Shown piece by piece: positions 1 through 64,000 of a stretch of DNA of 64,000 bases. Made by a program: the position numbers and the translations under genes. The first letter of the stretch is position 1; each line of letters opens with the position of its first letter. Source of the stretch: Methylomonas rapida (GTDB taxonomy: Bacteria; Pseudomonadota; Gammaproteobacteria; Methylococcales; Methylomonadaceae); the NCBI RefSeq assembly GCF_024360925.2, contig NZ_CP113517.1, positions 372,001 to 436,000 on the forward strand, written 5' to 3'. The notes beneath the pieces are model-generated. The model searched no databases. It saw nothing but the letters and a program-made list of their open reading frames with translations, and was not told where the DNA came from.

Positions 1-2
1 CG

Positions 3-1937
3 CTTAATCAACGCAGTCTGTTTTTTCTGCTGAGTTCGATTGGCTTGATCACCTTGCCGCATGCGTGGCATCTTCCACCGCTTCTCTTTGGTTTTTTTGC
101 CGCAGTACTGGTTTGGCGCGTCATTGGTATTTGGCGTAGTCGTTGGTTGCCCAATCGTTTGTTGCTGTTTTTGCTGACGTTGACCGGCTTGATGCTGATG
201 CTGAGTCAGTACCGGAGTTTTTTGGGGCGCGACGCCGGTACCGCGTTGTTCGTTACGGCCCTGGGTTTGAAGTTGCTGGAAATTCACGGCAGGCGCGACG
301 TGTATTTGGTGGTCTATCTGGCTTTTATCGTGGCCGCGACCCAGTTTTTATATGAACAAAGCATCTTGATGGCGGTTTATATTCTGCTGGTCTGCATGGT
401 GTTGTTGGCAACCTTGATGACCCAGACCGCGCGGCAAGTACAAACCTGGGCGGCGCTTAAAACCGCGGCCACCGTGATTCTGCAAGCCTTGCCGATTGCG
501 GTGGTGATTTTCGTGTTATTTCCGCGTGTGGAAGCACCGCGCTGGATGTGGCTGAAAGACGATACCAAGGCCTTGTCGGGCTTGACCGATACCCTGGAGC
601 CTGGCTCCATCAGCGATTTGAGCTTATCGGACGAGTTGGTGTTCAGGGTGCGTTTCGACGGCGATGTGCCGCCGCCAAAATTACGTTACTGGCGGGGGCC
701 CGTTTATTCGAGAACCGATGGCGTGCGCTGGTCCATCGCCGGCAAAGCCTCGCAAGCGGCTAAACCACCCGGTTTTTCCGGCGAGACGTATCGATACACA
801 TTGCTGATGGAGCCGCAAAAGGAAAATTGGGTGTTTGCGCTGGAGATGGCGGAAAGCTTTGATCCCAGTTTGCGCCGCAACGGTTTATATCAATTGTTGA
901 CCAATAAAAGGCCGGGCGAGCGGGCCGAATACAAAATCACTTCCCGCCCCATTTACGACACCGGCGAACTCAGTCCCGACGAATATCGGGAAAACCTGCA
1001 ATTGCCAGCGGAAGCTTCAACCAGGCAGCTGGAATTGGTCGGAACGCTACGAGGCAGGGGGGGCGATCCAGAGCAATTCATTCAAAACTTGCTGAATCAT
1101 TTTCGCCGGGAAAAATTTTATTACACGCTGACGCCGCCGCTGATGCCGGAAAACCCTATCGATACGTTTTTGTTCGAGACTCGTAGCGGATTTTGTAGTC
1201 ATTACGCCACCGCCTTTGTCTATCTGCTGCGGATAGCCGGAATTCCTGCGCGGGTTGTGGGCGGGTATCAGGGCGGTGAAATCAATAAAGTCGGTGGTTT
1301 TCTGGAAGTCAGGCAAGCCGACGCCCATGCTTGGGCCGAAGTATGGCTTAGGAACCAGGGCTGGGTTCGCTTCGACCCTACGGCTGTCATCGCGCCAGAG
1401 CGGATCGAGCATGGCGTCAATGTGGACGTGCAGATCGCCAGCGGTGCCGTCAGTTTTAGCCCTGTGCTGCTGGATTCGGCGGCGATCAGTTGGTTGAAGC
1501 GTGGCCGGCAGTTTTGGCAGAGTATCGATTACAACTGGCAGCGCTGGGTGATCAATTACCATGGCGCCAGCCAAAATCAATTCCTCCAACGGCTCGGCAT
1601 AGACAGTGTTGCCAGGTTGGCGCAATGGCTGGTCGGCAGCTTGTTAATGATCACGCTGCCGTTGTCTTGGTGGCTGTTAAGGCAAAAGAAGGGACGTAAA
1701 GCGCCGGCCGTTGCGTATTACGACAAGTTTTGCGCCAAGCTGGCCAAGGCCGGGGTGCAAATTCGCTTGGGCGAAGGTGCGCGCGATTTCGCCGAGCGGG
1801 CCAAACAGCGGTTCCCGCATCTGGCGATCCAAATCGAACAAATCACTGCTGTTTTCATTCGTTTACGCTACCAAGACGATGCCCAGGCCGACGATCTACA
1901 AACGCTCAAAAAACTGATCGCCGGCCTGCATGTTTAA
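3..1937 (+). CDS. TgpA-type membrane transglutaminase (DUF3488), 5' partial
   Basis: Membrane protein with N-terminal hydrophobic helices, an extracytoplasmic transglutaminase-like core and one late membrane helix before a cytoplasmic tail. The core shows the catalytic Cys in GFCSHYA, the His in DAHAWAEVW and the Asp in VRFDPT. The frame is open to the window edge, reading LNQRSLFFLLSSIGL before ITLPHAW, so the TTG at 45 is probably internal and the true start lies upstream. Family members usually sit behind moxR and a DUF58 gene, which would be off-window. The substrate is unknown; in Pseudomonas tgpA is essential. The family call is firm and the physiological role is not. Confidence 0.88.
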   Translation, partial: LNQRSLFFLLSSIGLITLPHAWHLPPLLFGFFAAVLVWRVIGIWRSRWLPNRLLLFLLTLTGLMLMLSQYRSFLGRDAGTALFVTALGLKLLEIHGRRDVYLVVYLAFIVAATQFLYEQSILMAVYILLVCMVLLATLMTQTARQVQTWAALKTAATVILQALPIAVVIFVLFPRVEAPRWMWLKDDTKALSGLTDTLEPGSISDLSLSDELVFRVRFDGDVPPPKLRYWRGPVYSRTDGVRWSIAGKASQAAKPPGFSGETYRYTLLMEPQKENWVFALEMAESFDPSLRRNGLYQLLTNKRPGERAEYKITSRPIYDTGELSPDEYRENLQLPAEASTRQLELVGTLRGRGGDPEQFIQNLLNHFRREKFYYTLTPPLMPENPIDTFLFETRSGFCSHYATAFVYLLRIAGIPARVVGGYQGGEINKVGGFLEVRQADAHAWAEVWLRNQGWVRFDPTAVIAPERIEHGVNVDVQIASGAVSFSPVLLDSAAISWLKRGRQFWQSIDYNWQRWVINYHGASQNQFLQRLGIDSVARLAQWLVGSLLMITLPLSWWLLRQKKGRKAPAVAYYDKFCAKLAKAGVQIRLGEGARDFAERAKQRFPHLAIQIEQITAVFIRLRYQDDAQADDLQTLKKLIAGLHV

Positions 1938-1995
1938 TAGAATCGCTTGAAATGCGTTTGCAAGCGACTTTTGGCATTCGAGGCTGTCGCAAAGC

Positions 1996-2104
1996 CCCTC
2001 TCCTGTGAGAGGATGGGGGTGAGGGGGGTGGGTGATGATAATGTAAACAACTGATTTATATGTCCTCATCCTAACCTTCTCCAGGCGGGAGAAGGAACAA
2101 TTTT
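1996..2104. repeat. Inverted pair of C/T-rich palindromic repeats
   Basis: Two related palindromes face each other between the transglutaminase gene and the small membrane gene. The left copy has CCCCTCTCC...GGATGGGGGTGAGGGG. The right copy reads CCTCATCCTAACCTTCTCC followed by GGCGGGAGAAGG. One resembles the reverse complement of the other, with about 40 A/T-rich bases between them. This is the usual look of a dispersed intergenic REP-like element, and it may also end transcription from both sides. The rest of the 1938-2209 gap shows no gene. Confidence 0.6.
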
Positions 2105-2209
2105 GACTTTTTAGCACCCCTCCATTCAATGGCTGGGGCAATCTTAATCGCCCTGAGCTCATCAATTCGACTTTGCCAGATATTTGGGAATTGGGTTTTG
2201 CTGAAATCG

Positions 2210-2473
2210 TTAATGCAGATCGGGAACTTCCTCGGTTTTTTGCTGGCTGGATTGCTGTTTGCTGAGTTGGGCTTTTTCTTGTTGCAGTTGTTTGTTGCCC
2301 TCGCCGAACATCACGGCGGCTATCATGAGCAAAATAGCGACGATAAACGCGATAGGCATGCGGCCGGGTTTTTCCATCCATAGCAAGATCCATTTGGGTT
2401 TGTACATGCCGACGCCCAACACGATCAACGCAAGAATGAAGATGTTGAAAGAATAATAGATCAAGGTATTCAT
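2210..2473 (-). CDS. Small membrane protein, unknown
   Basis: 87 residues, not recognised as a named family. Two hydrophobic helices (about residues 5-22 and 38-56) flank a short basic, Trp-containing loop (YKPKWILLWMEKPGR). The C-terminal third is a Gln/Lys-rich hydrophilic tail that could form a short coiled coil. The ATG has a GGA-containing purine stretch upstream. It stands alone, divergent from the SPFH gene, with which it shares a roughly 100-base promoter region. It is probably a real inner-membrane protein; no function can be given. Confidence 0.6.
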   Translation of the reverse strand: MNTLIYYSFNIFILALIVLGVGMYKPKWILLWMEKPGRMPIAFIVAILLMIAAVMFGEGNKQLQQEKAQLSKQQSSQQKTEEVPDLH

Positions 2474-2577
2474 GAATCCGGTCCTGTATCCTGCAAGTTT
2501 GAGAGGGATGCATTATTATTAGTCGGCAGGCAGTTTGCAATAAACAATATTTTTAAATCGATCATTGAGGAGGCGCT

Positions 2578-3498
2578 ATGGGCGGCTTTGGCTTGTTTGT
2601 AACGGTGCTGTTTGTGTTTGCGATACTGATGGTGTTCATGAGTGTCAAGTCGGTGCCGCAAGGCATGGAATATACCGTCGAGCGTTTCGGGAAATACACC
2701 AACACCCTGACCCCGGGTCTGAATATCATCGTGCCGATCATCGACCGCATCGGCCGGAAATTGAACATGATGGAACAGGTGCTGGACGTGCCGTCGCAAG
2801 AGGTGATTACGAAGGACAATGCGATGGTCAAGGTCGATGGCGTGGTGTTTTATCAGGTGATGGATGCGGCCAAGGCGGCTTATGAAGTCAATTACCTGGA
2901 CATGGCGACCATCAATCTGGTGATGACCAATATTCGTACCGTGATGGGCTCTATGGACCTGGACGAACTCTTGTCAAGGCGGGATGAAATCAATGCCAGG
3001 TTGCTGAGCGTGGTCGACGAAGCCACCTCGCCCTGGGGCATCAAAGTGACCCGCATCGAGATCAAGGACATTTCCCCACCCAAAGATTTGGTCGATTCGA
3101 TGGCGCGGCAGATGAAAGCCGAGCGGGAAAAACGCGCGCAAATTCTGGAAGCCGAAGGCTTGCGGCAGGCGGAAATTCTGAAAGCCGAAGGCTCCAAACA
3201 AAGTGCGATCCTGGAAGCGGAAGGCCGCAAAGAGGCCGCTTTCCGCGAGGCGGAAGCCCGCGAACGGATGGCCGAAGCCGAAGCTAAAGCCACGCAGATG
3301 GTTTCCGAAGCGATAGCGAAGGGTGATGTACAGGCCATCAATTACTTTGTCGCGCAAAAATACATCGAATCCATCAAGGAAATTGCCACGGCCGATAACA
3401 GCAAACTGATCCTGATGCCGTTGGAGGCTTCCAGCGTAATCGGGGCCTTGGGCGGCATCGGTGAATTGGCCAAGGAAGCCTTGCATAAAAAGGCATGA
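2578..3498 (+). CDS. SPFH/band 7 membrane protein (stomatin/QmcA-like)
   Basis: 306 residues: one N-terminal membrane helix (about 2-22), an SPFH domain starting VPQGMEYTVERFGKY, then a long Ala/Glu-rich helical segment (about 170-245) with repeated EAEG.. units typical of stomatin coiled coils. The family scaffolds membrane microdomains and protease complexes. A strong GAGGAGG ribosome site precedes the ATG by a few bases. nfeD follows after 3 bases, and the SPFH-NfeD pairing is a classic partner operon, which supports the call. E. coli qmcA-ybbK is the nearest model. Confidence 0.9.
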   Translation: MGGFGLFVTVLFVFAILMVFMSVKSVPQGMEYTVERFGKYTNTLTPGLNIIVPIIDRIGRKLNMMEQVLDVPSQEVITKDNAMVKVDGVVFYQVMDAAKAAYEVNYLDMATINLVMTNIRTVMGSMDLDELLSRRDEINARLLSVVDEATSPWGIKVTRIEIKDISPPKDLVDSMARQMKAEREKRAQILEAEGLRQAEILKAEGSKQSAILEAEGRKEAAFREAEARERMAEAEAKATQMVSEAIAKGDVQAINYFVAQKYIESIKEIATADNSKLILMPLEASSVIGALGGIGELAKEALHKKA

Positions 3499-3501
3499 TG
3501 C

Positions 3502-3945
3502 ATGAGTGAATTTGCAATCGAATTTTGGTACTGGTGGGTGCTGGCGGTCGGCTTTTTGGCCATCGAGTTGCTGGCGCCCGGTTTTTTCTTTTTGTGGCTG
3601 TCGGTATCGGCGTTTGTAGTCGGCTCGATATTGCTGATGATTCCGTCTGCCTCGCTTGAAGTGCAATTGCTGTTGTTTTCGATACTGGCCGTGACGTCGA
3701 TCCTGGTTTGGCGCCGTTTCGTCAGCGCCAAGTCGCAAGAAAGCGACCATCCGTTGTTGAACCAGCGCGGCGCCCAATACATCGGTCGCACCTTCAATCT
3801 GGTGACGCCGATAGAAAATGGTCAAGGCCGGATCAAGGTCGATGACACCCTGTGGAAAGTCCAGGGCCAGGACTGCCCCCTGGGCAGCAAGGTCAAAGTG
3901 GTCGGGGTGAAGGGAACGATTTTTGACGTGGAATTGTGTGACTGA
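3502..3945 (+). CDS. NfeD-family membrane protein
   Basis: 147 residues with hydrophobic helices at about 10-30, 33-50 and 53-68, then a soluble C-terminal OB-fold-like domain (about 85-145) containing GRTFNLVTPIENGQGRIKV and the family ending GTIFDVEL. This is the short NfeD form without the N-terminal ClpP-like protease. It follows the SPFH gene by three bases and is followed two bases later by a response regulator gene, so the four genes 2578-6008 may be co-transcribed. It is thought to act as the membrane partner of SPFH oligomers. Confidence 0.88.
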   Translation: MSEFAIEFWYWWVLAVGFLAIELLAPGFFFLWLSVSAFVVGSILLMIPSASLEVQLLLFSILAVTSILVWRRFVSAKSQESDHPLLNQRGAQYIGRTFNLVTPIENGQGRIKVDDTLWKVQGQDCPLGSKVKVVGVKGTIFDVELCD

Positions 3946-3947
3946 TT

Positions 3948-4607
3948 ATGCGGCTGTTACTGGTAGAAGACGATGCCATTCTGGGGGATGGCTTGAAGGC
4001 TGGCTTGACGCTGGAGGGTTATGCCGTGGATTGGCTGACCGATGGGGCTCAGGCCGATGAAGCCTTGAAGTTGAATCATTATGATTTGGTCGTACTGGAT
4101 TTGAATCTGCCGCGCCTGGACGGCATGAGTGTGTTGAAAAATCTGCGCAAGCGCAAGGACAATACGCCGGTATTGGTATTGACGGCGCGCGACGGCGTGT
4201 CCGAGCGCGTGGCCGGCCTGGATGGCGGGGCGGACGATTTTGTCTGCAAGCCCTTCGATCTGACCGAGGTCTGCGCGCGTCTCAGGGCCTTGGCGCGCCG
4301 GCACGAAGGACAGGGTTCGCCGTTGCTGGAGCATAAGGGGGTGACCTTAGATCCTGCCGCGCATCAGGTGTTCTATCAAGGTGCGGCGGTGGATTTGTCG
4401 CAAAAGGAATACGAGATTTTGAATTATCTGATGACCCACATCGGGCACGTCACATCGCGTGCTCGTTTGGAAGAGGCTTTGTATGCCTGGGGTTCCGAAG
4501 TCGAGAGCAATGCGGTCGAGGTGCATATTCATCATTTGCGTAAAAAACTCGATCCTGGTTTGATCCGCACCATCCGTGGAGTGGGTTACATCATAGATCA
4601 AGCCTGA
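3948..4607 (+). CDS. OmpR-family response regulator
   Basis: 219 residues: an N-terminal receiver domain with the acidic pair in LLVEDDAILGDGL, phospho-acceptor Asp in LVVLDLNLPRLDG (about D51) and conserved Lys in VCKPFDL. A C-terminal winged-helix domain (about 125-217) has the family signature ending VRGVGYII. It closely resembles the QseB/PmrA/TctD group. It is followed immediately by its cognate kinase gene. The signal is not evident; the next genes encode a CopC-like protein and a HupE-like permease, so a metal or envelope stimulus is a guess. Confidence 0.93.
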   Translation: MRLLLVEDDAILGDGLKAGLTLEGYAVDWLTDGAQADEALKLNHYDLVVLDLNLPRLDGMSVLKNLRKRKDNTPVLVLTARDGVSERVAGLDGGADDFVCKPFDLTEVCARLRALARRHEGQGSPLLEHKGVTLDPAAHQVFYQGAAVDLSQKEYEILNYLMTHIGHVTSRARLEEALYAWGSEVESNAVEVHIHHLRKKLDPGLIRTIRGVGYIIDQA

Positions 4608-4610
4608 GCC

Positions 4611-6008
4611 TTGAAGCACAGGTTTCGACCGCGCTCGCTGAAAAGGCAGCTTTTGTTTTCGTTGCTGTCATCCCTGCTGCTGGTATGGGGGATGACGGTC
4701 TATGTCAGTTATCAGAAAACGCGTGAGGAAATCACGCAATTATTCAATGCCGATTTGGCGCAATCGGCCAGAGTGGTGCATGCCTTCGTCGAAAACCTGT
4801 TGCAGCAGCGCCGCTTGACCAAGCTATGGAATCAGGACAAATCCCCCGATTTGTTTCAGATGCCGATACTCGGGCAAAAATACGAACGCAAGATAGCTTT
4901 CCAACTGCGCTCGGTCAAAGAAGGCGTGGTATTGCGCTCGGAAAGCGCGCCGGAGTTTGCGTTGTCCTTGACCCGCAACGGTTATAGCGAGACTTTGCTG
5001 AATAAAGAGCTCTGGCATGTGTTCAGCATCAGCACCGAAAATGGCGAATATGTGATTCATGCCGGCCAGCGCGACGACATGCGCCGCGAATTGGTGACGG
5101 ATCTGGCCAATCAACAAATCTTGCACATGTTGCTGGTTTTTCCGGTGTTGGGATTGGTGATCTGGTTCATCGTCAGCCGCACCTTGCGTCCGGTGAATCA
5201 GCTGAAGGAGCAATTGGCCGCGCGCGAGGTGGGCCATTTGCAGCCGTTGCCGTTGGAACGTTTGCCGGAAGAAGTGGTGCCGATGGTCGAACAGATCAAC
5301 GCCTTGTTTGCCTTGCTGGAACAGGCTTTTACCAACGAACGCAATTTTACCTCGGATGCTTCGCATGAGCTCAAAACACCGCTGGCCGGTTTGATGACGC
5401 AGTTGCAAGTAGCGCAAAAAACCAGCGATGAGGCGATGCGCAGGCAGGCCCTGCAAAAATGCCAACAAGCCGTTTTGCGCATGACGCATATGGTGCAGCA
5501 GCTATTGACCTTGTCCAGAGTTCAATACCAAAATTTTCAGCTGAGCAAGCAGCGAATGGATATCAATCAAGTCTTGATTGACGCAATTGCCGATATCGAA
5601 TTTTCCGCGCATGAAAAGCGGATCGACCTCGAACTAAACGGAAAAGACGGTATCGCGATTGAAGCCAACCCGCAATTATTGACGATATTGTTGCGGAATT
5701 TGCTGGATAACGCCGTCAAATATACCCCGCGAGGGGGCAAGGTCAGCGTTGGCTTCTGGCGCGAGCGGCAAGACGTCTGTGTCGCTGTCGAGGACAGTGG
5801 GCCCGGTGTCGCCGATGAGGATTATGCACGCATCGGCCAACGGTTTTACCGCTGTGTCGAAACCGCTCAAACCGCCGAGGGCAGTGGTTTGGGGTTATCG
5901 ATTGTGCAGCGCATCATGAACCTGCATGAGGCGGATATTGTTTTTTCAAAGTCCGAGCTCGGTGGATTGAAAGCCCAGTTACGTTTTCACGCGCCACAAC
6001 CGGCATGA
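4611..6008 (+). CDS. Two-component sensor histidine kinase
   Basis: 465 residues from a TTG start three bases after the regulator stop. Two membrane helices (about 13-33 and 168-190) bracket a periplasmic sensor region of about 135 residues. A HAMP-like linker follows, then the H-box NFTSDASHELKTPLAG with the phospho-acceptor at H252. The ATPase domain has N-box NLLDNAVKYTPRGG, G1 DSGPGV and G2 GSGLGLSIV. Architecture matches QseC/PmrB-type kinases. The start could be slightly different since TTG is rare, but no better-placed ATG exists. Confidence 0.92.
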   Translation: MKHRFRPRSLKRQLLFSLLSSLLLVWGMTVYVSYQKTREEITQLFNADLAQSARVVHAFVENLLQQRRLTKLWNQDKSPDLFQMPILGQKYERKIAFQLRSVKEGVVLRSESAPEFALSLTRNGYSETLLNKELWHVFSISTENGEYVIHAGQRDDMRRELVTDLANQQILHMLLVFPVLGLVIWFIVSRTLRPVNQLKEQLAAREVGHLQPLPLERLPEEVVPMVEQINALFALLEQAFTNERNFTSDASHELKTPLAGLMTQLQVAQKTSDEAMRRQALQKCQQAVLRMTHMVQQLLTLSRVQYQNFQLSKQRMDINQVLIDAIADIEFSAHEKRIDLELNGKDGIAIEANPQLLTILLRNLLDNAVKYTPRGGKVSVGFWRERQDVCVAVEDSGPGVADEDYARIGQRFYRCVETAQTAEGSGLGLSIVQRIMNLHEADIVFSKSELGGLKAQLRFHAPQPA

Positions 6009-6018
6009 GACGAAGCGT

Positions 6019-6390
6019 ATGTGTAAAGCAATAACCATTTCAGTGCTGCTTTTCCTGGGGGCGATGGTGCATTCGATTCCGGTTGCCGCGCATGCGATTC
6101 TGGTTAACTCGCAACCCGGCAAAGGCGAAGAACTGACCGAATCGCCCAAGCAAATCGATCTATGGTTCAACGAGCCGGTGAGAAGCGAATACAAGGCCGT
6201 GGCGGTGATCGATGGCAGCGGAAGGCGGGTCGATAATCGCGATGTCGAGCAAAATCCAGCCGATGGTTCTCATGTCCACGTCACGGTGCCCAAGCTTGAA
6301 CCGGGTAATTACATGGTGCGTTATCGAGTGGTTTCCCAGGATGCTCAAATTTTTACCGGGAAATTCGAGTTCATCCTGAAAGCGCCTTGA
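6019..6390 (+). CDS. CopC-domain periplasmic protein
   Basis: 123 residues with a signal peptide ending VAA before H25, which would leave His at the mature N-terminus as in copper-binding CopC proteins. The domain shows HAILVNSQPGKGEEL, IDLWFNEPV and the terminal GKFEF strand. In CopC copper sites a DxH pair usually lies just before the last strand (DGH); here the equivalent is D108-A-Q110, so the distal histidine is missing. Copper binding may be weak or altered. The gene follows the sensor kinase by 10 bases and precedes a HupE/UreJ_2 permease, a common partner. Confidence 0.85.
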   Translation: MCKAITISVLLFLGAMVHSIPVAAHAILVNSQPGKGEELTESPKQIDLWFNEPVRSEYKAVAVIDGSGRRVDNRDVEQNPADGSHVHVTVPKLEPGNYMVRYRVVSQDAQIFTGKFEFILKAP

Positions 6391-6413
6391 TCGATGAGAG
6401 TAGTGGAAAGTCA

Positions 6414-7547
6414 ATGCTGCATAGGGGAAGGTTCAGGGTGAAGCATATTCGGGCAAAGTTCTTTTACTGGTTATTGTTATGCCTGCTGTTGCGGTCGAAT
6501 GCGGTGTTCGCGCATCAGCCGGGTCTTGGTTCGCTCGACGTTACCTTCGCAAGCGGGTTAATGCTGGTTCAAGCGACCTTTGCCTTGCAGGACGTTGAGG
6601 CCCTCGTGCCGATGGATAGCGATCTCGATGCCGAAGTCAGCGAAGTCGAGCGGGAATCGGCCAAACCCGCCATCGCCGACTGGTTGTCCAAACAATTGCT
6701 CATCAATGTGGATGGCCAGAATCGGGTTCCGGCGACGGCCGGAAGCGTGACTTACGACGAGCGCAATAACGTTCATGTCGAGTTCCGCTATGAAGCCGTT
6801 CCGCGTCGGCTGCTGCTGATGCAAGCCACGTTTCTGTCGTCATTGCCGGAGGGGCATAGACAATTCGTCAAAATCCAAGACGCCAATGGCGACACGGTCC
6901 TGGAGCAGGTGTTGACTCGGGCCAGTGACCTGGTTCGACTCGAACTGGCGGCTTCGCATGGCGGGCATGAGCGCAAGCTGTCTTCTTGGCAAGAGGTCTC
7001 TGGCGACTTTTTTCGGCTGGGCATCGAGCACATCGTCACCGGTTACGATCATTTGCTGTTTTTGTTCGCGTTGCTGGCGGTCACTCACGGTTTCTGGCCG
7101 GCGCTCAAGATCATCACCGCTTTTACCCTGGCGCATTCATGTACCTTGGCTTTGGCCGCGCTCGGTTGGGTTTCGCTGCCGGCCAGTTTCGTCGAGCCCT
7201 TCATCGCCGCGACCATCGTTTATGTGGCCGTCGAAAACTTGATCCGCGGCGACCGCGCCGGAGGTCGGTATTGGTTGACGTTTGGGTTCGGGTTGATTCA
7301 CGGTTTTGGTTTTGCCGGTGCGTTGGGGGAAATGGATATATCCAGCGGCGATAGCGGAATATTGTTACCACTGCTGGCGTTTAATCTGGGGATTGAAACC
7401 GGACAAATCGCCGTTGCGGCTATCGTGTTGCCAATGATCTGGCGCTTGCATGGCAAGCCTGGGTTCTCCGAGAAGTTTCTGAAAGGCTGCTCGGCAATGA
7501 TTTGTTTGGTGGGTTCCTACTGGTTTTTGGCGCGCACCGTTTTTTGA
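6414..7547 (+). CDS. HupE/UreJ_2-family membrane protein
   Basis: The ATG at 6414 has a GGAAAG ribosome site and gives about 377 residues starting MLHRGRF. A TTG at 6387 is in frame but overlaps copC and lacks a site. A signal-like N-terminus ends VFAHQPG. About 170 residues of extracytoplasmic domain follow, then about six membrane helices beginning at the motif GIEHIVTGYDHLLFLFALL, whose histidines and aspartate typify HupE_UreJ_2 proteins. Members are presumed metal transporters (nickel or copper). Proximity to copC suggests divalent-metal handling; the substrate is not shown by sequence. Confidence 0.82.
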   Translation: MLHRGRFRVKHIRAKFFYWLLLCLLLRSNAVFAHQPGLGSLDVTFASGLMLVQATFALQDVEALVPMDSDLDAEVSEVERESAKPAIADWLSKQLLINVDGQNRVPATAGSVTYDERNNVHVEFRYEAVPRRLLLMQATFLSSLPEGHRQFVKIQDANGDTVLEQVLTRASDLVRLELAASHGGHERKLSSWQEVSGDFFRLGIEHIVTGYDHLLFLFALLAVTHGFWPALKIITAFTLAHSCTLALAALGWVSLPASFVEPFIAATIVYVAVENLIRGDRAGGRYWLTFGFGLIHGFGFAGALGEMDISSGDSGILLPLLAFNLGIETGQIAVAAIVLPMIWRLHGKPGFSEKFLKGCSAMICLVGSYWFLARTVF

Positions 7548-7581
7548 CCGATCAATGGGCTTGGCTGCGCGCGGGGGCCGC

Positions 7582-7608
7582 GTATGAGGTAATAAATATG
7601 TTTCATAA
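7582..7608. promoter_or_regulatory. Candidate NikR operator upstream of hupE
   Basis: GTATGA (7582-7587), 15 bases, then TCATAA (7603-7608). This matches the NikR half-sites GTATGA/TCATAC at 11 of 12 positions. The spacing equals that of a second site at 11478-11504, and nikR lies 4 kb away. A TACAAT resembling a -10 box follows at 7615-7620, so bound NikR would overlap the promoter. E. coli NikR sites have N16, one base longer. Confidence 0.6.
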
Positions 7609-7703
7609 AGGTGCTACAATCGAAACATGGACCTTCCGGGCTGTGGTGGCGCCGAAAGGCAGGACTTGAACTCGCATTAATAGCCTCAATTGGGAGATGA
7701 ACA

Positions 7704-8288
7704 ATGAAAGGTAAAAAATTAGTTTTATCCGTGGTCGCTGCCGTGTCATCGCTTATACCATTGACGGTCGCCGCGCATCCGCTGGTCGGTGATTCAATAG
7801 GTTTCATGTCGGGACTGGTTCATCCGCTGTTCGGCGCGGATCATGCATTAGCCATGTTGGCCGTGGGTTTGTGGCTGGCCCGGCAGAGCAGGCGAGCGGT
7901 TCGCTATATGCCGGTGGCTTTCGCGGTTTTGATGGTGTTGGGTGGTAGCGTGGCGTCCGGTTCCTTGCCCTATGCAGAACACGTCGCAGCTTTTTTGTTG
8001 ATGATGCTGGGTTTGATGGTCGTTTCGGCGTTTAACGTCAACGGGACATTGGGCGGCTTGTTGATTAGCGGGTTTGCGGTTTTTCACGGTTACGCGCATG
8101 GTGCCGACATGTTGTTGGATACCGAAGCCCATGCTTATAGCGCCGGTTTTGTCGTGGCAACCCTGGGTTTGTTGTTTGCCGGTATCGGTTTGGGGGGCTT
8201 GTTTCGCCGTTGGGGGCAGGAGAAACTGTACCGCTGGGCCGGCGGCATGTCGGCGCTGGCTGGCGTTTGGGTGGCCTTGCAATTTTGA
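7704..8288 (+). CDS. HupE/UreJ-family nickel permease
   Basis: 194 residues: signal peptide ending VAA, then the diagnostic first-helix motif HPLVGDSIGFMSGLVHPLFGADHALAM, followed by about five more membrane helices. This HPxxGxDH arrangement is the presumed nickel entry site of HupE/UreJ secondary permeases, which supply hydrogenase or urease. GGGAGATG precedes the ATG closely. A NikR-like operator sits about 100 bases upstream, which supports nickel as substrate. It ends at a strong bidirectional terminator. No urease or hydrogenase genes occur in this window. Confidence 0.85.
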   Translation: MKGKKLVLSVVAAVSSLIPLTVAAHPLVGDSIGFMSGLVHPLFGADHALAMLAVGLWLARQSRRAVRYMPVAFAVLMVLGGSVASGSLPYAEHVAAFLLMMLGLMVVSAFNVNGTLGGLLISGFAVFHGYAHGADMLLDTEAHAYSAGFVVATLGLLFAGIGLGGLFRRWGQEKLYRWAGGMSALAGVWVALQF

Positions 8289-8310
8289 CCTCCGGCAGGC
8301 TTGCTCAAAA

Positions 8311-8336
8311 AGGGGCGAAGACTTCGCCCCTTTTTT
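8311..8336. terminator. Bidirectional intrinsic terminator
   Basis: Perfect stem AGGGGCGAAG/CTTCGCCCCT with a tight loop, followed by TTTTTT on the plus strand and preceded by A-rich sequence that gives U's on the minus strand. It separates convergent hupE and the DUF2490 gene. Confidence 0.9.
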
Positions 8337-8356
8337 ATGCCCAAAGTCCGGCGGAT

Positions 8357-9064
8357 TTAAAAATTTACGTTGACGTTGGTCAGCCAGACGTGGTTGATCA
8401 AATCCGGGGTGCCGAAATTGTTCACGTACTGCAACTGATAACCCGTATCGATATTGAGTTGCGGGGTCAACTTGTAGCCAACGCCCACATAGGTGCGGTT
8501 TTGATTGATCCCGGCTTGCACCGAATGTTCCATGCGGCTGTCGTTCAGCGAATTGAAATACACGAACAACTCGTCGATACCGATCAAATAAGCTTTGCTG
8601 TCTGGTAGCGTATAGACGAAACGGAATCGATGCCGCATGCGGTGGCCGGCATCGCTTTCATGGGCAAAAAATCGTTGTTCCAGGCGGAATCGGTATTGAA
8701 AGTTCAGTTGCGGCGTCCAGTTATCGATCCACTGCAGTTGCTGCATGAAATCATTAGTGGCCAATTCAAAATCGGTCTGATCGTTATATTCGCCTTGCCA
8801 GGTATAGCCGAGCCAAAGCTGCAGTTTCTGTGTGACCTTGTATCCCACCAGCGGCCGGACGATGACCTGGCTGAAATCGTTGTTATCGTTTTTGGTGCGA
8901 GGCGCCAGTTCCAGAAATGCTAGATAGGGGCTGCCGCCAAAGTCGGTCTGATAGGTGTTGCTTAGCCACATGCCCCAATCATCCTTGACAGGGCCAGCCT
9001 GACTTGGGCTGGTGCTAACGGACAATCCGGCCAATAGTGGCAAGGCTATAAGATTTTTTCGCAT
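8357..9064 (-). CDS. DUF2490 outer-membrane beta-barrel protein
   Basis: 235 residues with a signal peptide (about 1-23, ending SQA) and alternating amphipathic strands throughout. It has the DUF2490 features DDWGMWLSNTYQ near the start, LGYTWQGEYND, RFRLEQRFF in the middle, and a terminal strand ending in Phe as expected for BAM-assembled barrels. The family's function is unknown. It follows the TonB receptor gene on the same strand and may share its transcript, so a role in metal or envelope transport is possible but unproven. Confidence 0.82.
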   Translation of the reverse strand: MRKNLIALPLLAGLSVSTSPSQAGPVKDDWGMWLSNTYQTDFGGSPYLAFLELAPRTKNDNNDFSQVIVRPLVGYKVTQKLQLWLGYTWQGEYNDQTDFELATNDFMQQLQWIDNWTPQLNFQYRFRLEQRFFAHESDAGHRMRHRFRFVYTLPDSKAYLIGIDELFVYFNSLNDSRMEHSVQAGINQNRTYVGVGYKLTPQLNIDTGYQLQYVNNFGTPDLINHVWLTNVNVNF

Positions 9065-9071
9065 GATTGAC

Positions 9072-9185
9072 TTAACGTTGAGTTGCGGATTTGAGAATGA
9101 ATAGGGACTCGGCGGCGAAGCATGCCGATGCCAATCCGGGCGCTATGGATGCGAGCGCGAGCAAGCTTAGCGTAATTTTGGCCAA
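9072..9185 (-). CDS. Possible small secreted peptide ORF (37 aa)
   Basis: In the 238-base gap between the receptor gene and the DUF2490 gene, a TTG-started frame encodes a short basic start and a strongly hydrophobic Ala/Leu stretch ending ASA, followed by 17 more residues. This looks like a signal peptide with a short mature part. A weak GCGAG lies upstream. It could be a small secreted peptide, a remnant of a larger gene or chance. No family is recognised. Confidence 0.25.
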   Translation of the reverse strand: MAKITLSLLALASIAPGLASACFAAESLFILKSATQR

Positions 9186-9302
9186 ATACTCGCAGATTTT
9201 TGTCGTTCTTCCAATAGCTTCGTCACTGTTGCCGGCGGCTATGGCTTTAGGCGACAGGTTTTCGCCATAGGATTGGGATGATGCTGGTCTCTAGGGGTGT
9301 TA

Positions 9303-11417
9303 TCAAAAATTGACGGTGATGGTGCCGCGGATCATGCGGGGTTCGACGGGGTGCTGCAAAATGCCTTCGTCGGACGAAATTCCTGGGTAGCTGTAAGCGT
9401 AGGCGTAAGCGATATCGTTGCTTTCGGAACCCAGGATATTGAAAATATCGATTTCGAGCTTGTATTGTTTTTGTTTGAGGCCGGCGCCCAGATTAACGAT
9501 ATTGGTATCGCCTGACCAAAAATTACCGGCCTCATCCAATGGCATATGACCAAAATGCCGGAAGCGCAGGGTGCCGAATAGGCCGTTGGGCGCCATGAAC
9601 GTTGCGCCGGTACTGATGACGCGGCCGACCGAGTTGGGCACATGGCTCTTGTCATCGGCATATTCGGCGGTTGTCAATGCGTAGTCCGCATCCAGCGTCA
9701 ACCAGTCTGTCGGTTGGTAGTAGTTGGTAAATTCAAAACCGTAGCGATTGGATTTGCGATTGGCCTCGGTGGTGCCTTCATCGCCGACGAACACCAATTC
9801 CTGGCTGGATTGCAGCCACCATACGGTAAAAGTGCTGTTCAAGCCGGGAATGAGGTTGTTGCGCAAACCTGCTTCGCCGCCGCGCGACCAGGCGGCCGGC
9901 GTGATGCGGGCCGTCGAGAGGCCGTTGTCATCTACGGCCGGGCTGCCATCCACCGGGTTTACGCGCAAGGTTGTGCCGCGGGCGTCATTGGAGTGATAGC
10001 CATAGCCGCCATTAACGAAAAACTCGGTATCGTACCAAGGCCCCAGCACCAGGCCTGCTTTGGGGCTTAACATCACTTTGCCGCGATTGCCTGAATTGGC
10101 GGCGTTCACGCCGGCATCGCCGCTGCCGGTGCTGCGCACTCTGACGTCATTGTTGATAAAGTCGGCGCGACCGCCGATGATGCTGCGAACCTTGTCGTGC
10201 CAATGGGTCTGGTTTTTCAGGTAGGCGCCAACGGTGGTGACGCCGACATCGCTATTGCTGATCGGTCTAAGGGTTTGTCGGTTCCGGGTTTCATAAAGCC
10301 CAAGACCCATGATCTGGTCATGGCGAAATTGCAAGCCGATGCTGTTGTCCATCGCGAAACCGAATATTTTTTGATAACGGATATGTTCGGCATGGGTCCC
10401 CGTTTGCACGCGGCGCTCGGTTTGCAAAATCTGGTCTCCTTCCTCGCCCCGCGTGAATCCGCTAAAGTTGGAGTACAGATTCAGGTCGCTATACAGCGCG
10501 TAGATGTTGGCGGTGTTCTTCCAATGGCTTCCCTGTTGCCAGACATTGCTCGACAGGCTGTAGCGGTTGCTCGTGCCGCCGTCCGACGGGGCCATCGAAC
10601 CATATAAGCCGATCGCGCCGCTAGCGATGGCTGCCTGAGGTATCTGGTTGGTGGCGACCCAGCTGTTGGTATAAGCCTTGCCGTCGATAGATAGCCCCCA
10701 GTCCTGCCGGTCCAGGCTGTATTTCAGCAAGCCGTTGAAGCGTTTGCTATCTTCCGGTACGTCCCACACGCCATCGTAGAGATTGAATTCGCCCGCATAA
10801 AGCAGGTCGCCGCCGCCAAGCGGGTTTGAATGGGCAAGCAAGCCACGGTAATAGTCGTATTGACCAGCGCTAAATTTGGCGATGCCACCTGCTTTCAAAC
10901 GGCTCATCGTGGTCATTTTGGCGTGGCCGGCCGCCGCAAAATCGCCGACCTCCGCATAATAAGGCCCTTTGCCGTATTCGATTTTTTCCACCAACTCAGG
11001 GATGATGCTGCTCAGGTCCATGTAACCCTGGCCATGCGCGTGAGTGGGCATGTTCATCGGGATGCCGTCGACGAAGGTCGTAAAGTCGGTGCCGTGGTCC
11101 AGATTGAAGCCGCGCAAGAAATATTGATTGGCCTTGCCGGAGCCGCTGTGCTGGGTAGCTATGGCGCCAGGAATGACTTCTATCAGTTCGCCATTGCGCG
11201 AAAGCGGGCGGTATTCGAATTGCGCCTGACTGATTTCGCCTTGAGATGCCGAATCAGCGGCGCCAAGCAGATTCTTGCCGCGTCCATCCGCGACCTCGAC
11301 GGGCGCCAATTCTTCTAGTTCAGAATTTATCGAGCGCGCGTGCGCAGGGGGAATGTTCAGTATTAAAGCAATGTATATGCCAACTAAAGGGTTTGTTGTT
11401 TTGTCCTGGCGGTGCAT
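9303..11417 (-). CDS. TonB-dependent outer-membrane receptor, probable nickel uptake
   Basis: About 704 residues from the ATG at 11417, which has GGGGA seven bases upstream and puts the signal peptide (ending AHA, residue 27) in the right place; an ATG 42 bases earlier is less likely. A plug domain contains the conserved YFLRGFNLDHGTDFTTFVDGIPMN and the IEKIEYGKGPYYAEVG-type segment. A 22-stranded barrel follows and ends in Phe. The candidate NikR operator 60 bases upstream, and nikR just beyond, point to nickel or a nickel chelate as substrate. No siderophore genes are nearby. Confidence 0.87.
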   Translation of the reverse strand: MHRQDKTTNPLVGIYIALILNIPPAHARSINSELEELAPVEVADGRGKNLLGAADSASQGEISQAQFEYRPLSRNGELIEVIPGAIATQHSGSGKANQYFLRGFNLDHGTDFTTFVDGIPMNMPTHAHGQGYMDLSSIIPELVEKIEYGKGPYYAEVGDFAAAGHAKMTTMSRLKAGGIAKFSAGQYDYYRGLLAHSNPLGGGDLLYAGEFNLYDGVWDVPEDSKRFNGLLKYSLDRQDWGLSIDGKAYTNSWVATNQIPQAAIASGAIGLYGSMAPSDGGTSNRYSLSSNVWQQGSHWKNTANIYALYSDLNLYSNFSGFTRGEEGDQILQTERRVQTGTHAEHIRYQKIFGFAMDNSIGLQFRHDQIMGLGLYETRNRQTLRPISNSDVGVTTVGAYLKNQTHWHDKVRSIIGGRADFINNDVRVRSTGSGDAGVNAANSGNRGKVMLSPKAGLVLGPWYDTEFFVNGGYGYHSNDARGTTLRVNPVDGSPAVDDNGLSTARITPAAWSRGGEAGLRNNLIPGLNSTFTVWWLQSSQELVFVGDEGTTEANRKSNRYGFEFTNYYQPTDWLTLDADYALTTAEYADDKSHVPNSVGRVISTGATFMAPNGLFGTLRFRHFGHMPLDEAGNFWSGDTNIVNLGAGLKQKQYKLEIDIFNILGSESNDIAYAYAYSYPGISSDEGILQHPVEPRMIRGTITVNF

Positions 11418-11477
11418 ATCATCCCCAAGCGGCTGCGTAAAAGAATGGCGCAACACCAAGGCAGGCCAGGCGTCGGC

Positions 11478-11504
11478 GTATGATGATTTTAAAATACATC
11501 ATAC
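11478..11504. promoter_or_regulatory. Candidate NikR operator upstream of the TonB receptor
   Basis: GTATGATG (11478-11485) and CATCATAC (11497-11504) form a perfect 8-base inverted repeat, containing GTATGA-N15-TCATAC. It lies between nikR and the receptor gene, about 60 bases before the receptor ATG. Half-sites are identical to the E. coli NikR consensus; the spacer is 15 rather than 16. It shares exact geometry with the site at 7582-7608. Confidence 0.75.
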
Positions 11505-11561
11505 ATGGGCGGCAGGTTCTTGCGCAAGGCGCCCGGGACGCGTCTTGGGGAGGAGGGGGCT

Positions 11562-12005
11562 TCAGGTCAAGGGATGAAAATGAGTGTGTAAATCTGTCGC
11601 TGCGAGGTTTGCGGGGACCCAATTAACCGCGCTGTGGCGAACGCCCGATTCGGCTGAAATTCGCTCAACAAAGCCACGAACGGCTTGGGTTTCTCCTCTC
11701 AAAAACAGCGACTCGAGACATTCATGGTGGTCTAGGTGAACATGCGTCGAACAGACCACGAGGTCGTGAGCATCGTGCTGAAGCTGGGTTAGGCGTTCTG
11801 CCAGCCTGCGCTCATGATGGTTGTAAACGTAGGAAAAGCTGGCGACACAATGAGTGGCCTGGTCGCTGGTCAGTCGCTCTGACTCGATTTCCTTGCGTAG
11901 CAAATCACGCACGGCTTCGGATCGATTGACATAGCCGCGCGCTTGAATCCAGGCGTCAAAGTTTGCGGCAAGTTCATCGCTGAGAGAAATGGTAAAGCGT
12001 TCCAT
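11562..12005 (-). CDS. nikR: Nickel-responsive transcriptional regulator NikR
   Basis: 147 residues. The N-terminal ribbon-helix-helix domain reads MERFTISLSDELAANFDAWI with NRSEAVRDLLR. The C-terminal ACT-like domain carries the four nickel ligands at H77, H88, H90 and C96, one residue offset from E. coli H76/H87/H89/C95 (STHVHLDHHECLE). The last 13 residues or so extend beyond the E. coli protein and contain HTHFH, possibly an extra metal-binding tail. It is transcribed toward the TonB receptor, whose promoter has the matching operator. A TATAAT-like -10 lies at 12042-12047. It is a repressor of nickel uptake in known systems. Confidence 0.95.
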   Translation of the reverse strand: MERFTISLSDELAANFDAWIQARGYVNRSEAVRDLLRKEIESERLTSDQATHCVASFSYVYNHHERRLAERLTQLQHDAHDLVVCSTHVHLDHHECLESLFLRGETQAVRGFVERISAESGVRHSAVNWVPANLAATDLHTHFHPLT

Positions 12006-12155
12006 GGTCGGCTTGACTCGTTTATCGGTTCAAAGCCCTGGATTATAACGTGAACTTCGCTCGTCTCCGGTCGAATGACTGCGTAGGAAAAAGGCGGTTT
12101 AGGCGGGCAGGGAAGACTGGATTCGCCTGCGCCAGTTGATAGGGTATTGGCGTAA

Positions 12156-12195
12156 GCATGGATATGGGCAGGTTGTGCGTGGCCAATATCCATGC
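12156..12195. repeat. Inverted repeat downstream of the 12214-12651 gene
   Basis: Perfect 10-base arms GCATGGATAT (12156-12165) and ATATCCATGC (12186-12195) around a 20-base loop, in the 208-base gap between nikR and the upstream gene. No U-run follows, so it is a weak terminator candidate; an operator for nikR or an mRNA structure is also possible. I see no gene in this gap. Confidence 0.4.
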
Positions 12196-12213
12196 GGCAA
12201 TCGGTGATGAGGG

Positions 12214-12651
12214 TTAGAGATCGGGTAGACCGGTCAGGCCTTCGATGGACCAGTTGTTAATGTCCGAGGCGCCGGCAAGGTCATCGCCGTTGGAGTATTG
12301 AATGCGGCAGACATAGTGATGAACCGCGTTGGGAGCGTCTTTGCTGGATAGCTCTACTTCGGCATTGATGATGTATTCATAATTGCCAATGCTCCATGCA
12401 TTTGTCGGTTGGCTGGGAAAAGAGATCGTGGTGTCGGAATCCAGCTTGCTGTTGATGTAGCTGTTGCACTGAGTAAACGCAAGGGCAGTCATGTCGTTCG
12501 AAATCGGCATGGGATTGGCTTCGTCTTTGCTTTCAACTAAAAACAAGTCAGATGCGGCAATCTCGAGCAATATCGGCTGAACGACCTTGCTTTGCAATGA
12601 ATATAACAGAATGAGGCCGACGGCCAACAGGATTAGTTTCTTTGGTTTCAT
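12214..12651 (-). CDS. Membrane-anchored protein, unknown
   Basis: About 145 residues from MKPKKLILL, the most natural start for the single N-terminal membrane helix (about 5-22); an ATG 27 bases earlier is in frame. The remainder is an acidic, presumably periplasmic domain. It has two cysteines, one in FTQCNSYINS and one in HYVCRIQYSNGD, which could form a disulfide. The latter segment resembles short conserved regions in small periplasmic proteins of unknown function. No family is recognised. It is upstream of nikR on the same strand but separated by 200 bases. Confidence 0.6.
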   Translation of the reverse strand: MKPKKLILLAVGLILLYSLQSKVVQPILLEIAASDLFLVESKDEANPMPISNDMTALAFTQCNSYINSKLDSDTTISFPSQPTNAWSIGNYEYIINAEVELSSKDAPNAVHHYVCRIQYSNGDDLAGASDINNWSIEGLTGLPDL

Positions 12652-12791
12652 GACTCGGTTCGGTGGATGTGATGGCAAAAAAATATGCTAACTCTTCGAG
12701 AATTCTAGCAAAAAAATTATTGGCTGCGTTAAGCGATTAACGAGCGGAAATGGCGGGTCGAAAGAAGATTTGGAAAAATCTCAATATTGTC

Positions 12792-12819
12792 TTGACAAGG
12801 AATCTTGTGGTGGTAGACT
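12792..12819 (+). promoter_or_regulatory. Sigma-70-like promoter of pmoCAB
   Basis: TTGACA at 12792-12797, 16-base spacer, TAGACT at 12814-12819. The -35 box is perfect and the -10 is 4 of 6. It would give a leader of about 110 bases before pmoC, consistent with the vegetative-type promoters reported for pmo operons of type I methanotrophs. Confidence 0.7.
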
Positions 12820-12846
12820 CCCTCGCACTCTCAGGGAGGTGGGTGG

Positions 12847-12866
12847 ATCATCCGAAATCGGGTGAT
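12847..12866 (+). promoter_or_regulatory. Leader stem-loop upstream of pmoC
   Basis: ATCATCCG (12847-12854) pairs with CGGGTGAT (12859-12866) around an AAAT loop, 8 pairs with one G-U. It lies just after the predicted transcription start, where it could protect the abundant pmo mRNA from 5' decay or form part of a regulatory leader. Confidence 0.5.
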
Positions 12867-12894
12867 TCGGTATAACAGGAAAAAACAAAGAACT

Positions 12895-12916
12895 CCCGGC
12901 TTATCCGGGGATTTTT
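12895..12916 (+). terminator. Terminator-like hairpin inside the pmoC leader
   Basis: CCCGG (12895-12899), loop CTTAT, CCGGG (12905-12909), then GATTTTT. It resembles a weak intrinsic terminator placed about 20 bases before the pmoC ribosome site AGGAGGT, a position suited to attenuation or translational control. Short stem, so real termination efficiency is uncertain. Confidence 0.45.
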
Positions 12917-12936
12917 AAATCTTTTAGGAGGTAGAA

Positions 12937-13689
12937 ATGGCTGCTACAACTGAATCAGTTAAGGCTGATGCTGCGGAAGCACCGCTTTTAAACAAAAGAA
13001 ACCTGACACTAGGCGTTTTGCTGTATCTGGTTTTCTATTCTTTCATTCGTTGGTACGAAGGCGTCTACGGCTGGTCAGCTGGTCTGGACTCATTTGCTCC
13101 AGAGTTTGAAACATACTGGATGAACATGCTGTACATCGAGATCGTAGCCGAAGTTGTCCTGTTCGCAGGTATCAACGGTTACATCTGGAAAACCCGTGAT
13201 CGCAAAGTAATGTCAATCACTCCACGTGAAGAACTGCGTCGTCATTTCACACACTGGACATGGTTGGTTTGCTACGGTTGGGCAATCTACTGGGGTGCTT
13301 CTTACTTCACCGAGCAAGACGGTACTTGGCATCAAACCATCGTTCGTGATACTGACTTTACTCCAAGTCACATCATCGAATTTTACCTGTCATACCCAAT
13401 TTACATCATCACTGGCACAGCTTCTTTCATGTACGCTAAAACCAGACTGCCTACCTATCAAGAAGGTCTGCATTTGATGTATTTGGTTGTTGTTATTGGT
13501 CCGTTCATGATTCTGCCAAACGTTGGTTTGAACGAATGGGGTCACACATTCTGGTTTATGGAAGAGTTGTTCGTTGCTCCATTGCACTACGGTTTCGTAT
13601 TCTTTGGTTGGGCTGCTCTGGGTATTCTGGGTGTGTTGAATACCGAAGTTATGGCAATTGCCAAATTGCTGAAAAAAGACCTGGCTTAA
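12937..13689 (+). CDS. pmoC: Particulate methane monooxygenase subunit C
   Basis: 250 residues, six to seven membrane helices, AGGAGGT ribosome site. PmoC is an integral subunit of the pMMO trimer in intracytoplasmic membranes, which oxidises methane to methanol. The CuC ligand set D-x3-H-x12-H is present as D128, H132 and H145 (Bath numbering D156/H160/H173). The CuD set N-x3-H-x13-H is N199, H203 and H217 (Bath N227/H231/H245). First gene of pmoCAB. Codon use is strongly biased and A/T-richer than the neighbours, as expected of a very highly expressed gene. Confidence 0.98.
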   Translation: MAATTESVKADAAEAPLLNKRNLTLGVLLYLVFYSFIRWYEGVYGWSAGLDSFAPEFETYWMNMLYIEIVAEVVLFAGINGYIWKTRDRKVMSITPREELRRHFTHWTWLVCYGWAIYWGASYFTEQDGTWHQTIVRDTDFTPSHIIEFYLSYPIYIITGTASFMYAKTRLPTYQEGLHLMYLVVVIGPFMILPNVGLNEWGHTFWFMEELFVAPLHYGFVFFGWAALGILGVLNTEVMAIAKLLKKDLA

Positions 13690-13724
13690 TCGCTTAAGTC
13701 TAAAAGTAAAATACTATCTCCTTT

Positions 13725-13748
13725 CTTGCCCCGTCTAGGCGGGGCAAG
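13725..13748 (+). promoter_or_regulatory. pmoC-pmoA intergenic stem-loop
   Basis: Perfect 9-pair stem CTTGCCCCG/CGGGGCAAG with a TCTAGG loop in the 111-base pmoC-pmoA gap. No U-run follows (ATAAAGGG), so it is more likely an mRNA processing or stability element than a full terminator; partial termination would lower pmoA relative to pmoC. Confidence 0.6.
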
Positions 13749-13800
13749 ATAAAGGGAAAGTAACAAAAAATATAATTTTAATTCTTTAGGAGGTAAGCTA

Positions 13801-14550
13801 ATGAGCGCATCTCAATCAGCTGTACGTTCTCGTGCGGAAGCGGTACAAGTTTCCCGTACGTTTGACTGGATGATTCTTTTTACACTGTTCACAGCGGTTC
13901 TGGGCGGTTATCACATTCACTATATGTTGACTGGTGGTGACTGGGACTTCTGGACTGACTGGAAAGATAGGCGTCTATGGGTAACCGTAGCTCCTATCGT
14001 TTCTATTACTTTCCCTGCGGCTGTTCAAGCTTGCTTATGGTGGAGATACCGTTTGCCTGTGGGTGCAACCTTGTCGGTTATTGCCCTGATGGTCGGTGAA
14101 TGGATCAACAGATATTTGAATTTCTGGGGTTGGACATACTTCCCAGTGAATTTTGTATTCCCATCAAACTTGCTGCCAGGCGCTATCGTTCTGGACGTAA
14201 TCCTGATGTTGGGTAACAGCATGACCCTGACCGCTGTTGTTGGTGGTTTGGCTTATGGTTTGTTGTTCTACCCAGGCAACTGGCCAATCATTGCTCCTCT
14301 GCACGTTCCTGTTGAATACAACGGCATGATGATGACTCTGGCTGACTTGCAAGGTTACCACTATGTTCGTACCGGTACACCTGAGTACATCCGTATGGTA
14401 GAGAAAGGTACATTGAGAACTTTCGGTAAAGACGTTGCTCCTGTATCAGCGTTCTTCTCCGGCTTCGTTTCTATCATCATTTACTTCTTGTGGCACTTCT
14501 TCGGCCGTTGGTTCTCAAAAACCGACTTCATCGCCGACGATGCTTCTTAA
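13801..14550 (+). CDS. pmoA: Particulate methane monooxygenase subunit A
   Basis: 249 residues, the near-constant family length, with about seven membrane helices and the conserved segments GGDWDFWTDWKDRRLW and NFVFPSNLLPGA used as methanotroph markers (pmoA rather than amoA). It forms the membrane core of pMMO together with PmoC. A perfect TAGGAGGT ribosome site precedes the ATG. Middle gene of pmoCAB, followed by a 92-base gap holding a weak CTGGCA/TGCCAG hairpin (14575-14601) before pmoB. Confidence 0.98.
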   Translation: MSASQSAVRSRAEAVQVSRTFDWMILFTLFTAVLGGYHIHYMLTGGDWDFWTDWKDRRLWVTVAPIVSITFPAAVQACLWWRYRLPVGATLSVIALMVGEWINRYLNFWGWTYFPVNFVFPSNLLPGAIVLDVILMLGNSMTLTAVVGGLAYGLLFYPGNWPIIAPLHVPVEYNGMMMTLADLQGYHYVRTGTPEYIRMVEKGTLRTFGKDVAPVSAFFSGFVSIIIYFLWHFFGRWFSKTDFIADDAS

Positions 14551-14642
14551 TTGAAGATTTGAGAAAAATGACGGCTGGCATGACTTGCAGTAGATTGCCA
14601 GAAGATCTTAATTACAAATTCTCTAGTAATAGAGGAGGAAAT

Positions 14643-15887
14643 ATGAAAATAATTAAAGACAGAGTTGCAAAACTGTCCTTTGTCGCACTGCTGATCACTA
14701 TGACAGCAGCGATGTTCTACGCTCCAACAGCATCTGCTCACGGTGAAAAGTCTCAAGCGGCTTTCATGCGTATGCGTACCATTCACTGGTTTGACTTGAA
14801 CTGGTCAGCCGATGAAGTTGCTGTAAACGATACCATGACAATTTCCGGTAAATTCCACGTTTTCGCTGGATGGCCTGAAACTGTTGATAAACCAGAAGTT
14901 TCTTTCTTGAACATCGGTATTCCTGGTCCTGTATTTATCCGTGCAGGTTCTTGGATCGGTGGTCAATTGGTTCCTCGTTCTGTATCTTTGGAACTGGGCG
15001 AAACTTACGAGTTTAAAGTACTGTTGAAAGCACGTCGCCCAGGCGACTGGCACGTTCACACCATGATGAACGTTCAAGGCGGTGGTCCTATCATTGGACC
15101 AGGTAAATGGGTAACCATTACTGGTAAAATGAGCGATTTCGTTAACCCAGTTACTACTCTGACTGGCCAAACGATCGACCTCGAAGACTACGCGCTGGAC
15201 AACGTTTACTTCTGGCACGCAGTATGGTTTGCCATTGCCCTTGCTTGGGTGATTTTCTGGATCAAACGTCCAATCTTTGTTCCACGTCACATCGCTGTTA
15301 GCACTGGTAAAGCAGACTCTTTGATCTCTGCTGGCGACAAAAAAGTTGGCATGATCTTCGGTGTTGGTACTCTGGTTATCGTTGCTGCTTCCATGGGCGC
15401 AACCAACGAAAAATACCCCGTAACCACTCCTCTGCAAGCTGGTTTGTTGCGTGGTATGAAGCCTTATCAAATGCCGGAAGCTACTGTTTCTGTCAAAGTT
15501 GATGACGCTACCTACCGTGTGCCAGGTCGTGCTATGCAAATGACTCTGACCATCACCAACAATGGTGACTCAGCTGTTCGTTTGGGTGAGTTCAACACTG
15601 CTGGCGTTCGTTTCTTGGACTCTTCTGTTCATGAAGACGAAACCGGTTATCCAGATGACTTGTTGGCTGAAGATGGTTTGTCTGTTAGCGACAACAGCCC
15701 GATTGCTCCAGGTGAGACTCGTACTGTTGAAGTTACAGCTTCTGACGCTGCTTGGGAAGTATATCGTCTGGCTGACTTGATCTATGACCCAGACAGCCGC
15801 TTCGCAGGTCTGATGTTCTTCTGGGACGAAAACGGCAACCGTCAAATGACTATGGTTGACGCTCCTCTGATCCCAACTTTCATCTAA
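14643..15887 (+). CDS. pmoB: Particulate methane monooxygenase subunit B
   Basis: 414 residues from the ATG at 14643, chosen because GAGGAGGAA precedes it and it gives a proper signal peptide ending ASA at residue 32; an upstream in-frame ATG would start inside pmoA. Mature H33, with H137 and H139 in GDWHVHTMM, forms the CuB site with numbering identical to M. capsulatus Bath. H48, of the bis-His region, is also present. Two periplasmic cupredoxin-like domains flank two membrane helices (about 185-205 and 233-255). It ends the operon before a strong terminator. Confidence 0.98.
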   Translation: MKIIKDRVAKLSFVALLITMTAAMFYAPTASAHGEKSQAAFMRMRTIHWFDLNWSADEVAVNDTMTISGKFHVFAGWPETVDKPEVSFLNIGIPGPVFIRAGSWIGGQLVPRSVSLELGETYEFKVLLKARRPGDWHVHTMMNVQGGGPIIGPGKWVTITGKMSDFVNPVTTLTGQTIDLEDYALDNVYFWHAVWFAIALAWVIFWIKRPIFVPRHIAVSTGKADSLISAGDKKVGMIFGVGTLVIVAASMGATNEKYPVTTPLQAGLLRGMKPYQMPEATVSVKVDDATYRVPGRAMQMTLTITNNGDSAVRLGEFNTAGVRFLDSSVHEDETGYPDDLLAEDGLSVSDNSPIAPGETRTVEVTASDAAWEVYRLADLIYDPDSRFAGLMFFWDENGNRQMTMVDAPLIPTFI

Positions 15888-15925
15888 TGAAAGAATTCTA
15901 GGATAACATCTTAGAATAGGAGGGA

Positions 15926-15962
15926 AGCCTCCGCTGCCTTCGGGGAGCGGGGGCTTTTTTTT
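15926..15962 (+). terminator. pmoCAB terminator
   Basis: AGCCTCCGCT (15926-15935) pairs with AGCGGGGGCT (15946-15955) around a TTCG-capped top, followed by TTTTTTTT. Strong intrinsic terminator about 40 bases after the pmoB stop. The following stretch to 16341 shows no convincing gene. Confidence 0.95.
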
Positions 15963-16341
15963 AGCCTTGAGATATTGAAGATAAATCAATGAACTCATCG
16001 TTGTTAATGACCTAGTCAAAGATAAATCAAGTCGCGGCATGTTTCCGCAAAAACGATGGGCTTGACTGAACGAACTGGAAGCGAAGCTATTCAGGTAGTA
16101 GATACTGACGTAAAGGTTCTTTCAGATGGGGAGAAGGCCGGCACGAAGTGATGAAGTTTGGGGATGCTCCAACGAAAAGGAACTAGTGGGTTTTTACGAA
16201 ACAGCCAAGATGAAAAGGGTTTTGGAAAAGTTCACCCCGCCAACAAAATCCTGACTGCGAGAAGAACGGCTTTGACAACCAATGTACATAGCGACGAGAA
16301 TTAAACCATTTCGAACGAAATCAACCCAAAGTGCGCCAAAA

Positions 16342-16740
16342 ATGAAAAAAGTTTTATTAGTGATATTAGCCATATTTGTTGCCGGATGTGCGGAGAAAGG
16401 AGAATACGAACAAGCCGTAGCCAAGCAAGTGGCTAACGATAAAGATGTGCAAGACTACAAAATCGATCCTGAAATAATGGTCAAGTGTATAGTCGAGACA
16501 TCGTCAAAAAAAATGCCGGGTTTCATCGCATTTGATCCAGAACGGCGGAAAGCTTATCAAAACTATGCCATGATGTTGAATTTATACGATGCTAAAGACC
16601 CAAAGCAAACGCTGGACGAGTTGCGGGAGACGTTTGGTTCAGCCAAGGACTTGGCGGACGCTCATCGAAACTATGCGGAGAGCATGGTCGATTGCGTCTC
16701 GGGTTTGGTCACCAGTGAAGAAGAGCAAATGCACAAATAG
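16342..16740 (+). CDS. Putative lipoprotein, unknown
   Basis: 132 residues starting MKKVLLVILAIFVAGC, an N-terminal lipobox (VAGC) with cysteine at about residue 16. The start at 16342 is preferred to one 60 bases earlier because it gives a normal lipoprotein signal. The mature part is helical and charged with two further cysteines (MVKCIVE and MVDCVSG) that may pair. No family recognised. It is a single gene between the pmo terminator and a repeat-containing gap, and no clear ribosome site is visible. Confidence 0.65.
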   Translation: MKKVLLVILAIFVAGCAEKGEYEQAVAKQVANDKDVQDYKIDPEIMVKCIVETSSKKMPGFIAFDPERRKAYQNYAMMLNLYDAKDPKQTLDELRETFGSAKDLADAHRNYAESMVDCVSGLVTSEEEQMHK

Positions 16741-16814
16741 GACGTCGATCCTGGAAAAGCGTTAATCACCAAAATTTCAAACAGTTAGGAATGAACCTAA
16801 AAATATCAGTAGTT

Positions 16815-17216
16815 CACGAAAAGCACGAAAGAAATCATTGTGCTATGAACACTTATCGATTTGCCTGTTCTGTGCAGATCTTTAGGATGAAAACTGTTTG
16901 CCACTTTTCGTGATTTTCGTGTGTTTCGTGGACCCAATGATTTTTCCAGGATGAACAGGAAAACCTATGCAAGTATTCGGTATAGGTGCGGATTTATCCG
17001 TACAGTGCGAATGAATTCGCACTTACCAATGCCGAGATTATTTCCCACATATTCCTTGCCAGCATAAATTACGGCCCTCTATCAGTGAACGCATAACGGT
17101 CATGATTCCTGAAGATTCTCGTGTATCGCGTGCTTTTCGTGGGCGACTGCTGTTTTTGCTTGGAAGTTAGCGTAGGAGTGACGCTCTCGTCGCTACGAAG
17201 GCGGCGCTCCCACAAA
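16815..17216. repeat. Intergenic repeats: CACGAAA palindromes and a REP-like unit
   Basis: In the 535-base gap 16741-17275 I see no gene. CACGAAAAGCACGAAAG (16815-16831) faces TTTTCGTGATTTTCGTG plus another TTTCGTG (16905-16930) across about 70 bases. A further GCGTGCTTTTCGTGG copy lies near 17129. From about 17174, GTAGGAGTGACGCTC and a facing GGCGGCGCTCCCAC form a REP-like palindrome of the GTAGGAGCG type. These look like dispersed intergenic elements of the genome. Confidence 0.55.
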
Positions 17217-17275
17217 ATGCAGTTATTTGCCGAGATGATGCTTGTTAATGTTGTCAGCTTATTTGGAGCAAAATG

Positions 17276-19315
17276 CTAAGCCGCAATGCCGTTATGTCTG
17301 AGCAGTGCATCGATATTGGGGTCACGGCCACGAAAGTTTTTGAACAATGTCATCGCGTCGTTACTGCCGCCTTGCTCCAAAATATTATGCAGGAAGGATG
17401 CTCCCGTCGCGCGGTCGAAGATGCCTTTTTCTTCGAATAACGAGAAGGCGTCCGCCGATAAAACCTCCGCCCACTTGTAGCTGTAATAACCCGCCGCGTA
17501 ACCGCCCGCAAAAATGTGCGAAAAACTATGAGCGAAACGGTTGAACTCAGGCACCTTGACCACGGCAACTTGATCTCGGATTTGCTGCAGGATTTGGTAG
17601 ATGCGGCCGCCTTTGGCTGGGTCGTAATCGAGATGGATTTTGAAATCGAACAGGCTGAATTCGAGTTGACGCACCATCAGCATGCCAGCCTGGAAGTTTT
17701 TGGCGGCCAGCATCTTGTCAAACAGCGCATCCGGCAGCGCTTCGCCGGTTTGGTAATGACCGGAAATCAGCGTCAGCGCCTCTTTTTCCCAGCACCAGTT
17801 TTCCATGAACTGACTCGGGAGTTCTACCGCATCCCATTCCACGCCGCTAATGCCGGAAACGCCAAGATAGTCAACTTGCGTCAGCATGTGATGCAGGCCG
17901 TGGCCGAATTCGTGAAATAGCGTCTGCACTTCGTCGTGGGTCAGTAGGGCAGGTTCACCGCCAGCCGGTGGCGTAAAGTTGCAAACCAGATAGGCAACCG
18001 GAATTTGCACGCCATCGGCCAATTTTTTGCGGCTAATGCAATCATCCATCCAGGCGCCGCCGCGTTTTTTGCCGCGCGCGTATAAGTCTAGGTAAAAACG
18101 CCCGCGCAGTTGGTCATGCTGGTCTTTGATTTCGAAGAAGTGCACATCGGGATGCCAGGCGTCGAAATCCGTGATTTCACGAATGTTCAAGCCATATAGC
18201 TTTTCGACAATCGCAAACAGGCCGGGAAGCACGCGATTGACCGGAAAATAGGCTTTTACTTCCTCTTGCGATAGTTGGTAAAAATGCTGGCGCATTTTTT
18301 CGGAATAATAACCAATGTCCCAGGCTTGTAAGTCATGCAAGCCATGCTCGTCGGCCGCGAACGCCTTTAATTCGGCAAGGTCGCGGCGCGCTTGACGCCA
18401 GGATTTGTCCGCCAGATCCTCCAGAAACGCGATTACTTCATGGGTGTTTTCCGCCATCTTGGTTGCCAGAGAGTATTCGGCATAGTTGGCGAAACCCAGC
18501 AATTGCGCCTTTTCGTGGCGTAGCGCGAGGATTTTCTCCATGATTTCGGAATTGTCCCATTTACCGGCATTCGGACCTTGATCGGAGGCACGGGTCGAAA
18601 AGGCTTCGTAATGCTCCCGGCGTAGTTCGCGATTGTCGGCGTAGGTCATCACGGCCAGATAGGATGGAAATTGCAGGTTGATCAACCAGCCTTGCTTGCC
18701 CTCATTCGTTGCGGCTTGTTCGGCTTGAATCAAGGCTGATTCCGGCAGGCCCGCCAAATCTTCGGCGTTGGTTAGTAATTTGCTCCAGGCATTGGTGGCA
18801 TCGAGCAAATTCTCCTCGTATTGGCTGGAGAGCTTCGATAACTGCTGGCTGATGTCCTTGAAGCGGACTTGTTGCTCGGCGGGAAGATCGACGCCGGACA
18901 AATGAAAATCACGCAATGCATTGTCTATGATTTTTTGTTGTGCACGGTCGAGGGAGGAAAACGCGGGGCTATTGCGGATGGCTTGATAGGCTTCAAACAG
19001 TGCCCTGTTCTGTCCGACTTCGGTGGCGTATTCGCTAAGTTTGCCGAGACAGGCGTTATAAGCGTCGCGCATCGCGTCGCTGTTGACTACCGAATTCATG
19101 TGGCTGACGGGCGACCAGGCCTTGTTCAGGCGATCTTCGGCATTTTCGATCGGCTCTACCAGGTTTTGCCAGGAATAAGGGCCGCCGGAATGCAATTGCC
19201 GCGCGATGGTTTGGCGCGCATCGGCCAGCAGTTGATCGATGGCGGGTTCCACATGTTCCGGCAAGATTTTGGAAAATTGTGGCAGTTCGGTGTCTTCTAG
19301 CAGTGGATTGGTCAT
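17276..19315 (-). CDS. prlC: Oligopeptidase A (M3 zinc metallopeptidase)
   Basis: 679 residues, the usual length for E. coli PrlC/OpdA. The M3 active site HEFGHGLHH is present, with the two zinc histidines and the catalytic Glu, and the third ligand Glu is expected in GISGVEWDAVELPSQ. The N-terminus MTNPLLEDTELPQFSKILPEHVEPAI matches the family. Cytosolic enzyme that degrades oligopeptides and cleaved signal peptides. It follows the HDOD gene series on the same strand by 30 bases and may be their last co-transcribed gene. Confidence 0.96.
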   Translation of the reverse strand: MTNPLLEDTELPQFSKILPEHVEPAIDQLLADARQTIARQLHSGGPYSWQNLVEPIENAEDRLNKAWSPVSHMNSVVNSDAMRDAYNACLGKLSEYATEVGQNRALFEAYQAIRNSPAFSSLDRAQQKIIDNALRDFHLSGVDLPAEQQVRFKDISQQLSKLSSQYEENLLDATNAWSKLLTNAEDLAGLPESALIQAEQAATNEGKQGWLINLQFPSYLAVMTYADNRELRREHYEAFSTRASDQGPNAGKWDNSEIMEKILALRHEKAQLLGFANYAEYSLATKMAENTHEVIAFLEDLADKSWRQARRDLAELKAFAADEHGLHDLQAWDIGYYSEKMRQHFYQLSQEEVKAYFPVNRVLPGLFAIVEKLYGLNIREITDFDAWHPDVHFFEIKDQHDQLRGRFYLDLYARGKKRGGAWMDDCISRKKLADGVQIPVAYLVCNFTPPAGGEPALLTHDEVQTLFHEFGHGLHHMLTQVDYLGVSGISGVEWDAVELPSQFMENWCWEKEALTLISGHYQTGEALPDALFDKMLAAKNFQAGMLMVRQLEFSLFDFKIHLDYDPAKGGRIYQILQQIRDQVAVVKVPEFNRFAHSFSHIFAGGYAAGYYSYKWAEVLSADAFSLFEEKGIFDRATGASFLHNILEQGGSNDAMTLFKNFRGRDPNIDALLRHNGIAA

Positions 19316-19345
19316 GGGTGTCGACGCTGTATTGAAGGAAAAGAA

Positions 19346-20707
19346 TTAGGATAGCAAACGCATGACGGCATCGATCCTGTCGTGCGCCTTGCGCAAAATA
19401 GCCAGCGAAAAGTCTGGGTCGAGTTTGCCCTCGCTGATTTTGGCGTAAGCGGGAACCGAGTTGATATACGGCAGATCCCTGGCTTGCTGGTTGCCGAAAT
19501 AACTGTGCAATTTTGCCAGAATCACGATGTCGGCAATGCCGAGGCAATCGCCACTGTCGTGATGCCAATCTTCGGCTAAATTGGGAATGTTGCAGAGATT
19601 CGCGGAGAAACCCAGTGTGTGTAACACCAAATAACCGACGGGGCCACGCAGGTACGGGAAAGCGGTTTCCAATTCCGCCAGGTCGGGGTAGTGTTCGGGA
19701 AATTGTTCCGCAAAGTGCAGCAACGGGATAGCTCCAATGTCGCAAATCAAACCCGCCAGTAAGGCGTCTTCCGGTGGGATGTCGCTACATTCCTGAGCCA
19801 ATACGAAGCAAAGGCTGGAAACATACAAGCTGTTTTTCCACAATTTTTGCATCCCTTTCAACAACTCGCGGTCCTTGGAATTGAATAACTGTTTGATGCT
19901 GATGCTTAGCACCAAATTGCGCGTAGCATCCAGGCCAATACGGTTGACGGCGTCGTGACAATTATTGATTGCTACCGTGGTGGCATATAAGGGGCAATTC
20001 GCCACTTGAATCAGCTTGGCCACGATGGCCGGTTCGACTTGGATGATTTCCACGGCATCATGGATGCCAATATCCTGAAGCATCGCGCGTTGCAGCTTGA
20101 AAGCGACATTCGGCAATGAGGGCAGGCGTAGTCTGTTTTCTCTATAGGCATGGGCAAAACTGTTGAAAAAATGCTGATTGCTGATCTCTTCGGGTAACTC
20201 CAGGTCTACCAGTTCGATACAGGAAAGATTTTCTTGCCGTTGATGAGTCCAAAGGCGGTTCAAATCCGCGGAAATCTTAAGAATGCTGACCTCTGTCAGT
20301 GCCATGGCCGTGGCGCCGAAGGATTTGCCGCTGTTTAACGGGAGGGCCGCCAAGCCGGTGCTTTCTTTGACCTGGTAACTATCCTCGCTGTCAGGCTGCA
20401 TTTGCAGTTGCCCCGCCATTAAATAATAAACGGCGTCAGAGGATTGGCCTCGAATGAATACGGTGGCGTCTCTGGGATAAAGCGCCATGACATGAGGGAG
20501 GTTGGTCAGCGTTTGCTCATCGAGATCACGCAAAGGAGCAAAGCGCTTCAATTGTTCGACGGTCAGATTCTGTTCGCATTCGATCAACGGCCGAGTGGGC
20601 TTGATCGCCGCCGTTTCCCCGGTTTGAGCGGCAAATGCCCGTGGGATGGGCGGAGTTTTACCTGTGTCGGTATTGGTCCTTGGGAATATCTTTTCAAGCC
20701 AATTCAT
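19346..20707 (-). CDS. cNMP-binding/HDOD signalling protein, copy 3
   Basis: 453 residues. Residues about 50-165 form a cyclic-nucleotide-binding-like fold (LNRLW preceded by AVYYLMAGQLQMQ). Residues about 190-400 form an HDOD domain with LPSLPNVAFKLQRAMLQDIGIHDAVEIIQVEPAIVAKLIQVANCPLY. HDOD is a degenerate HD fold that usually scaffolds rather than cleaves. This is the third of three adjacent paralogues and starts 3 bases after the second. Target unknown; these proteins often regulate motility, c-di-GMP or stress. The nucleotide ligand is not inferable. Confidence 0.85.
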   Translation of the reverse strand: MNWLEKIFPRTNTDTGKTPPIPRAFAAQTGETAAIKPTRPLIECEQNLTVEQLKRFAPLRDLDEQTLTNLPHVMALYPRDATVFIRGQSSDAVYYLMAGQLQMQPDSEDSYQVKESTGLAALPLNSGKSFGATAMALTEVSILKISADLNRLWTHQRQENLSCIELVDLELPEEISNQHFFNSFAHAYRENRLRLPSLPNVAFKLQRAMLQDIGIHDAVEIIQVEPAIVAKLIQVANCPLYATTVAINNCHDAVNRIGLDATRNLVLSISIKQLFNSKDRELLKGMQKLWKNSLYVSSLCFVLAQECSDIPPEDALLAGLICDIGAIPLLHFAEQFPEHYPDLAELETAFPYLRGPVGYLVLHTLGFSANLCNIPNLAEDWHHDSGDCLGIADIVILAKLHSYFGNQQARDLPYINSVPAYAKISEGKLDPDFSLAILRKAHDRIDAVMRLLS

Positions 20708-20709
20708 TG

Positions 20710-22005
20710 CTAGGACCTAAAAAAACTAACGGCTTCGGCTATTTGTTGTTTGGCTTCCTGTAATGCTTGCAAGGACATGTCCGGCGTCAGTGCGCGCTCG
20801 CCAAGCTTGGTGAAGGCGGGTAATGTATGTAACGGGGGAAGTTTTTGCCCGCTCGGGCCGCCGAGGAGCGCATGAAAACGCGCCAATAGAACGATGTCGC
20901 CCGGCTGCAAAATCGGATTGTCATCATGGTACCAGTGACTGGACTGATTGGGGATTTGTTGCAGATGCTCGGGGAAAGCCCATTTTTTTAGAATGTAGTT
21001 GCCCACAAGGCCTTGTAGGACCAGCAATGTTGCATCGAGGTCTTGCTCGGTATAAGGGGTACTTTTGAGGTTTTCTGCATAGGTAATGATCGGCAGGGCG
21101 CCGATATTGTGCGTTAAGCCGGCCAAAAGCGCTTCGTCGGGATTGATTGTGCGCGTCAGGTTGGCCAGGGTGTGGCTGAGGCTGGCGACTTGAATGCTTT
21201 GCTTCCAAATCTGTTGTACGCGATTATGCAGTTGTTTGTTATTGCTGCGGAATAGGCTGTGCAGGCTGATGCTGGTGACCAAGTTTTGCGTGGTTCTCAG
21301 GCCTAGACGGTTTATCGCATCGTGGCTATTCGAGATTGGATTTATCGCGCGGTACAGCGGGCTATTGGCGACCTGTATCAGTTTGGAGGCGATGACGGAG
21401 TCGAGATTGACGATTTTGGCGGCATCGGCTATGCCAATATCCTGTTGCAATGCGCGGCGAAGCCTGATTGCTACATCCGGTAGCGTAGGGACTTGCAGGT
21501 CGTCCCGGCGAAAGGCGGCGCAAAAACCGGTGAAGAATTCGCTATTGCTCAGGCCCGGCGGGATGTCATCCTCGTTGATCAACGGATTGTTGACCAAGGC
21601 TGTTTGAGCGCCGTGTTGTAATGCCGACAAGGGCAGGTATGCAATTTGGCTGTGCGATTTGGCAATCGCGCTGAATTGATGCTCGGCATGGGCGGATAAC
21701 GGGTAATAGGCTTTGAAGGTTTTTTCTTCTACGCTATAACCGCTGCCGTTGGCTGACTCGAGGAAGACATTGCCTGAGTAAAGGTAAGACAGGGACTCCG
21801 TGCTTTCGCCGCGTTTAAAAATGATTTGGCCTGGCTCGAAACTGCGTAGTGAGGCGTTTAGCGCAAGCAGTTCGGCGGCAGGCAGTTTGCCGATGGGTAT
21901 CAGTTGTTGCAAGAAATCGAGCGCCAGGGCGGGCGGCAAGTCGTTGTGAGGGAGGGTTTCCGCTTGCTTGGGAGCCGCGGGTGACTTGAAGAATTTCCAG
22001 AACAT
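20710..22005 (-). CDS. cNMP-binding/HDOD signalling protein, copy 2
   Basis: 431 residues with the same architecture as its neighbours: a cNMP-like domain (GQIIFKRGESTESLSYLYSGNVFLESANG) and an HDOD domain (LPTLPDVAIRLRRALQQDIGIADAAKIVNLDSVIASKLIQVANSPLY). Its start overlaps the stop of copy 1 by one base, so translation is probably coupled. Relative to copies 1 and 3 the third-helix Cys of NCPLY is Ser here. No enzymatic output domain is present; a role as a regulatory scaffold is inferred from the family. Confidence 0.85.
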   Translation of the reverse strand: MFWKFFKSPAAPKQAETLPHNDLPPALALDFLQQLIPIGKLPAAELLALNASLRSFEPGQIIFKRGESTESLSYLYSGNVFLESANGSGYSVEEKTFKAYYPLSAHAEHQFSAIAKSHSQIAYLPLSALQHGAQTALVNNPLINEDDIPPGLSNSEFFTGFCAAFRRDDLQVPTLPDVAIRLRRALQQDIGIADAAKIVNLDSVIASKLIQVANSPLYRAINPISNSHDAINRLGLRTTQNLVTSISLHSLFRSNNKQLHNRVQQIWKQSIQVASLSHTLANLTRTINPDEALLAGLTHNIGALPIITYAENLKSTPYTEQDLDATLLVLQGLVGNYILKKWAFPEHLQQIPNQSSHWYHDDNPILQPGDIVLLARFHALLGGPSGQKLPPLHTLPAFTKLGERALTPDMSLQALQEAKQQIAEAVSFFRS

Positions 22006-23285
22006 CAGACTCGAGTGGAAAAGATGGTTAGCGCGGCATGGATTTTTGCCTTGGCGTCGTGCAGGATCGACAGGGTGTTTTCCGGGGATAATGCCATGCC
22101 CTTGAGTTTGCTGGCCGCCGGAATGGCCGTGATTGCCGGCAATTCGCCGTTGCCGTGTTTGCCGATCAGGCCATGTAAGCGCGCCAATACCACGATATCG
22201 GTCAACGATAATTCATTGGTGCTGTTTTGATACCAGTTTTTGGAGTTCAAGGCAACGTCGATGAATTCATCCGCAAATTGCCATTCCTTCAGTACGGTAG
22301 CGCCTACCACACCGCTTACCAGAGACAAGGCCCGCTTGATTTCATCCTCGATGATGAAATCCGCGGGCAGATTGGCAGCGAAGTTAAGGAACGGGATTGC
22401 GCCAATATCGCATATCAAGCCAGCCAATAAAGCGTCTTCGGGATTGGCTTGTTGACTGGTAGCCGCCAGTACATGGCATAGGGTCGATAGATACAGGCTT
22501 TGCTTCCACAGTCTTTCGAGGCGGAGCTTGATTTGCGGCACTTTGCTTTTAAAAACTTGCCTGATGCTCAGTGCGATGACTAAATTGCGCGTGGCGTTCA
22601 GGCCTATGCGGTTGACTGCTTCCAGACAATTTCTGGCCGGAACGACCGTCAGATACAAAGGGCAGTTAGCGACCTCGATCAGTTTCGCGGAGATCACCGG
22701 ATCCAATTGAATGATTTTTACGGCATCCTCAAGATTGACGTCTTTTTCTATGGCTTGGCGCAATTTCAATGCGACTTCGGGCAGTGAGGGCACCTCGAGC
22801 TCGTGATTTTGATAATGATCGACGAATAGGGCCAGCAGACGATTGTCGCGAGCATTTTCCGGAATTTCTATCGCCCTGTGTTGAAAGCGATTGCAGGTGG
22901 ACATGATGTTCAGCGAAACCTTGAGGATGCTGATGTCGGTCTGGGCAACGGCCGTGGTTGTGTGTTTGGCGCCGCTGCAAATGGGGAATTTGGCTTGAGC
23001 GCTGTCAGCCTTGATCTCATAGCTTCTGCCGTTTTGATCCGTGAAGCTGATGATGCCGCTGATCAGATAAATCGCACAATCCGCCGGCGAGTCAATCGTA
23101 AATAACGTGGTGCCGGCGGAGATCAATTCCACATGATTTTGCTCGGCAAAGCTTTGTCTGATTTCTTCGCTGAAGGTTCTGACAGGAAACAGTTTGGCGA
23201 GAATTTCGGGCGATACTTTATCGCCGAAACGCGGTCCGGGCGTGTCTGACTGGTCTTTGTTGAAAAACGCCTTTATTGAAGCCAT
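22005..23285 (-). CDS. cNMP-binding/HDOD signalling protein, copy 1
   Basis: 426 residues, first gene of the tandem trio. A cNMP-like domain (ELISAGTTLFTIDSPADCAIYLISG) is followed by HDOD (LPSLPEVALKLRQAIEKDVNLEDAVKIIQLDPVISAKLIEVANCPLY). The three proteins share the motif DALLAGLICDIGAIP or a close variant in the HDOD core, so they arose by duplication. The 74-base gap after aroE may hold the promoter of the trio. Function unproven. Confidence 0.85.
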   Translation of the reverse strand: MASIKAFFNKDQSDTPGPRFGDKVSPEILAKLFPVRTFSEEIRQSFAEQNHVELISAGTTLFTIDSPADCAIYLISGIISFTDQNGRSYEIKADSAQAKFPICSGAKHTTTAVAQTDISILKVSLNIMSTCNRFQHRAIEIPENARDNRLLALFVDHYQNHELEVPSLPEVALKLRQAIEKDVNLEDAVKIIQLDPVISAKLIEVANCPLYLTVVPARNCLEAVNRIGLNATRNLVIALSIRQVFKSKVPQIKLRLERLWKQSLYLSTLCHVLAATSQQANPEDALLAGLICDIGAIPFLNFAANLPADFIIEDEIKRALSLVSGVVGATVLKEWQFADEFIDVALNSKNWYQNSTNELSLTDIVVLARLHGLIGKHGNGELPAITAIPAASKLKGMALSPENTLSILHDAKAKIHAALTIFSTRV

Positions 23286-23359
23286 GTCATTCTAGGTTTG
23301 GAGCTTTGAGTCCCGGCATGTTTGTTCGATTCTCGCTCATTATAGTCCAAGGTCAAGCG

Positions 23360-24205
23360 TCAAGCTGGGGTCGGGCTGCCGCGCTCCTCGTTGAGCAATG
23401 CGATCACTTCCTGGGTTTCCGGGCGAACGCCACGCCATAAATAAAATGCTTCGGCCGCCTGTTCGACAAGCATGCCCAAGCCGTCCAAGCTCTTTCGTGC
23501 CTGCTGCGCGATGCCCCAGTGTACAAATGCCGTGGGTTGATTGCCGTAGGCCAGGTCGTAGCAGCAACCGTTTGGCGCCAGTAGGCCTGGCGGCAGTGGG
23601 GGGAGTTGGCCGCTGAGGCTGGCCGATGTGGCGTTGATGATCAAGTCGAACAGTTGATGGCCGAGACTGGGATAGTCGCTGCTGCTCAATGTACCTAAAT
23701 CAGCGAATTCGTGGACGATGGTTTCGGCTTTGTCGAGGGTTCGATTGGCGATGGTGATTTGGCTGGGCCGATGTTCGAGTATCGGCGCCAAAATGCCTCT
23801 GGTAGCGCCGCCGGCGCCGAGAATCAGGATTCGGCTCGCGTGCAGTTCGATGTGGTGATTTACGGTCAGATCGTTGACCAAGCCGATACCGTCGGTATTA
23901 TCGCCAAGGATGAGGCCGTCAGATTGTTTTGCCAGCGTGTTGACGGCTTTGCCCAGGCGGGCGCGCTCGGTCAAGCAGTCCGCATATTGCCATGCCAGCT
24001 CTTTTAAGGGCACCGTACAGTTCAAGCCTTTGCCGCCGTTTTGGAAAAAATGTTCCGCGCTGGCTTTGAATTTGTCGGCCGGTACGTCTTCGGCGACATA
24101 GCTCAGGTTTTGCGCCGTCTGCTCGGCGAACAGGCGGTGAATGCGCGGGGATTTGCTATGGCTAATCGGATGGCCGAAAACGGCATAGTTATCAGGCGCT
24201 GTCAT
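23360..24205 (-). CDS. aroE: Shikimate dehydrogenase (NADP+)
   Basis: 281 residues from the ATG at 24205; a GTG six bases earlier is possible. Reduces 3-dehydroshikimate to shikimate in aromatic amino-acid synthesis. The substrate motif GHPISHSKSPRIH, catalytic Lys in LNCTVPLKELAW, Asp in GDNTDGIGLV and the NADP site ILGAGGATRGIL with ANRT are all present. It overlaps the end of the upstream membrane-protein gene by 14 bases, indicating co-transcription. Confidence 0.95.
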   Translation of the reverse strand: MTAPDNYAVFGHPISHSKSPRIHRLFAEQTAQNLSYVAEDVPADKFKASAEHFFQNGGKGLNCTVPLKELAWQYADCLTERARLGKAVNTLAKQSDGLILGDNTDGIGLVNDLTVNHHIELHASRILILGAGGATRGILAPILEHRPSQITIANRTLDKAETIVHEFADLGTLSSSDYPSLGHQLFDLIINATSASLSGQLPPLPPGLLAPNGCCYDLAYGNQPTAFVHWGIAQQARKSLDGLGMLVEQAAEAFYLWRGVRPETQEVIALLNEERGSPTPA

Positions 24206-24752
24206 TGTCACGATGTTTGAGTGTCCATTTATGCCAAAGAAAGGTGGCTATGACCGCGGCCACGCCCAATCCACTACAGATCCAGATGAAGGCTTCGACA
24301 TAGGCAATGATGATTGCGCTGGCAACCAGATAGCAGCCTATCAACATGAATTGCCAGCCTATCCGCCTGCCATCCAGTATCGTTGACATGGCTAGTAACA
24401 GCAATATCACCAGGCTGGCGCTGGTTTCCGTCAGTTGCCCCGATTTTTGGATGAAAAACGCCGCGCCGACGATTACAAGGGTCAACAGCCAATGCGAGGC
24501 TTGTTCCTTGACAATCTCGCCAAACTCAATTTCACCGGTCTTGGATTGCAACCAGGAAACCAAGATCGACAGTAGGCCGAACACCACGACCATGAATAGC
24601 CAATAACCATAGCCATCATGACGGGAAAAGTCGGTAACGACCATGCCTATCAGCGACAAAAGCAGCATCACGATGAAGATGGTTTGTTCCAGCCCGAAAT
24701 AACGGGGGGCGACGAAGAGCTCTTCGATGTCTTCTGAGTTTTCTTCTGACAT
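24192..24752 (-). CDS. Multi-spanning membrane protein, unknown
   Basis: 186 residues: a short acidic cytoplasmic start (MSEENSEDIEEL), then about six closely spaced hydrophobic helices and a basic tail. No family recognised with confidence. It lies between hemB (22 bases upstream) and aroE (14-base overlap), all on one strand, so the three form an operon. Confidence 0.7.
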   Translation of the reverse strand: MSEENSEDIEELFVAPRYFGLEQTIFIVMLLLSLIGMVVTDFSRHDGYGYWLFMVVVFGLLSILVSWLQSKTGEIEFGEIVKEQASHWLLTLVIVGAAFFIQKSGQLTETSASLVILLLLAMSTILDGRRIGWQFMLIGCYLVASAIIIAYVEAFIWICSGLGVAAVIATFLWHKWTLKHRDNDSA

Positions 24753-24774
24753 GGTTACGGTATCCTAAAGAGGG

Positions 24775-25923
<1,149 letters not shown>

Positions 25924-25925
25924 TC

Positions 25926-26567
25926 ATGAAACGTCATTTAAAGATAGTACTCATTTTCTTATTTAGTGTTTTGGCAAATGCTTCGGTGATCGAAGCCGTC
26001 GCCGCGGCGGAGCTAACGGAGCCGCAAAAAGTCATTGAAGACGCCTCCAGCCAGTTGAAAGTTCGCATGCAAGATCCTGGCTTCACCAAGGATTTTCGAA
26101 AAATCACCGAATTCGTGCATTCGGTGATTTATCCGCATGCCGATTTCGATCTAATCTCTTCGTTGGTTTTGGGTAAGCTTTGGAAAGATGCGTCGCCAGA
26201 CGAAAAAGACGCTTTCAAAAGGGAATTTCAAACGCTTTTGATCAGAACCTATTCGAGAGCGTTTGTCGAATTCAAGGAATGGTCGGTCAGATTTTTGCCG
26301 ATCAATCCGGAAGAGGACCCACGCAAAGTCATGGTGAAAACCGAAATTTTGCAACCGGGTCTGCAGCCGATTGCGGTGAATTATCGAATGCTTAACACCA
26401 AAGGTGAATGGAAGGTATACGATATTTTGATAGAAGGTGTCAGTTTGGTGACCAACTACCGGACCAGTTTTAAAAACGAAGTTGAGCGCACGGGTTCGCT
26501 GCAAGAAGTCATCAACCAATTGGCGAAACGCAATAGCGAAGCGCTCTCTACCAGCAATCATTCCTAA
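25926..26567 (+). CDS. MlaC/Ttg2D-family phospholipid-binding periplasmic protein
   Basis: About 213 residues from MKRHLKIVLIFLF; the signal peptide ends near AVAAAE, and upstream in-frame residues do not look like coding sequence. The MlaC fold shows DFRKITEFVHSVIYPHADFDLIS, WKDASPDEKDAFKREFQTLLIRTYS and the terminal IEGVSLVTNYRTSF motif (family I..GiSLv..yR..F). MlaC shuttles phospholipids between outer and inner membrane. No mlaA/B/D/E/F genes are adjacent, so this is an orphan copy, possibly linked to hopanoid or intracytoplasmic membrane transport. Confidence 0.88.
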   Translation: MKRHLKIVLIFLFSVLANASVIEAVAAAELTEPQKVIEDASSQLKVRMQDPGFTKDFRKITEFVHSVIYPHADFDLISSLVLGKLWKDASPDEKDAFKREFQTLLIRTYSRAFVEFKEWSVRFLPINPEEDPRKVMVKTEILQPGLQPIAVNYRMLNTKGEWKVYDILIEGVSLVTNYRTSFKNEVERTGSLQEVINQLAKRNSEALSTSNHS

Positions 26568-26616
26568 AATGTTCTCTTGCTCCCCGGCTTTGATATAGAC
26601 CGGGGAGATTCTCTTT

Positions 26617-27348
26617 ATGCATTTCAACAAAGATTCTCTCTACGCCAATCCGCTGGGCGAAATAGCGGCATTCAAGTTTGATGAATCGGTGGTGAATGTC
26701 TTTCCGGATATGATTCGCCGCTCCGTGCCCGGTTATGGGGCGATCATTTCCGCGATAGGCATGCTCGCCGGGCGCTTTAGTCGGGCCGATAGTCTTTGCT
26801 ACGATCTGGGCTGTTCGCTGGGGGCTGCGACCTTGGCAATGCGAGAGCGGATCGCGGCTGAAAATTGCTCGATCGTCGCTGTCGATAGCTCCGAGTCCAT
26901 GATTACTCGCTTTAAGCGCAACCTGGACAGCGGTGGAGCGGGGGCCGAGGTTCGGGTGGTGTGCGCCGATATTCGGGAAATAGCAATCGAGCGGGCGTCG
27001 GTCGTCGTGTTGAATTTTACCTTGCAGTTCATTCCGCTGGAGGATAGGGCGTCTTTGCTGGCAAAAATTTATCAAGGTATGTTGCCGGGCGGCGTGTTGA
27101 TATTGTCAGAAAAACTGCGCTTTGACGATCCAAGGCAACAAGCCCTGCAAGTGGACATGCATCAGCAATTCAAGAAAATGCAAGGCTATAGTGATCTGGA
27201 AATCAGTCAGAAGCGCACTGCTCTGGAGGATGTGTTGCTGCCGGAGTCGTTCACCGTGCATCAAAAGCGATTGCTCGAGGCTGGCTTCGCTAGTGCGGAA
27301 ATCTGGTTTCAGTATTTCAATTTCGCATCGATGATCGCGCTGAAATGA
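26617..27348 (+). CDS. cmoA: Carboxy-S-adenosyl-L-methionine synthase
   Basis: 243 residues. Makes carboxy-SAM from SAM and prephenate for tRNA U34 modification. The N-terminus (KDSLYANPLGEIAAFKFDESVVNVFPDMIRRSVPGY) and the SAM-binding motif YDLGCSLGAATLAMR are diagnostic. Its last codons overlap cmoB (ATGA), giving translational coupling. Confidence 0.97.
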   Translation: MHFNKDSLYANPLGEIAAFKFDESVVNVFPDMIRRSVPGYGAIISAIGMLAGRFSRADSLCYDLGCSLGAATLAMRERIAAENCSIVAVDSSESMITRFKRNLDSGGAGAEVRVVCADIREIAIERASVVVLNFTLQFIPLEDRASLLAKIYQGMLPGGVLILSEKLRFDDPRQQALQVDMHQQFKKMQGYSDLEISQKRTALEDVLLPESFTVHQKRLLEAGFASAEIWFQYFNFASMIALK

Positions 27349-28313
27349 TCGATTATCAGGCGCTTGGAGAAGCGCTGGCGAGTGTCGGTGCGGGCGCTTG
27401 GTCGGAGCAGATTTGCAGGCAGGTGCAAGTCGCGCTCGATCAGCAATCTCATGGCGATTTGGCCCGTTGGCAAAAGGTGGTTGACGATTTGCACTGCGTA
27501 AGCCCGAGTAGCGTCGATTTACGGGAAGGTGTGCGCGTCGGTGTGCCGGATGATGTGTCCGAGGCGCTTCGTGGTCGCCTGCGCGAACACTTGATGGCGC
27601 TGCATCCATGGCGCAAGGGACCCTACCAGATATTCGGGATTGATATTGATACCGAATGGCGCTCGGATTGGAAATGGGATAGGCTAAAAAATCATATCGC
27701 TCCACTGGACAGGCGCTTGGTTCTGGATGTTGGTTGCGGTAATGGGTATCACTGTTGGCGCATGTTGGGCGCGCGCGCGCGCATGGTGCTGGGTATCGAT
27801 CCCACATTGCTCAGCGTGATGCAATTTCAGGCGGTGCGTAAAATGTATGGTGAGGCTGCGGTCCACGTTTTGCCGTTAGGTATCGAGCAATTGCCGGTTG
27901 AGATGAGGTTGTTCGATACGGTGTTTTCGATGGGGGTTTTGTATCATCGCCGCTCGCCCATCGATCATTTGTACGAATTGAAAGGTTGCCTAAGGCCGGG
28001 CGGCGAATTGGTTCTCGAGACTTTGGTCGTTGCGGGTGGTGTGGATACGGTTTTGTTGCCCGGGCAACGCTACGCGCAAATGCGGAATGTCTGGTTTTTG
28101 CCGAGTTGCGATGCCTTGATCGTCTGGTTGCGGCGCTGCGGCTTTAAAAATATTCGGTTGATCGATGTTGCAAAAACATCCACTCAGGAGCAGCGCAGCA
28201 CGGAGTGGATGCGTTTCAATTCGTTGGCGGATTTTCTCGATCCTGAAAATGCTGATCTGACTCGCGAAGGATTGCCGGCGCCAAGGCGGGCCATCATTAC
28301 GGCTAACGCTTAA
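27345..28313 (+). CDS. cmoB: tRNA U34 carboxymethyltransferase
   Basis: 322 residues. Transfers the carboxymethyl group from carboxy-SAM to 5-hydroxyuridine at tRNA position 34, giving cmo5U and expanded wobble reading. The methyltransferase domain has VLDVGCGNGYHCWRMLG and GMGVLYH-like VFSMGVLYHRRSPIDHL; the substrate region GIDIDTEWRSDWKWDR is typical. Overlaps cmoA by four bases. The 28314-28437 gap shows nothing clear. Confidence 0.97.
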   Translation: MIDYQALGEALASVGAGAWSEQICRQVQVALDQQSHGDLARWQKVVDDLHCVSPSSVDLREGVRVGVPDDVSEALRGRLREHLMALHPWRKGPYQIFGIDIDTEWRSDWKWDRLKNHIAPLDRRLVLDVGCGNGYHCWRMLGARARMVLGIDPTLLSVMQFQAVRKMYGEAAVHVLPLGIEQLPVEMRLFDTVFSMGVLYHRRSPIDHLYELKGCLRPGGELVLETLVVAGGVDTVLLPGQRYAQMRNVWFLPSCDALIVWLRRCGFKNIRLIDVAKTSTQEQRSTEWMRFNSLADFLDPENADLTREGLPAPRRAIITANA

Positions 28314-28437
28314 CAATAAAAATGAGTTGCAAAATAAATGACCTGGTCTAAGCTAGAGATCGGGCTGAGCCGATTCTCTACGGGGGAGGAATTATCCTGG
28401 CCTATTTGAATTCCATATCCCGTTTAGGAGAAATATC

Positions 28438-28752
28438 ATGAAAAGGCTTTTAACGATCTTGGTCCTGTGTCCTGTCTATGCGTTTGCCGCGCCGGTTAAT
28501 GTCAATCGGGCCGATGCCGAAACGATTTCGGAATCCCTGACGGGAATTGGCCCGAAGAAGGCAGATGCCATCGTTCAGTATCGAAAGGAACATGGGGATT
28601 TTCAGTCATTGAAGGATCTGGAGAATGTCAGCGGCATTGGCGAGAAAACCCTTCAGGCCAATGAAAAAGACATTCGCTTCACGGATGATTTGAGCGATAA
28701 GTCATCCGCGGAAAAAGGTGCGGTAGCTGTGGATAAAAAAGGCGCCAGATAG
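28438..28752 (+). CDS. ComEA-like helix-hairpin-helix protein
   Basis: 104 residues: signal peptide (ending FAA, about residue 18), then a ComEA-type double helix-hairpin-helix DNA-binding domain (VNVNRADAETISESLTGIGPKKADAIVQYR; LENVSGIGEKTLQAN) and a charged tail. Secreted HhH proteins of this kind bind DNA in the periplasm during uptake or act at the cell surface. AGGAGAAATATC precedes the ATG. Confidence 0.87.
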   Translation: MKRLLTILVLCPVYAFAAPVNVNRADAETISESLTGIGPKKADAIVQYRKEHGDFQSLKDLENVSGIGEKTLQANEKDIRFTDDLSDKSSAEKGAVAVDKKGAR

Positions 28753-28767
28753 TAAGCGCTAAGGATT

Positions 28768-28801
28768 GGGGTGCGTCGCCGGTCGCGGCGGCGCTCCTCG
28801 A
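28768..28801. repeat. REP-like G/C-rich fragment
   Basis: GTGCGTCGCCGGTCGC followed by GGCGGCGCTCCTC resembles one half of the REP-like unit near 17174-17216. It lies in the 271-base gap before hxlA and may end comEA transcription. Apart from this and the promoter listed next, the gap has no visible gene. Confidence 0.4.
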
Positions 28802-28897
28802 CGGCAGAGTTGGTGCCAGGTTGGCGGATGATTGATGCCGAATATTACGCGACCAATTCTCGAGGCAAATGAACTGTGAGCTACTGAGTTGCAGGCA

Positions 28898-28927
28898 TTG
28901 ACAGCCATCCCATTTCTATCATACAGT
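28898..28927 (+). promoter_or_regulatory. Candidate promoter of hxlAB
   Basis: Perfect TTGACA (28898-28903), 18-base spacer, TACAGT (28922-28927). It would give about 90 bases of leader before hxlA. The spacer is slightly long and the -10 imperfect. Confidence 0.45.
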
Positions 28928-29023
28928 TACGGACGCATCACGAGTAGGTGATAAGCCTAGCAGATTGCGGCAGTTGGCAAAATCAGCTATTACTAATAAT
29001 TAAAAACTTTCGGAGCACATCAC

Positions 29024-29671
29024 ATGGCAAGACCATTAATTCAAATGGCGTTGGACTCACTGGATTTCGACCAAACCGTGGCATTGGCGGATCAAGTGGC
29101 GCCATATGTGGATATTTTTGAAATCGGTACCCCTTGCATCAAATACAACGGTATCAACCTGGTTAAAGCGTTGAGAGAACGTTACCCTGACAAACTGTTG
29201 CTGGTTGACCTGAAAACCATGGATGCTGGCGAATACGAAGCCGGTGCATTCTATGCGGCTGGTGCCGACATCTGCACCGTATTGGGTGTGTCTGGTCTGG
29301 CTACCATCGGTGGCGTCATCAAGGCTGCGAAAAAACACGCGGCCGAAGTTCAAGTTGACCTGATCAACGTGCCGAACAAAGCAGAGTGCGCACGCGAATC
29401 TGCAAAATTGGGCGCGCAAATCATGGGCGTTCACACCGGTCTGGACGCGCAAGCCGCGGGCCAAACCCCATTTACCGACCTGAATGAAGTTGCCTCCTTG
29501 GGCTTGAACGTTCGTGTTTCTGTTGCTGGCGGTATCAAACCTGCGACTATTGATCAAACCGTTAAAGCGGGCGCAAACATCATCGTTGTTGGCGCAGCGA
29601 TCTACGGTGCGCCGTCACCTGCCGAAGCAGCGCGTGAAATTCGTGAATTGGTAGAAGCAGCAGCGGTATAA
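29024..29671 (+). CDS. hxlA: 3-hexulose-6-phosphate synthase
   Basis: 215 residues. Key RuMP enzyme: condenses formaldehyde with ribulose 5-phosphate to D-arabino-3-hexulose 6-phosphate. It belongs to the OMP decarboxylase superfamily, with MALDSLDFDQTV, the metal/catalytic DLKTMDAGEYE (DxKxxD) and phosphate loop SVAGGIKPATI. Codon use is strongly biased, consistent with high expression. phi follows after three bases. Confidence 0.98.
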   Translation: MARPLIQMALDSLDFDQTVALADQVAPYVDIFEIGTPCIKYNGINLVKALRERYPDKLLLVDLKTMDAGEYEAGAFYAAGADICTVLGVSGLATIGGVIKAAKKHAAEVQVDLINVPNKAECARESAKLGAQIMGVHTGLDAQAAGQTPFTDLNEVASLGLNVRVSVAGGIKPATIDQTVKAGANIIVVGAAIYGAPSPAEAAREIRELVEAAAV

Positions 29672-29674
29672 GCC

Positions 29675-30208
29675 ATGCATAGAGATTTAATCGTAAACAA
29701 AATTTCAGGTATTCTGGAAGCTACGCCGGATTCTTACGACAAAGCACTGACCGAACTGCTGGATCAAGCCAAGCGGATATTCGTATCCGGGGCTGGGCGT
29801 TCAGGCTTGATTGGTCGTTTTTTTGCGATGCGCCTGATGCACAGTGGCTACGACGTCAGCGTGGTGGGTGAAATCGTAACGCCAAGCATCAAAGCTGGCG
29901 ATTTGCTGATCATCATCTCAGGTTCAGGTGAAACCGAGCAGTTGATTGCGTTCACCAAAAAAGCCAAAGAAATCGGCGCAAAAATCTGTTTGATTTCCGC
30001 AAAAGATGACTCGACCATTGGTGATATGGCTGATGTGACCTTGCAAATTGGCAGAGCCGAACAATACGGTAAAGTCAAAGGCATGCCGATGGGAACCGTG
30101 TTCGAACTGTCGACCCTGTTTTTCTTGGAAGCCACTATTTCTCATGTGATTCATGAAAAAGGCATTCCTGAAGAAGAGATGAGATCAAGGCACGCTAACC
30201 TAGAGTAA
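29675..30208 (+). CDS. hxlB: 6-phospho-3-hexuloisomerase
   Basis: 177 residues. Isomerises 3-hexulose 6-phosphate to fructose 6-phosphate, the second RuMP step. SIS-domain motif FVSGAGRSGLIGRFFAMRLMHSG and IISGSGETEQLI are clear. Forms a two-gene operon with hxlA ending at the terminator 30216-30248. Confidence 0.97.
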   Translation: MHRDLIVNKISGILEATPDSYDKALTELLDQAKRIFVSGAGRSGLIGRFFAMRLMHSGYDVSVVGEIVTPSIKAGDLLIIISGSGETEQLIAFTKKAKEIGAKICLISAKDDSTIGDMADVTLQIGRAEQYGKVKGMPMGTVFELSTLFFLEATISHVIHEKGIPEEEMRSRHANLE

Positions 30209-30215
30209 AAAGCTT

Positions 30216-30248
30216 AAGACCTGCGGCCTTTGGCCTGCAGGTCTTTTA
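30216..30248 (+). terminator. hxlAB terminator
   Basis: AAGACCTGC pairs with GCAGGTCTT, with an inner GGCC/GGCC and a one-base bulge, followed by TTTACATTTT. Moderately strong stem just after the hxlB stop. Confidence 0.7.
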
Positions 30249-30395
30249 CATTTTGGGTGTCAAGGTATTACCGATTCCAGCAGTCTGACAATGTAGAGTG
30301 TGGTTTTGGTTGGCCTTGCAATTCACCAAGCCTCAGCCAGAACGATGTTTGGAGAAGCAAACGTCGAACCTAAACAAAATAATAAGGAGACCAAC

Positions 30396-32405
30396 ATGCC
30401 TTCGCGCCGAGACTTAGCGAACGCCATCCGCGCACTCAGCATGGACGCCGTACAAAAAGCCAACTCAGGACACCCTGGTGCCCCGATGGGGATGGCTGAC
30501 ATCGCAGAAGTATTGTGGAACGACTTTCTGCAACACAACCCCACCAATCCCAAATGGGCCAACCGTGACCGTTTCATCCTGTCCAACGGCCATGGCTCGA
30601 TGCTGATTTATTCGTTGTTGCACTTGAGCGGCTACAACCTGCCGATCGAAGAACTGAAACAGTTCCGTCAATTGCACTCCCAAACCCCAGGCCATCCGGA
30701 ATACGGTTATACCGACGGTGTCGAAACCACCACCGGTCCCTTGGGTCAAGGTATCACCAACGCGGTTGGTTTCGCGTTGGCCGAACGCACCCTGGCCGGC
30801 CAATTCAACCGTCCTGGCCATGACATCGTCGATCACCACACCTACGTATTCCTGGGCGACGGCTGCTTGATGGAAGGTATTTCCCACGAAGCCTGCTCGC
30901 TGGCCGGCTCCATGGGTCTGGGCAAACTGATCGCCTTCTACGACGACAACAACATCTCGATCGACGGTGAAGTGCGTGGTCACGGCAACGTGCACGGCTG
31001 GTTCCACGACGACACCCCGAAACGCTTCGAAGCCTACGGCTGGCACGTGATTCCAAAAGTCGACGGCCACGATCCGGAAGCGGTGAGAAAAGCCATCGAA
31101 GCCGCGAAAAAAGTCACCGACAAACCGTCCATCATCTGCTGCCAAACCATCATCGGTTTCGGTTCGCCGAACAAACAAGGCAAGGAAGAATGCCACGGTG
31201 CCGCGTTGGGCGAAGCCGAAGTGGCTGCGACCCGCGAACAACTGGGCTGGCCGCACGCCCCCTTCGAAATTCCGGCCGACATTCGCGCCGGTTGGGACGC
31301 CAAAGCCAAAGGTGAACGTCTGGAAAGCGCCTGGAACGAAAAGTTCGCCGCCTACAAAGCCGCGCATCCTGAACTGGCCGCCGAATTCGAACGCCGCATG
31401 GCCGGTGAACTGCCGAAAGACTGGCACGAAAAAGCCAATGCCTTCATCGCTGCCGTCAACGACAAAGGCGAAACCATCGCCAGCCGTAAAGCCTCGCAAA
31501 ACGCCCTGAACGGCTTCGGTCCGTTGTTGCCTGAACTGATGGGCGGTTCCGCCGACCTGGCCGGCTCCAACCTGACCTTGTGGTCCGGCTGCAAAGACGT
31601 CTGCGCGCCAGGCCATGACGGCAACTACGTCTACTACGGCGTGCGCGAATTCGGCATGGCTGCGATCATGAACGGCATCGTGCTGCACGGCGGTTTCCGT
31701 CCGTATGGCGCCACCTTCCTGATGTTCAGCGAATACGCCCGTAACGCGCTGCGTATGGCCGCACTGATGAAAGCGCCGAGCATCTTCGTATTCACCCACG
31801 ACTCCATCGGTCTGGGCGAAGACGGCCCGACTCACCAGCCGGTCGAACAAACCGCCACCCTGCGCATGATTCCGAACATGCAAGTCTGGCGTCCCTGCGA
31901 CGCGGTGGAATCGGCCGTGAGCTGGAAAGCCGCGATCGACCGCCAAGACGGCCCGAGCACCTTGATCTTCTCGCGGCAAAACCTGCCGCACATGGCGCGC
32001 AGCCAGGCGCAGATCGATGCGATCAGCAAAGGCGGTTACGTGTTGCGTGGCGAAGGCACGCCCGATGCGATCATCATCGCCACGGGCTCCGAAGTCGAAC
32101 TGGCCGTCAAAGCCGCCGAAGCGCTGGAAGCCAAAGGCAAGAAAATCCGCGTGGTGTCCATGCCGTCGACCAACGTGTTCGAAGCACAAGACCAAGCCTA
32201 CAAAGACAGCGTATTGCCGCCTAGCGTCAGCAAACGCGTGGTCGTTGAAGCCGGTGTCACCGATGGCTGGTGGAAATATGTCGGCAGCCATGGCAGAATC
32301 GTCGGTCTGGACCGCTTCGGCGAATCCGCGCCGGCCGGACAACTCTTCAAAGAGTTCGGCTTCACCGTGGACAATGTCGTCGCCAATGTGGAAGCAGTGC
32401 TGTAA
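30396..32405 (+). CDS. tkt: Transketolase
   Basis: 669 residues from the ATG at 30396, which has AAGGAGA upstream; a GTG or TTG start 96 bases earlier adds non-family residues. Thiamine-diphosphate enzyme that rearranges sugar phosphates to regenerate ribulose 5-phosphate acceptors for the RuMP cycle. Shows [15 protein letters not shown], the ThDP motif [25 protein letters not shown] and [14 protein letters not shown]. Its third codon positions are strikingly C-rich, which creates long antisense open frames that are not genes. Confidence 0.97.
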
Positions 32406-32416
32406 ATAATGAAAAA

Positions 32417-32442
32417 TTGAGGCCCGGCAAAGCGGGCCTCAA
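32417..32442 (+). terminator. Hairpin after tkt
   Basis: Perfect 10-pair stem TTGAGGCCCG/CGGGCCTCAA with loop GCAAAG. The following bases (TACCGTTT) are not a proper U-run, so it may be a partial terminator or a 3' stabiliser. Confidence 0.55.
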
Positions 32443-32472
32443 TACCGTTTCAACGAATCATAGGTGATAAAC

Positions 32473-33168
32473 GTGAAAAAAAATGAATTAACAAAAGCCG
32501 TATTGGCAGCTCTGGTTCTGGCTAGCTCCTCTGTAATGGCCGAATCCGACTACCCCGCGGCCGACTTTCAACCTAAAGTTGTTTACAACGACCCTGAATA
32601 CAAACAAGCCGAGCCTGCTGCAAAAGCTGAGGCTGCCGCGCCTAAAGTAGCGGCTCAGGCTGCGCAAGAAGTTGAGGCTGATTCAGCATATCCTGCGACC
32701 AATTTCCAGCCGAAAGTGCTTTATAGCGATTCAGAATATAAACATAGTTCAGCCGCTCCGGCTGCTTCAGGTTCGACTTCGAAAGCCTCATCCGCGCCAA
32801 AATCCGCTGCCAGCGCCGCCAATGAAGTCATTCAAACGGAAAAAGCAGGCTCGACCGATTTTTCCATGATTGGTTTGCTGGTTCTGGCTGCTGCCGGTTT
32901 CTTGGTTTATAGCAAAAAATCCGGCGGTAAATCCTCTGCCGTAGCGGCAACTGAAGATTACAGCAGAGCGGGCGATTCGACAGGTGTTGAAAAATACCTG
33001 GAAAAAATCGGTGCAAACAAAACCGGCGTGGCCAAATATCTAGAAAAACAAACAGCAAATCCTGCGACAGGGGTTGCAAAATACATGGCCAAGCAAATCG
33101 TCAAAGACAAAGAGGCTGCCGCTGCTCGCGCTACTGGCGTTGAAAAATATTTGCGCGATAAAGCCTAA
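32473..33168 (+). CDS. Membrane protein with FQPKV and TGVxKYL repeats, unknown
   Basis: 231 residues from a GTG at 32473, which has AGGTGAT at proper spacing; a GTG nine bases earlier is an alternative. Predicted signal peptide (1-23, ending VMA). Two repeats at 26-44 and 72-90 share YPA(A/T)xFQPKVxYxDxEYK. An Ala/Ser/Lys-rich linker, one membrane helix (about 131-147) and a cytoplasmic tail follow. The tail carries four TGV(E/A)KY(L/M) motifs at 170, 184, 199 and 221. No known domain is recognised. Position between tkt and tal suggests a link to the RuMP enzymes, for example as a tether, but nothing in the sequence proves it. Confidence 0.75.
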   Translation: MKKNELTKAVLAALVLASSSVMAESDYPAADFQPKVVYNDPEYKQAEPAAKAEAAAPKVAAQAAQEVEADSAYPATNFQPKVLYSDSEYKHSSAAPAASGSTSKASSAPKSAASAANEVIQTEKAGSTDFSMIGLLVLAAAGFLVYSKKSGGKSSAVAATEDYSRAGDSTGVEKYLEKIGANKTGVAKYLEKQTANPATGVAKYMAKQIVKDKEAAAARATGVEKYLRDKA

Positions 33169-33443
33169 TGCTTATGTGGGTAGTTCTGATTGAAAGCGTT
33201 GTTTGAGATCCAGGCTACCTGCATTAACACGACTTGGATATTGCTAAAGGGATCGCCACAAGTTGCGCCTTATTTGACTACCTTGTGTAGGCTGAGGTCG
33301 CGAGGAGTGGCGATTTTGCTTTTAAAGCCAAGCAGGCAAAGCGACTGAATTTTATGGGCAATTCCTGGCGTTTACCTTGGCGGTGAACGACGCAGAATTG
33401 CCGAAGTAGATTTAAATCCATTCATATTAACGAGGATATTTTC

Positions 33444-34430
33444 ATGGCAAGAAACTTACTTGAGCAACTCCGCGAGATGACCGTTGTTGTTGCCGATACC
33501 GGTGACATCCAGGCGATCGAAACCTTCAAGCCGCGCGATGCAACGACCAACCCGTCTTTGATCACCGCCGCGGCGCAAATGCCGCAATATCAAGGCATCG
33601 TTGACGACACCTTGAAAGGTGCGCGTGCGACGTTGGGTGCCAGTGCTTCAGCTGCCGAGGTGGCTTCATTGGCGTTCGATCGTTTGGCGGTTTCTTTCGG
33701 TTTGAAAATCCTGGAAATCATCGAAGGTCGCGTTTCCACCGAGGTTGATGCGCGTTTGTCTTATGACACCGAAGGCACTATTGCCAAAGGCCGGGATCTG
33801 ATCAAACAATACGAAGCTGCAGGTGTTTCCAAAGAGCGCGTACTGATCAAAATTGCCGCGACCTGGGAAGGCATCCAGGCAGCTGCCGTTTTGGAAAAAG
33901 AAGGTATTCACACCAACTTGACCCTGTTGTTCGGTCTGCACCAGGCGATTGCTTGTGCCGAAAACGGCATTACCCTGATTTCTCCGTTTGTTGGCCGTAT
34001 TCTGGACTGGTACAAAAAAGACACTGGCCGCGACTCTTATCCTTCCAACGAAGATCCTGGCGTATTGTCTGTAACTGAAGTTTATAACTACTACAAAAAA
34101 TTTGGTTATAAAACCGAAGTCATGGGCGCGAGCTTCCGTAACATCGGCGAGATCACCGAATTGGCGGGTTGCGATCTGTTGACCATCGCGCCTTCTCTGC
34201 TGGCCGAACTGCAATCCGTTGAAGGTGATTTGCCACGCAAACTGGATCCTGCAAAAGCAGCCGGTTCTTCGATCGAAAAAATCAGCGTTGACAAAGCGAC
34301 TTTCGACCGCATGCACGAAGAAAACCGCATGGCCAAAGAAAAACTGGCCGAAGGTATCGACGGTTTTGCGAAAGCGCTGGAAACCTTGGAAAAATTGTTG
34401 GCGGATCGTTTGGCTGCTCTGGAAGCATAA
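33444..34430 (+). CDS. tal: Transaldolase
   Basis: 328 residues, TalB-type length. Class I aldolase transferring dihydroxyacetone units between sugar phosphates in RuMP regeneration. Schiff-base Lys in [16 protein letters not shown]; other signatures are [12 protein letters not shown] and [46 protein letters not shown] precedes the ATG. The 275-base gap before it shows no gene and no obvious promoter. Confidence 0.97.
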
Positions 34431-34444
34431 AAAAAAGAGCGAAT

Positions 34445-34511
34445 CGCGTGCGAAATCGCGCACGCGTTGCTTTTCCGATTTGCAAGGCCGCCGAATCGAG
34501 TACGCGGCCTT
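34445..34511 (+). terminator. Two successive hairpins between tal and fba
   Basis: CGCGTGCG (34445-34452)/CGCACGCG (34459-34466), followed shortly by TTTT, then AAGGCCGC (34484-34491)/GCGGCCTT (34504-34511). The first is a plausible tal terminator; the second lies about 27 bases before the fba ATG and may be a leader or processing element. Confidence 0.55.
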
Positions 34512-34537
34512 CGTTCATTATTGATAGGATAAATTTC

Positions 34538-35614
34538 ATGACAAAAATCTTAGATGTTGTAAAACCCGGCGTTGTCACCGGTGAAGATGTGCAAAAAATT
34601 TTCGCAATCTGCAAAGAAAACAACTTTGCCTTGCCAGCCGTCAACGTGATCAGTACCGATACCATTAATGCGGTATTGGAAGCGGCCGCCAAAGCCAAAT
34701 CACCTGTTGTTATCCAGTTTTCAAATGGCGGCGCGGCTTTCGTTGCCGGTAAAGGTTTGAAATTGGAAGGTCAAGGCTGTTCGATTCATGGTGCCATTTC
34801 AGGTGCTCACCACGTTCACCGCATGGCGGAACTCTATGGTGTACCTGTCATTCTGCATACCGATCACGCGGCGAAAAAATTGCTGCCATGGGTAGATGGT
34901 ATGCTGGATGAAGGTGAAAAATTCTTTGCGGCCACCGGCAAGCCTTTGTTCAGCTCGCACATGCTGGACTTGTCCGAAGAGAGCCTGGAAGAAAACATCG
35001 AAATCTGTGGTAAATACTTGGCGCGCATGGCAAAAATGGGTATGACCCTGGAAATCGAACTGGGCTGCACCGGCGGTGAAGAAGACGGCGTGGACAATAG
35101 CGGCATGGATCATTCCGCGTTGTACACCCAGCCGGAAGACGTGGCTTACGCGTATGAGCACCTGAGCAAAATCAGCCCTAACTTCACGATTGCGGCTTCT
35201 TTCGGCAACGTGCACGGCGTTTACTCGCCAGGAAACGTCAAGCTGACGCCAAAAATTCTGGATAACTCGCAAAAATACGTATCCGAAAAATTCGGCTTGC
35301 CAGCTAAATCATTGACCTTCGTATTCCATGGCGGCTCTGGTTCGTCTCCGGAAGAAATCAAGGAATCCATCAGCTATGGCGTAGTGAAAATGAACATCGA
35401 TACCGATACCCAATGGGCAACCTGGGAAGGCGTGATGAACTTCTACAAGAAAAACGAAGGCTATCTGCAAGGCCAGATCGGCAACCCGGAAGGTGCCGAC
35501 AAGCCGAACAAAAAATACTATGACCCACGCGTATGGCAACGTGCCGGCCAAGAAGGCATGGTTGCACGTCTGCAACAAGCATTCCAGGAATTGAATGCAG
35601 TAAACACGCTGTAA
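34538..35614 (+). CDS. fba: Fructose-bisphosphate aldolase, class II
   Basis: 358 residues from the ATG at 34538 (TAGGAT upstream), as in E. coli FbaA; the longer frame begins in the hairpin region. Zinc-dependent cleavage of fructose 1,6-bisphosphate. Zinc and catalytic residues lie in VILHTDHAAKKLLPW, EIELGCTGGEEDGVDN, GNVHGVYSPGNV and VFHGGSGSSPEEI. Together with hxlAB, tkt and tal it completes a RuMP block. Ends at a strong terminator. Confidence 0.97.
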   Translation: MTKILDVVKPGVVTGEDVQKIFAICKENNFALPAVNVISTDTINAVLEAAAKAKSPVVIQFSNGGAAFVAGKGLKLEGQGCSIHGAISGAHHVHRMAELYGVPVILHTDHAAKKLLPWVDGMLDEGEKFFAATGKPLFSSHMLDLSEESLEENIEICGKYLARMAKMGMTLEIELGCTGGEEDGVDNSGMDHSALYTQPEDVAYAYEHLSKISPNFTIAASFGNVHGVYSPGNVKLTPKILDNSQKYVSEKFGLPAKSLTFVFHGGSGSSPEEIKESISYGVVKMNIDTDTQWATWEGVMNFYKKNEGYLQGQIGNPEGADKPNKKYYDPRVWQRAGQEGMVARLQQAFQELNAVNTL

Positions 35615-35625
35615 ATCTTGCAAGG

Positions 35626-35663
35626 CGACAAAGAGGCGTTGTGCCTCTTTGTCGTTTTCTTCT
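35626..35663 (+). terminator. fba terminator
   Basis: Perfect 12-pair stem CGACAAAGAGGC/GCCTCTTTGTCG with loop GTTGT, followed by TTTTCTTCT. Closes the RuMP block. Confidence 0.92.
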
Positions 35664-35788
35664 GTCGTTGCCTGAGTGTCGAAAGTTTGACCCTTGCGAC
35701 GAAGTCAAAAAGTTCTACATTTGAACTATCTTTGTAAAGCTTGATTCATCTTGATGAGCTTTTCTTCTAAAACAATGTTTTTTCTTGT

Positions 35789-35818
35789 ATTATCGACAGG
35801 ATAGCGGCCATCGATAAT
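35789..35818. promoter_or_regulatory. Inverted repeat upstream of fliL
   Basis: ATTATCGA (35789-35796) and TCGATAAT (35811-35818) are perfect inverted arms with a 14-base spacer, about 65 bases before fliL. Could bind a dimeric activator of the flagellar operon. Confidence 0.35.
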
Positions 35819-35843
35819 TAGCAAGCCATTAAATCAGTGTTGG

Positions 35844-35859
35844 TGGCCTATTTAATGCT
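35844..35859 (+). promoter_or_regulatory. Candidate sigma-54 promoter of fliL operon
   Basis: TGGCCTATTTAATGCT has the invariant GG and GC at the exact -24/-12 spacing (10 bases between). It places the start site near 35870, just before the AAAGGT ribosome site and the fliL ATG. The equivalent Pseudomonas genes use sigma-54 with FleQ. Confidence 0.4.
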
Positions 35860-35881
35860 TCTAATTTCCTAAAGGTAAAAA

Positions 35882-36406
35882 ATGGCCAACGATAAGCCCA
35901 AAGAAGGTGGCAAAAAATCCCCCATGAAACTCTTTTTGATTCTGGCAATAGTGTTGCTTTTGCTGGGTGGAGGAGGTGCCGGGTACTACTTCTTCTTATA
36001 TCGTCCAGCGGAGTCAGGCGAACATGCGCCGGCCGGCGCGGATACAAAAGACAAAAAGGAAAGCGCGGACAAGGCCGAAGACCATGAGCCGGAGACATAT
36101 CACAGCTTGAATATGCCTTTGCTGGTTAATTTTCCGCCCGGTTCCAGTGCCAAAATTATCAAAATCTCAGTGGCAATTTTGGTGAGAGGGGAAACTGGCG
36201 TGGATGTGATAAAAAAACATGAACCCATGATCCGCAACAATCTTTTGATGGCCATTAGTTCGATCGGTGCGGAAAAGGCCAAAACCAAAGAAGGCAAACA
36301 GGAGTTGCGAGCGATGATGCTAAATGAAGTTGGAAAGGTAATGGAAAAAATGGCGGGAAAAAACACCGCCAAAGATATTTATTTTACTGAATTTGTAATG
36401 CAATAA
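35882..36406 (+). CDS. fliL: Flagellar basal-body protein FliL
   Basis: 174 residues: one membrane helix (about 17-38), a charged Lys/Glu linker, and a periplasmic FliL domain (about 75-174) with YHSLNMPLLVNFP, KIIKISVAILV and the terminal DIYFTEFVMQ. FliL surrounds stator units and modulates torque. First gene of the long flagellar run; fliM follows with no gap. Confidence 0.92.
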   Translation: MANDKPKEGGKKSPMKLFLILAIVLLLLGGGGAGYYFFLYRPAESGEHAPAGADTKDKKESADKAEDHEPETYHSLNMPLLVNFPPGSSAKIIKISVAILVRGETGVDVIKKHEPMIRNNLLMAISSIGAEKAKTKEGKQELRAMMLNEVGKVMEKMAGKNTAKDIYFTEFVMQ

Positions 36407-37387
36407 ATGTCAACCGCAGACCTTCTCTCGCAGGATGAAATCGACGCGCTGCTGCATGGCGTCGATGATGGCGACATCGAAACCGTTTATGAAGATGACG
36501 AGGCCAATAACGCGGCGCGGTTATATGATTTCAATAGTCAGGAGCGCATCGTTCGCGGCCGGATGCCGACATTGGAAATGGTCAATGAACGGTTTGCGCG
36601 TTATTTTCGGATTGCGTTGTTTAATTTTCTCAGGAGAGCGGCGGAAATTTCGGTATCAGGGATTCAGGTGCAAAAATTTTCTGAATTCATCCAGGGTTTA
36701 TTCGTTCCGACCAATCTGAACGTCATTCGGATGGCGCCGTTACGCGGGCGCGCACTGATTGTGATGGAGCCTCGTCTGGTTTTTACCGCTGTGGACAATT
36801 TCTTTGGCGGCGGTGGTCAGTTTTATAACAAGGTCGAAGGCCGGGAGTTTACCCCGACGGAAATGCGGATCATCCGCTTGATTCTCGACATGATTTTCAA
36901 GGATTTAACCGAAGCGTGGAAACCGGTGATGGATGTCGGTTTCGAATACATCAATTCGGAAGTCAACCCGCAGTTTGCCAATATCGTCAGTCCTTCCGAA
37001 ATCGTGGTGATTTCAACCATTCATGTGGAACTGGAAGGCGGCGGCGGCGACATCAATATCGCATTGCCGTACACGATGATAGAGCCGATTCGCGAATTGC
37101 TCGATGCGGTGACCAGTGACAGGGGCGAAGTCGACGGACGCTGGCAGGAGTCGTTGAGGGCCGAAATCATGCGTAGCGAGGTGACGTTGAACAGCAAGCT
37201 GATAGAAAAAGAAATGTCTATCAGCGAGGTGATCGAATTGAAAAAAGGCGACGTAATCCCTATTGAAATGCCGGAAACCGTCTTGCTGGAAGTTGAGAAT
37301 GTTCCGGTGTTCAGGGGTAAACTGGGGTTGTCCGACGGCAATTATGCCATTGAAATCATAGAGAAAGTGTCATTGGACAATTTTTGA
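36407..37387 (+). CDS. fliM: Flagellar switch protein FliM
   Basis: 326 residues. The N-terminal LLSQDEIDALLHGV is the CheY-P docking motif. The middle domain carries RGRMPTLEMVNERFARYFR and FNFLRRAAEIS, plus GG.FYNKVEGREFTPTEMRII; the C-terminal SpoA domain binds FliN. Part of the C-ring that sets rotation direction. Directly abuts fliL. Confidence 0.97.
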   Translation: MSTADLLSQDEIDALLHGVDDGDIETVYEDDEANNAARLYDFNSQERIVRGRMPTLEMVNERFARYFRIALFNFLRRAAEISVSGIQVQKFSEFIQGLFVPTNLNVIRMAPLRGRALIVMEPRLVFTAVDNFFGGGGQFYNKVEGREFTPTEMRIIRLILDMIFKDLTEAWKPVMDVGFEYINSEVNPQFANIVSPSEIVVISTIHVELEGGGGDINIALPYTMIEPIRELLDAVTSDRGEVDGRWQESLRAEIMRSEVTLNSKLIEKEMSISEVIELKKGDVIPIEMPETVLLEVENVPVFRGKLGLSDGNYAIEIIEKVSLDNF

Positions 37388-37408
37388 TGCGTTAGGCAGG
37401 CTAGGAAT

Positions 37409-37858
37409 ATGAGCGAAAACGACGAATTAAGCGATGATTGGGCGGCGGCGATGCAAGAGCAATCCGAAGCCGGCGACGATTGGGCCGAGGCGATGCAGGA
37501 GCAGCAGGCAGCCGCCGCCAACAGCGCAGGCGGCTATGCGGCCGCGGAGTTTCCGAATCTGGAGGATTTAAAGCAGAAGCATTACGCCAATTCCGAGGAA
37601 GTCAAGCTGGATGTAATTTTAGACGTGCCAGTGACGGTATCGCTGGAAATCGGGCGCACCAAAATCAATATCAGGAATCTGTTGCAACTCAATCAGGGCT
37701 CGGTGGTTGAATTGGACCGCTTTGCCGGTGAACCGATGGACGTGCTGGTAAACGGGACGCTGGTAGCGCATGGCGAGGTGGTGGTGGTGAATGACAAATT
37801 TGGTATTCGGCTGACCGATATCATTAGCCCATCCGAACGTGTGAAAAAGTTGGGTTGA
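37409..37858 (+). CDS. fliN: Flagellar switch protein FliN
   Basis: 149 residues. The SpoA domain (about 65-146) reads LDVPVTVSLEIGRTKINIRNLLQLNQGSVVELDRFAGEPMDVLVNG and ends VNDKFGIRLTDIISPSER, as in all FliN. The acidic N-terminus has two near-copies of (S/D)DDWA(A/E)AMQEQ, a small duplication. Its stop overlaps the fliO ATG by one base. Confidence 0.96.
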   Translation: MSENDELSDDWAAAMQEQSEAGDDWAEAMQEQQAAAANSAGGYAAAEFPNLEDLKQKHYANSEEVKLDVILDVPVTVSLEIGRTKINIRNLLQLNQGSVVELDRFAGEPMDVLVNGTLVAHGEVVVVNDKFGIRLTDIISPSERVKKLG

Positions 37859-38298
37859 TGGCGAGAAGACTATTGCCGGTATTGCTATTGAGTCTGTTGA
37901 CTACGTTTGCCGCTCAAGCGGACACGGGCGAGGTACACAAGCCGTCGGCCAATATCGTGTCTCATGCCGATGTCATGCAATGGATGCTGGGCTTGGGCGC
38001 CGTGTTGGTGTTGTTTGGACTCTTCGTGTGGTTGCTGCGGAAAAGTGGAACTTTGGTCGGCGGCCACAAAAATGAATTAGCCGTGCTTTCCGGTTTGTCG
38101 TTGGGCATGCGAGAAAAGCTGGTGCTGGTTAAAGTAGGCGAGAAACAGTTGTTATTGGGCGTGACGCCGGGGCGGGTGGAAAAGTTGATGGAACTCGAAG
38201 GCGAATCCCGTCTGTTTTCAAGCCAGTCGGATAAGGGCGATAATGGCTCGTTCGCGAAAAAGCTGCAGCAGGCCTTGCAGGGAAGAACCGATGCATAG
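37858..38298 (+). CDS. fliO: Flagellar export protein FliO
   Basis: 146 residues from the ATG overlapping the fliN stop (TGATG). Signal-like start ending AQA, membrane helix about 37-58, then a cytoplasmic domain with [31 protein letters not shown], the FliO signature. FliO assists FliP assembly in the export gate. The last eight bases overlap fliP. Confidence 0.92.
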
Positions 38299-39043
38299 CC
38301 GGTGGGCATTATTTTCAATCATGGCGGCAGTTTGTTTGCTGCCTCAATATACATGGGCCGCGACGCCTGGAATAGACGCCATTACCGTAACCACCAACCC
38401 GAAAGGGGGTGAAACCTATACGGTCACGATACAAATCCTGGCGATCATGACGATGCTGACCGTGTTGCCGGCCTTGTTGCTAACCATGACGTCGTTTACC
38501 CGTATCATGATCGTTTTGGGCCTATTGCGACAGGCTTTGGGTACGCAATCGGCGCCGAGCAATCAGGTGTTGCTGGGGTTGTCGCTCTTTCTGACCGCCT
38601 TTGTCATGATGCCGGTGCTGGATAAGGTCAATGAAACCGCGGTTCAGCCTTATCTGGCAGAAAAAATCGACGTGACCACCGCATTGCAAAACGCCTCCGA
38701 GCCTTTCAAGCAATTCATGTTGAAGCAAACTCGAGAGGCTGATATCGACATGTTTGTCAGGATTTCCGGTAAGGATGCTATTAGCAAACCGGAAGATGTG
38801 CCGTTTTCGTTGCTGGTTCCGGCGTATGTCACCAGTGAGTTGAAAACGGCATTTCAAATAGGATTCTTGATTTTTTTGCCTTTTTTGGTGATTGACTTGG
38901 TGGTCGCGAGCGTCTTGATGTCGATGGGCATGATGATGTTGTCGCCCATGATAGTCTCTTTGCCATTCAAACTGATGTTGTTTGTGCTGGCCGACGGTTG
39001 GACCTTGGTGCTGGAAATGTTGGCAGCCAGCTTTTATGTCTGA
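38291..39043 (+). CDS. fliP: Flagellar export gate protein FliP
   Basis: 250 residues from the ATG at 38291 (GGGAAG upstream); earlier in-frame codons lie within fliO. A signal peptide ends TWA, followed by four membrane helices and the family motifs [37 protein letters not shown] and [26 protein letters not shown]. With FliQ and FliR it forms the export gate pore. Confidence 0.97.
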
Positions 39044-39058
39044 TTCGGAGTTGCCGGC

Positions 39059-39328
39059 ATGACACCAGATACCATATCGACTATTGCGCAGGATACGGTT
39101 TGGGTTTCCCTGAAATTGATGGGGCCGATTCTTTTGTCATCCCTGGCGGTTGGCTTGGTGGTGTCGATGTTTCAGGCCGCGACATCGATACAGGAACAGA
39201 CCCTGACTTTTATTCCGAAACTGGCCGCCATTATCACTGTATTGATGATAGCTGGGCCGGGCATGCTGCAAATGCTCATCGATTATTTCCAAGATTTGAT
39301 GCGCGAAATTCCTCATTTGATAGGATGA
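39059..39328 (+). CDS. fliQ: Flagellar export gate protein FliQ
   Basis: 89 residues, two membrane helices, exact family length. Signatures: VGLVVSMFQAATSIQEQTLTFIPK. Its stop overlaps the fliR start (GATGA). Confidence 0.96.
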   Translation: MTPDTISTIAQDTVWVSLKLMGPILLSSLAVGLVVSMFQAATSIQEQTLTFIPKLAAIITVLMIAGPGMLQMLIDYFQDLMREIPHLIG

Positions 39329-40101
39329 GTTTTCGCGAAGACGAACTCATCGCCTTTCTTGCCTCATTCGTCTGGCCCTTCATGCGAGTGAGCTCTATGT
39401 TCATCACCATCCCCGTACTCAGTAATAAAAACGTGCCGGCTAGGTTACGGGTGGTGCTGAGCATGTTGATCACGTTTGTGATTTGGCCCGTGCTACCCGA
39501 GATGCCCGCTGTCGAGTTGTTCAGTGCGGACGGCTTGCTGGTTACGATTCAACAGGTGGTGATTGGTATCAGCGCAGGCTTTATTTTGCAAATGGTGTTT
39601 TCCATCATGCTGTTTGCGGGACAAGCGATTGCCTATGGCATGGGATTGGGATTCGCCTCTATGGTCGACCCCGCCACGGGCATACAAACACCGGTTATCG
39701 CGCAACTCTTTGTGCTGGCTTCCAGCTTGCTGTTTCTGGCGGTCGACGGCCATCTGCTGTTGATTGAAATGTTGGCGCAAAGTTTTAAAACCTTGCCGGT
39801 TGCCGAGGTGGGGTTTGATCAGGCCGATTTATGGCGGATCATTGCCTGGAGTAGTCAAATATTTGCCGGCGGCTTGTTGTTGGCCTTGCCTATCCTCTCT
39901 GCCTTGCTTTTTGTCAACATCAGTTTCGGCATTGCCTCCAAAGCGGCGCCGCAACTGCAACTGTTTGGCGTCGGCTTTCCGATTACCATTTTGTTGGGCA
40001 TGGTATTGATTTGGATTGGGCTCGCCAGCCTGCTGGAAAGTCTTGCCGGTTTGCTACATGAAGGCCTTATGTTTATCAGTGATTTGCTGAGGATACGCTG
40101 A
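39325..40101 (+). CDS. fliR: Flagellar export gate protein FliR
   Basis: 258 residues from the ATG at 39325, which overlaps the fliQ stop by four bases; the longer open frame upstream runs through fliP and fliQ out of register. About six membrane helices. Family motifs include MVDPATGIQTPVIAQL and LPILSALLFVNISFGIASKAAPQLQLF. Ends TGATG into flhB. Confidence 0.95.
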   Translation: MSFREDELIAFLASFVWPFMRVSSMFITIPVLSNKNVPARLRVVLSMLITFVIWPVLPEMPAVELFSADGLLVTIQQVVIGISAGFILQMVFSIMLFAGQAIAYGMGLGFASMVDPATGIQTPVIAQLFVLASSLLFLAVDGHLLLIEMLAQSFKTLPVAEVGFDQADLWRIIAWSSQIFAGGLLLALPILSALLFVNISFGIASKAAPQLQLFGVGFPITILLGMVLIWIGLASLLESLAGLLHEGLMFISDLLRIR

Positions 40102-41228
40102 TGGCGGAAGATTCCGGTCAGGATAAAACCGAAGAACCTACCGGTAAGCGCATATCGGATGCGCGCAAGAAAGGTCAGGTCCCCCGGTCCAAAGAACTCA
40201 ACACGTTCATCACCTTGATCGTCAGCGCGGCCCTATTTGTTTCAATGGGCCAATATATGGTACGCGGCTTGCTTAAAATGATGAAGCACCAGTTTGATTT
40301 GTCGCGCCCCGTGATATTTGATCCCGCTACTCCGTTGATTTATTTCAAATTGGCAATAATGGAGGGCTACACGGTGGTGGCGCCCTTGATGATCATCCTG
40401 ATGATCGCCGATTTATTGACGCCGATGTTGATGGGGGGCTGGAATTTCTCCAACGAAGCGTTTGAGCCGAATTTCGCCAAGCTCAATCCCCTGACGGGTA
40501 TTAAAAAGATCATCGGCATCCAGGGCGTCGTGGAGTTGATCAAAGCCATCATTAAAGTGTTGTTGATAGGTTTCGTGGCATGGAATTTGTTCAAAATCTA
40601 TTTCGACGATTTCATGAGTTTGAGTCAGTTCGATCCGGAGCAAGCCATTGCCCGTGCCGGTGAAATCATCGTGACATCGGTATTGGTGTTGAGTGCGACC
40701 CTTTTATTACTGGTGCTCATAGACGTGCCGTATCAATTGTGGCATCACCGTCAGCAATTGATGATGACCAAACAGGAAGTGCGCGATGAAATGAAAGAGT
40801 CGGAGGGCAGTCCCGAGGTAAAGGGTAAAATCCGGCAAATGCAAATGCAGGCCGCGCAGCGGCGCATGATGGAAGCGGTGCCGACTGCCGACGTGATCGT
40901 GACCAATCCGACGCATTTCGCGGTGGCATTGAAATATGATCCCAACGGGAATGGCGCGCCGATACTGGTGGCCAAGGGCGTGGACCTGATAGCGGCGCAA
41001 ATCCGTAACATCGCATTGTCCAACAAGGTTACCTTGGTGGCGGCTCCGACCTTGGCGAGAGCGTTATATTATTCCACCGAGTTGAATCAGGAAATTCCGC
41101 GCGGCTTGTTCCTGGCGGTGGCGCAAGTACTGGCCTATGTTTTTCAGCTGCGGGCGGCAACCCAAAATGGCTGGATCAAGCCGGTTCCACCGACTGACGT
41201 GCCGGTGCCGGACGAATTCAGGCAATAA
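40101..41228 (+). CDS. flhB: Flagellar export switch protein FlhB
   Basis: 375 residues. N-terminal EDSGQDKTEEPTGKRISDARKKGQVPRSKEL, four membrane helices, and a cytoplasmic domain with the autocleavage site NPTH (N269-P270-T271-H272). Cleavage switches export from rod/hook to filament substrates. Starts in the fliR stop. Confidence 0.97.
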   Translation: MAEDSGQDKTEEPTGKRISDARKKGQVPRSKELNTFITLIVSAALFVSMGQYMVRGLLKMMKHQFDLSRPVIFDPATPLIYFKLAIMEGYTVVAPLMIILMIADLLTPMLMGGWNFSNEAFEPNFAKLNPLTGIKKIIGIQGVVELIKAIIKVLLIGFVAWNLFKIYFDDFMSLSQFDPEQAIARAGEIIVTSVLVLSATLLLLVLIDVPYQLWHHRQQLMMTKQEVRDEMKESEGSPEVKGKIRQMQMQAAQRRMMEAVPTADVIVTNPTHFAVALKYDPNGNGAPILVAKGVDLIAAQIRNIALSNKVTLVAAPTLARALYYSTELNQEIPRGLFLAVAQVLAYVFQLRAATQNGWIKPVPPTDVPVPDEFRQ

Positions 41229-41246
41229 GATAGCATCGAGTCCAGC

Positions 41247-43352
41247 ATGGATTTTACAAAAATCATTAATACCTTGAAGACGTTGACCAGCATGGGGCTG
41301 GGCGCGCCATTAGTCATCCTGATGCTGTTGGCGTTATTGGTGTTGCCGCTGCCGGCGTTTTTGCTGGATTTGTTTTTCACCTTCAACATTGCGTTTTCGC
41401 TGATTATTTTGCTGGTGGTGATATACACCTTGAAGCCGTTGGAGTTTGCGTCGTTTCCGACCGTGATTCTGGTGGCGACACTGTTGAGGCTGGCACTGAA
41501 CGTGGCGTCGACCCGGGTGGTCTTGATGAAGGGGCATGAAGGCGCGGATGCCGCCGGCAAGGTGATCGAGGCTTTCGGTTCGTTTGTCATCGGCGGGAAT
41601 TTCGCGGTTGGCGTCGTCGTGTTCGCCATTCTGGTGGTGATCAACTTCGTCGTGGTGACCAAGGGGGCCGGCCGGGTGGCCGAGGTGAGCGCACGGTTCA
41701 CGCTGGACGCGATGCCCGGCAAGCAGATGGCGATCGATGCGGATTTGAACTCCGGCCTGATCAATCAGGATCAGGCTAGGGCGCGGCGCGAGGAGGTGGC
41801 GGCCGAAGCCGACTTTTACGGTTCCATGGACGGTGCCAGTAAATTCGTGCGCGGCGATGCGGTAGCCGGCATCATTATTCTGTTTGTCAACATGATAGGC
41901 GGATTGGCGATAGGGGTTGCTCAGCATGATATGAGTTTTGCCGATGCCGCCAATCTTTATGTGTTGCTGTCGATTGGTGATGGCTTGGTGGCGCAGATTC
42001 CGGCCTTGTTGTTGTCTGTCGCCTCGGCAATGGTGGTCACCCGGGTCCGGGGCAGCACGCAGGACTTGGGTCAGCAGGTGTCCACGCAATTATTCCAGGA
42101 CCCGAGAGTCTTGAGTGTCAGCGCCGGTGTCATGGGGTTGATGGGCATCATTCCCGGCATGCCGAATCTGGTATTTATCTTGTTGGCGGCGGCGCTGGCA
42201 GGAGGCGCTTATCTGATCGACAGGCGGCGCAAGCTCGAGGAGGAAAAGGCGCTGGAAATGGAGCGCATCGTGTCGCCGCAGCAGCAACTGGCCAAAGCCG
42301 AAATCAAGGAGTTGGGGTGGGACGATGTGATGCCGGTCGATACCATCGGTTTGGAAGTGGGCTATCGCTTGATTCCATTGGTCGATAGAAACCAGGGCGG
42401 ACAGTTGATGACGCGCATCAAAGGTGTGCGGAAAAAACTGTCGCAAGAACTGGGTTTTTTGATCCCGTCAGTGCATATTCGGGACAATTTGGATTTATCG
42501 CCGGCCGCTTATAGGATTTCGTTGATGGGCGTTACCGTTGGAGAAGCTGAAATCATGCCGGAGAAGGAAATGGCGATCAATCCGGGGCGGGTGTTTGGAT
42601 CCTTGCAAGGCATTGCGTGCAAGGATCCGGCCTTTGGCCTGGATGCGGTATGGATAGATGGCGCGCAGAAGGATCATGCCCAAACCCTGGGCTACACCGT
42701 GGTCGATCCCGGGACGGTCGTGGCAACTCATCTCAGCCATATTTTGCAAACCAATGCACACGAGTTGTTCGGCTACGAAGAAGCGCAGCAATTGATGGAC
42801 AATCTGGCCAGGGTGGCGCCCAAGCTGGTGGAGGATTTGGTGCCCAAAACGCTGCCGCTGGGCATCATCGTCAAAGTCTTGCAAAATCTGTTATTGGAAA
42901 GAGTGTCGATACGCGATATTCGCTCGATTGCCGAAACTTTGGCGGAGTATGGGACCAAGAGTCAAGATCCGGACATCTTGACGTCGGCGGTCCGGTCGGC
43001 CCTTGGGCGCTCAATTGTCCATGAAATCAATGGGGTACAGATGGAAATCCCCGTGATCACCCTGGATCCAACTTTGGAACAAATCTTGCAAAGATCATTG
43101 CAGACGGCGGGCGAAGGCGGTGCAGGATTGGAACCCGGTTTGGCGGAACAAATGCATCAGTCGCTGGAAGAAAGCGCTCAGCGCATGGAAATGGAAGGAC
43201 AGGCTCCGATTTTGTTGGTTTCCTCGTTCATTCGGCCTTGGCTGGCGCGCTTCGTCCGTCATTCGATTCCCGGCTTGCATGTGCTGGCGTACAACGAAAT
43301 CCCGCAGGACAGACAAATTCGGGTGGTTTCGACCGTTGGCCAGCGTGCTTAA
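41247..43352 (+). CDS. flhA: Flagellar export protein FlhA
   Basis: 701 residues: eight membrane helices in the first 330 residues, the FHIPEP signature region (RLALNVASTRVVLM..., EVSARFTLDAMPGKQMAIDADLN), then a cytoplasmic domain forming the nonameric docking ring. Full family length. 18 bases after flhB. Confidence 0.98.
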   Translation: MDFTKIINTLKTLTSMGLGAPLVILMLLALLVLPLPAFLLDLFFTFNIAFSLIILLVVIYTLKPLEFASFPTVILVATLLRLALNVASTRVVLMKGHEGADAAGKVIEAFGSFVIGGNFAVGVVVFAILVVINFVVVTKGAGRVAEVSARFTLDAMPGKQMAIDADLNSGLINQDQARARREEVAAEADFYGSMDGASKFVRGDAVAGIIILFVNMIGGLAIGVAQHDMSFADAANLYVLLSIGDGLVAQIPALLLSVASAMVVTRVRGSTQDLGQQVSTQLFQDPRVLSVSAGVMGLMGIIPGMPNLVFILLAAALAGGAYLIDRRRKLEEEKALEMERIVSPQQQLAKAEIKELGWDDVMPVDTIGLEVGYRLIPLVDRNQGGQLMTRIKGVRKKLSQELGFLIPSVHIRDNLDLSPAAYRISLMGVTVGEAEIMPEKEMAINPGRVFGSLQGIACKDPAFGLDAVWIDGAQKDHAQTLGYTVVDPGTVVATHLSHILQTNAHELFGYEEAQQLMDNLARVAPKLVEDLVPKTLPLGIIVKVLQNLLLERVSIRDIRSIAETLAEYGTKSQDPDILTSAVRSALGRSIVHEINGVQMEIPVITLDPTLEQILQRSLQTAGEGGAGLEPGLAEQMHQSLEESAQRMEMEGQAPILLVSSFIRPWLARFVRHSIPGLHVLAYNEIPQDRQIRVVSTVGQRA

Positions 43353-43371
43353 TGATTAACGAGGATAGGCG

Positions 43372-44796
43372 ATGAAAATAAAACGCTTTTTTGCAGCAGA
43401 TATTCGTCAGGCCATGCGCATGGTGAAAGAGGAATTGGGCGCCGATGCCGTGATCATGTCCAATCGCTCGGTGGATGGCGGCGTCGAGATTGTGGCGGCG
43501 CGCGATTTCGACGAGCAGGTCATCCAGAAAAATCTGAAGCAACAGCAGGAAGATGAACTGGTGGCCAAGCGTTTGAAAAAATACGATTTGCCGGAATTCG
43601 CGGGCGACAATAAACCGTCGCATCTTGTCAGCAGCGCGCGCAAAAAAGGCAATGAAGCGGAAAGCCCCGTGCGCCGCAACATGGACCAGTATTTGGGCTA
43701 TGCCGAGAAAGTGCAATTGGGCAATGTCAATGCGCAAAAAATCGCCGAAAAGCTCGCCGTCGTGGAGAAACCGGCTTGGGCAACGGGAGCCGCGACGCAC
43801 AAAGTTGTCGCCGCGGAAGCGCCCAAACCTAACGTCGTGACGGCGTCCAAGCCCGCACCTGCTGCCGCGCATGATGGCTTTTTAGAAGAAATGCGCAAGG
43901 AAATGAAGGACATGCGCGCCATGCTGGACGCCAAATTATCCACTATTGCCCAGTTGCCGCGGGCGAACGAGCAACCGATACGCCTGGAGTTGCTGGATCG
44001 TTTGAGCGATTGCGGTTTTTCCAAAAATCTAGCCAACAAAATCGCCAATCGTCTGGGTAGTCACAAGCAAATCGAAACCGCGTGGACCAAGTCCCAGGAG
44101 ATGCTGGCCAGAGTCGTGCCGATTGCCGATGATCGCTTGCTGGAACATGGCGGGATTGCGGCGCTGGTGGGGTCTACCGGCGTGGGTAAAACCACGACGA
44201 TTGCCAAACTGGCCGCGCAATTCATCCTGAAGCACGGTACCCGGCAAATAGCCCTGATCACCACCGATAATTACCGGATCGGCGCGCATGAGCAAATCAA
44301 TACTTACGGCAAGATTTTGGATGTACCGGTGCGGGTGGCTGGCGACGCCGAGGAATTACGTCAACATATTGACAGTTTCTCCGATAAACGTCTGATTCTG
44401 ATCGATACCGCCGGCATGAGCCAGCGCGATCTGCGTTTGGCCGAACAACTGAAAACCTTGCAGCATAACGACCTGCCGATTCAGTCGTATTTGGTGATGT
44501 CGGCAACTACTCAATACAAAGCCGCTCTGGAAATCATGGATGCGTTTCATGCGCTGGAACCGCAAGCCACTATACTGACCAAATTCGATGAAGCGGCCAG
44601 CAAGGGTACGGCCTTATCGGCGCTGATCGAGCGGCGCATGCCTTTGTCATTCGTTACCGATGGCCAGCAAGTACCGGAAGATATTTATGCACCGGATGCG
44701 GATGCATTGATTCAGCAATGTCTGCTGTTGGAAAAAGACGATGATGACTTGGATGCCATGGATTATGATAACTGGATGGCGGAAAGTCATGCATAA
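43372..44796 (+). CDS. flhF: Flagellar placement GTPase FlhF
   Basis: 474 residues: basic B domain starting MKIKRFFAADIRQAMRMVKEELGADAVIMSNR, a variable linker, then N and G domains of the SRP GTPase family with P-loop GSTGVGKTTTIAKLA, LIDTAGMSQRD and TKFDEAASKGTALS. Recruits early flagellar parts to the cell pole. Overlaps flhG by eight bases. Confidence 0.97.
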   Translation: MKIKRFFAADIRQAMRMVKEELGADAVIMSNRSVDGGVEIVAARDFDEQVIQKNLKQQQEDELVAKRLKKYDLPEFAGDNKPSHLVSSARKKGNEAESPVRRNMDQYLGYAEKVQLGNVNAQKIAEKLAVVEKPAWATGAATHKVVAAEAPKPNVVTASKPAPAAAHDGFLEEMRKEMKDMRAMLDAKLSTIAQLPRANEQPIRLELLDRLSDCGFSKNLANKIANRLGSHKQIETAWTKSQEMLARVVPIADDRLLEHGGIAALVGSTGVGKTTTIAKLAAQFILKHGTRQIALITTDNYRIGAHEQINTYGKILDVPVRVAGDAEELRQHIDSFSDKRLILIDTAGMSQRDLRLAEQLKTLQHNDLPIQSYLVMSATTQYKAALEIMDAFHALEPQATILTKFDEAASKGTALSALIERRMPLSFVTDGQQVPEDIYAPDADALIQQCLLLEKDDDDLDAMDYDNWMAESHA

Positions 44797-45661
44797 ACCA
44801 TTCGACCAGGCGGCTGGAATAAGACAGATGAAAAATATGAAACCGGTACGAGTTATTGCCGTGACCAGCGGCAAGGGCGGCGTTGGCAAGACTAATTTAT
44901 CGGTCAATATCGGCGTGGCGCTGTCCAAGGTGGGGAGGCGTGTCGCGATTCTGGATGCGGACATGGGCTTGGCCAATGTCGACATCTTGCTGGGCATGTT
45001 TCCGGAATTCAACTTGTCGCATGTATTGAGCGGCGAAAAAACCTTGAAGCAAATCATGATGACCGGGCCCGCCGGTTTGAAAATCATTCCGGCTTCATCC
45101 GGTATCCAGCGCATGTCGGATTTGTCCTCGGTCGAGCAAGCCGGCGTAATCCGTGCCTTTAGTGAAATAGACAAGGAATTGGATGTATTGATCGTCGATA
45201 CCGCGGCCGGCATTTCCTCCAGCGTGGTGAACTTTGCTCGCGCCTGCCAGGAAATTATCGTCGTCGTGTGTGACGAACCCACCTCGCTGGCCGATGCCTA
45301 TGCTTATATCAAGCTGTTGAACCGCGATTATGGCTTGAACAGCTTCCATATCGTGACCAATATGGTGCAATCCGCCGAACACGGGCAGGCCTTGTTCAAC
45401 AAATTGAGCAAGGTGACCGATCGTTACCTGGATGTGGCCTTGCAGTTCGTGGGGGCTGTACCGAGTGACGACTACCTGAAAAAAGCCGTGCAAAAACAAA
45501 CCCCGGTGGTGGAGGCGTTTCCGCAGAGCAAATCGGCACTGGCGATTAGAAATCTGGCGCGCAAGATCGATCATTGGCCGATCAAGTTCAAGGCCGGTGG
45601 TTATTTGGAATTCTTTGTCGAACGCATGATTCAATACAGCGCCAGGGAGGATGTGGCGTGA
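44789..45661 (+). CDS. flhG: Flagellar number regulator FlhG (FleN)
   Basis: 290 residues from the ATG at 44789 (in the flhF end); the N-terminal FDQAAGIRQM is the conserved DQAxxLR FlhF-activating motif, confirming this start. MinD-type ATPase with TSGKGGVGKTNLSVNIG, DADMGLANVDILLG and IVDTAAGIS. Limits flagella per pole; in Pseudomonas it also restrains FleQ. Confidence 0.96.
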   Translation: MHKPFDQAAGIRQMKNMKPVRVIAVTSGKGGVGKTNLSVNIGVALSKVGRRVAILDADMGLANVDILLGMFPEFNLSHVLSGEKTLKQIMMTGPAGLKIIPASSGIQRMSDLSSVEQAGVIRAFSEIDKELDVLIVDTAAGISSSVVNFARACQEIIVVVCDEPTSLADAYAYIKLLNRDYGLNSFHIVTNMVQSAEHGQALFNKLSKVTDRYLDVALQFVGAVPSDDYLKKAVQKQTPVVEAFPQSKSALAIRNLARKIDHWPIKFKAGGYLEFFVERMIQYSAREDVA

Positions 45662-46404
45662 GCGGAGCGGCAATGTATGCTGCGATGCAGGCCGGCAACA
45701 CCGACGACATGGTGTCCCAGCACGCGCCGCTAGTCAAGCGCATTGCCTATCATTTGATGGGGCGTTTGCCCGATACCGTGCAAATCGAGGATTTGATTCA
45801 AGCCGGCATGCTGGGGTTGCTTGAAGCCATCAAACACTATGATGCCGGTCAAGGAGCCAGCTTCGAAACCTATGCCGGCATTCGTATCCGTGGGGCGATG
45901 TTGGATGAATTGCGCCGCGCCGATTGGACGCCGCGTTCCGTGCATAAAAAAGCCCGCATGGTTGCCGAAGCGATTCGAGAGGTCGAAAATCAAGTAGGCC
46001 GCGATGTCAAGGATAGCGAAGTGGCCAGTCACATGGGGATCAGTCTGGAAGAGTATCGGCAGATACTGCAGGATACCCTGTCCTGTAAAACCTTTAGCGT
46101 CGAGGAATTGGTCCAGGGCGAAAGCGGCGTCATCGACGACATCCACGACGAAACGCAGCCTGAAGAGCAATTGATACAACAGCATTTTCAGCGGGCCTTG
46201 GCCAGGGCGGTTTCCGAACTGCCGGAGCGGGAGCGCTTGGTGGTGTCTCTTTACTATGACGAAGAATTGAATTTGCGCGAAATTGGGCAAGTCTTGGGCG
46301 TCAGTGAATCGAGGGTCAGTCAGATTTGCAGCCAGGCCATGCTGCGGCTCCGGGCCAGGCTTGCGGATTGGCTGGAACGGAAAGATAATGACGCAAGACG
46401 CTGA
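45658..46404 (+). CDS. fliA: Flagellar sigma-28 factor FliA
   Basis: 248 residues from a GTG at 45658 overlapping the flhG stop, with GGGAGG seven bases upstream; later ATGs at 45673 and 45685 are alternatives. Regions 2 (PLVKRIAYHLMGRLPDTVQIEDLIQAGMLGL), 3 and 4 (LNLREIGQVLGVSESRVSQICSQA) are intact. Directs late flagellar and chemotaxis gene transcription. Confidence 0.96.
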   Translation: MSGAAMYAAMQAGNTDDMVSQHAPLVKRIAYHLMGRLPDTVQIEDLIQAGMLGLLEAIKHYDAGQGASFETYAGIRIRGAMLDELRRADWTPRSVHKKARMVAEAIREVENQVGRDVKDSEVASHMGISLEEYRQILQDTLSCKTFSVEELVQGESGVIDDIHDETQPEEQLIQQHFQRALARAVSELPERERLVVSLYYDEELNLREIGQVLGVSESRVSQICSQAMLRLRARLADWLERKDNDARR

Positions 46405-46494
46405 TTTGTCATGATTACTCTGATTTTGGTGCAATTTTGCCTGCGGTTGACGCGCTTTTTAATAATGATGAAATAATCTGGGTGGAGATTATCC

Positions 46495-46881
46495 TTGGAT
46501 AAAAACATGAAAATTCTGATTGTTGATGACTTTTCGACAATGCGCAGAATCATAAAAAACCTGTTGAAAGATCTGGGTTTTACCAATACCGTCGAAGCCG
46601 ATGACGGCAAAACCGCGCTGCCGATTTTACAAAAAGGAGGCATCGATTTTCTGATTACCGACTGGAACATGCCGGGCATGACCGGGATCGATTTGCTGAA
46701 AGCCGTGCGCGCCAATCCCGCTCTGGCGAATTTGCCGGTATTGATGGTGACGGCCGAAGCCAAGCGGGAGCAGATCATTCTGGCGGCGCAGGCCGGCGTC
46801 AATGGCTATGTGATCAAGCCCTTTACCGCGGCGACGCTGAAAGAAAAAATCGAGAAAATTTTTGAACGGATCGATGGCTGA
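46495..46881 (+). CDS. cheY: Chemotaxis response regulator CheY
   Basis: 128 residues from a TTG with GGTGGAG upstream; ATG at 46507 would give 124. Single receiver domain: [15 protein letters not shown], phospho-acceptor Asp in [12 protein letters not shown] (D56 from the TTG), Thr in MVTAEAK and Lys in [10 protein letters not shown]. Binds FliM to change rotation. Confidence 0.96.
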
Positions 46882-46898
46882 GATCGGGAGATTAAACG

Positions 46899-47621
46899 AT
46901 GAGTAAGGATCTTCTGAGCCTGGCAAGAGACTTGGTGGCGGCTTTGGAAAAAGGGGACGAGGCTGTTTCCGATGCATTGCTGGATGAACTGGCCGGCCTG
47001 CGCGAAACCCAGCTATTCAAGGAAATCGGCCGGTTGACCCGTCAATTGCACGACACCATGGTCAGCTTCAGCGTCGACGCCAGGATTGCCGCGATGACCG
47101 AGCACGACATTCCCGATGCGAAGGAGCGTTTGCATTACGTCATCGCCATGACGGAGCAAGCGGCCGATCAGACACTGACAGCGGTGGAAAACCTGTTGCC
47201 GATTTCGCAAACCTTGAATGATCAGGTCGAGCAATTATCCGCCAAATGGGGACGTTTTCTGGACAGGGAAATGCCGCTGGCCGAATTCAAAGCCATGACG
47301 GCGGAAATCACCGAACATTTCAAGCAGTCCCAGGGCGGCTTGGCCCAAGTACAAGCCGGATTGAACGAGATTTTGATGGCCCAGGGATTCCAGGACATTA
47401 CCGGCCAGATCATCCGGCGCGTCATCGAACTGGTGCAGGAGCTGGAAATCAGCATGGTCAAGCTGATCAGTATCTCCGGGCGCAAAGTCGCCTTGGGCGA
47501 AACGGATCAAACCCATCCTGAATTGCCGGGGCCTGTCGTTCCCGGCGTGGACGATAGGGGGGGGGATGTGGCTACCAGTCAAGTCGATGTCGACGACCTG
47601 CTGTCCAGTTTGGGTTTCTGA
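46899..47621 (+). CDS. cheZ: CheY phosphatase CheZ
   Basis: 240 residues, mainly helical. The catalytic helix holds ILMAQGFQDITGQIIRRVIELV, with the conserved Gln/Asp pair in QDITGQ that dephosphorylates CheY-P. The C-terminus VDVDDLLSSLGF is the CheY-binding tail. It also carries an unusual run of nine G's at 47559-47567. Confidence 0.95.
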   Translation: MSKDLLSLARDLVAALEKGDEAVSDALLDELAGLRETQLFKEIGRLTRQLHDTMVSFSVDARIAAMTEHDIPDAKERLHYVIAMTEQAADQTLTAVENLLPISQTLNDQVEQLSAKWGRFLDREMPLAEFKAMTAEITEHFKQSQGGLAQVQAGLNEILMAQGFQDITGQIIRRVIELVQELEISMVKLISISGRKVALGETDQTHPELPGPVVPGVDDRGGDVATSQVDVDDLLSSLGF

Positions 47622-47631
47622 GGAATAGGCC

Positions 47632-49866
47632 ATGGCGATTGATCTGGGCGACGAAATTCTGCAGGACTTTCTGGTCGAGGCCGGCGAAATATTGGAGCAG
47701 TTGAGCGAACAGTTGGTCGAGCTGGAGCAGTCGCCGCAAGACTATGATTTGCTCAACGCCATTTTTCGCGGGTTTCATACCGTCAAAGGTGGTGCGGGAT
47801 TTTTAGCCATCGATGCCTTGGTGGAAATCTGCCATAACGCGGAAGACGTATTCAACGTGCTGCGGCAAGGCGATCGCCACGTTACGGCGGATTTGATGGA
47901 TGTCATCCTGCAGGTGCTGGATGTCGTCAACGAAATGTTTGCGCACGTGCGCGCCGGAGAGACACCGCAAGCCGCGCCCGCCGATCTGTTGACCCGACTA
48001 AGAGCCTATGCCAGCGCGGAAGCCGCCGATACCGAGCCCGTCTCGCCACTACCTGCGCAAATTGAAGAACGGCGCGCCGAAATGCTGTCGCCTCAAGATT
48101 TGGTGGCGCAAGAGTTCGATGCCATGCTGGATGATCACTCGCTACAGGCCGGAGAGGAGCCGGTTTTCGGTGATGACGAAATCACCGAGCAGGAATTCGA
48201 AGACCTGCTGGATGCGTTGCACGGCAAGGGCGGTTCGCCGACGCCCAAGCAATCCGGCGCGCCGGCGGCCGATGACGAGCTGATCACCGAGGACGAGTTT
48301 GAGCAGTTGCTCGACGAACTGCATGGCAAAGGCAAATTCAAAGCACCGGTGACGCCGGCGACCGAGGCTACTGATTCCGGCGACATCACCGAAGAAGAAT
48401 TCGAAGCGCTTTTGGATCAGTTGCACGGCAAGGGCAAATTCGACGGCAGTATCGCGCAAAAAGCAGTGACGCCGCCGGCGGCACCCGCAACCGAGGCAAA
48501 GCCGGAAGCGGTGGAACCATCCAGGCAAGAAGCCGAGGCGGAGCGGTTGAAACCGGAACCCGCGGCCGCGAAATCCCCGCCAGTTCCCGCCCCGCAAGCC
48601 AGGGAAGAGATTCGCGAGGAAGCGGACAAAAGCGTAAGCAAAATCGCCATGCCCGACAATTCGGCGGACAAAGCCAAAGCGCCTTCGGCGCAGGCCGATA
48701 CCACCGTCAGGGTCGATACCCAGGTGCTCGACGACATCATGAATATGGTGGGCGAACTGGTCTTGGTGCGTAACCGGTTTCAGACCCTGAAAGCGAATCT
48801 GGAAGGCGGCGAACAGCTGGCCAAGGCCATATCCAACCTGGATGTCGTTACCGCCGATCTGCAATTGGCGGTCATGAAGACGCGAATGCAGCCGATCAAA
48901 AAAGTCTTTGGCCGTTTTCCGAGAGTCGTGCGCGATCTGGCCAGAAACCTAAAAAAGGAAATTCGCCTGGAATTGATAGGCGAAGAAACCGATTTGGATA
49001 AAAATCTGGTGGAAGCCTTGGCCGACCCCCTGGTGCATCTAGTCAGAAACGCTGTGGATCATGGTATCGAGATGCCTGATGAGCGCGTGGCCAAAGGCAA
49101 GCCGCGCGAGGGCGTCGTCATCCTGAAAGCTTCTCAGGAGGGCGATCATATCCAGTTGTCGATCCAAGACGATGGCAAAGGCATGAATCCTGATGTACTG
49201 CGGGCCAAGGTGGTGGAAAAGGGCTTGATGGATGAAGAGACCGCCGCCAGACTGGATGACAAGGAATGCTACAATCTGATCTTCTTGCCGGGATTTTCCA
49301 CTAAAACTGAAATATCCGACGTATCCGGCCGCGGCGTCGGCATGGACGTGGTCAAGACCCGCATCGCGCAAATGAATGGCGTGGTGGAGGTCGATTCGGT
49401 CGAAGGCAAGGGCAGCAACATCATCATCAAAGTGCCGTTGACCCTGGCGATCATGCCAACCTTGATGGTCAAGTTGGCCGGTCAGGCTTTTGCGCTGCCG
49501 TTGGCCAGTGTACTGGAAATCCTGGATCTCGATCTCACCAAAACCAACAAAGTCGACAATCAATTGGTGGTCATGGTCAGGAACAAGGCCTTACCACTAT
49601 TCTATTTGAGCGAGTGGCTGGTCAAGGAACCCAGTTACACGCCTAACAAGCAAAGCACGAGCAGTCACGTGGTGGTTGTGAATGCCGGCGGCAGGCAAGT
49701 CGGATTTGTCGTGGATCAGTTGATTGGCCAGGAAGAGGTCGTCATCAAGGCCTTGGGCGCCAAATTGCATGGTCTGGAAGGTTTGGCGGGGGCGACTATC
49801 ACCGGTGACGGTAAAATAGCTCTGATTTTGGATGTGCCTGGGTTAATGAAAAAGTATGCCGGCTAA
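47632..49866 (+). CDS. cheA: Chemotaxis histidine kinase CheA
   Basis: 744 residues. P1 Hpt with phospho-acceptor H49 (FRGFHTVKGGAGFL); a long linker (about 150-350) with three repeats of ITE(Q/D/E)EFExLLDxLHGKG near 184, 217 and 251; P3 dimerisation VDTQVLDDIMNMVGELVLVRNR; P4 ATPase LVHLVRNAVDHGIE and SGRGVGMDVVK; P5 CheW-like. The canonical P2 domain is not obvious, and the repeats may replace it in docking CheY or others. Confidence 0.96.
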   Translation: MAIDLGDEILQDFLVEAGEILEQLSEQLVELEQSPQDYDLLNAIFRGFHTVKGGAGFLAIDALVEICHNAEDVFNVLRQGDRHVTADLMDVILQVLDVVNEMFAHVRAGETPQAAPADLLTRLRAYASAEAADTEPVSPLPAQIEERRAEMLSPQDLVAQEFDAMLDDHSLQAGEEPVFGDDEITEQEFEDLLDALHGKGGSPTPKQSGAPAADDELITEDEFEQLLDELHGKGKFKAPVTPATEATDSGDITEEEFEALLDQLHGKGKFDGSIAQKAVTPPAAPATEAKPEAVEPSRQEAEAERLKPEPAAAKSPPVPAPQAREEIREEADKSVSKIAMPDNSADKAKAPSAQADTTVRVDTQVLDDIMNMVGELVLVRNRFQTLKANLEGGEQLAKAISNLDVVTADLQLAVMKTRMQPIKKVFGRFPRVVRDLARNLKKEIRLELIGEETDLDKNLVEALADPLVHLVRNAVDHGIEMPDERVAKGKPREGVVILKASQEGDHIQLSIQDDGKGMNPDVLRAKVVEKGLMDEETAARLDDKECYNLIFLPGFSTKTEISDVSGRGVGMDVVKTRIAQMNGVVEVDSVEGKGSNIIIKVPLTLAIMPTLMVKLAGQAFALPLASVLEILDLDLTKTNKVDNQLVVMVRNKALPLFYLSEWLVKEPSYTPNKQSTSSHVVVVNAGGRQVGFVVDQLIGQEEVVIKALGAKLHGLEGLAGATITGDGKIALILDVPGLMKKYAG

Positions 49867-49976
49867 CGCATGCCGCCTTTATGCGGAGCGAAGATTCATG
49901 GCGTTTGCCGACCAGCGCGCATTAATGGCAACTGGCGAATGCTTGCGGCCGACGCATTGACTTAAATAGTGAAGCG

Positions 49977-50723
49977 ATGGATATTTTAAGCATCATCGGA
50001 GTTCTGGTCGGCTTTTCCTCCATCATCGGCGGCAACTTGATGGCGGGCGGTGAGTTTGATTCCCTGGTCAATTTGCATGCCTTTGTCATCGTCGTGGGCG
50101 GTACATTGGGCGCGACCTTGCTGCAATTTCCATTAAAAGTATTTTGGCGAGGATTGACCATTTTTGTCTGGATTTTCGTGCCCGAAAAGCTTTTATTGCA
50201 AAAGCAAATCGACAAGATCGTGCGCTGGAGCACGATAGCCAGAAAGGAGGGTTTGTTGGGCTTGGAGACGATCATCGACGGTGAAAAGGACGGATTTGCC
50301 AAGAAAGGCTTGCAGCTTTTAGTGGATGGCAATGAACCCGAAGTGATACGCGATTGCATGGAGGTCGAGCTGGCCACCAAGGAACATCTGGACATGCAGG
50401 CGGCAAGAGTATTCGATGCCATGGGCGGGTATTCGCCAACGATAGGCATTATCGGTGCGGTGATCGGTCTGATTCATGTGATGCAAAACCTGGCCAAGCC
50501 GGAATTGCTGGGCGCGGGCATTGCCACCGCCTTTGTCGCAACCATATATGGGGTCGGGCTGGCAAACCTGTTCTTTATTCCTGTCGCGAACAAATTGAAG
50601 GCGCATATTTTCCGCGCATCGCAAGCCAAGGAAATGATCATCGAAGGCATTTCCTCGATTGCGGAGGGTGAAAATCCTCGCAATATTGAATTAAAGTTGT
50701 CCGGCTTTCTGGTCGAGACCTAG
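49977..50723 (+). CDS. motC: Flagellar stator protein MotC (MotA family)
   Basis: 248 residues, four membrane helices and a cytoplasmic loop with the family signature ARVFDAMGGYSPTIGIIGAVIGLIHVM and AFVATIYGVGLANLFFIPVANKLK. Pairs with MotD as a stator. Follows cheA after 110 bases that show no cheB or remnant of it. Confidence 0.93.
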   Translation: MDILSIIGVLVGFSSIIGGNLMAGGEFDSLVNLHAFVIVVGGTLGATLLQFPLKVFWRGLTIFVWIFVPEKLLLQKQIDKIVRWSTIARKEGLLGLETIIDGEKDGFAKKGLQLLVDGNEPEVIRDCMEVELATKEHLDMQAARVFDAMGGYSPTIGIIGAVIGLIHVMQNLAKPELLGAGIATAFVATIYGVGLANLFFIPVANKLKAHIFRASQAKEMIIEGISSIAEGENPRNIELKLSGFLVET

Positions 50724-50734
50724 GACGCTCAGCC

Positions 50735-51601
50735 ATGACCAGGCGCAGGAGAAGATTCGTCGAGGAAAGTCAGCATCAAGATCGCTGGATGGTGTCGTTT
50801 GCCGACTTCATTACCTTGTTGTTTGCGTTTTTTGTCGTGATGTATTCAATCTCGTCGGTCAACAAGGGCAAGTACGAGACTTTTTCCGAATCCCTGGATA
50901 AGGCCTTGTTTCACAGCGAAAAAGTCATCAAAGAGGTTCAACCGATTCAAGTGGGCACGATTCCGACCCAAATTCAACCGATTGAATTGCCCAACTTGAT
51001 TACCGTGTCGGAAGAAGAGCATCAACTGAGTGAAGAAATCATGGAAGAAAAACGCCGTTTGAACGAAGTTTCCGATGAGTTTCAGCGGGCGTTGCAGCCT
51101 TTCGTCGAGAGCCAGCTGGTGGGAATCAACAAGCATGACTTTTGGGTGGAGCTGCAAATGAACAGCGAACTATTGTTTGCCAGCGGTAAGGCCGAGTTGT
51201 CGCCCAAGGCCATGCCGGTGCTGGAAAAAGTGGCGGAAGTCGTGCGTGATGTGCCCAATGTGATCAATGTCGAGGGCTACACGGATAATGTGCCGATCTC
51301 AACCGGCATTTATCCCTCCAATTGGGATTTATCTTCGGCACGGGCCACCAGTGTGGTGAAGGAATTGATCAAAAACAACATCCCGCCAGAGCGCCTGTCG
51401 GCCGTGGGTTATGGCGAGTATCACGCGGTGGGCGATAACGCGACCGAGGAAGGGCGCTTCAAGAATCGCCGCGTCGTGTTGGTGTTGATGTCGCAGGCTT
51501 TCGCCCGTTATGGCATGAGCGACAAGGAGCGCGCCCGGGTTTTGAAGTTGGCGCCGCAAGAGGATGTGTCGAAACCTGTCGAAAAGGCGCCGGCGCTATG
51601 A
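50735..51601 (+). CDS. motD: Flagellar stator protein MotD (MotB family)
   Basis: 288 residues: basic start, a membrane helix with the proton-path Asp (SFADFITLLFAFFVVMYSISSVNKGKY), a charged linker, and an OmpA-like peptidoglycan-binding domain (VEGYTDNVPIST, NWDLSSARATSVV, GRFKNRRVVLVL). The N-terminus matches Pseudomonas MotD. The stop overlaps the next start. Confidence 0.94.
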   Translation: MTRRRRRFVEESQHQDRWMVSFADFITLLFAFFVVMYSISSVNKGKYETFSESLDKALFHSEKVIKEVQPIQVGTIPTQIQPIELPNLITVSEEEHQLSEEIMEEKRRLNEVSDEFQRALQPFVESQLVGINKHDFWVELQMNSELLFASGKAELSPKAMPVLEKVAEVVRDVPNVINVEGYTDNVPISTGIYPSNWDLSSARATSVVKELIKNNIPPERLSAVGYGEYHAVGDNATEEGRFKNRRVVLVLMSQAFARYGMSDKERARVLKLAPQEDVSKPVEKAPAL

Positions 51602-52404
51602 TGAAAATATGGGCGGTTTCCAATCAAAAGGGCGGGGTGGGTAAAACCACGTCCGTGGTGACCTTGGGAGGGCTTTTGTCTTCGTGGGGCTTTAGAACCT
51701 TGCTGGTCGATTTGGACCCGCACGGGTCGTTGACCAGTTATTTCAAGATGAATCCCGACCAGATCGAGTTCAGCGTCTATGACCTGTTCCGTGACGCCAG
51801 CGAGAGAAAGAAAAACGTCAATCCCGAAAATTATGTGGTCAAGACCGAGTTTGATGGCTTGAGCGTACTCCCCGCCGCCACAGCGATTGCCACTTTGGAT
51901 AGGCAGGTGGCGCAAATGGGTGGAATGGGCTTGGTGATTGCAAGCGCCCTGGCCAAGTTAAAGGATGATTACGATTATGCCATCATCGACAGTCCGCCCA
52001 TGTTGGGGGTGTTGATGATCAATGCCTTGGCGGCTTGTGACCATTTGATCATTCCTGTGTTGGCGGAATTTTTGGCTTTGAAAGGCCTGGATAGAATGGT
52101 GCATACGATCAATATGGTGTTTCATTCCCGGAAGACGCCACCCAGATTCACTATCGTTCCAACCATGTATGACAAACGAACCAAGGCTGCGCGCGAAAGT
52201 TTGGCGGCCTTGCTGCAACAGTATCCCGACAATGTCTGGAATTCAGTGATACCGGTCGATACCAAGGTGCGCGACGCCAGCCGGGTGGGGGCGCCATTAT
52301 CGTTATTCGATCCGAATGCCAAGGCCGTAGAGGCTTATTCCGAATTATTGGAACTATTATTGCTGGATAAAGCCGGTGACAAATCTTTGGCGAATCGAGC
52401 ATGA
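51601..52404 (+). CDS. parC: ParA-family ATPase of the chemotaxis array (ParC)
   Basis: 267 residues from ATG at 51601 (MKIWAVSNQKGGVGKTT); an adjacent ATG at 51598 adds one Met. Walker A is intact, with VDLDPHGSLTSYF and IIDSPPMLGVLMINAL. By position and sequence this is ParC, which with ParP places chemotaxis arrays at the flagellar pole in vibrios and pseudomonads. Not a chromosome-partition ParA. Confidence 0.9.
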   Translation: MKIWAVSNQKGGVGKTTSVVTLGGLLSSWGFRTLLVDLDPHGSLTSYFKMNPDQIEFSVYDLFRDASERKKNVNPENYVVKTEFDGLSVLPAATAIATLDRQVAQMGGMGLVIASALAKLKDDYDYAIIDSPPMLGVLMINALAACDHLIIPVLAEFLALKGLDRMVHTINMVFHSRKTPPRFTIVPTMYDKRTKAARESLAALLQQYPDNVWNSVIPVDTKVRDASRVGAPLSLFDPNAKAVEAYSELLELLLLDKAGDKSLANRA

Positions 52405-53117
52405 CACAAGTCCAACCCAAACAACCTATCGTTCACCAGCAGCTGGCGCTGGACACTTATTTGAGCACACTGCTGGATGCTGTGCCTGACGCGGAAGAGA
52501 GTCTGTCTGTCACGCTAGAGAAACAACGCGGCAGAGTTGTAGACGCCGCCGAGTCTTTGCCGGAATCTCGACCCCAATCACACGCCGTCATCGTCGAGCC
52601 TGCGCTCGAGCCAAGGCTCAATGCTCTCGTGGCACTGGAAACTCCGGCTAAATTGCACCCACTTTCAGTGATGCCCGAGTGGGCGCAATACGAGTTTCAA
52701 GCCCTGTTTTTCAAGGTTGAGCATTTGATCTTGGCGACGCCTCTGACGGAACTTTCGCGGACAATCAAAATCGAGCGCAAGCCCGGCAAAATCCCGGGGC
52801 AGCCGTCCTGGTTCATGGGCTTGCTGGATGAAGCCGATAGTCGCATCGGCGTGCTGGATACGGGGCAGCTGATTTTTGGCAAGAGCCGCGGCAGTCAGCG
52901 AGACTTGGAGGCCAAGCCGTTCAAGAGTATTTTGATTACCCGGGACAAACGCTGGGGTTTGGCCTGTGACGAAATTTTATCGATAGGCCGCCTGAAGCCG
53001 GAAAAAGTCAGATGGCGAACTTCCAGGCAAAAACGGCCTTGGCTGATCGGCACCGTCATCGAAGAACTGACGGCAATTATCGATTTGCAGGAATTGGTAC
53101 CGCATCGAAAAAGATAA
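52401..53117 (+). CDS. parP: CheW-like array adaptor ParP
   Basis: 238 residues with an N-terminal disordered Pro/Glu-rich linker (about 1-85) and a C-terminal CheW/AIF domain (about 95-238: WFMGLLDEADSRIGVLDTGQLIFG, ...IIDLQELV). Overlaps parC by four bases. ParP couples ParC to CheA and receptors. Confidence 0.87.
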   Translation: MTQVQPKQPIVHQQLALDTYLSTLLDAVPDAEESLSVTLEKQRGRVVDAAESLPESRPQSHAVIVEPALEPRLNALVALETPAKLHPLSVMPEWAQYEFQALFFKVEHLILATPLTELSRTIKIERKPGKIPGQPSWFMGLLDEADSRIGVLDTGQLIFGKSRGSQRDLEAKPFKSILITRDKRWGLACDEILSIGRLKPEKVRWRTSRQKRPWLIGTVIEELTAIIDLQELVPHRKR

Positions 53118-53142
53118 ACTTAACTTATTTGGATGAAATGAC

Positions 53143-53616
53143 ATGAGCGAAGACAAAAAACAAAGCGATCCCATCATGCAATGGGTGACTTTTTGCCTGG
53201 GCGAGGAAAAATACGGTATCAATGTGATGCAGGTGCAGGAAGTCTTGCGCATCAGCGAAATAGCACCAGTGCCCGGCGCGCCGTCTTATGTATTGGGTAT
53301 CATCAATTTGCGCGGCAATGTCGTGACGGTGATCGATACCCGCAATCGTTTTGGCTTGCCGTCGAAAGAGCCGGACGATGCCTCGCGCATCGTGATCATC
53401 GAAACGGACCGGCACATCATCGGTATTTTGGTTGACAGTGTCGCCGAAGTCGTGGAAATGCGCGCGTCCGAAATCGAAACGGCGCCCAATGTAGGCAACG
53501 AAGAAAGCTCGAAATATATCCAGGGCGTGACCAGTCGCGACAACAAATTGTTGATTCTGGTGGACTTGAATAAATTTCTCAGTGAAGATGAAAAAGCCGA
53601 GCTGGACATGTTTTGA
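53143..53616 (+). CDS. cheW: Chemotaxis coupling protein CheW
   Basis: 157 residues, standard CheW: WVTFCLGEEKYGINVMQVQEVLRISEIAPVPGAPSYVLGIINLRGNVVTVIDTR and the C-terminal ILVDLNKFLS. Bridges receptors and CheA P5. Confidence 0.97.
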   Translation: MSEDKKQSDPIMQWVTFCLGEEKYGINVMQVQEVLRISEIAPVPGAPSYVLGIINLRGNVVTVIDTRNRFGLPSKEPDDASRIVIIETDRHIIGILVDSVAEVVEMRASEIETAPNVGNEESSKYIQGVTSRDNKLLILVDLNKFLSEDEKAELDMF

Positions 53617-53640
53617 AACATTCAGATGCCAGGAGGATTT

Positions 53641-53814
53641 GTGTCAGAAATAATGCCCATACCGCCCAGTCCTCCTTTGCCGGGCGTGCAAAAAATCGAA
53701 ACGGATAAACAGCGTAAAAAACCTACGGCTAAACGGCAATCAAAAGAGGATGCTTCGCTAAATCGACAAGCGCCTAACGATCAACCAGCCCAGCACATTG
53801 ATGAAATTGTCTGA
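53641..53814 (+). CDS. Small Pro/Lys-rich protein, unknown
   Basis: 57 residues from a GTG with AGGAGG five bases upstream (53631-53636). Opens MSEIMPIPPSPPLPGVQKIE, then is Lys/Gln/Asp-rich and probably unstructured. The good ribosome site, tight placement after cheW and one-base overlap with the next gene argue it is real. No family recognised. Confidence 0.6.
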   Translation: MSEIMPIPPSPPLPGVQKIETDKQRKKPTAKRQSKEDASLNRQAPNDQPAQHIDEIV

Positions 53815-54248
53815 TGAATGAGGTCTTCTTGCTTGTCACCGTAAGCGCTTTCGCCTCACTGTTGATGGTGGGCGCCATCATCTTGCATCGCTTATGGCGC
53901 CAGCATAGCAAGCTGAAGCAAGAGGTAGAGCACCTGACCTTGCAGTTGCAAGGGGGGCTAAAGGATGTGGCGGGTTTGTGTTCAGCCGCTGTCGCCGTCG
54001 ATCGCCGCTTGGCCGCCAATGAAAATGGTGTGAGCAGCTTGCTGAATGCTTTAAATCGCCAGCCGCCGGAAGCCGCTCAGCCGCCTGTGTTTGAGGAAGC
54101 CGTTCAGGAAAATGCCTCGCAAGGTTACGAACATGCGATCCAACAAATTCGTGATGGCGCCAATGTTGATGATCTGGTCAAGCATTGCGGACTCACCCGT
54201 GATGAAGCCATGTTATTGATGCGCCTGCATGGCAAGCCGCGGCGATGA
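53814..54248 (+). CDS. DUF2802 membrane protein of the chemotaxis cluster
   Basis: 144 residues: one N-terminal membrane helix (about 5-27), a coiled coil, a Pro/Glu linker and a C-terminal DUF2802 helix-turn-helix-like end (AIQQIRDGANVDDLVKHCGLTRDEAMLLMRLHG). Found after cheW in Pseudomonas flagellar clusters; function unknown. Last gene of the run, converging on a glycosyltransferase gene only 13 bases away. Confidence 0.85.
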   Translation: MNEVFLLVTVSAFASLLMVGAIILHRLWRQHSKLKQEVEHLTLQLQGGLKDVAGLCSAAVAVDRRLAANENGVSSLLNALNRQPPEAAQPPVFEEAVQENASQGYEHAIQQIRDGANVDDLVKHCGLTRDEAMLLMRLHGKPRR

Positions 54249-54261
54249 GTAACAAGTCTTG

Positions 54262-55080
54262 TCAAAGATATTGGTCCACGCCTAACTGGGCGCGCGTCAG
54301 GCTCTTATCGTTCACTCGCGCCAATAAACGCTGATAATTGACATCGTGCTGGCTTCGGTCGTTCTGTCGATGCCACAGATGCAACACCGGTATCGCAAAG
54401 CGGCCTTCCTTGCGTTTGATATTTTGATGGATCAGGCGTATGGCGAGATCGGAATCTTCGTAGCCCCAGCCTTCAAAACATTCATCGAAGCCATTGACGG
54501 CGATGAAATCGGTTTTCCATACAGCCAAATTGCAGGTCATGGCTTTTTGCCAACCTTGCGGATTTCGATAGCGCCAATGATGCCATGGCAGATACAGCAA
54601 GGGCAGCAAGCGGTTGATGTCGCGCTTGAGCCAGTTGACCAAAAAGAAAAAGATGCTTTGTTGATGCAGCTGGATTTTTTCTTGGATTACCTGGTTAGTC
54701 AAGACTCGGTTCAATAATAGCCGATTGCCCGGCACGAAATAACCAGGTTCCGCTAGCAGCCGATGTCGGGCGATGAAGTTTGGGAGCATCACGCAGTCAC
54801 CGTCTACAAACAGCAGGTATGTGCCACGGGCTGCGGCGACCGCCTTGTTCCGAATGCCGCCAGCCCTGAACCCCCTATCCTCATGATACACATGGCTTAT
54901 GGGGATTGGGCTGTTTTTCATCATGCGCTTGACTAATTCCTGGGTCGCTGCCGTGGAACCATCATCGGCCACGATGATTTCAAAATCATCGTCGCGTTGC
55001 GCCAGCAAACTCTGGAGGCAAGCTTCGAGGGCTTCTGGCCAATTATACGTGGTGACGACTACCGAGATGGCGGCATTCAT
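54262..55080 (-). CDS. GT2-family glycosyltransferase
   Basis: 272 residues. GT-A fold: VVVTTYNWPEALEACLQSLLAQRDDDFEIIVADDGS, the DxD-type VDGDCVMLPNF, and the acceptor-side FDECFEGWGYEDSDLAIRL found in galactosyltransferase-like members. Overlaps its upstream neighbour by four bases. Likely adds a sugar to LPS core or O-antigen; the specificity is not readable. Confidence 0.88.
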   Translation of the reverse strand: MNAAISVVVTTYNWPEALEACLQSLLAQRDDDFEIIVADDGSTAATQELVKRMMKNSPIPISHVYHEDRGFRAGGIRNKAVAAARGTYLLFVDGDCVMLPNFIARHRLLAEPGYFVPGNRLLLNRVLTNQVIQEKIQLHQQSIFFFLVNWLKRDINRLLPLLYLPWHHWRYRNPQGWQKAMTCNLAVWKTDFIAVNGFDECFEGWGYEDSDLAIRLIHQNIKRKEGRFAIPVLHLWHRQNDRSQHDVNYQRLLARVNDKSLTRAQLGVDQYL

Positions 55081-55826
55081 TTATTTTTGTTGGTCAGGTG
55101 AAGTTCGCGCAATTTCAAATATTTGTAATAACTGCCTTCGGCATTGGAAATGGCCAGCATTAAACCTTCCGCGCCATCCAGAAATGCAGCTTTAATGAAA
55201 TAAGTGCGCATGAATGTCCACCAGCCTTTGAGTAGTGCGTGAGGTAGGTTGCTGGATTTACCCCGCTGGAATAATTTCCGCGCCCCTAGAGAAGAATAGG
55301 TGTTGACCTTATGCAGGACCTCATCGTTATTGACGTAAGCCTCATGCAAAATCGGATTTTGTAATCTTTCTATGATACCCGTTACTTCGATGTGTTCATG
55401 GACGACATCGTCGCTAAAACGGCCAGTCGTGCGCCGGAATAAACGTAATACATAATCTGGCCACCATCCCCCATGTTTCATTTGCCTGCCACAATAGCTG
55501 GACAAGCGAGGGATTTCAAAGCCCTGAATATCTGTTTTTAGCATCGCGTCTTGTATTTCTTGTTGCAAGGCTGCACTGATTTCCTCATCCGCATCCAGCG
55601 ATAGCACCCAGTCGTATTTCGCTTTTTCCAGCGCGCGCTGCTTCTGTGGACCGAAGCCTGGCCAGTCAGTCACGAAAACTTGATCGGTAAATCGTTTGCA
55701 AAGATCAACCGTGTTATCGGTGCTGCCTGAATCCAGCACTATGATTTCATCGGCCCAGCGCACCGAGTTTAGGCAGCGCTCTATATTTTGGGCTTCGTTA
55801 TGGGTGATGACAATGACGCTAAGCAT
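55077..55826 (-). CDS. waaE: LPS core glycosyltransferase, WaaE type
   Basis: 249 residues. ITHNEAQNIERCLNSVRWADEIIVLDSGSTDNTVDLC, LSLDADEEIS and a middle region GGWWPDYVLRLFRR typical of the WaaE/KdtX inner-core glucosyltransferases. It is the most recognisable core-LPS enzyme here. The 172-base gap upstream (55827-55998) is A/T-rich with no gene. Confidence 0.85.
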   Translation of the reverse strand: MLSVIVITHNEAQNIERCLNSVRWADEIIVLDSGSTDNTVDLCKRFTDQVFVTDWPGFGPQKQRALEKAKYDWVLSLDADEEISAALQQEIQDAMLKTDIQGFEIPRLSSYCGRQMKHGGWWPDYVLRLFRRTTGRFSDDVVHEHIEVTGIIERLQNPILHEAYVNNDEVLHKVNTYSSLGARKLFQRGKSSNLPHALLKGWWTFMRTYFIKAAFLDGAEGLMLAISNAEGSYYKYLKLRELHLTNKNK

Positions 55827-55998
55827 GGTAAATAGTAATCGCTAGGAATGGATAATGTATTTTTCCGGTTGTGTACAAATATTCTTCAAGCGCCTTGCAG
55901 TAATTAAACAATTGAATAAATATTTTTCACAAATGCCCCATGTACTACAGGTCGAGACATTTTGTTCAAGGATGCGGTAGCACTAATTAAAAATAAAA

Positions 55999-56823
55999 TT
56001 ACAACCATTCAAAGCCGCCATTGACTCGATTGCCATGCAGTGTCATGCCATGCAATTTCAATTCATTGTCACGCCAGAGTTTGGCTTGATGTTGCCTTTG
56101 TATTTTACCGAGTTTGCGCTGCAACCAGCTCTGGTTTAATAACCGGTAATTATAGCGATAGCCCAAACCTTGTTTGCTATCAAGGCCGCGCTCCCGTTTC
56201 ATGGCGGTTTGAGTAATGGATCCGTAATGATGCAACCAGGATGAACCGGTTATGGCACAAGGAATACCCGCTTTCTCGGCCTCATGAAAAAACAAAGTGT
56301 CCTCGTAGCCTAATAATTTCGGCACGGGTTGAAAATAACCTATCTCGGGCCAGACTGAATCATGAATGGCCAGACAGACCGCATGCCGTCCACCCAGTCT
56401 CAAGACGGTTGACATTTTCCGACTTGCGTCATTAGCGAAATTATCGAAGTCGTAATCCAGTGGACCTTCAATCAATGCGGGGGAAATGATTTTTAGTTTA
56501 TTTTTCTCGGCGGTTTCAATAAGGTTTTCAAGCCAGTTTTCAGAAACGATCACATCATTATTCATGATAATGGTCCATTCCGCTTGTAGCTTGAGGGCTC
56601 CCTGATTCCAGGCAACGCCACACCCTAAATTGGAATCATTTAATATAAGATCGCCAATTGGAAGTGCTTTCAAGTATTCCCTGGTATTATCAGTGGAGCC
56701 ATTGTCTATAATAATCAACCGGCTTAAGTCCAGCCCGTGTTTTATCATGCTATCAATACACTGGCGGGTATATTCAACCTGATTATAACAAGCAAAAGTC
56801 ACTGCATATTTAAGAGGATTCAT
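55999..56823 (-). CDS. GT2-family glycosyltransferase
   Basis: 274 residues. GT-A motifs: TFACYNQVEYTRQCIDSMIKHGLDLSRLIIIDNGSTDNT, NLGCGVAWNQGAL, and IIMNNDVIVSENWL with the metal-binding NND. YEDTLFFHEAEKAG is the acceptor-site acidic motif. Belongs to the rhamnosyl/O-antigen-type GT2 group. Starts four bases after the ligase gene, in the A/T-rich part of the cluster. Confidence 0.85.
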   Translation of the reverse strand: MNPLKYAVTFACYNQVEYTRQCIDSMIKHGLDLSRLIIIDNGSTDNTREYLKALPIGDLILNDSNLGCGVAWNQGALKLQAEWTIIMNNDVIVSENWLENLIETAEKNKLKIISPALIEGPLDYDFDNFANDASRKMSTVLRLGGRHAVCLAIHDSVWPEIGYFQPVPKLLGYEDTLFFHEAEKAGIPCAITGSSWLHHYGSITQTAMKRERGLDSKQGLGYRYNYRLLNQSWLQRKLGKIQRQHQAKLWRDNELKLHGMTLHGNRVNGGFEWL

Positions 56824-56827
56824 CAGT

Positions 56828-58123
56828 TCAGGGTTTAATCGATAAGGAAGTGGATAAGTCTTTGAGACGCGCTACCTGTGAGGCAAGGCCGGCAATGGTC
56901 AGGCCATAAAACGTGCTGGTATATTTCAAGGTAAATACTTCTATACTAATACTGGAAAATATCAGGCAAGTGGTAAAAGCAATGCCTAGATTACAGGCTA
57001 ATTCGGTTTGCTGGTTGCGTCTATTTTGCCAGAATAATCTTAATGGGATAAAAAATAAACACAATGTCGAAAGCCCTCCTAACGCTCCTGAACGCAGCAA
57101 ATTGGCCAGAAATTCGTTATGAGGCCCGTTAACAATGGTTTCCTTGATATATGGGGTTGCTATATTCTGTAACCAAGGATCGTTAAGGTGATTTTTGAAG
57201 CCTATATCGCCATATCCATGGAATGGGCTATGTTTATAAAGTTCCCAAGATACTTGCCACATACTTAAACGAACACCTGTTGATGTATCGGGATTTGAGT
57301 TATCCAGCCAGCTCATAATTTCGCTAAATGCAGAGCCCAATCGTGTGGTTGTTTCCGGAAATAAATAGAGGCCGAACAGGCCAAATAACAAAATAAATGG
57401 TAGTATGAAAAAAACAGTTGAACGCATATTCAGGCTGTTTAATTTGAAATTTATCCAAAGTAACAGCAATGGAGGAATGCCAAACCAGCTGCCCCTCGTT
57501 TTTGAGCCTATCATCAGATAGACTCCAGCAATCAAACCTAATAATAAAAGTAATTGTTTGCCTTTTTTGGGTTCATGTGGGTTTATCGAGAACAAACAAA
57601 ATGCGGTTAAAACTAGCACATAAACCCCGAAGGCGTTAGGGTCGACAAAAGGCGTGGCAAATCTTCCACCCCAATGGTCTATTGTCTTGAGGTATTGATG
57701 AGCGATAGGCAATAGAATCAAGAGAGCCAAGGGGGCGCATAGGCTCAGAATGGCTGCATAATCTATTTTTTTGTAAATGAAATAAAGAAATATCGGGATG
57801 GAAAAAAACATGCGAGCGGGCGCGTCATAAGCTTTGAACAGCCAGTCCTGTCTTAATAATTGGCTGATTAAAATTGCCAGGACGGGTAGCGCCAAAGTAA
57901 AGGCGATAGCAGCTAATGTATTGAATGGTAAGGAAGTTATTGCGTGATTGTAGGCGGTCTTGAATTGTATTAAAGCTGGAATCAATATTAAAAATAAACA
58001 GGTGTTTGTCCATCCTTTTACCGACAAGAAGCCCAATATACTGCTGGCAATGAGGATTATTAAATAAGCATCAAGCCAGTTTGATTTTGTTTTTTTCAAG
58101 ATTGTTCGATAGTTAAAAATCAT
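56828..58123 (-). CDS. O-antigen ligase/polymerase-type membrane protein (WaaL/Wzy_C)
   Basis: 431 residues, about eleven membrane helices, with the large periplasmic loop before the last helices. It holds RLSMWQVSWELYKHSPFHGYGDIGF and the catalytic-type His in NGPHNEFLANLLRSGALGG, standard for the Wzy_C/WaaL superfamily. WaaL joins O-antigen to the lipid A core; Wzy would polymerise it. No wzx/wzz is nearby, so ligase is the likelier role. Confidence 0.87.
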   Translation of the reverse strand: MIFNYRTILKKTKSNWLDAYLIILIASSILGFLSVKGWTNTCLFLILIPALIQFKTAYNHAITSLPFNTLAAIAFTLALPVLAILISQLLRQDWLFKAYDAPARMFFSIPIFLYFIYKKIDYAAILSLCAPLALLILLPIAHQYLKTIDHWGGRFATPFVDPNAFGVYVLVLTAFCLFSINPHEPKKGKQLLLLLGLIAGVYLMIGSKTRGSWFGIPPLLLLWINFKLNSLNMRSTVFFILPFILLFGLFGLYLFPETTTRLGSAFSEIMSWLDNSNPDTSTGVRLSMWQVSWELYKHSPFHGYGDIGFKNHLNDPWLQNIATPYIKETIVNGPHNEFLANLLRSGALGGLSTLCLFFIPLRLFWQNRRNQQTELACNLGIAFTTCLIFSSISIEVFTLKYTSTFYGLTIAGLASQVARLKDLSTSLSIKP

Positions 58124-58140
58124 GTGCTTTTAAAAGTAAG

Positions 58141-58989
58141 TCATTCCGTGTTCACTGGCCGTAGCCATCTTGCATATTTGTCCTGGTTTTGGATTAGATA
58201 GGCAGGAAGGTCATCGTTGATGGGTTGGCATTTAAATCGTGCCGTTGGATTCAATATATCCAGGCCATTATTGATTTTTTCTTTTATTTTTTCCGGATCT
58301 TTATATTCCGGAGTGTTATATTCCTGGTGAGCAAAGCTCTCCAGTTTCTTTATCATTTGAGAAATATCGGCAATCCAGGTGAAGTGCCAGCCACCATTCG
58401 CTATGTATTGAGTCTTGAACTTCTTGAGCCAATAGCGCTTCAATCCGCGTAACATGCCGGATGACTTATAGTTACGAACCCGTTCCGCGCCGCGAAAAAA
58501 TTGTTTGAAGTTTTTGAAGGTTACAATCCTTGAACCATGCCATATGATGGGTGTTCCATTGTTAACGCATATATTGTTTAAATAATAAGAGTATGCGTAT
58601 TGTTCAAAATCGCCGCGCAAGTATTTTTCAGGATTGAATTGCTTTATGGCTTCTGGTCGGGGTATTTCATCCAGGTCCGAAATCATGATCCAGTCGTGAT
58701 CTTCGGCATCAAATAATCCGTTTTCAATATAATCTCGTTGATATCTTTCGTTACGCCAGGCATCAGTGGTATCAAAAGGATGTTCTTGAATCAAAAGATA
58801 ACGAATCTTCTGTTTGAATTTTTTGAATTTTTCTAAATCAAAATTTATCGGTTTTTCATTGCCTGAAATGGTTTTTGTCGATTCAACAATGACAAAGTAG
58901 TCAACATGGTTCCAGAGTGTTTCCAGGCGTAATTCCAGCAGCATGTCTTCATTAAAATAACAAAAGCAATCGTAAATTTTAGGATTCAT
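58141..58989 (-). CDS. GT17-family glycosyltransferase
   Basis: 282 residues. Starts KIYDCFCYFNEDMLLELRLETLWNHVDYFVIVES and has DWIMISDLDEIPRPEAI and NGGWHFTWI, the hallmarks of GT17, the fold of eukaryotic bisecting N-acetylglucosaminyltransferase. Bacterial members occur in surface-polysaccharide clusters. Donor and acceptor are not known here. Confidence 0.85.
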   Translation of the reverse strand: MNPKIYDCFCYFNEDMLLELRLETLWNHVDYFVIVESTKTISGNEKPINFDLEKFKKFKQKIRYLLIQEHPFDTTDAWRNERYQRDYIENGLFDAEDHDWIMISDLDEIPRPEAIKQFNPEKYLRGDFEQYAYSYYLNNICVNNGTPIIWHGSRIVTFKNFKQFFRGAERVRNYKSSGMLRGLKRYWLKKFKTQYIANGGWHFTWIADISQMIKKLESFAHQEYNTPEYKDPEKIKEKINNGLDILNPTARFKCQPINDDLPAYLIQNQDKYARWLRPVNTE

Positions 58990-59001
58990 TTTGTATGATG
59001 G

Positions 59002-60006
59002 TTATTTTAAGAAATAATCTTCGATTTGCGACCTAAATATTGCGGGCTCGCTTTTCAAATATGCTCTATAGTCATTGAGCGCATTGAAGTGGGCGTCAAA
59101 ATTTTCAAATATGTCTTGGGCCAGTTTCTTGAATGAGGGTAAAAAATCTGGTTTTGAACTATCCATCTTATAAATATCAGGAATTGGCAAGTCTATCTTG
59201 TTACCCGCCGACCCCAGTATGCCGGTAATCAAGCAGCATCCATGCATGGCGGCTTCTCTTGGCATCCGGTCGCGGCCTGGATGGTGGCCGAAATCGATAT
59301 AAAGCTTGGCGGTGCTAAGTTTTTCGGATAATTCTTCCCGATTTAATCCGGAAAGAGGAATAAACTGCCACTGAGGATTATCCTTTATGATTTTCGCAGT
59401 GACTTTTTTGCCCTTGGTTGGGTTGTACAGGATAATATTTTTTTTGTTTTCTGTGGATTTTATGTGTTTATCCGTTAAGAATTCTTCATTTATCGAATCA
59501 ATCAAAGGGATGGGTTGAATGCCACACGACTTCAGGTATTGGGTGGAATGTTCTGTTTGCGAGAAATGGATGATACCTTTTAAAGCTTTTGCCCCTCCCA
59601 AAGGTCTTTTGCCTTTCAGAACACGTTTGAAATAACGGAATTTATCGTAAAGTGGAGAGATATGCCTCCGTTCCAGAAAGTTCTCCAAGGATAGCCACCA
59701 AAGAGCGGCTTGTGCATGTTTTACTTTTAAGGCAAGTTCTGGATAAACTTCGGGGAATATGATCAGATATCCGGCGCGATCTTCATACATCGAAACAGGG
59801 GCGGTGTATTTTAGGTAGGGTGTCGGCGTATTGGCCGCCTTGTTGAATGGTAAATATGTGATGAATGCCGGGAGGCCAAGGCTATTCATATGATCAACTA
59901 ATTGATGCAAGGCCTCCGGTCCACCCGTTACCGCATTTGACGGACAAACCACCAGGATTTTATCGAATTTTCTGGTTTGATTGGTTGGCGGGTTACTGCT
60001 ATTCAT
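59002..60006 (-). CDS. Putative glycosyltransferase (GT-B like)
   Basis: 334 residues. The N-terminal ILVVCPSNAVTGGPEALHQLVDHMNSLG resembles the first nucleotide fold of GT4 enzymes with the GGPE loop. The C-terminal half has LYIDFGHHPGRDRMPREAAMHGCCLITG, a GT-B donor-site-like motif. The overall match is partial, so it is a divergent GT-B protein or a related surface-polysaccharide protein. Confidence 0.65.
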   Translation of the reverse strand: MNSSNPPTNQTRKFDKILVVCPSNAVTGGPEALHQLVDHMNSLGLPAFITYLPFNKAANTPTPYLKYTAPVSMYEDRAGYLIIFPEVYPELALKVKHAQAALWWLSLENFLERRHISPLYDKFRYFKRVLKGKRPLGGAKALKGIIHFSQTEHSTQYLKSCGIQPIPLIDSINEEFLTDKHIKSTENKKNIILYNPTKGKKVTAKIIKDNPQWQFIPLSGLNREELSEKLSTAKLYIDFGHHPGRDRMPREAAMHGCCLITGILGSAGNKIDLPIPDIYKMDSSKPDFLPSFKKLAQDIFENFDAHFNALNDYRAYLKSEPAIFRSQIEDYFLK

Positions 60007-60137
60007 ATAAAATCCTGTATGGGTACTATATTAAACCGGTTGATGAATTAGTTCATCATTAATTGATTTTGGAAAAAATATTTATTTTTAATAATTCGAA
60101 AAATAAAATGACAAGAGGCTTGATAATTACGGAATGA

Positions 60138-61235
60138 CTAATTTTTAATTAAATCCAGGCGAGTTGATTTAATGGCCTCGATTACTTTTTGGACTGTTAA
60201 TGTATCCAAGCATTCGCTATGGCTTTCTCTATTATTTTGACAGCCTTCCCGTTGGCAGGGCACGCAATTTTTAGCGTTTTTACCCTGGATCAAATAAACA
60301 TTATTGACCCTGCCGGAGCCCGTGGGTGCAAATGGGGAGTGGTTTGCCTGGAAATCGAATGGCCATGGCGCCCATTTGTGGGGATCGGTTGGCCCAAAAA
60401 TGGCAAAAGTCAATGTTCCTGTCGCGGCCGCCAAATGTGTAATGCCCGTGTCGGGGCCTATGAAAAATAATGCATGTTTTATCAGTGCGGATAGCTGCGC
60501 CAACGATAGTTTGCCGGCAAGATTTGTCACTGGGGACTCCAGTTTTTTTTCGAGTGCTTCCAGTTTTCTTTGCTCGGCGGGGTTTCCGCTGCCCGTTAAA
60601 ACCACCGTGATTTGTTGCTTGGCAAGATAGTTTATCAATTCCCGCCAGCCGTCCATATGCCATTCCTTGTAGCGCCATTGCGGCACTGTGTGAATCACTA
60701 CATAAGGCGAGGAGGGTAAGGGTAAATCCACAAAATCGGCGCTTGGCGGCGTCAGCTTGGGAATGGCCTTAATGCCCAATATTTGACAAAAACGCAAGTT
60801 TTCCAGCACGACATGATTGTAATCAGCGGGAAAAACCAGCCAGGCCGATAATAAGCGTTTTTTCCACCATGCTTTTGTTGGTTCATCCGGCACGAAGCCA
60901 ATGCGGCTTTTCCCGGCGATGACGGCAATCAGTGTTGGCCTATCTCCCGCTTGTGTTGAAATCGCAAGATCATATTTTCGAAAAAGGCTAACGAGCAGTT
61001 TGCCGAATGCTATTATCCCGCTTTTGTTTTTTAGGCAAATGATCTGATTTATGTGGGGATTGCCCTCCAACATGCCGGCATTTGACTGAAAAGTCAAAAC
61101 ATCTAGTATCGCCATCGGATAAGCTTGTTTCAGCGAGCTGATTAGCGGCGTGGTTAACAGTGTGTCGCCCAAAAATCGTAAGGTTATCACTATAATTCGA
61201 TTCGGCTCTGTTTTGATAAGCTGTTTGACTGGCAT
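60138..61235 (-). CDS. GT9-family heptosyltransferase
   Basis: 365 residues. Starts NRIIVITLRFLGDTLLTTPLISSLKQAYP, the GT9 signature; the donor half has VVIHTVPQWRYKEWH, VVLTGSGNPAEQRK and FIGPDTGITHLAAATGTLTFAIFGPTDPHKWAPW. Transfers ADP-heptose to the LPS inner core (WaaC/F/Q group). First gene of the minus-strand cluster, divergent from msbA with a 51-base gap. Confidence 0.92.
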   Translation of the reverse strand: MPVKQLIKTEPNRIIVITLRFLGDTLLTTPLISSLKQAYPMAILDVLTFQSNAGMLEGNPHINQIICLKNKSGIIAFGKLLVSLFRKYDLAISTQAGDRPTLIAVIAGKSRIGFVPDEPTKAWWKKRLLSAWLVFPADYNHVVLENLRFCQILGIKAIPKLTPPSADFVDLPLPSSPYVVIHTVPQWRYKEWHMDGWRELINYLAKQQITVVLTGSGNPAEQRKLEALEKKLESPVTNLAGKLSLAQLSALIKHALFFIGPDTGITHLAAATGTLTFAIFGPTDPHKWAPWPFDFQANHSPFAPTGSGRVNNVYLIQGKNAKNCVPCQREGCQNNRESHSECLDTLTVQKVIEAIKSTRLDLIKN

Positions 61236-61286
61236 TTCAGCATGGACTCATTAGAAGCATAGGCAACATTTTAAAGGTAAAAGCTA

Positions 61287-63056
61287 TTGAATACCCTGGT
61301 AAATTCAAATAAGAAAATGACAGACGGTCAAATCTACAAGCGCCTAATGAGCTTTGTACTCCCGTATTGGCGCATGTTTGTGATAAGTGCCATCGGATTT
61401 GCAATCTATGCGGCAACCGAACCGGCAGTGGTGATGGTCATCCAGAAAATGATCGATAGCTTTGGTGGAGCAAGTGCCGATAAACAGCAAATTCAATATC
61501 TGCCGGCGCTGTTCATCGGATTATTCATCGTGCGCGGCATTGGCGCTTTTTTGGGCAATTACTATCTGTCTCGCATATCGGGCAATCTGATTCACAAGCT
61601 ACGCTGCACCATCTTCGACCATTATACCCGCTTGTCGGTACAGTATTTCGACACCCATAACAGCGGCTATATGATTTCTCGTATCACCAACAACATTGGT
61701 GAAGTTACGCGAGCGACTTCTGATTCGGTAAGATCCTATGTCAGGGAAGGGTTCACGGCGGTGGGTTTGCTTTGGTATTTACTCTATACCAACTGGAAAT
61801 TGTCATTGATATTTTTGGCTATTGCTCCCGTAGTGGTACTGATGGTGCGTTACGTCGGCAAGCGGTTGAAGCGTTTAAGCCGCAACATGCAGGATACCGT
61901 GGGCGACCTGACGCACATTACCTCGGAAATGGTTTCCGGTAATCGTATTGTCAAAAGCTTTGGCGGAGAACGCTACGAAAGGCAGCGATTTAAGGATTGC
62001 AGTTTGGAAAATCGCAAGCAGTATCGAAAGCTGATCATGACAATGTCGCTGAATAATCCCTTGATGCAGCTTTTGATTTCGATTGCCTTGGCCGGCATGA
62101 TGTATTTGGCCATGATGATCATGAAGGCATCCAGTGCTGGCGAGTTTGTCGGCTTCTTTACCGCCGCCTTTTTGCTGCCTAAGCCTATTCGAAATCTGAG
62201 CGATGCCAATGCGGAGATTCTACGCGGACTAGCGGCGGCGGAAACCCTATTCGAAGTACTGGATGAACCGATTGAAAGGGATGAGGGTGATTATGAAGTC
62301 GAGCGCTGTCAAGGGCGCATCGAGTTTAAAAATCTGATTTTCAGTTATGCAGGCAGTGAAACGCCGGCGCTAAAGGGGATCAATTTAACAATAGAACCAG
62401 GGCAAACCGTTGCCTTGGTTGGCGCTTCCGGTGGCGGCAAAAGTTCCTTGATTAATTTATTGCCGCGTTTTTATGATTATGCCGACGGTGAAATTTTGAT
62501 CGATGGCGTAGAGCTTAAGCGCTATAAATTGGATTGCTTGCGGCGGCAGATCGCCTTGGTCACGCAACACGTTACCCTGTTTAATACCACCGTTGCCAAT
62601 AATATTGCCTATGGCACCTTGCAAAATGCCGAGCGCAGTCGAATCCAAAAAGCCGCGACGGATGCTTATGCGATGGATTTCATCAATAAAATGCCGCAAG
62701 GGCTAGATACCGAAATCGGTGAAAACGGCGTCAAATTATCCGGCGGTCAGCGCCAGCGATTGGCGTTGGCGAGGGCTCTACTGAAAGATGCGCCGATTCT
62801 GATTCTCGATGAAGCGACATCGGCTTTGGATACCGAGTCGGAGCGCTACATTCAGGCGGCACTGAATCATGTCATGAAAGGGCGCACGACGTTGGTGGTC
62901 GCTCACCGGTTGTCTACTATCGAAAATGCTGATGTGATCTTGGTAATGGAGCATGGACAGATTATTGAGCGAGGCTCTCATCGCGAGTTATTGTCGCGTG
63001 ATGGGGCTTATGCCAAGTTACATAAAATGCAGTTTCAAGATGAGGATAGAGCTTGA
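61287..63056 (+). CDS. msbA: Lipid A export ABC transporter MsbA
   Basis: 589 residues from a TTG with AAAGGT eight bases upstream; ATG at 61317 would give 579. Six membrane helices then an ATPase domain with Walker A VGASGGGKSSL, signature LSGGQRQRLALARALL, Walker B ILILDEATSALD and H-loop VVAHRLSTIENAD. Flips core-lipid A across the inner membrane, consistent with the LPS genes alongside. Confidence 0.93.
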   Translation: MNTLVNSNKKMTDGQIYKRLMSFVLPYWRMFVISAIGFAIYAATEPAVVMVIQKMIDSFGGASADKQQIQYLPALFIGLFIVRGIGAFLGNYYLSRISGNLIHKLRCTIFDHYTRLSVQYFDTHNSGYMISRITNNIGEVTRATSDSVRSYVREGFTAVGLLWYLLYTNWKLSLIFLAIAPVVVLMVRYVGKRLKRLSRNMQDTVGDLTHITSEMVSGNRIVKSFGGERYERQRFKDCSLENRKQYRKLIMTMSLNNPLMQLLISIALAGMMYLAMMIMKASSAGEFVGFFTAAFLLPKPIRNLSDANAEILRGLAAAETLFEVLDEPIERDEGDYEVERCQGRIEFKNLIFSYAGSETPALKGINLTIEPGQTVALVGASGGGKSSLINLLPRFYDYADGEILIDGVELKRYKLDCLRRQIALVTQHVTLFNTTVANNIAYGTLQNAERSRIQKAATDAYAMDFINKMPQGLDTEIGENGVKLSGGQRQRLALARALLKDAPILILDEATSALDTESERYIQAALNHVMKGRTTLVVAHRLSTIENADVILVMEHGQIIERGSHRELLSRDGAYAKLHKMQFQDEDRA

Positions 63057-63160
63057 TGGCGGCAAATCACGAGCAAAATCCAGTGGGTTTTATCTGAATC
63101 CGTGACTCCATATACTGAACTGAAGCATGCTGGCGCCGATATTGAGCCGGTCGCGGTTGG

Positions 63161-64000
63161 TTAACGGCTCAGATGCAAGCCCTTCAGGTGACTAATGCAG
63201 CGTTGTAAGGACGCTTGTTGCTGTTCGATGCTGTCACACAATGCAAATTGAGCCAGAGCGCGCGTTAAATTTTGTTGGGGCTCGGCAGTTTTGAAGTAAC
63301 GATCCCCGCTCAGGTAATCGTTGAAAAAACGCAGCCCTAATTCAAATGGAATCAGCCAAATGGCGTCATACAGATAATCGCAATCCTGGGCGCTGAAAAA
63401 ATCGCCGGATTCCCGCAGGTAATTTTGCAGAATGACGCGGCAGCGCTCCAGGTCGAAGCGATTGCTGTGCTTGTCATGGCAGCACGAACGCAGGCAATCG
63501 GCGATGTCGTAATGCAGCAAGCCCGGTTTGACGGTGTCCAGATCGATCAGGCTGACGATGCGTGTGCTGCCGGGTTCGAACAAAAAATTGTTCAGCTTGG
63601 GGTCGCCGTGTATTACCCGTTCCTGTAACGCGCCGCTGGTTTTGGCGTCTTCGAGAACATCAGTCTTGCCTTGATGGGTCTCGATGAAATCGATGCATTT
63701 TTCAAAGGCCTCATCGGATATGATCTGGAGTGGTTGCTCGATTAACCGTTTGTACTCTAGCAAATAACCCGGCGTGATATGGAAACCGGGCAGGGTGTCG
63801 TGCAGCAGCGAGGGGCATAGGTCCGCACAGAGATGATGGAAATGGGCGAGGGCAAAGCCGATTTGGCCAGCTTCATCGATATGATGAATACGATTTCTGC
63901 TCTCCGCCGGCTGGATCAGTTGCAAAGCGCGCCATAGCTGCTCATCGTCATCGAGGTAAAAAGGTTCGCCCGGTTGGGTCGGGAGCAGTTCGGGAATTTG
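63161..64000 (-). CDS. APH-type phosphotransferase, N-terminal part off-window
   Basis: The frame stays open to the window end (25 further codons upstream of the TTG at 63925), so the start is outside. Visible residues form the C-lobe of an aminoglycoside-phosphotransferase-like kinase: catalytic VIHGDPKLNNFLF and the metal-binding DLDTVKPG in place of DxD. LLHYDIADCLRSCCHDK follows. Similar kinases phosphorylate sugars (for example N-acetylhexosamine 1-kinases) or choline; the substrate is unknown. Convergent with msbA, and the 104-base gap between shows nothing. Confidence 0.8.
   Translation of the reverse strand, partial: QIPELLPTQPGEPFYLDDDEQLWRALQLIQPAESRNRIHHIDEAGQIGFALAHFHHLCADLCPSLLHDTLPGFHITPGYLLEYKRLIEQPLQIISDEAFEKCIDFIETHQGKTDVLEDAKTSGALQERVIHGDPKLNNFLFEPGSTRIVSLIDLDTVKPGLLHYDIADCLRSCCHDKHSNRFDLERCRVILQNYLRESGDFFSAQDCDYLYDAIWLIPFELGLRFFNDYLSGDRYFKTAEPQQNLTRALAQFALCDSIEQQQASLQRCISHLKGLHLSR

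Follow-up and report, generated by a model that had tools for sequence, protein, structure and literature searches.

A membrane-anchored TGV-motif array protein in the RuMP operon of Methylomonas rapida, a candidate docking platform for HPS

The window analyzed here, a stretch of 64,000 nucleotides from the Methylomonas rapida contig NZ_CP113517.1, carries a RuMP operon in which the gene for a motif-array protein sits between tkt, ending at position 32405, and tal, starting at 33444. The operon and the features of the array protein are as follows:

29024..29671, plus strand: hps, the proposed client, with Leu58, Glu108 and Arg164 present (TIGR03128, 254.9 bits, cut-off 200)
29675..30208, plus strand: phi, 6-phospho-3-hexuloisomerase (TIGR03127, 208.9 bits, cut-off 160)
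30396..32405, plus strand: tkt, transketolase (passes the NCBIfam cut-off; the listed frame starts at 30300)
32473..33168, plus strand: membrane-anchored TGV-array protein, 231 aa (translation, alignment, hydropathy, shuffle test)
32473..32541, plus strand: signal-peptide-like N-terminus, about residues 1-23 (hydropathy, alignment)
32551..32604, plus strand: first exported repeat, YPAADFQPKVVYNDPEYK, residues 27-44 (translation, alignment)
32689..32742, plus strand: second exported repeat, YPATNFQPKVLYSDSEYK, residues 73-90 (translation, alignment)
32851..32919, plus strand: membrane helix, about residues 127-149 (hydropathy; charge shift across the helix in 41 relatives)
32980..33153, plus strand: predicted cytoplasmic array, TGV motifs at residues 170, 184, 199 and 221 (translation, alignment, motif logo)
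33444..34430, plus strand: tal, transaldolase (TIGR00874, 469.4 bits, cut-off 396.2)
34448..35614, plus strand: fba-like open frame, an aldolase by reading (conserved neighbour in related loci)

The ATG at 30396 was taken as the start of tkt, following the second tkt copy of this genome. Translation of the array gene begins at a GTG codon, with an alternative GTG located three codons upstream, at 32464. The gap between tkt and the array gene contains an 11-pair hairpin (32416-32443) that has a T-rich stretch after it when read on the minus strand but not on the plus strand, and an Rfam scan of window positions 28700-35700 returned no matches.

The original prediction described the product as a 231-residue protein encoded between tkt and tal, with two repeats, one membrane helix and four TGV motifs, and translation confirmed this description. 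The exported repeats follow the pattern YPAxxFQPKVxYxDxEYK, and the motifs occur in the order TGVEKYL (residue 170), TGVAKYL (184), TGVAKYM (199) and TGVEKYL (221). When the protein was shuffled 100,000 times, at least one copy of TGVxKY[LM] arose in 2 shuffles and four copies in none. Both exported repeats and all four motifs are near-invariant, with variable linkers, in a 16-row alignment of the window protein and 15 relatives hand-picked among the 120 listed. The succession of signal, exported repeats, helix and array is found in 40 of 41 relatives (array proteins of 185-270 residues with the exported repeat pattern, from the fetched loci), the lone exception starting at a contig edge. Across these 41 proteins, the mean net charge shifts from -2.3 before the helix to +2.9 after it, so that, by the positive-inside rule, the array tail of the window protein should face the cytoplasm.

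The original prediction recognized no domain in this protein, and the family searches bear this out. Pfam yielded no families up to E=10, PHROGs no significant match, and NCBIfam two matches below the respective cut-offs (LPXTG_anchor, E=0.24; WGxxGxxG_fam, E=0.81); identity as an LPXTG cell-wall anchor was rejected at 12.1 bits against a cut-off of 15.9. The sole PDB match of the window protein, to a ribosomal protein (E=0.098), was taken as chance, and the array profile (A5) matched nothing in PDB up to E=1. No relatives of the array protein were confirmed among viral contigs and plasmids. The strings TGVxKYL, TGVAKYL and TGVEKYL were not found in any of the papers searched, and a literature search judged mostly by titles found no report of a methanotroph RuMP metabolon or scaffold; in the portion of PMC5802761 available to us, "metabolon" is the name of a company.

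To place the protein in a broader context, genomes representing 84,980 species, one per species, were scanned with two exact peptide patterns, which yielded 97 stretches, of which 65 were confirmed, representing 63 loci. These loci are labelled as Methylococcales genera or families or as unclassified proteobacteria, with the addition of one Methylophaga. RuMP enzyme genes are visible in 49 of the 63 loci; in the remaining 14, a contig end lies at most 0.7 kb ahead of the match, and 12 of the 14 carry the downstream neighbours of a second Methylomonas cluster described below. The usual gene order is hps-phi-tkt-array-(array)-tal-fba. Two loci (L041 and L046) carry an additional hps with a soluble array as its immediate downstream neighbour, no tkt or tal standing between. 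In Methylophagaceae, the array gene comes immediately after hps in 39 of 39 stretches (about 33 genomes); tal follows the array gene there, as in the usual operon. The arrays occur in two recurring forms that are often operon neighbours, namely, a membrane form with about 2-5 motifs (2-4 when counted strictly) and a soluble form with 4-17. Altogether, 83 array proteins contain 624 motif instances, a tally in which overlapping loci are counted more than once. The commonest spacing is 20 residues (219 intervals), followed by 15 (75), and the motif logo reveals conservation at positions left free by the pattern: +3 (A55 S18 E15), +8 (K58 R14) and +9 (Q62). The short form of Methylophagaceae, of ~100 residues, combines a conserved amphipathic start, MSxKGLFASICxFFxGLFSS, with 2-7 TGV/TSVERYI motifs; it aligns with the tail of the window protein at 98.8% probability in profile comparison, which, given that the repeats are so short, shows a shared motif rather than common descent.

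The same genome contains two further array loci, and a profile search across it returned only these three. A second RuMP cluster (L009) consists of hps, tkt, a 94-residue exported frame and a 453-residue soluble array. The exported frame (L009:9181-9465) comprises a signal and two YPAxxFQPKV repeats, without the membrane helix, and the soluble protein contains 18 motif-like repeats, many of them spaced by 20 residues; its 29-residue match to U1snRNP70_N (37 bits, cut-off 23) was taken as motif-like chance. Apart from L009, 14 loci (e.g., L052, L054, L060, L062 and L063) encode a short exported protein of 86-98 aa ahead of the soluble array. This second Methylomonas cluster, seen in L009, L060 and L062, includes hps and tkt, without phi or tal. 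The hps and tkt genes of the two clusters are duplicates (L009:9526-12332 versus window 29024-32405; protein identity of 100% and 99%), and in many relatives the contig breaks off shortly before the array gene, as expected from duplicated DNA. The third array (L010:7624-8124) is a membrane-anchored protein of 166 aa encoded close to a PQQ-dehydrogenase gene read as xoxF; a protein search for further close full-length relatives of it found none. The DNA pattern for GVx[KR]Y matched the genome 46 times, compared to 27 for the reversed pattern, with 17 matches inside the three array loci. Single-motif clients were rejected as a category, the other 29 matches lacking an in-frame [ST]GVx[KR]Y[LIMV], bar one 51-codon fragment, although TSV variants would escape a pattern that requires G-V.

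Arrays and HPS largely co-occur. The whole window protein is matched at E<=0.01 by 165 of 201 Methylococcales genomes, and 171 of the 201 encode HPS at E<=1e-20. Profile A5 was run on 60 of the 201, hand-chosen and weighted to doubtful cases: 34 were positive, all with HPS, and 26 negative, comprising 10 without an HPS match and 16 with HPS (G039, with an array match at E=0.2, was scored negative). Three assemblies of 60-300 contigs each (G119, G163 and G169) contain the whole protein with no HPS match, and another genome (G009) combines a whole-protein match at E=3e-13 with neither HPS match nor array. The array contig of G018, a possible binning contaminant, has matches nearly equal to those of G002, a member of another family. 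G018 was scored as array-positive among the 34, and in the HPS tree its own HPS is one of the 18 rows counted as array-less. Among 369 Gammaproteobacteria, HPS was detected at E<=1e-20 in 6, all of which are array-positive, five by the Methylophaga profile and the sixth (G003) by A5; the 363 genomes without HPS were screened with the Methylophaga profile rather than A5. A further gammaproteobacterial match (G229, E=6e-5) shows no motif and was discarded. In Methylophagaceae, 53 of 57 genomes carry a motif array, some only via a large kinase discussed below. To our knowledge, this family is methylotrophic without pMMO, and the proposed nearness of the protein to pMMO is not supported.

A third family, identified by inference as Methylophilaceae-like, contains no array in 100 genomes; the sole member checked for HPS (G960) encodes two copies, at 66 and 64% identity to that of the window. 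Six weak matches in these 100 genomes (E 0.38-0.71) disqualify the lone motif string as a specific marker; two of them represent TGVSRYI within GTGGTITGVSRYIK, a context which we take to be cysteine-synthase-like.

The 16 array-less Methylococcales with HPS encode an enzyme 59-71% identical to that of the window, whereas the array-linked HPS measured in the order are at least 72.8% identical, except in G018 (70%), the gap between the groups being narrow. The contrast is clearer inside operons: in two without arrays, HPS has diverged and PHI, Tkt or Tal have not. Compared to the window enzymes, array-less G061 has Tkt at 81.3%, Tal at 87.2% and PHI at 76.3%, with two HPS at 61.4 and 59.3%; G045 has Tkt at 82.7%, Tal at 86.4% and HPS at 71.2%; and G025 has PHI at 75.7% and HPS at 66.0%. 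The corresponding ranges in array-bearing kin of the same family are 81.2-83.6% for Tkt, 64-77% for PHI, 77-89% for Tal and 75.7-78.9% for HPS. In the PHI tree, G025 and G061 are placed among array-bearing relatives with short end branches (0.09 and 0.10); the HPS tree gives G025 an end branch of 0.31 and G061 end branches of 0.37/0.29, and groups both with other array-less HPS, the fork uniting all fourteen being weak (77/88). The pooled HPS-minus-PHI identity contrast (p=0.066) is carried by two genomes. In array-less family f6, HPS and PHI are both divergent, and in array-less genus g38 hps is isolated, outside the RuMP operon (two genomes read, G081 and G099). Replacement of the hps gene may lie behind part of this pattern. 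These sequence comparisons point to HPS, rather than RuMP enzymes in general, as the enzyme whose sequence evolution follows the arrays; accordingly worded, the tie to RuMP enzymes envisaged at the outset holds for gene neighbourhood and narrows to HPS for sequence evolution.

All 36 array-linked HPS rows combine Leu58, Glu108 and Arg164, three residues that none of the 18 array-less rows has together, the positions having been chosen from the same data (the search used 32 array-linked rows, including two second-copy HPS). Array-adjacent HPS of Methylophagaceae, 70-73% identical to that of the window, carries the signature in 35 of 35 rows, some genomes being included twice, and the second HPS copy of this family has Lys58 and Lys164 in 5 of 5. 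Second or fused HPS genes located away from arrays in array-bearing genomes (L246 and L249) keep the signature. On the PHI tree, counting any HPS copy of a locus, signature and array agree in 39 loci, 28 positive with and 11 negative without; the signature changed independently two or three times (sign test, p=0.5), numbers from which no significance is reachable, and it may represent the ancestral state of this HPS clade. From the general layout of the HPS/KGPDC barrel, residues 58, 84, 107-108 and 164 are presumably located close to the beginnings of strands, on the side of the barrel that points away from the active site, and this side would be the candidate face for binding the arrays.

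In RuMP methanotrophs, the central carbon intermediate, formaldehyde, is at the same time toxic, and it reaches the cytoplasmic RuMP cycle from methanol dehydrogenase in the periplasm. Given the genomic patterns above, we see about an even chance that a multivalent short-motif docking system for HPS operates in formaldehyde assimilation, with the window protein as its membrane anchor. The membrane form, with its 2-5 motifs, would hold HPS at the inner membrane face, near the entry of periplasm-made formaldehyde, and the soluble form, with its 4-17, would cross-link HPS into a cluster or condensate in the manner of EPYC1; the benefit would be fast capture of a toxic intermediate. The multivalent docking tail on a membrane anchor suggested originally is compatible with the pattern, a repeat array predicted to face the cytoplasm, but the membrane anchor is not a general attribute, the motif being found in long soluble arrays as well. 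Older reports are said to describe Methylococcus HPS as particulate and of high molecular weight. In the available part of a study of Methylomonas sp. DH-1, HPS and transaldolase are among five abundant proteins named from two-dimensional gels (PMC8645107), which lends plausibility to a highly concentrated client. Guides targeting the RuMP operons of Methylococcus lowered fitness, and the accessible part of that report names no array gene (PMC13108547).

That the arrays dock one or more other RuMP enzymes (transaldolase, PHI or transketolase), the HPS pattern reflecting replacement of hps in lineages that lost arrays, appears unlikely. The position of tal after the array gene, Methylophagaceae included, and of tkt just upstream of it in Methylococcales would suit such clients, and the clustering of G061 and G025 HPS with other array-less HPS is what replacement would cause. 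Nevertheless, Tal, Tkt and PHI are unchanged where arrays are missing, the second Methylomonas cluster has arrays without phi or tal, and the arrays that directly follow hps in L041 and L046 have neither tkt nor tal in between. Self-association of the motifs or their binding to the membrane, forming a structural mesh without a specific enzyme client, strikes us as improbable. Up to 17 similar repeats per protein and the amphipathic or hydrophobic N-terminal segments of the short and soluble forms (hydrophobic moment of 0.54 in the Methylophaga short form and 0.29 in the 453-aa protein) are in line with a mesh, but the helix of the repeat has little amphipathic character (0.22-0.41), and the link to hps as well as the HPS signature would be left unexplained.

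Binding of the motif to a hub outside the RuMP cycle, such as a polar or chemosensory organizer, with the seat in the RuMP operon reflecting shared expression or placement, is also doubtful, and it draws on the arrays located away from RuMP genes. Methylophagaceae encode a large CheA-type kinase with TGV/TSVERYI arrays inside its linkers. The one scanned (L213:6477-12176, G597) has 1,899 residues with Hpt, HATPase, CheW and receiver domains, and its neighbours, as read from size and layout, are pilG, pilH, pilI and pilJ; parts of array-bearing kinases were also found in L142 (G359) and L143/L216 (G202). Array matches fall in open frames of at least 700 residues in 34 of the 57 Methylophagaceae genomes, parts of three such proteins having been read. 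Furthermore, three Methylococcales genomes encode soluble arrays ending in a Cys/His-rich tail (L206:7145-8485, L207:7838-8671 and L208:7478-8374), with no RuMP genes in the 16 kb read around each. The motif search and context check that had been called for show array loci that are mostly RuMP-linked, with the kinase and these three proteins as the exceptions. Against a hub, arrays were found only in HPS lineages, the six HPS genomes among the 369 Gammaproteobacteria being the array genomes, and none turned up in the 100 Methylophilaceae-like genomes; were the hub a general one, a wider distribution would be expected, and the HPS divergence would be left unexplained. The kinase and the other off-RuMP arrays fit HPS docking only if they too recruit HPS; otherwise, the motif binds something else. 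A tentative, rather unlikely extension of HPS docking is that the TGV motif represents an HPS address code common to two families of RuMP methylotrophs, with the Methylophagaceae kinase docking HPS and thereby coupling one-carbon flux to chemosensory signalling.

Like repeat-motif linkers, the TGV arrays contain one short motif in several copies with variable spacers and are encoded or conserved with the putative client enzyme, HPS. We propose, by analogy, that they belong to the EPYC1/CsoS2-type functional class, which is not a sequence family. According to the available parts of two reports, EPYC1 carries multiple copies of a short linear motif that several other proteins have as well (PMC10614612, PMC8573418), and one of these describes shared motifs recruiting proteins to the pyrenoid as well as short motifs of CsoS2 and CsoSCA that bind the carbon-fixing enzyme of alpha-carboxysomes (PMC10614612). 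Short motif repeats, set in a mostly unstructured chain in EPYC1, the presence of a carbon-fixing enzyme alongside and the occurrence of the motif in several proteins are common to EPYC1 and the arrays. However, EPYC1 is eukaryotic, has Rubisco as its client, and its binding and phase separation are demonstrated; the arrays have no detected sequence relation to EPYC1, include membrane-anchored forms and have a different proposed client. CsoS2 and CsoSCA resemble the arrays in being bacterial and encoded in the operon of the carbon-fixing enzyme, with motif-enzyme binding only proposed for the arrays; they are tied to a protein shell and Rubisco, whereas the RuMP operons read here, in the window and related loci, contain no shell genes, and the window protein has no Pfam match. 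Engineered Mdh-Hps-Phi assemblies keep HPS near the formaldehyde source, favouring assimilation, as stated in the accessible part of that work (PMC8879981); these assemblies are man-made, and the TGV-array system would be their natural counterpart. A natural HPS tether, if true, would offer a handle on the passage of formaldehyde from the periplasmic methanol dehydrogenase to the RuMP cycle, provide a ready-made motif-client pair for engineered use of methanol and methane, and broaden motif-based clustering of enzymes beyond Rubisco to a further route of carbon fixation.

The anchor of the membrane form also occurs apart from the array. Weak whole-protein matches in array-less family f6 were rejected as array positives, since G034, the one read (L279), has no TGV tail: its homologous anchor, with two YPGAYFxPKV repeats and a helix, is followed by a charged tail of another kind, and its HPS lacks the Leu58/Glu108/Arg164 signature. 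This combination fits a modular design of anchor plus tail. In two loci of the Methylococcaceae family, the array of the membrane protein spans two reading frames (L212 of G003, in both copies; L209 of G049, in one of two copies). The split falls after the second of five motifs, and the other G049 copy carries all five in one frame.
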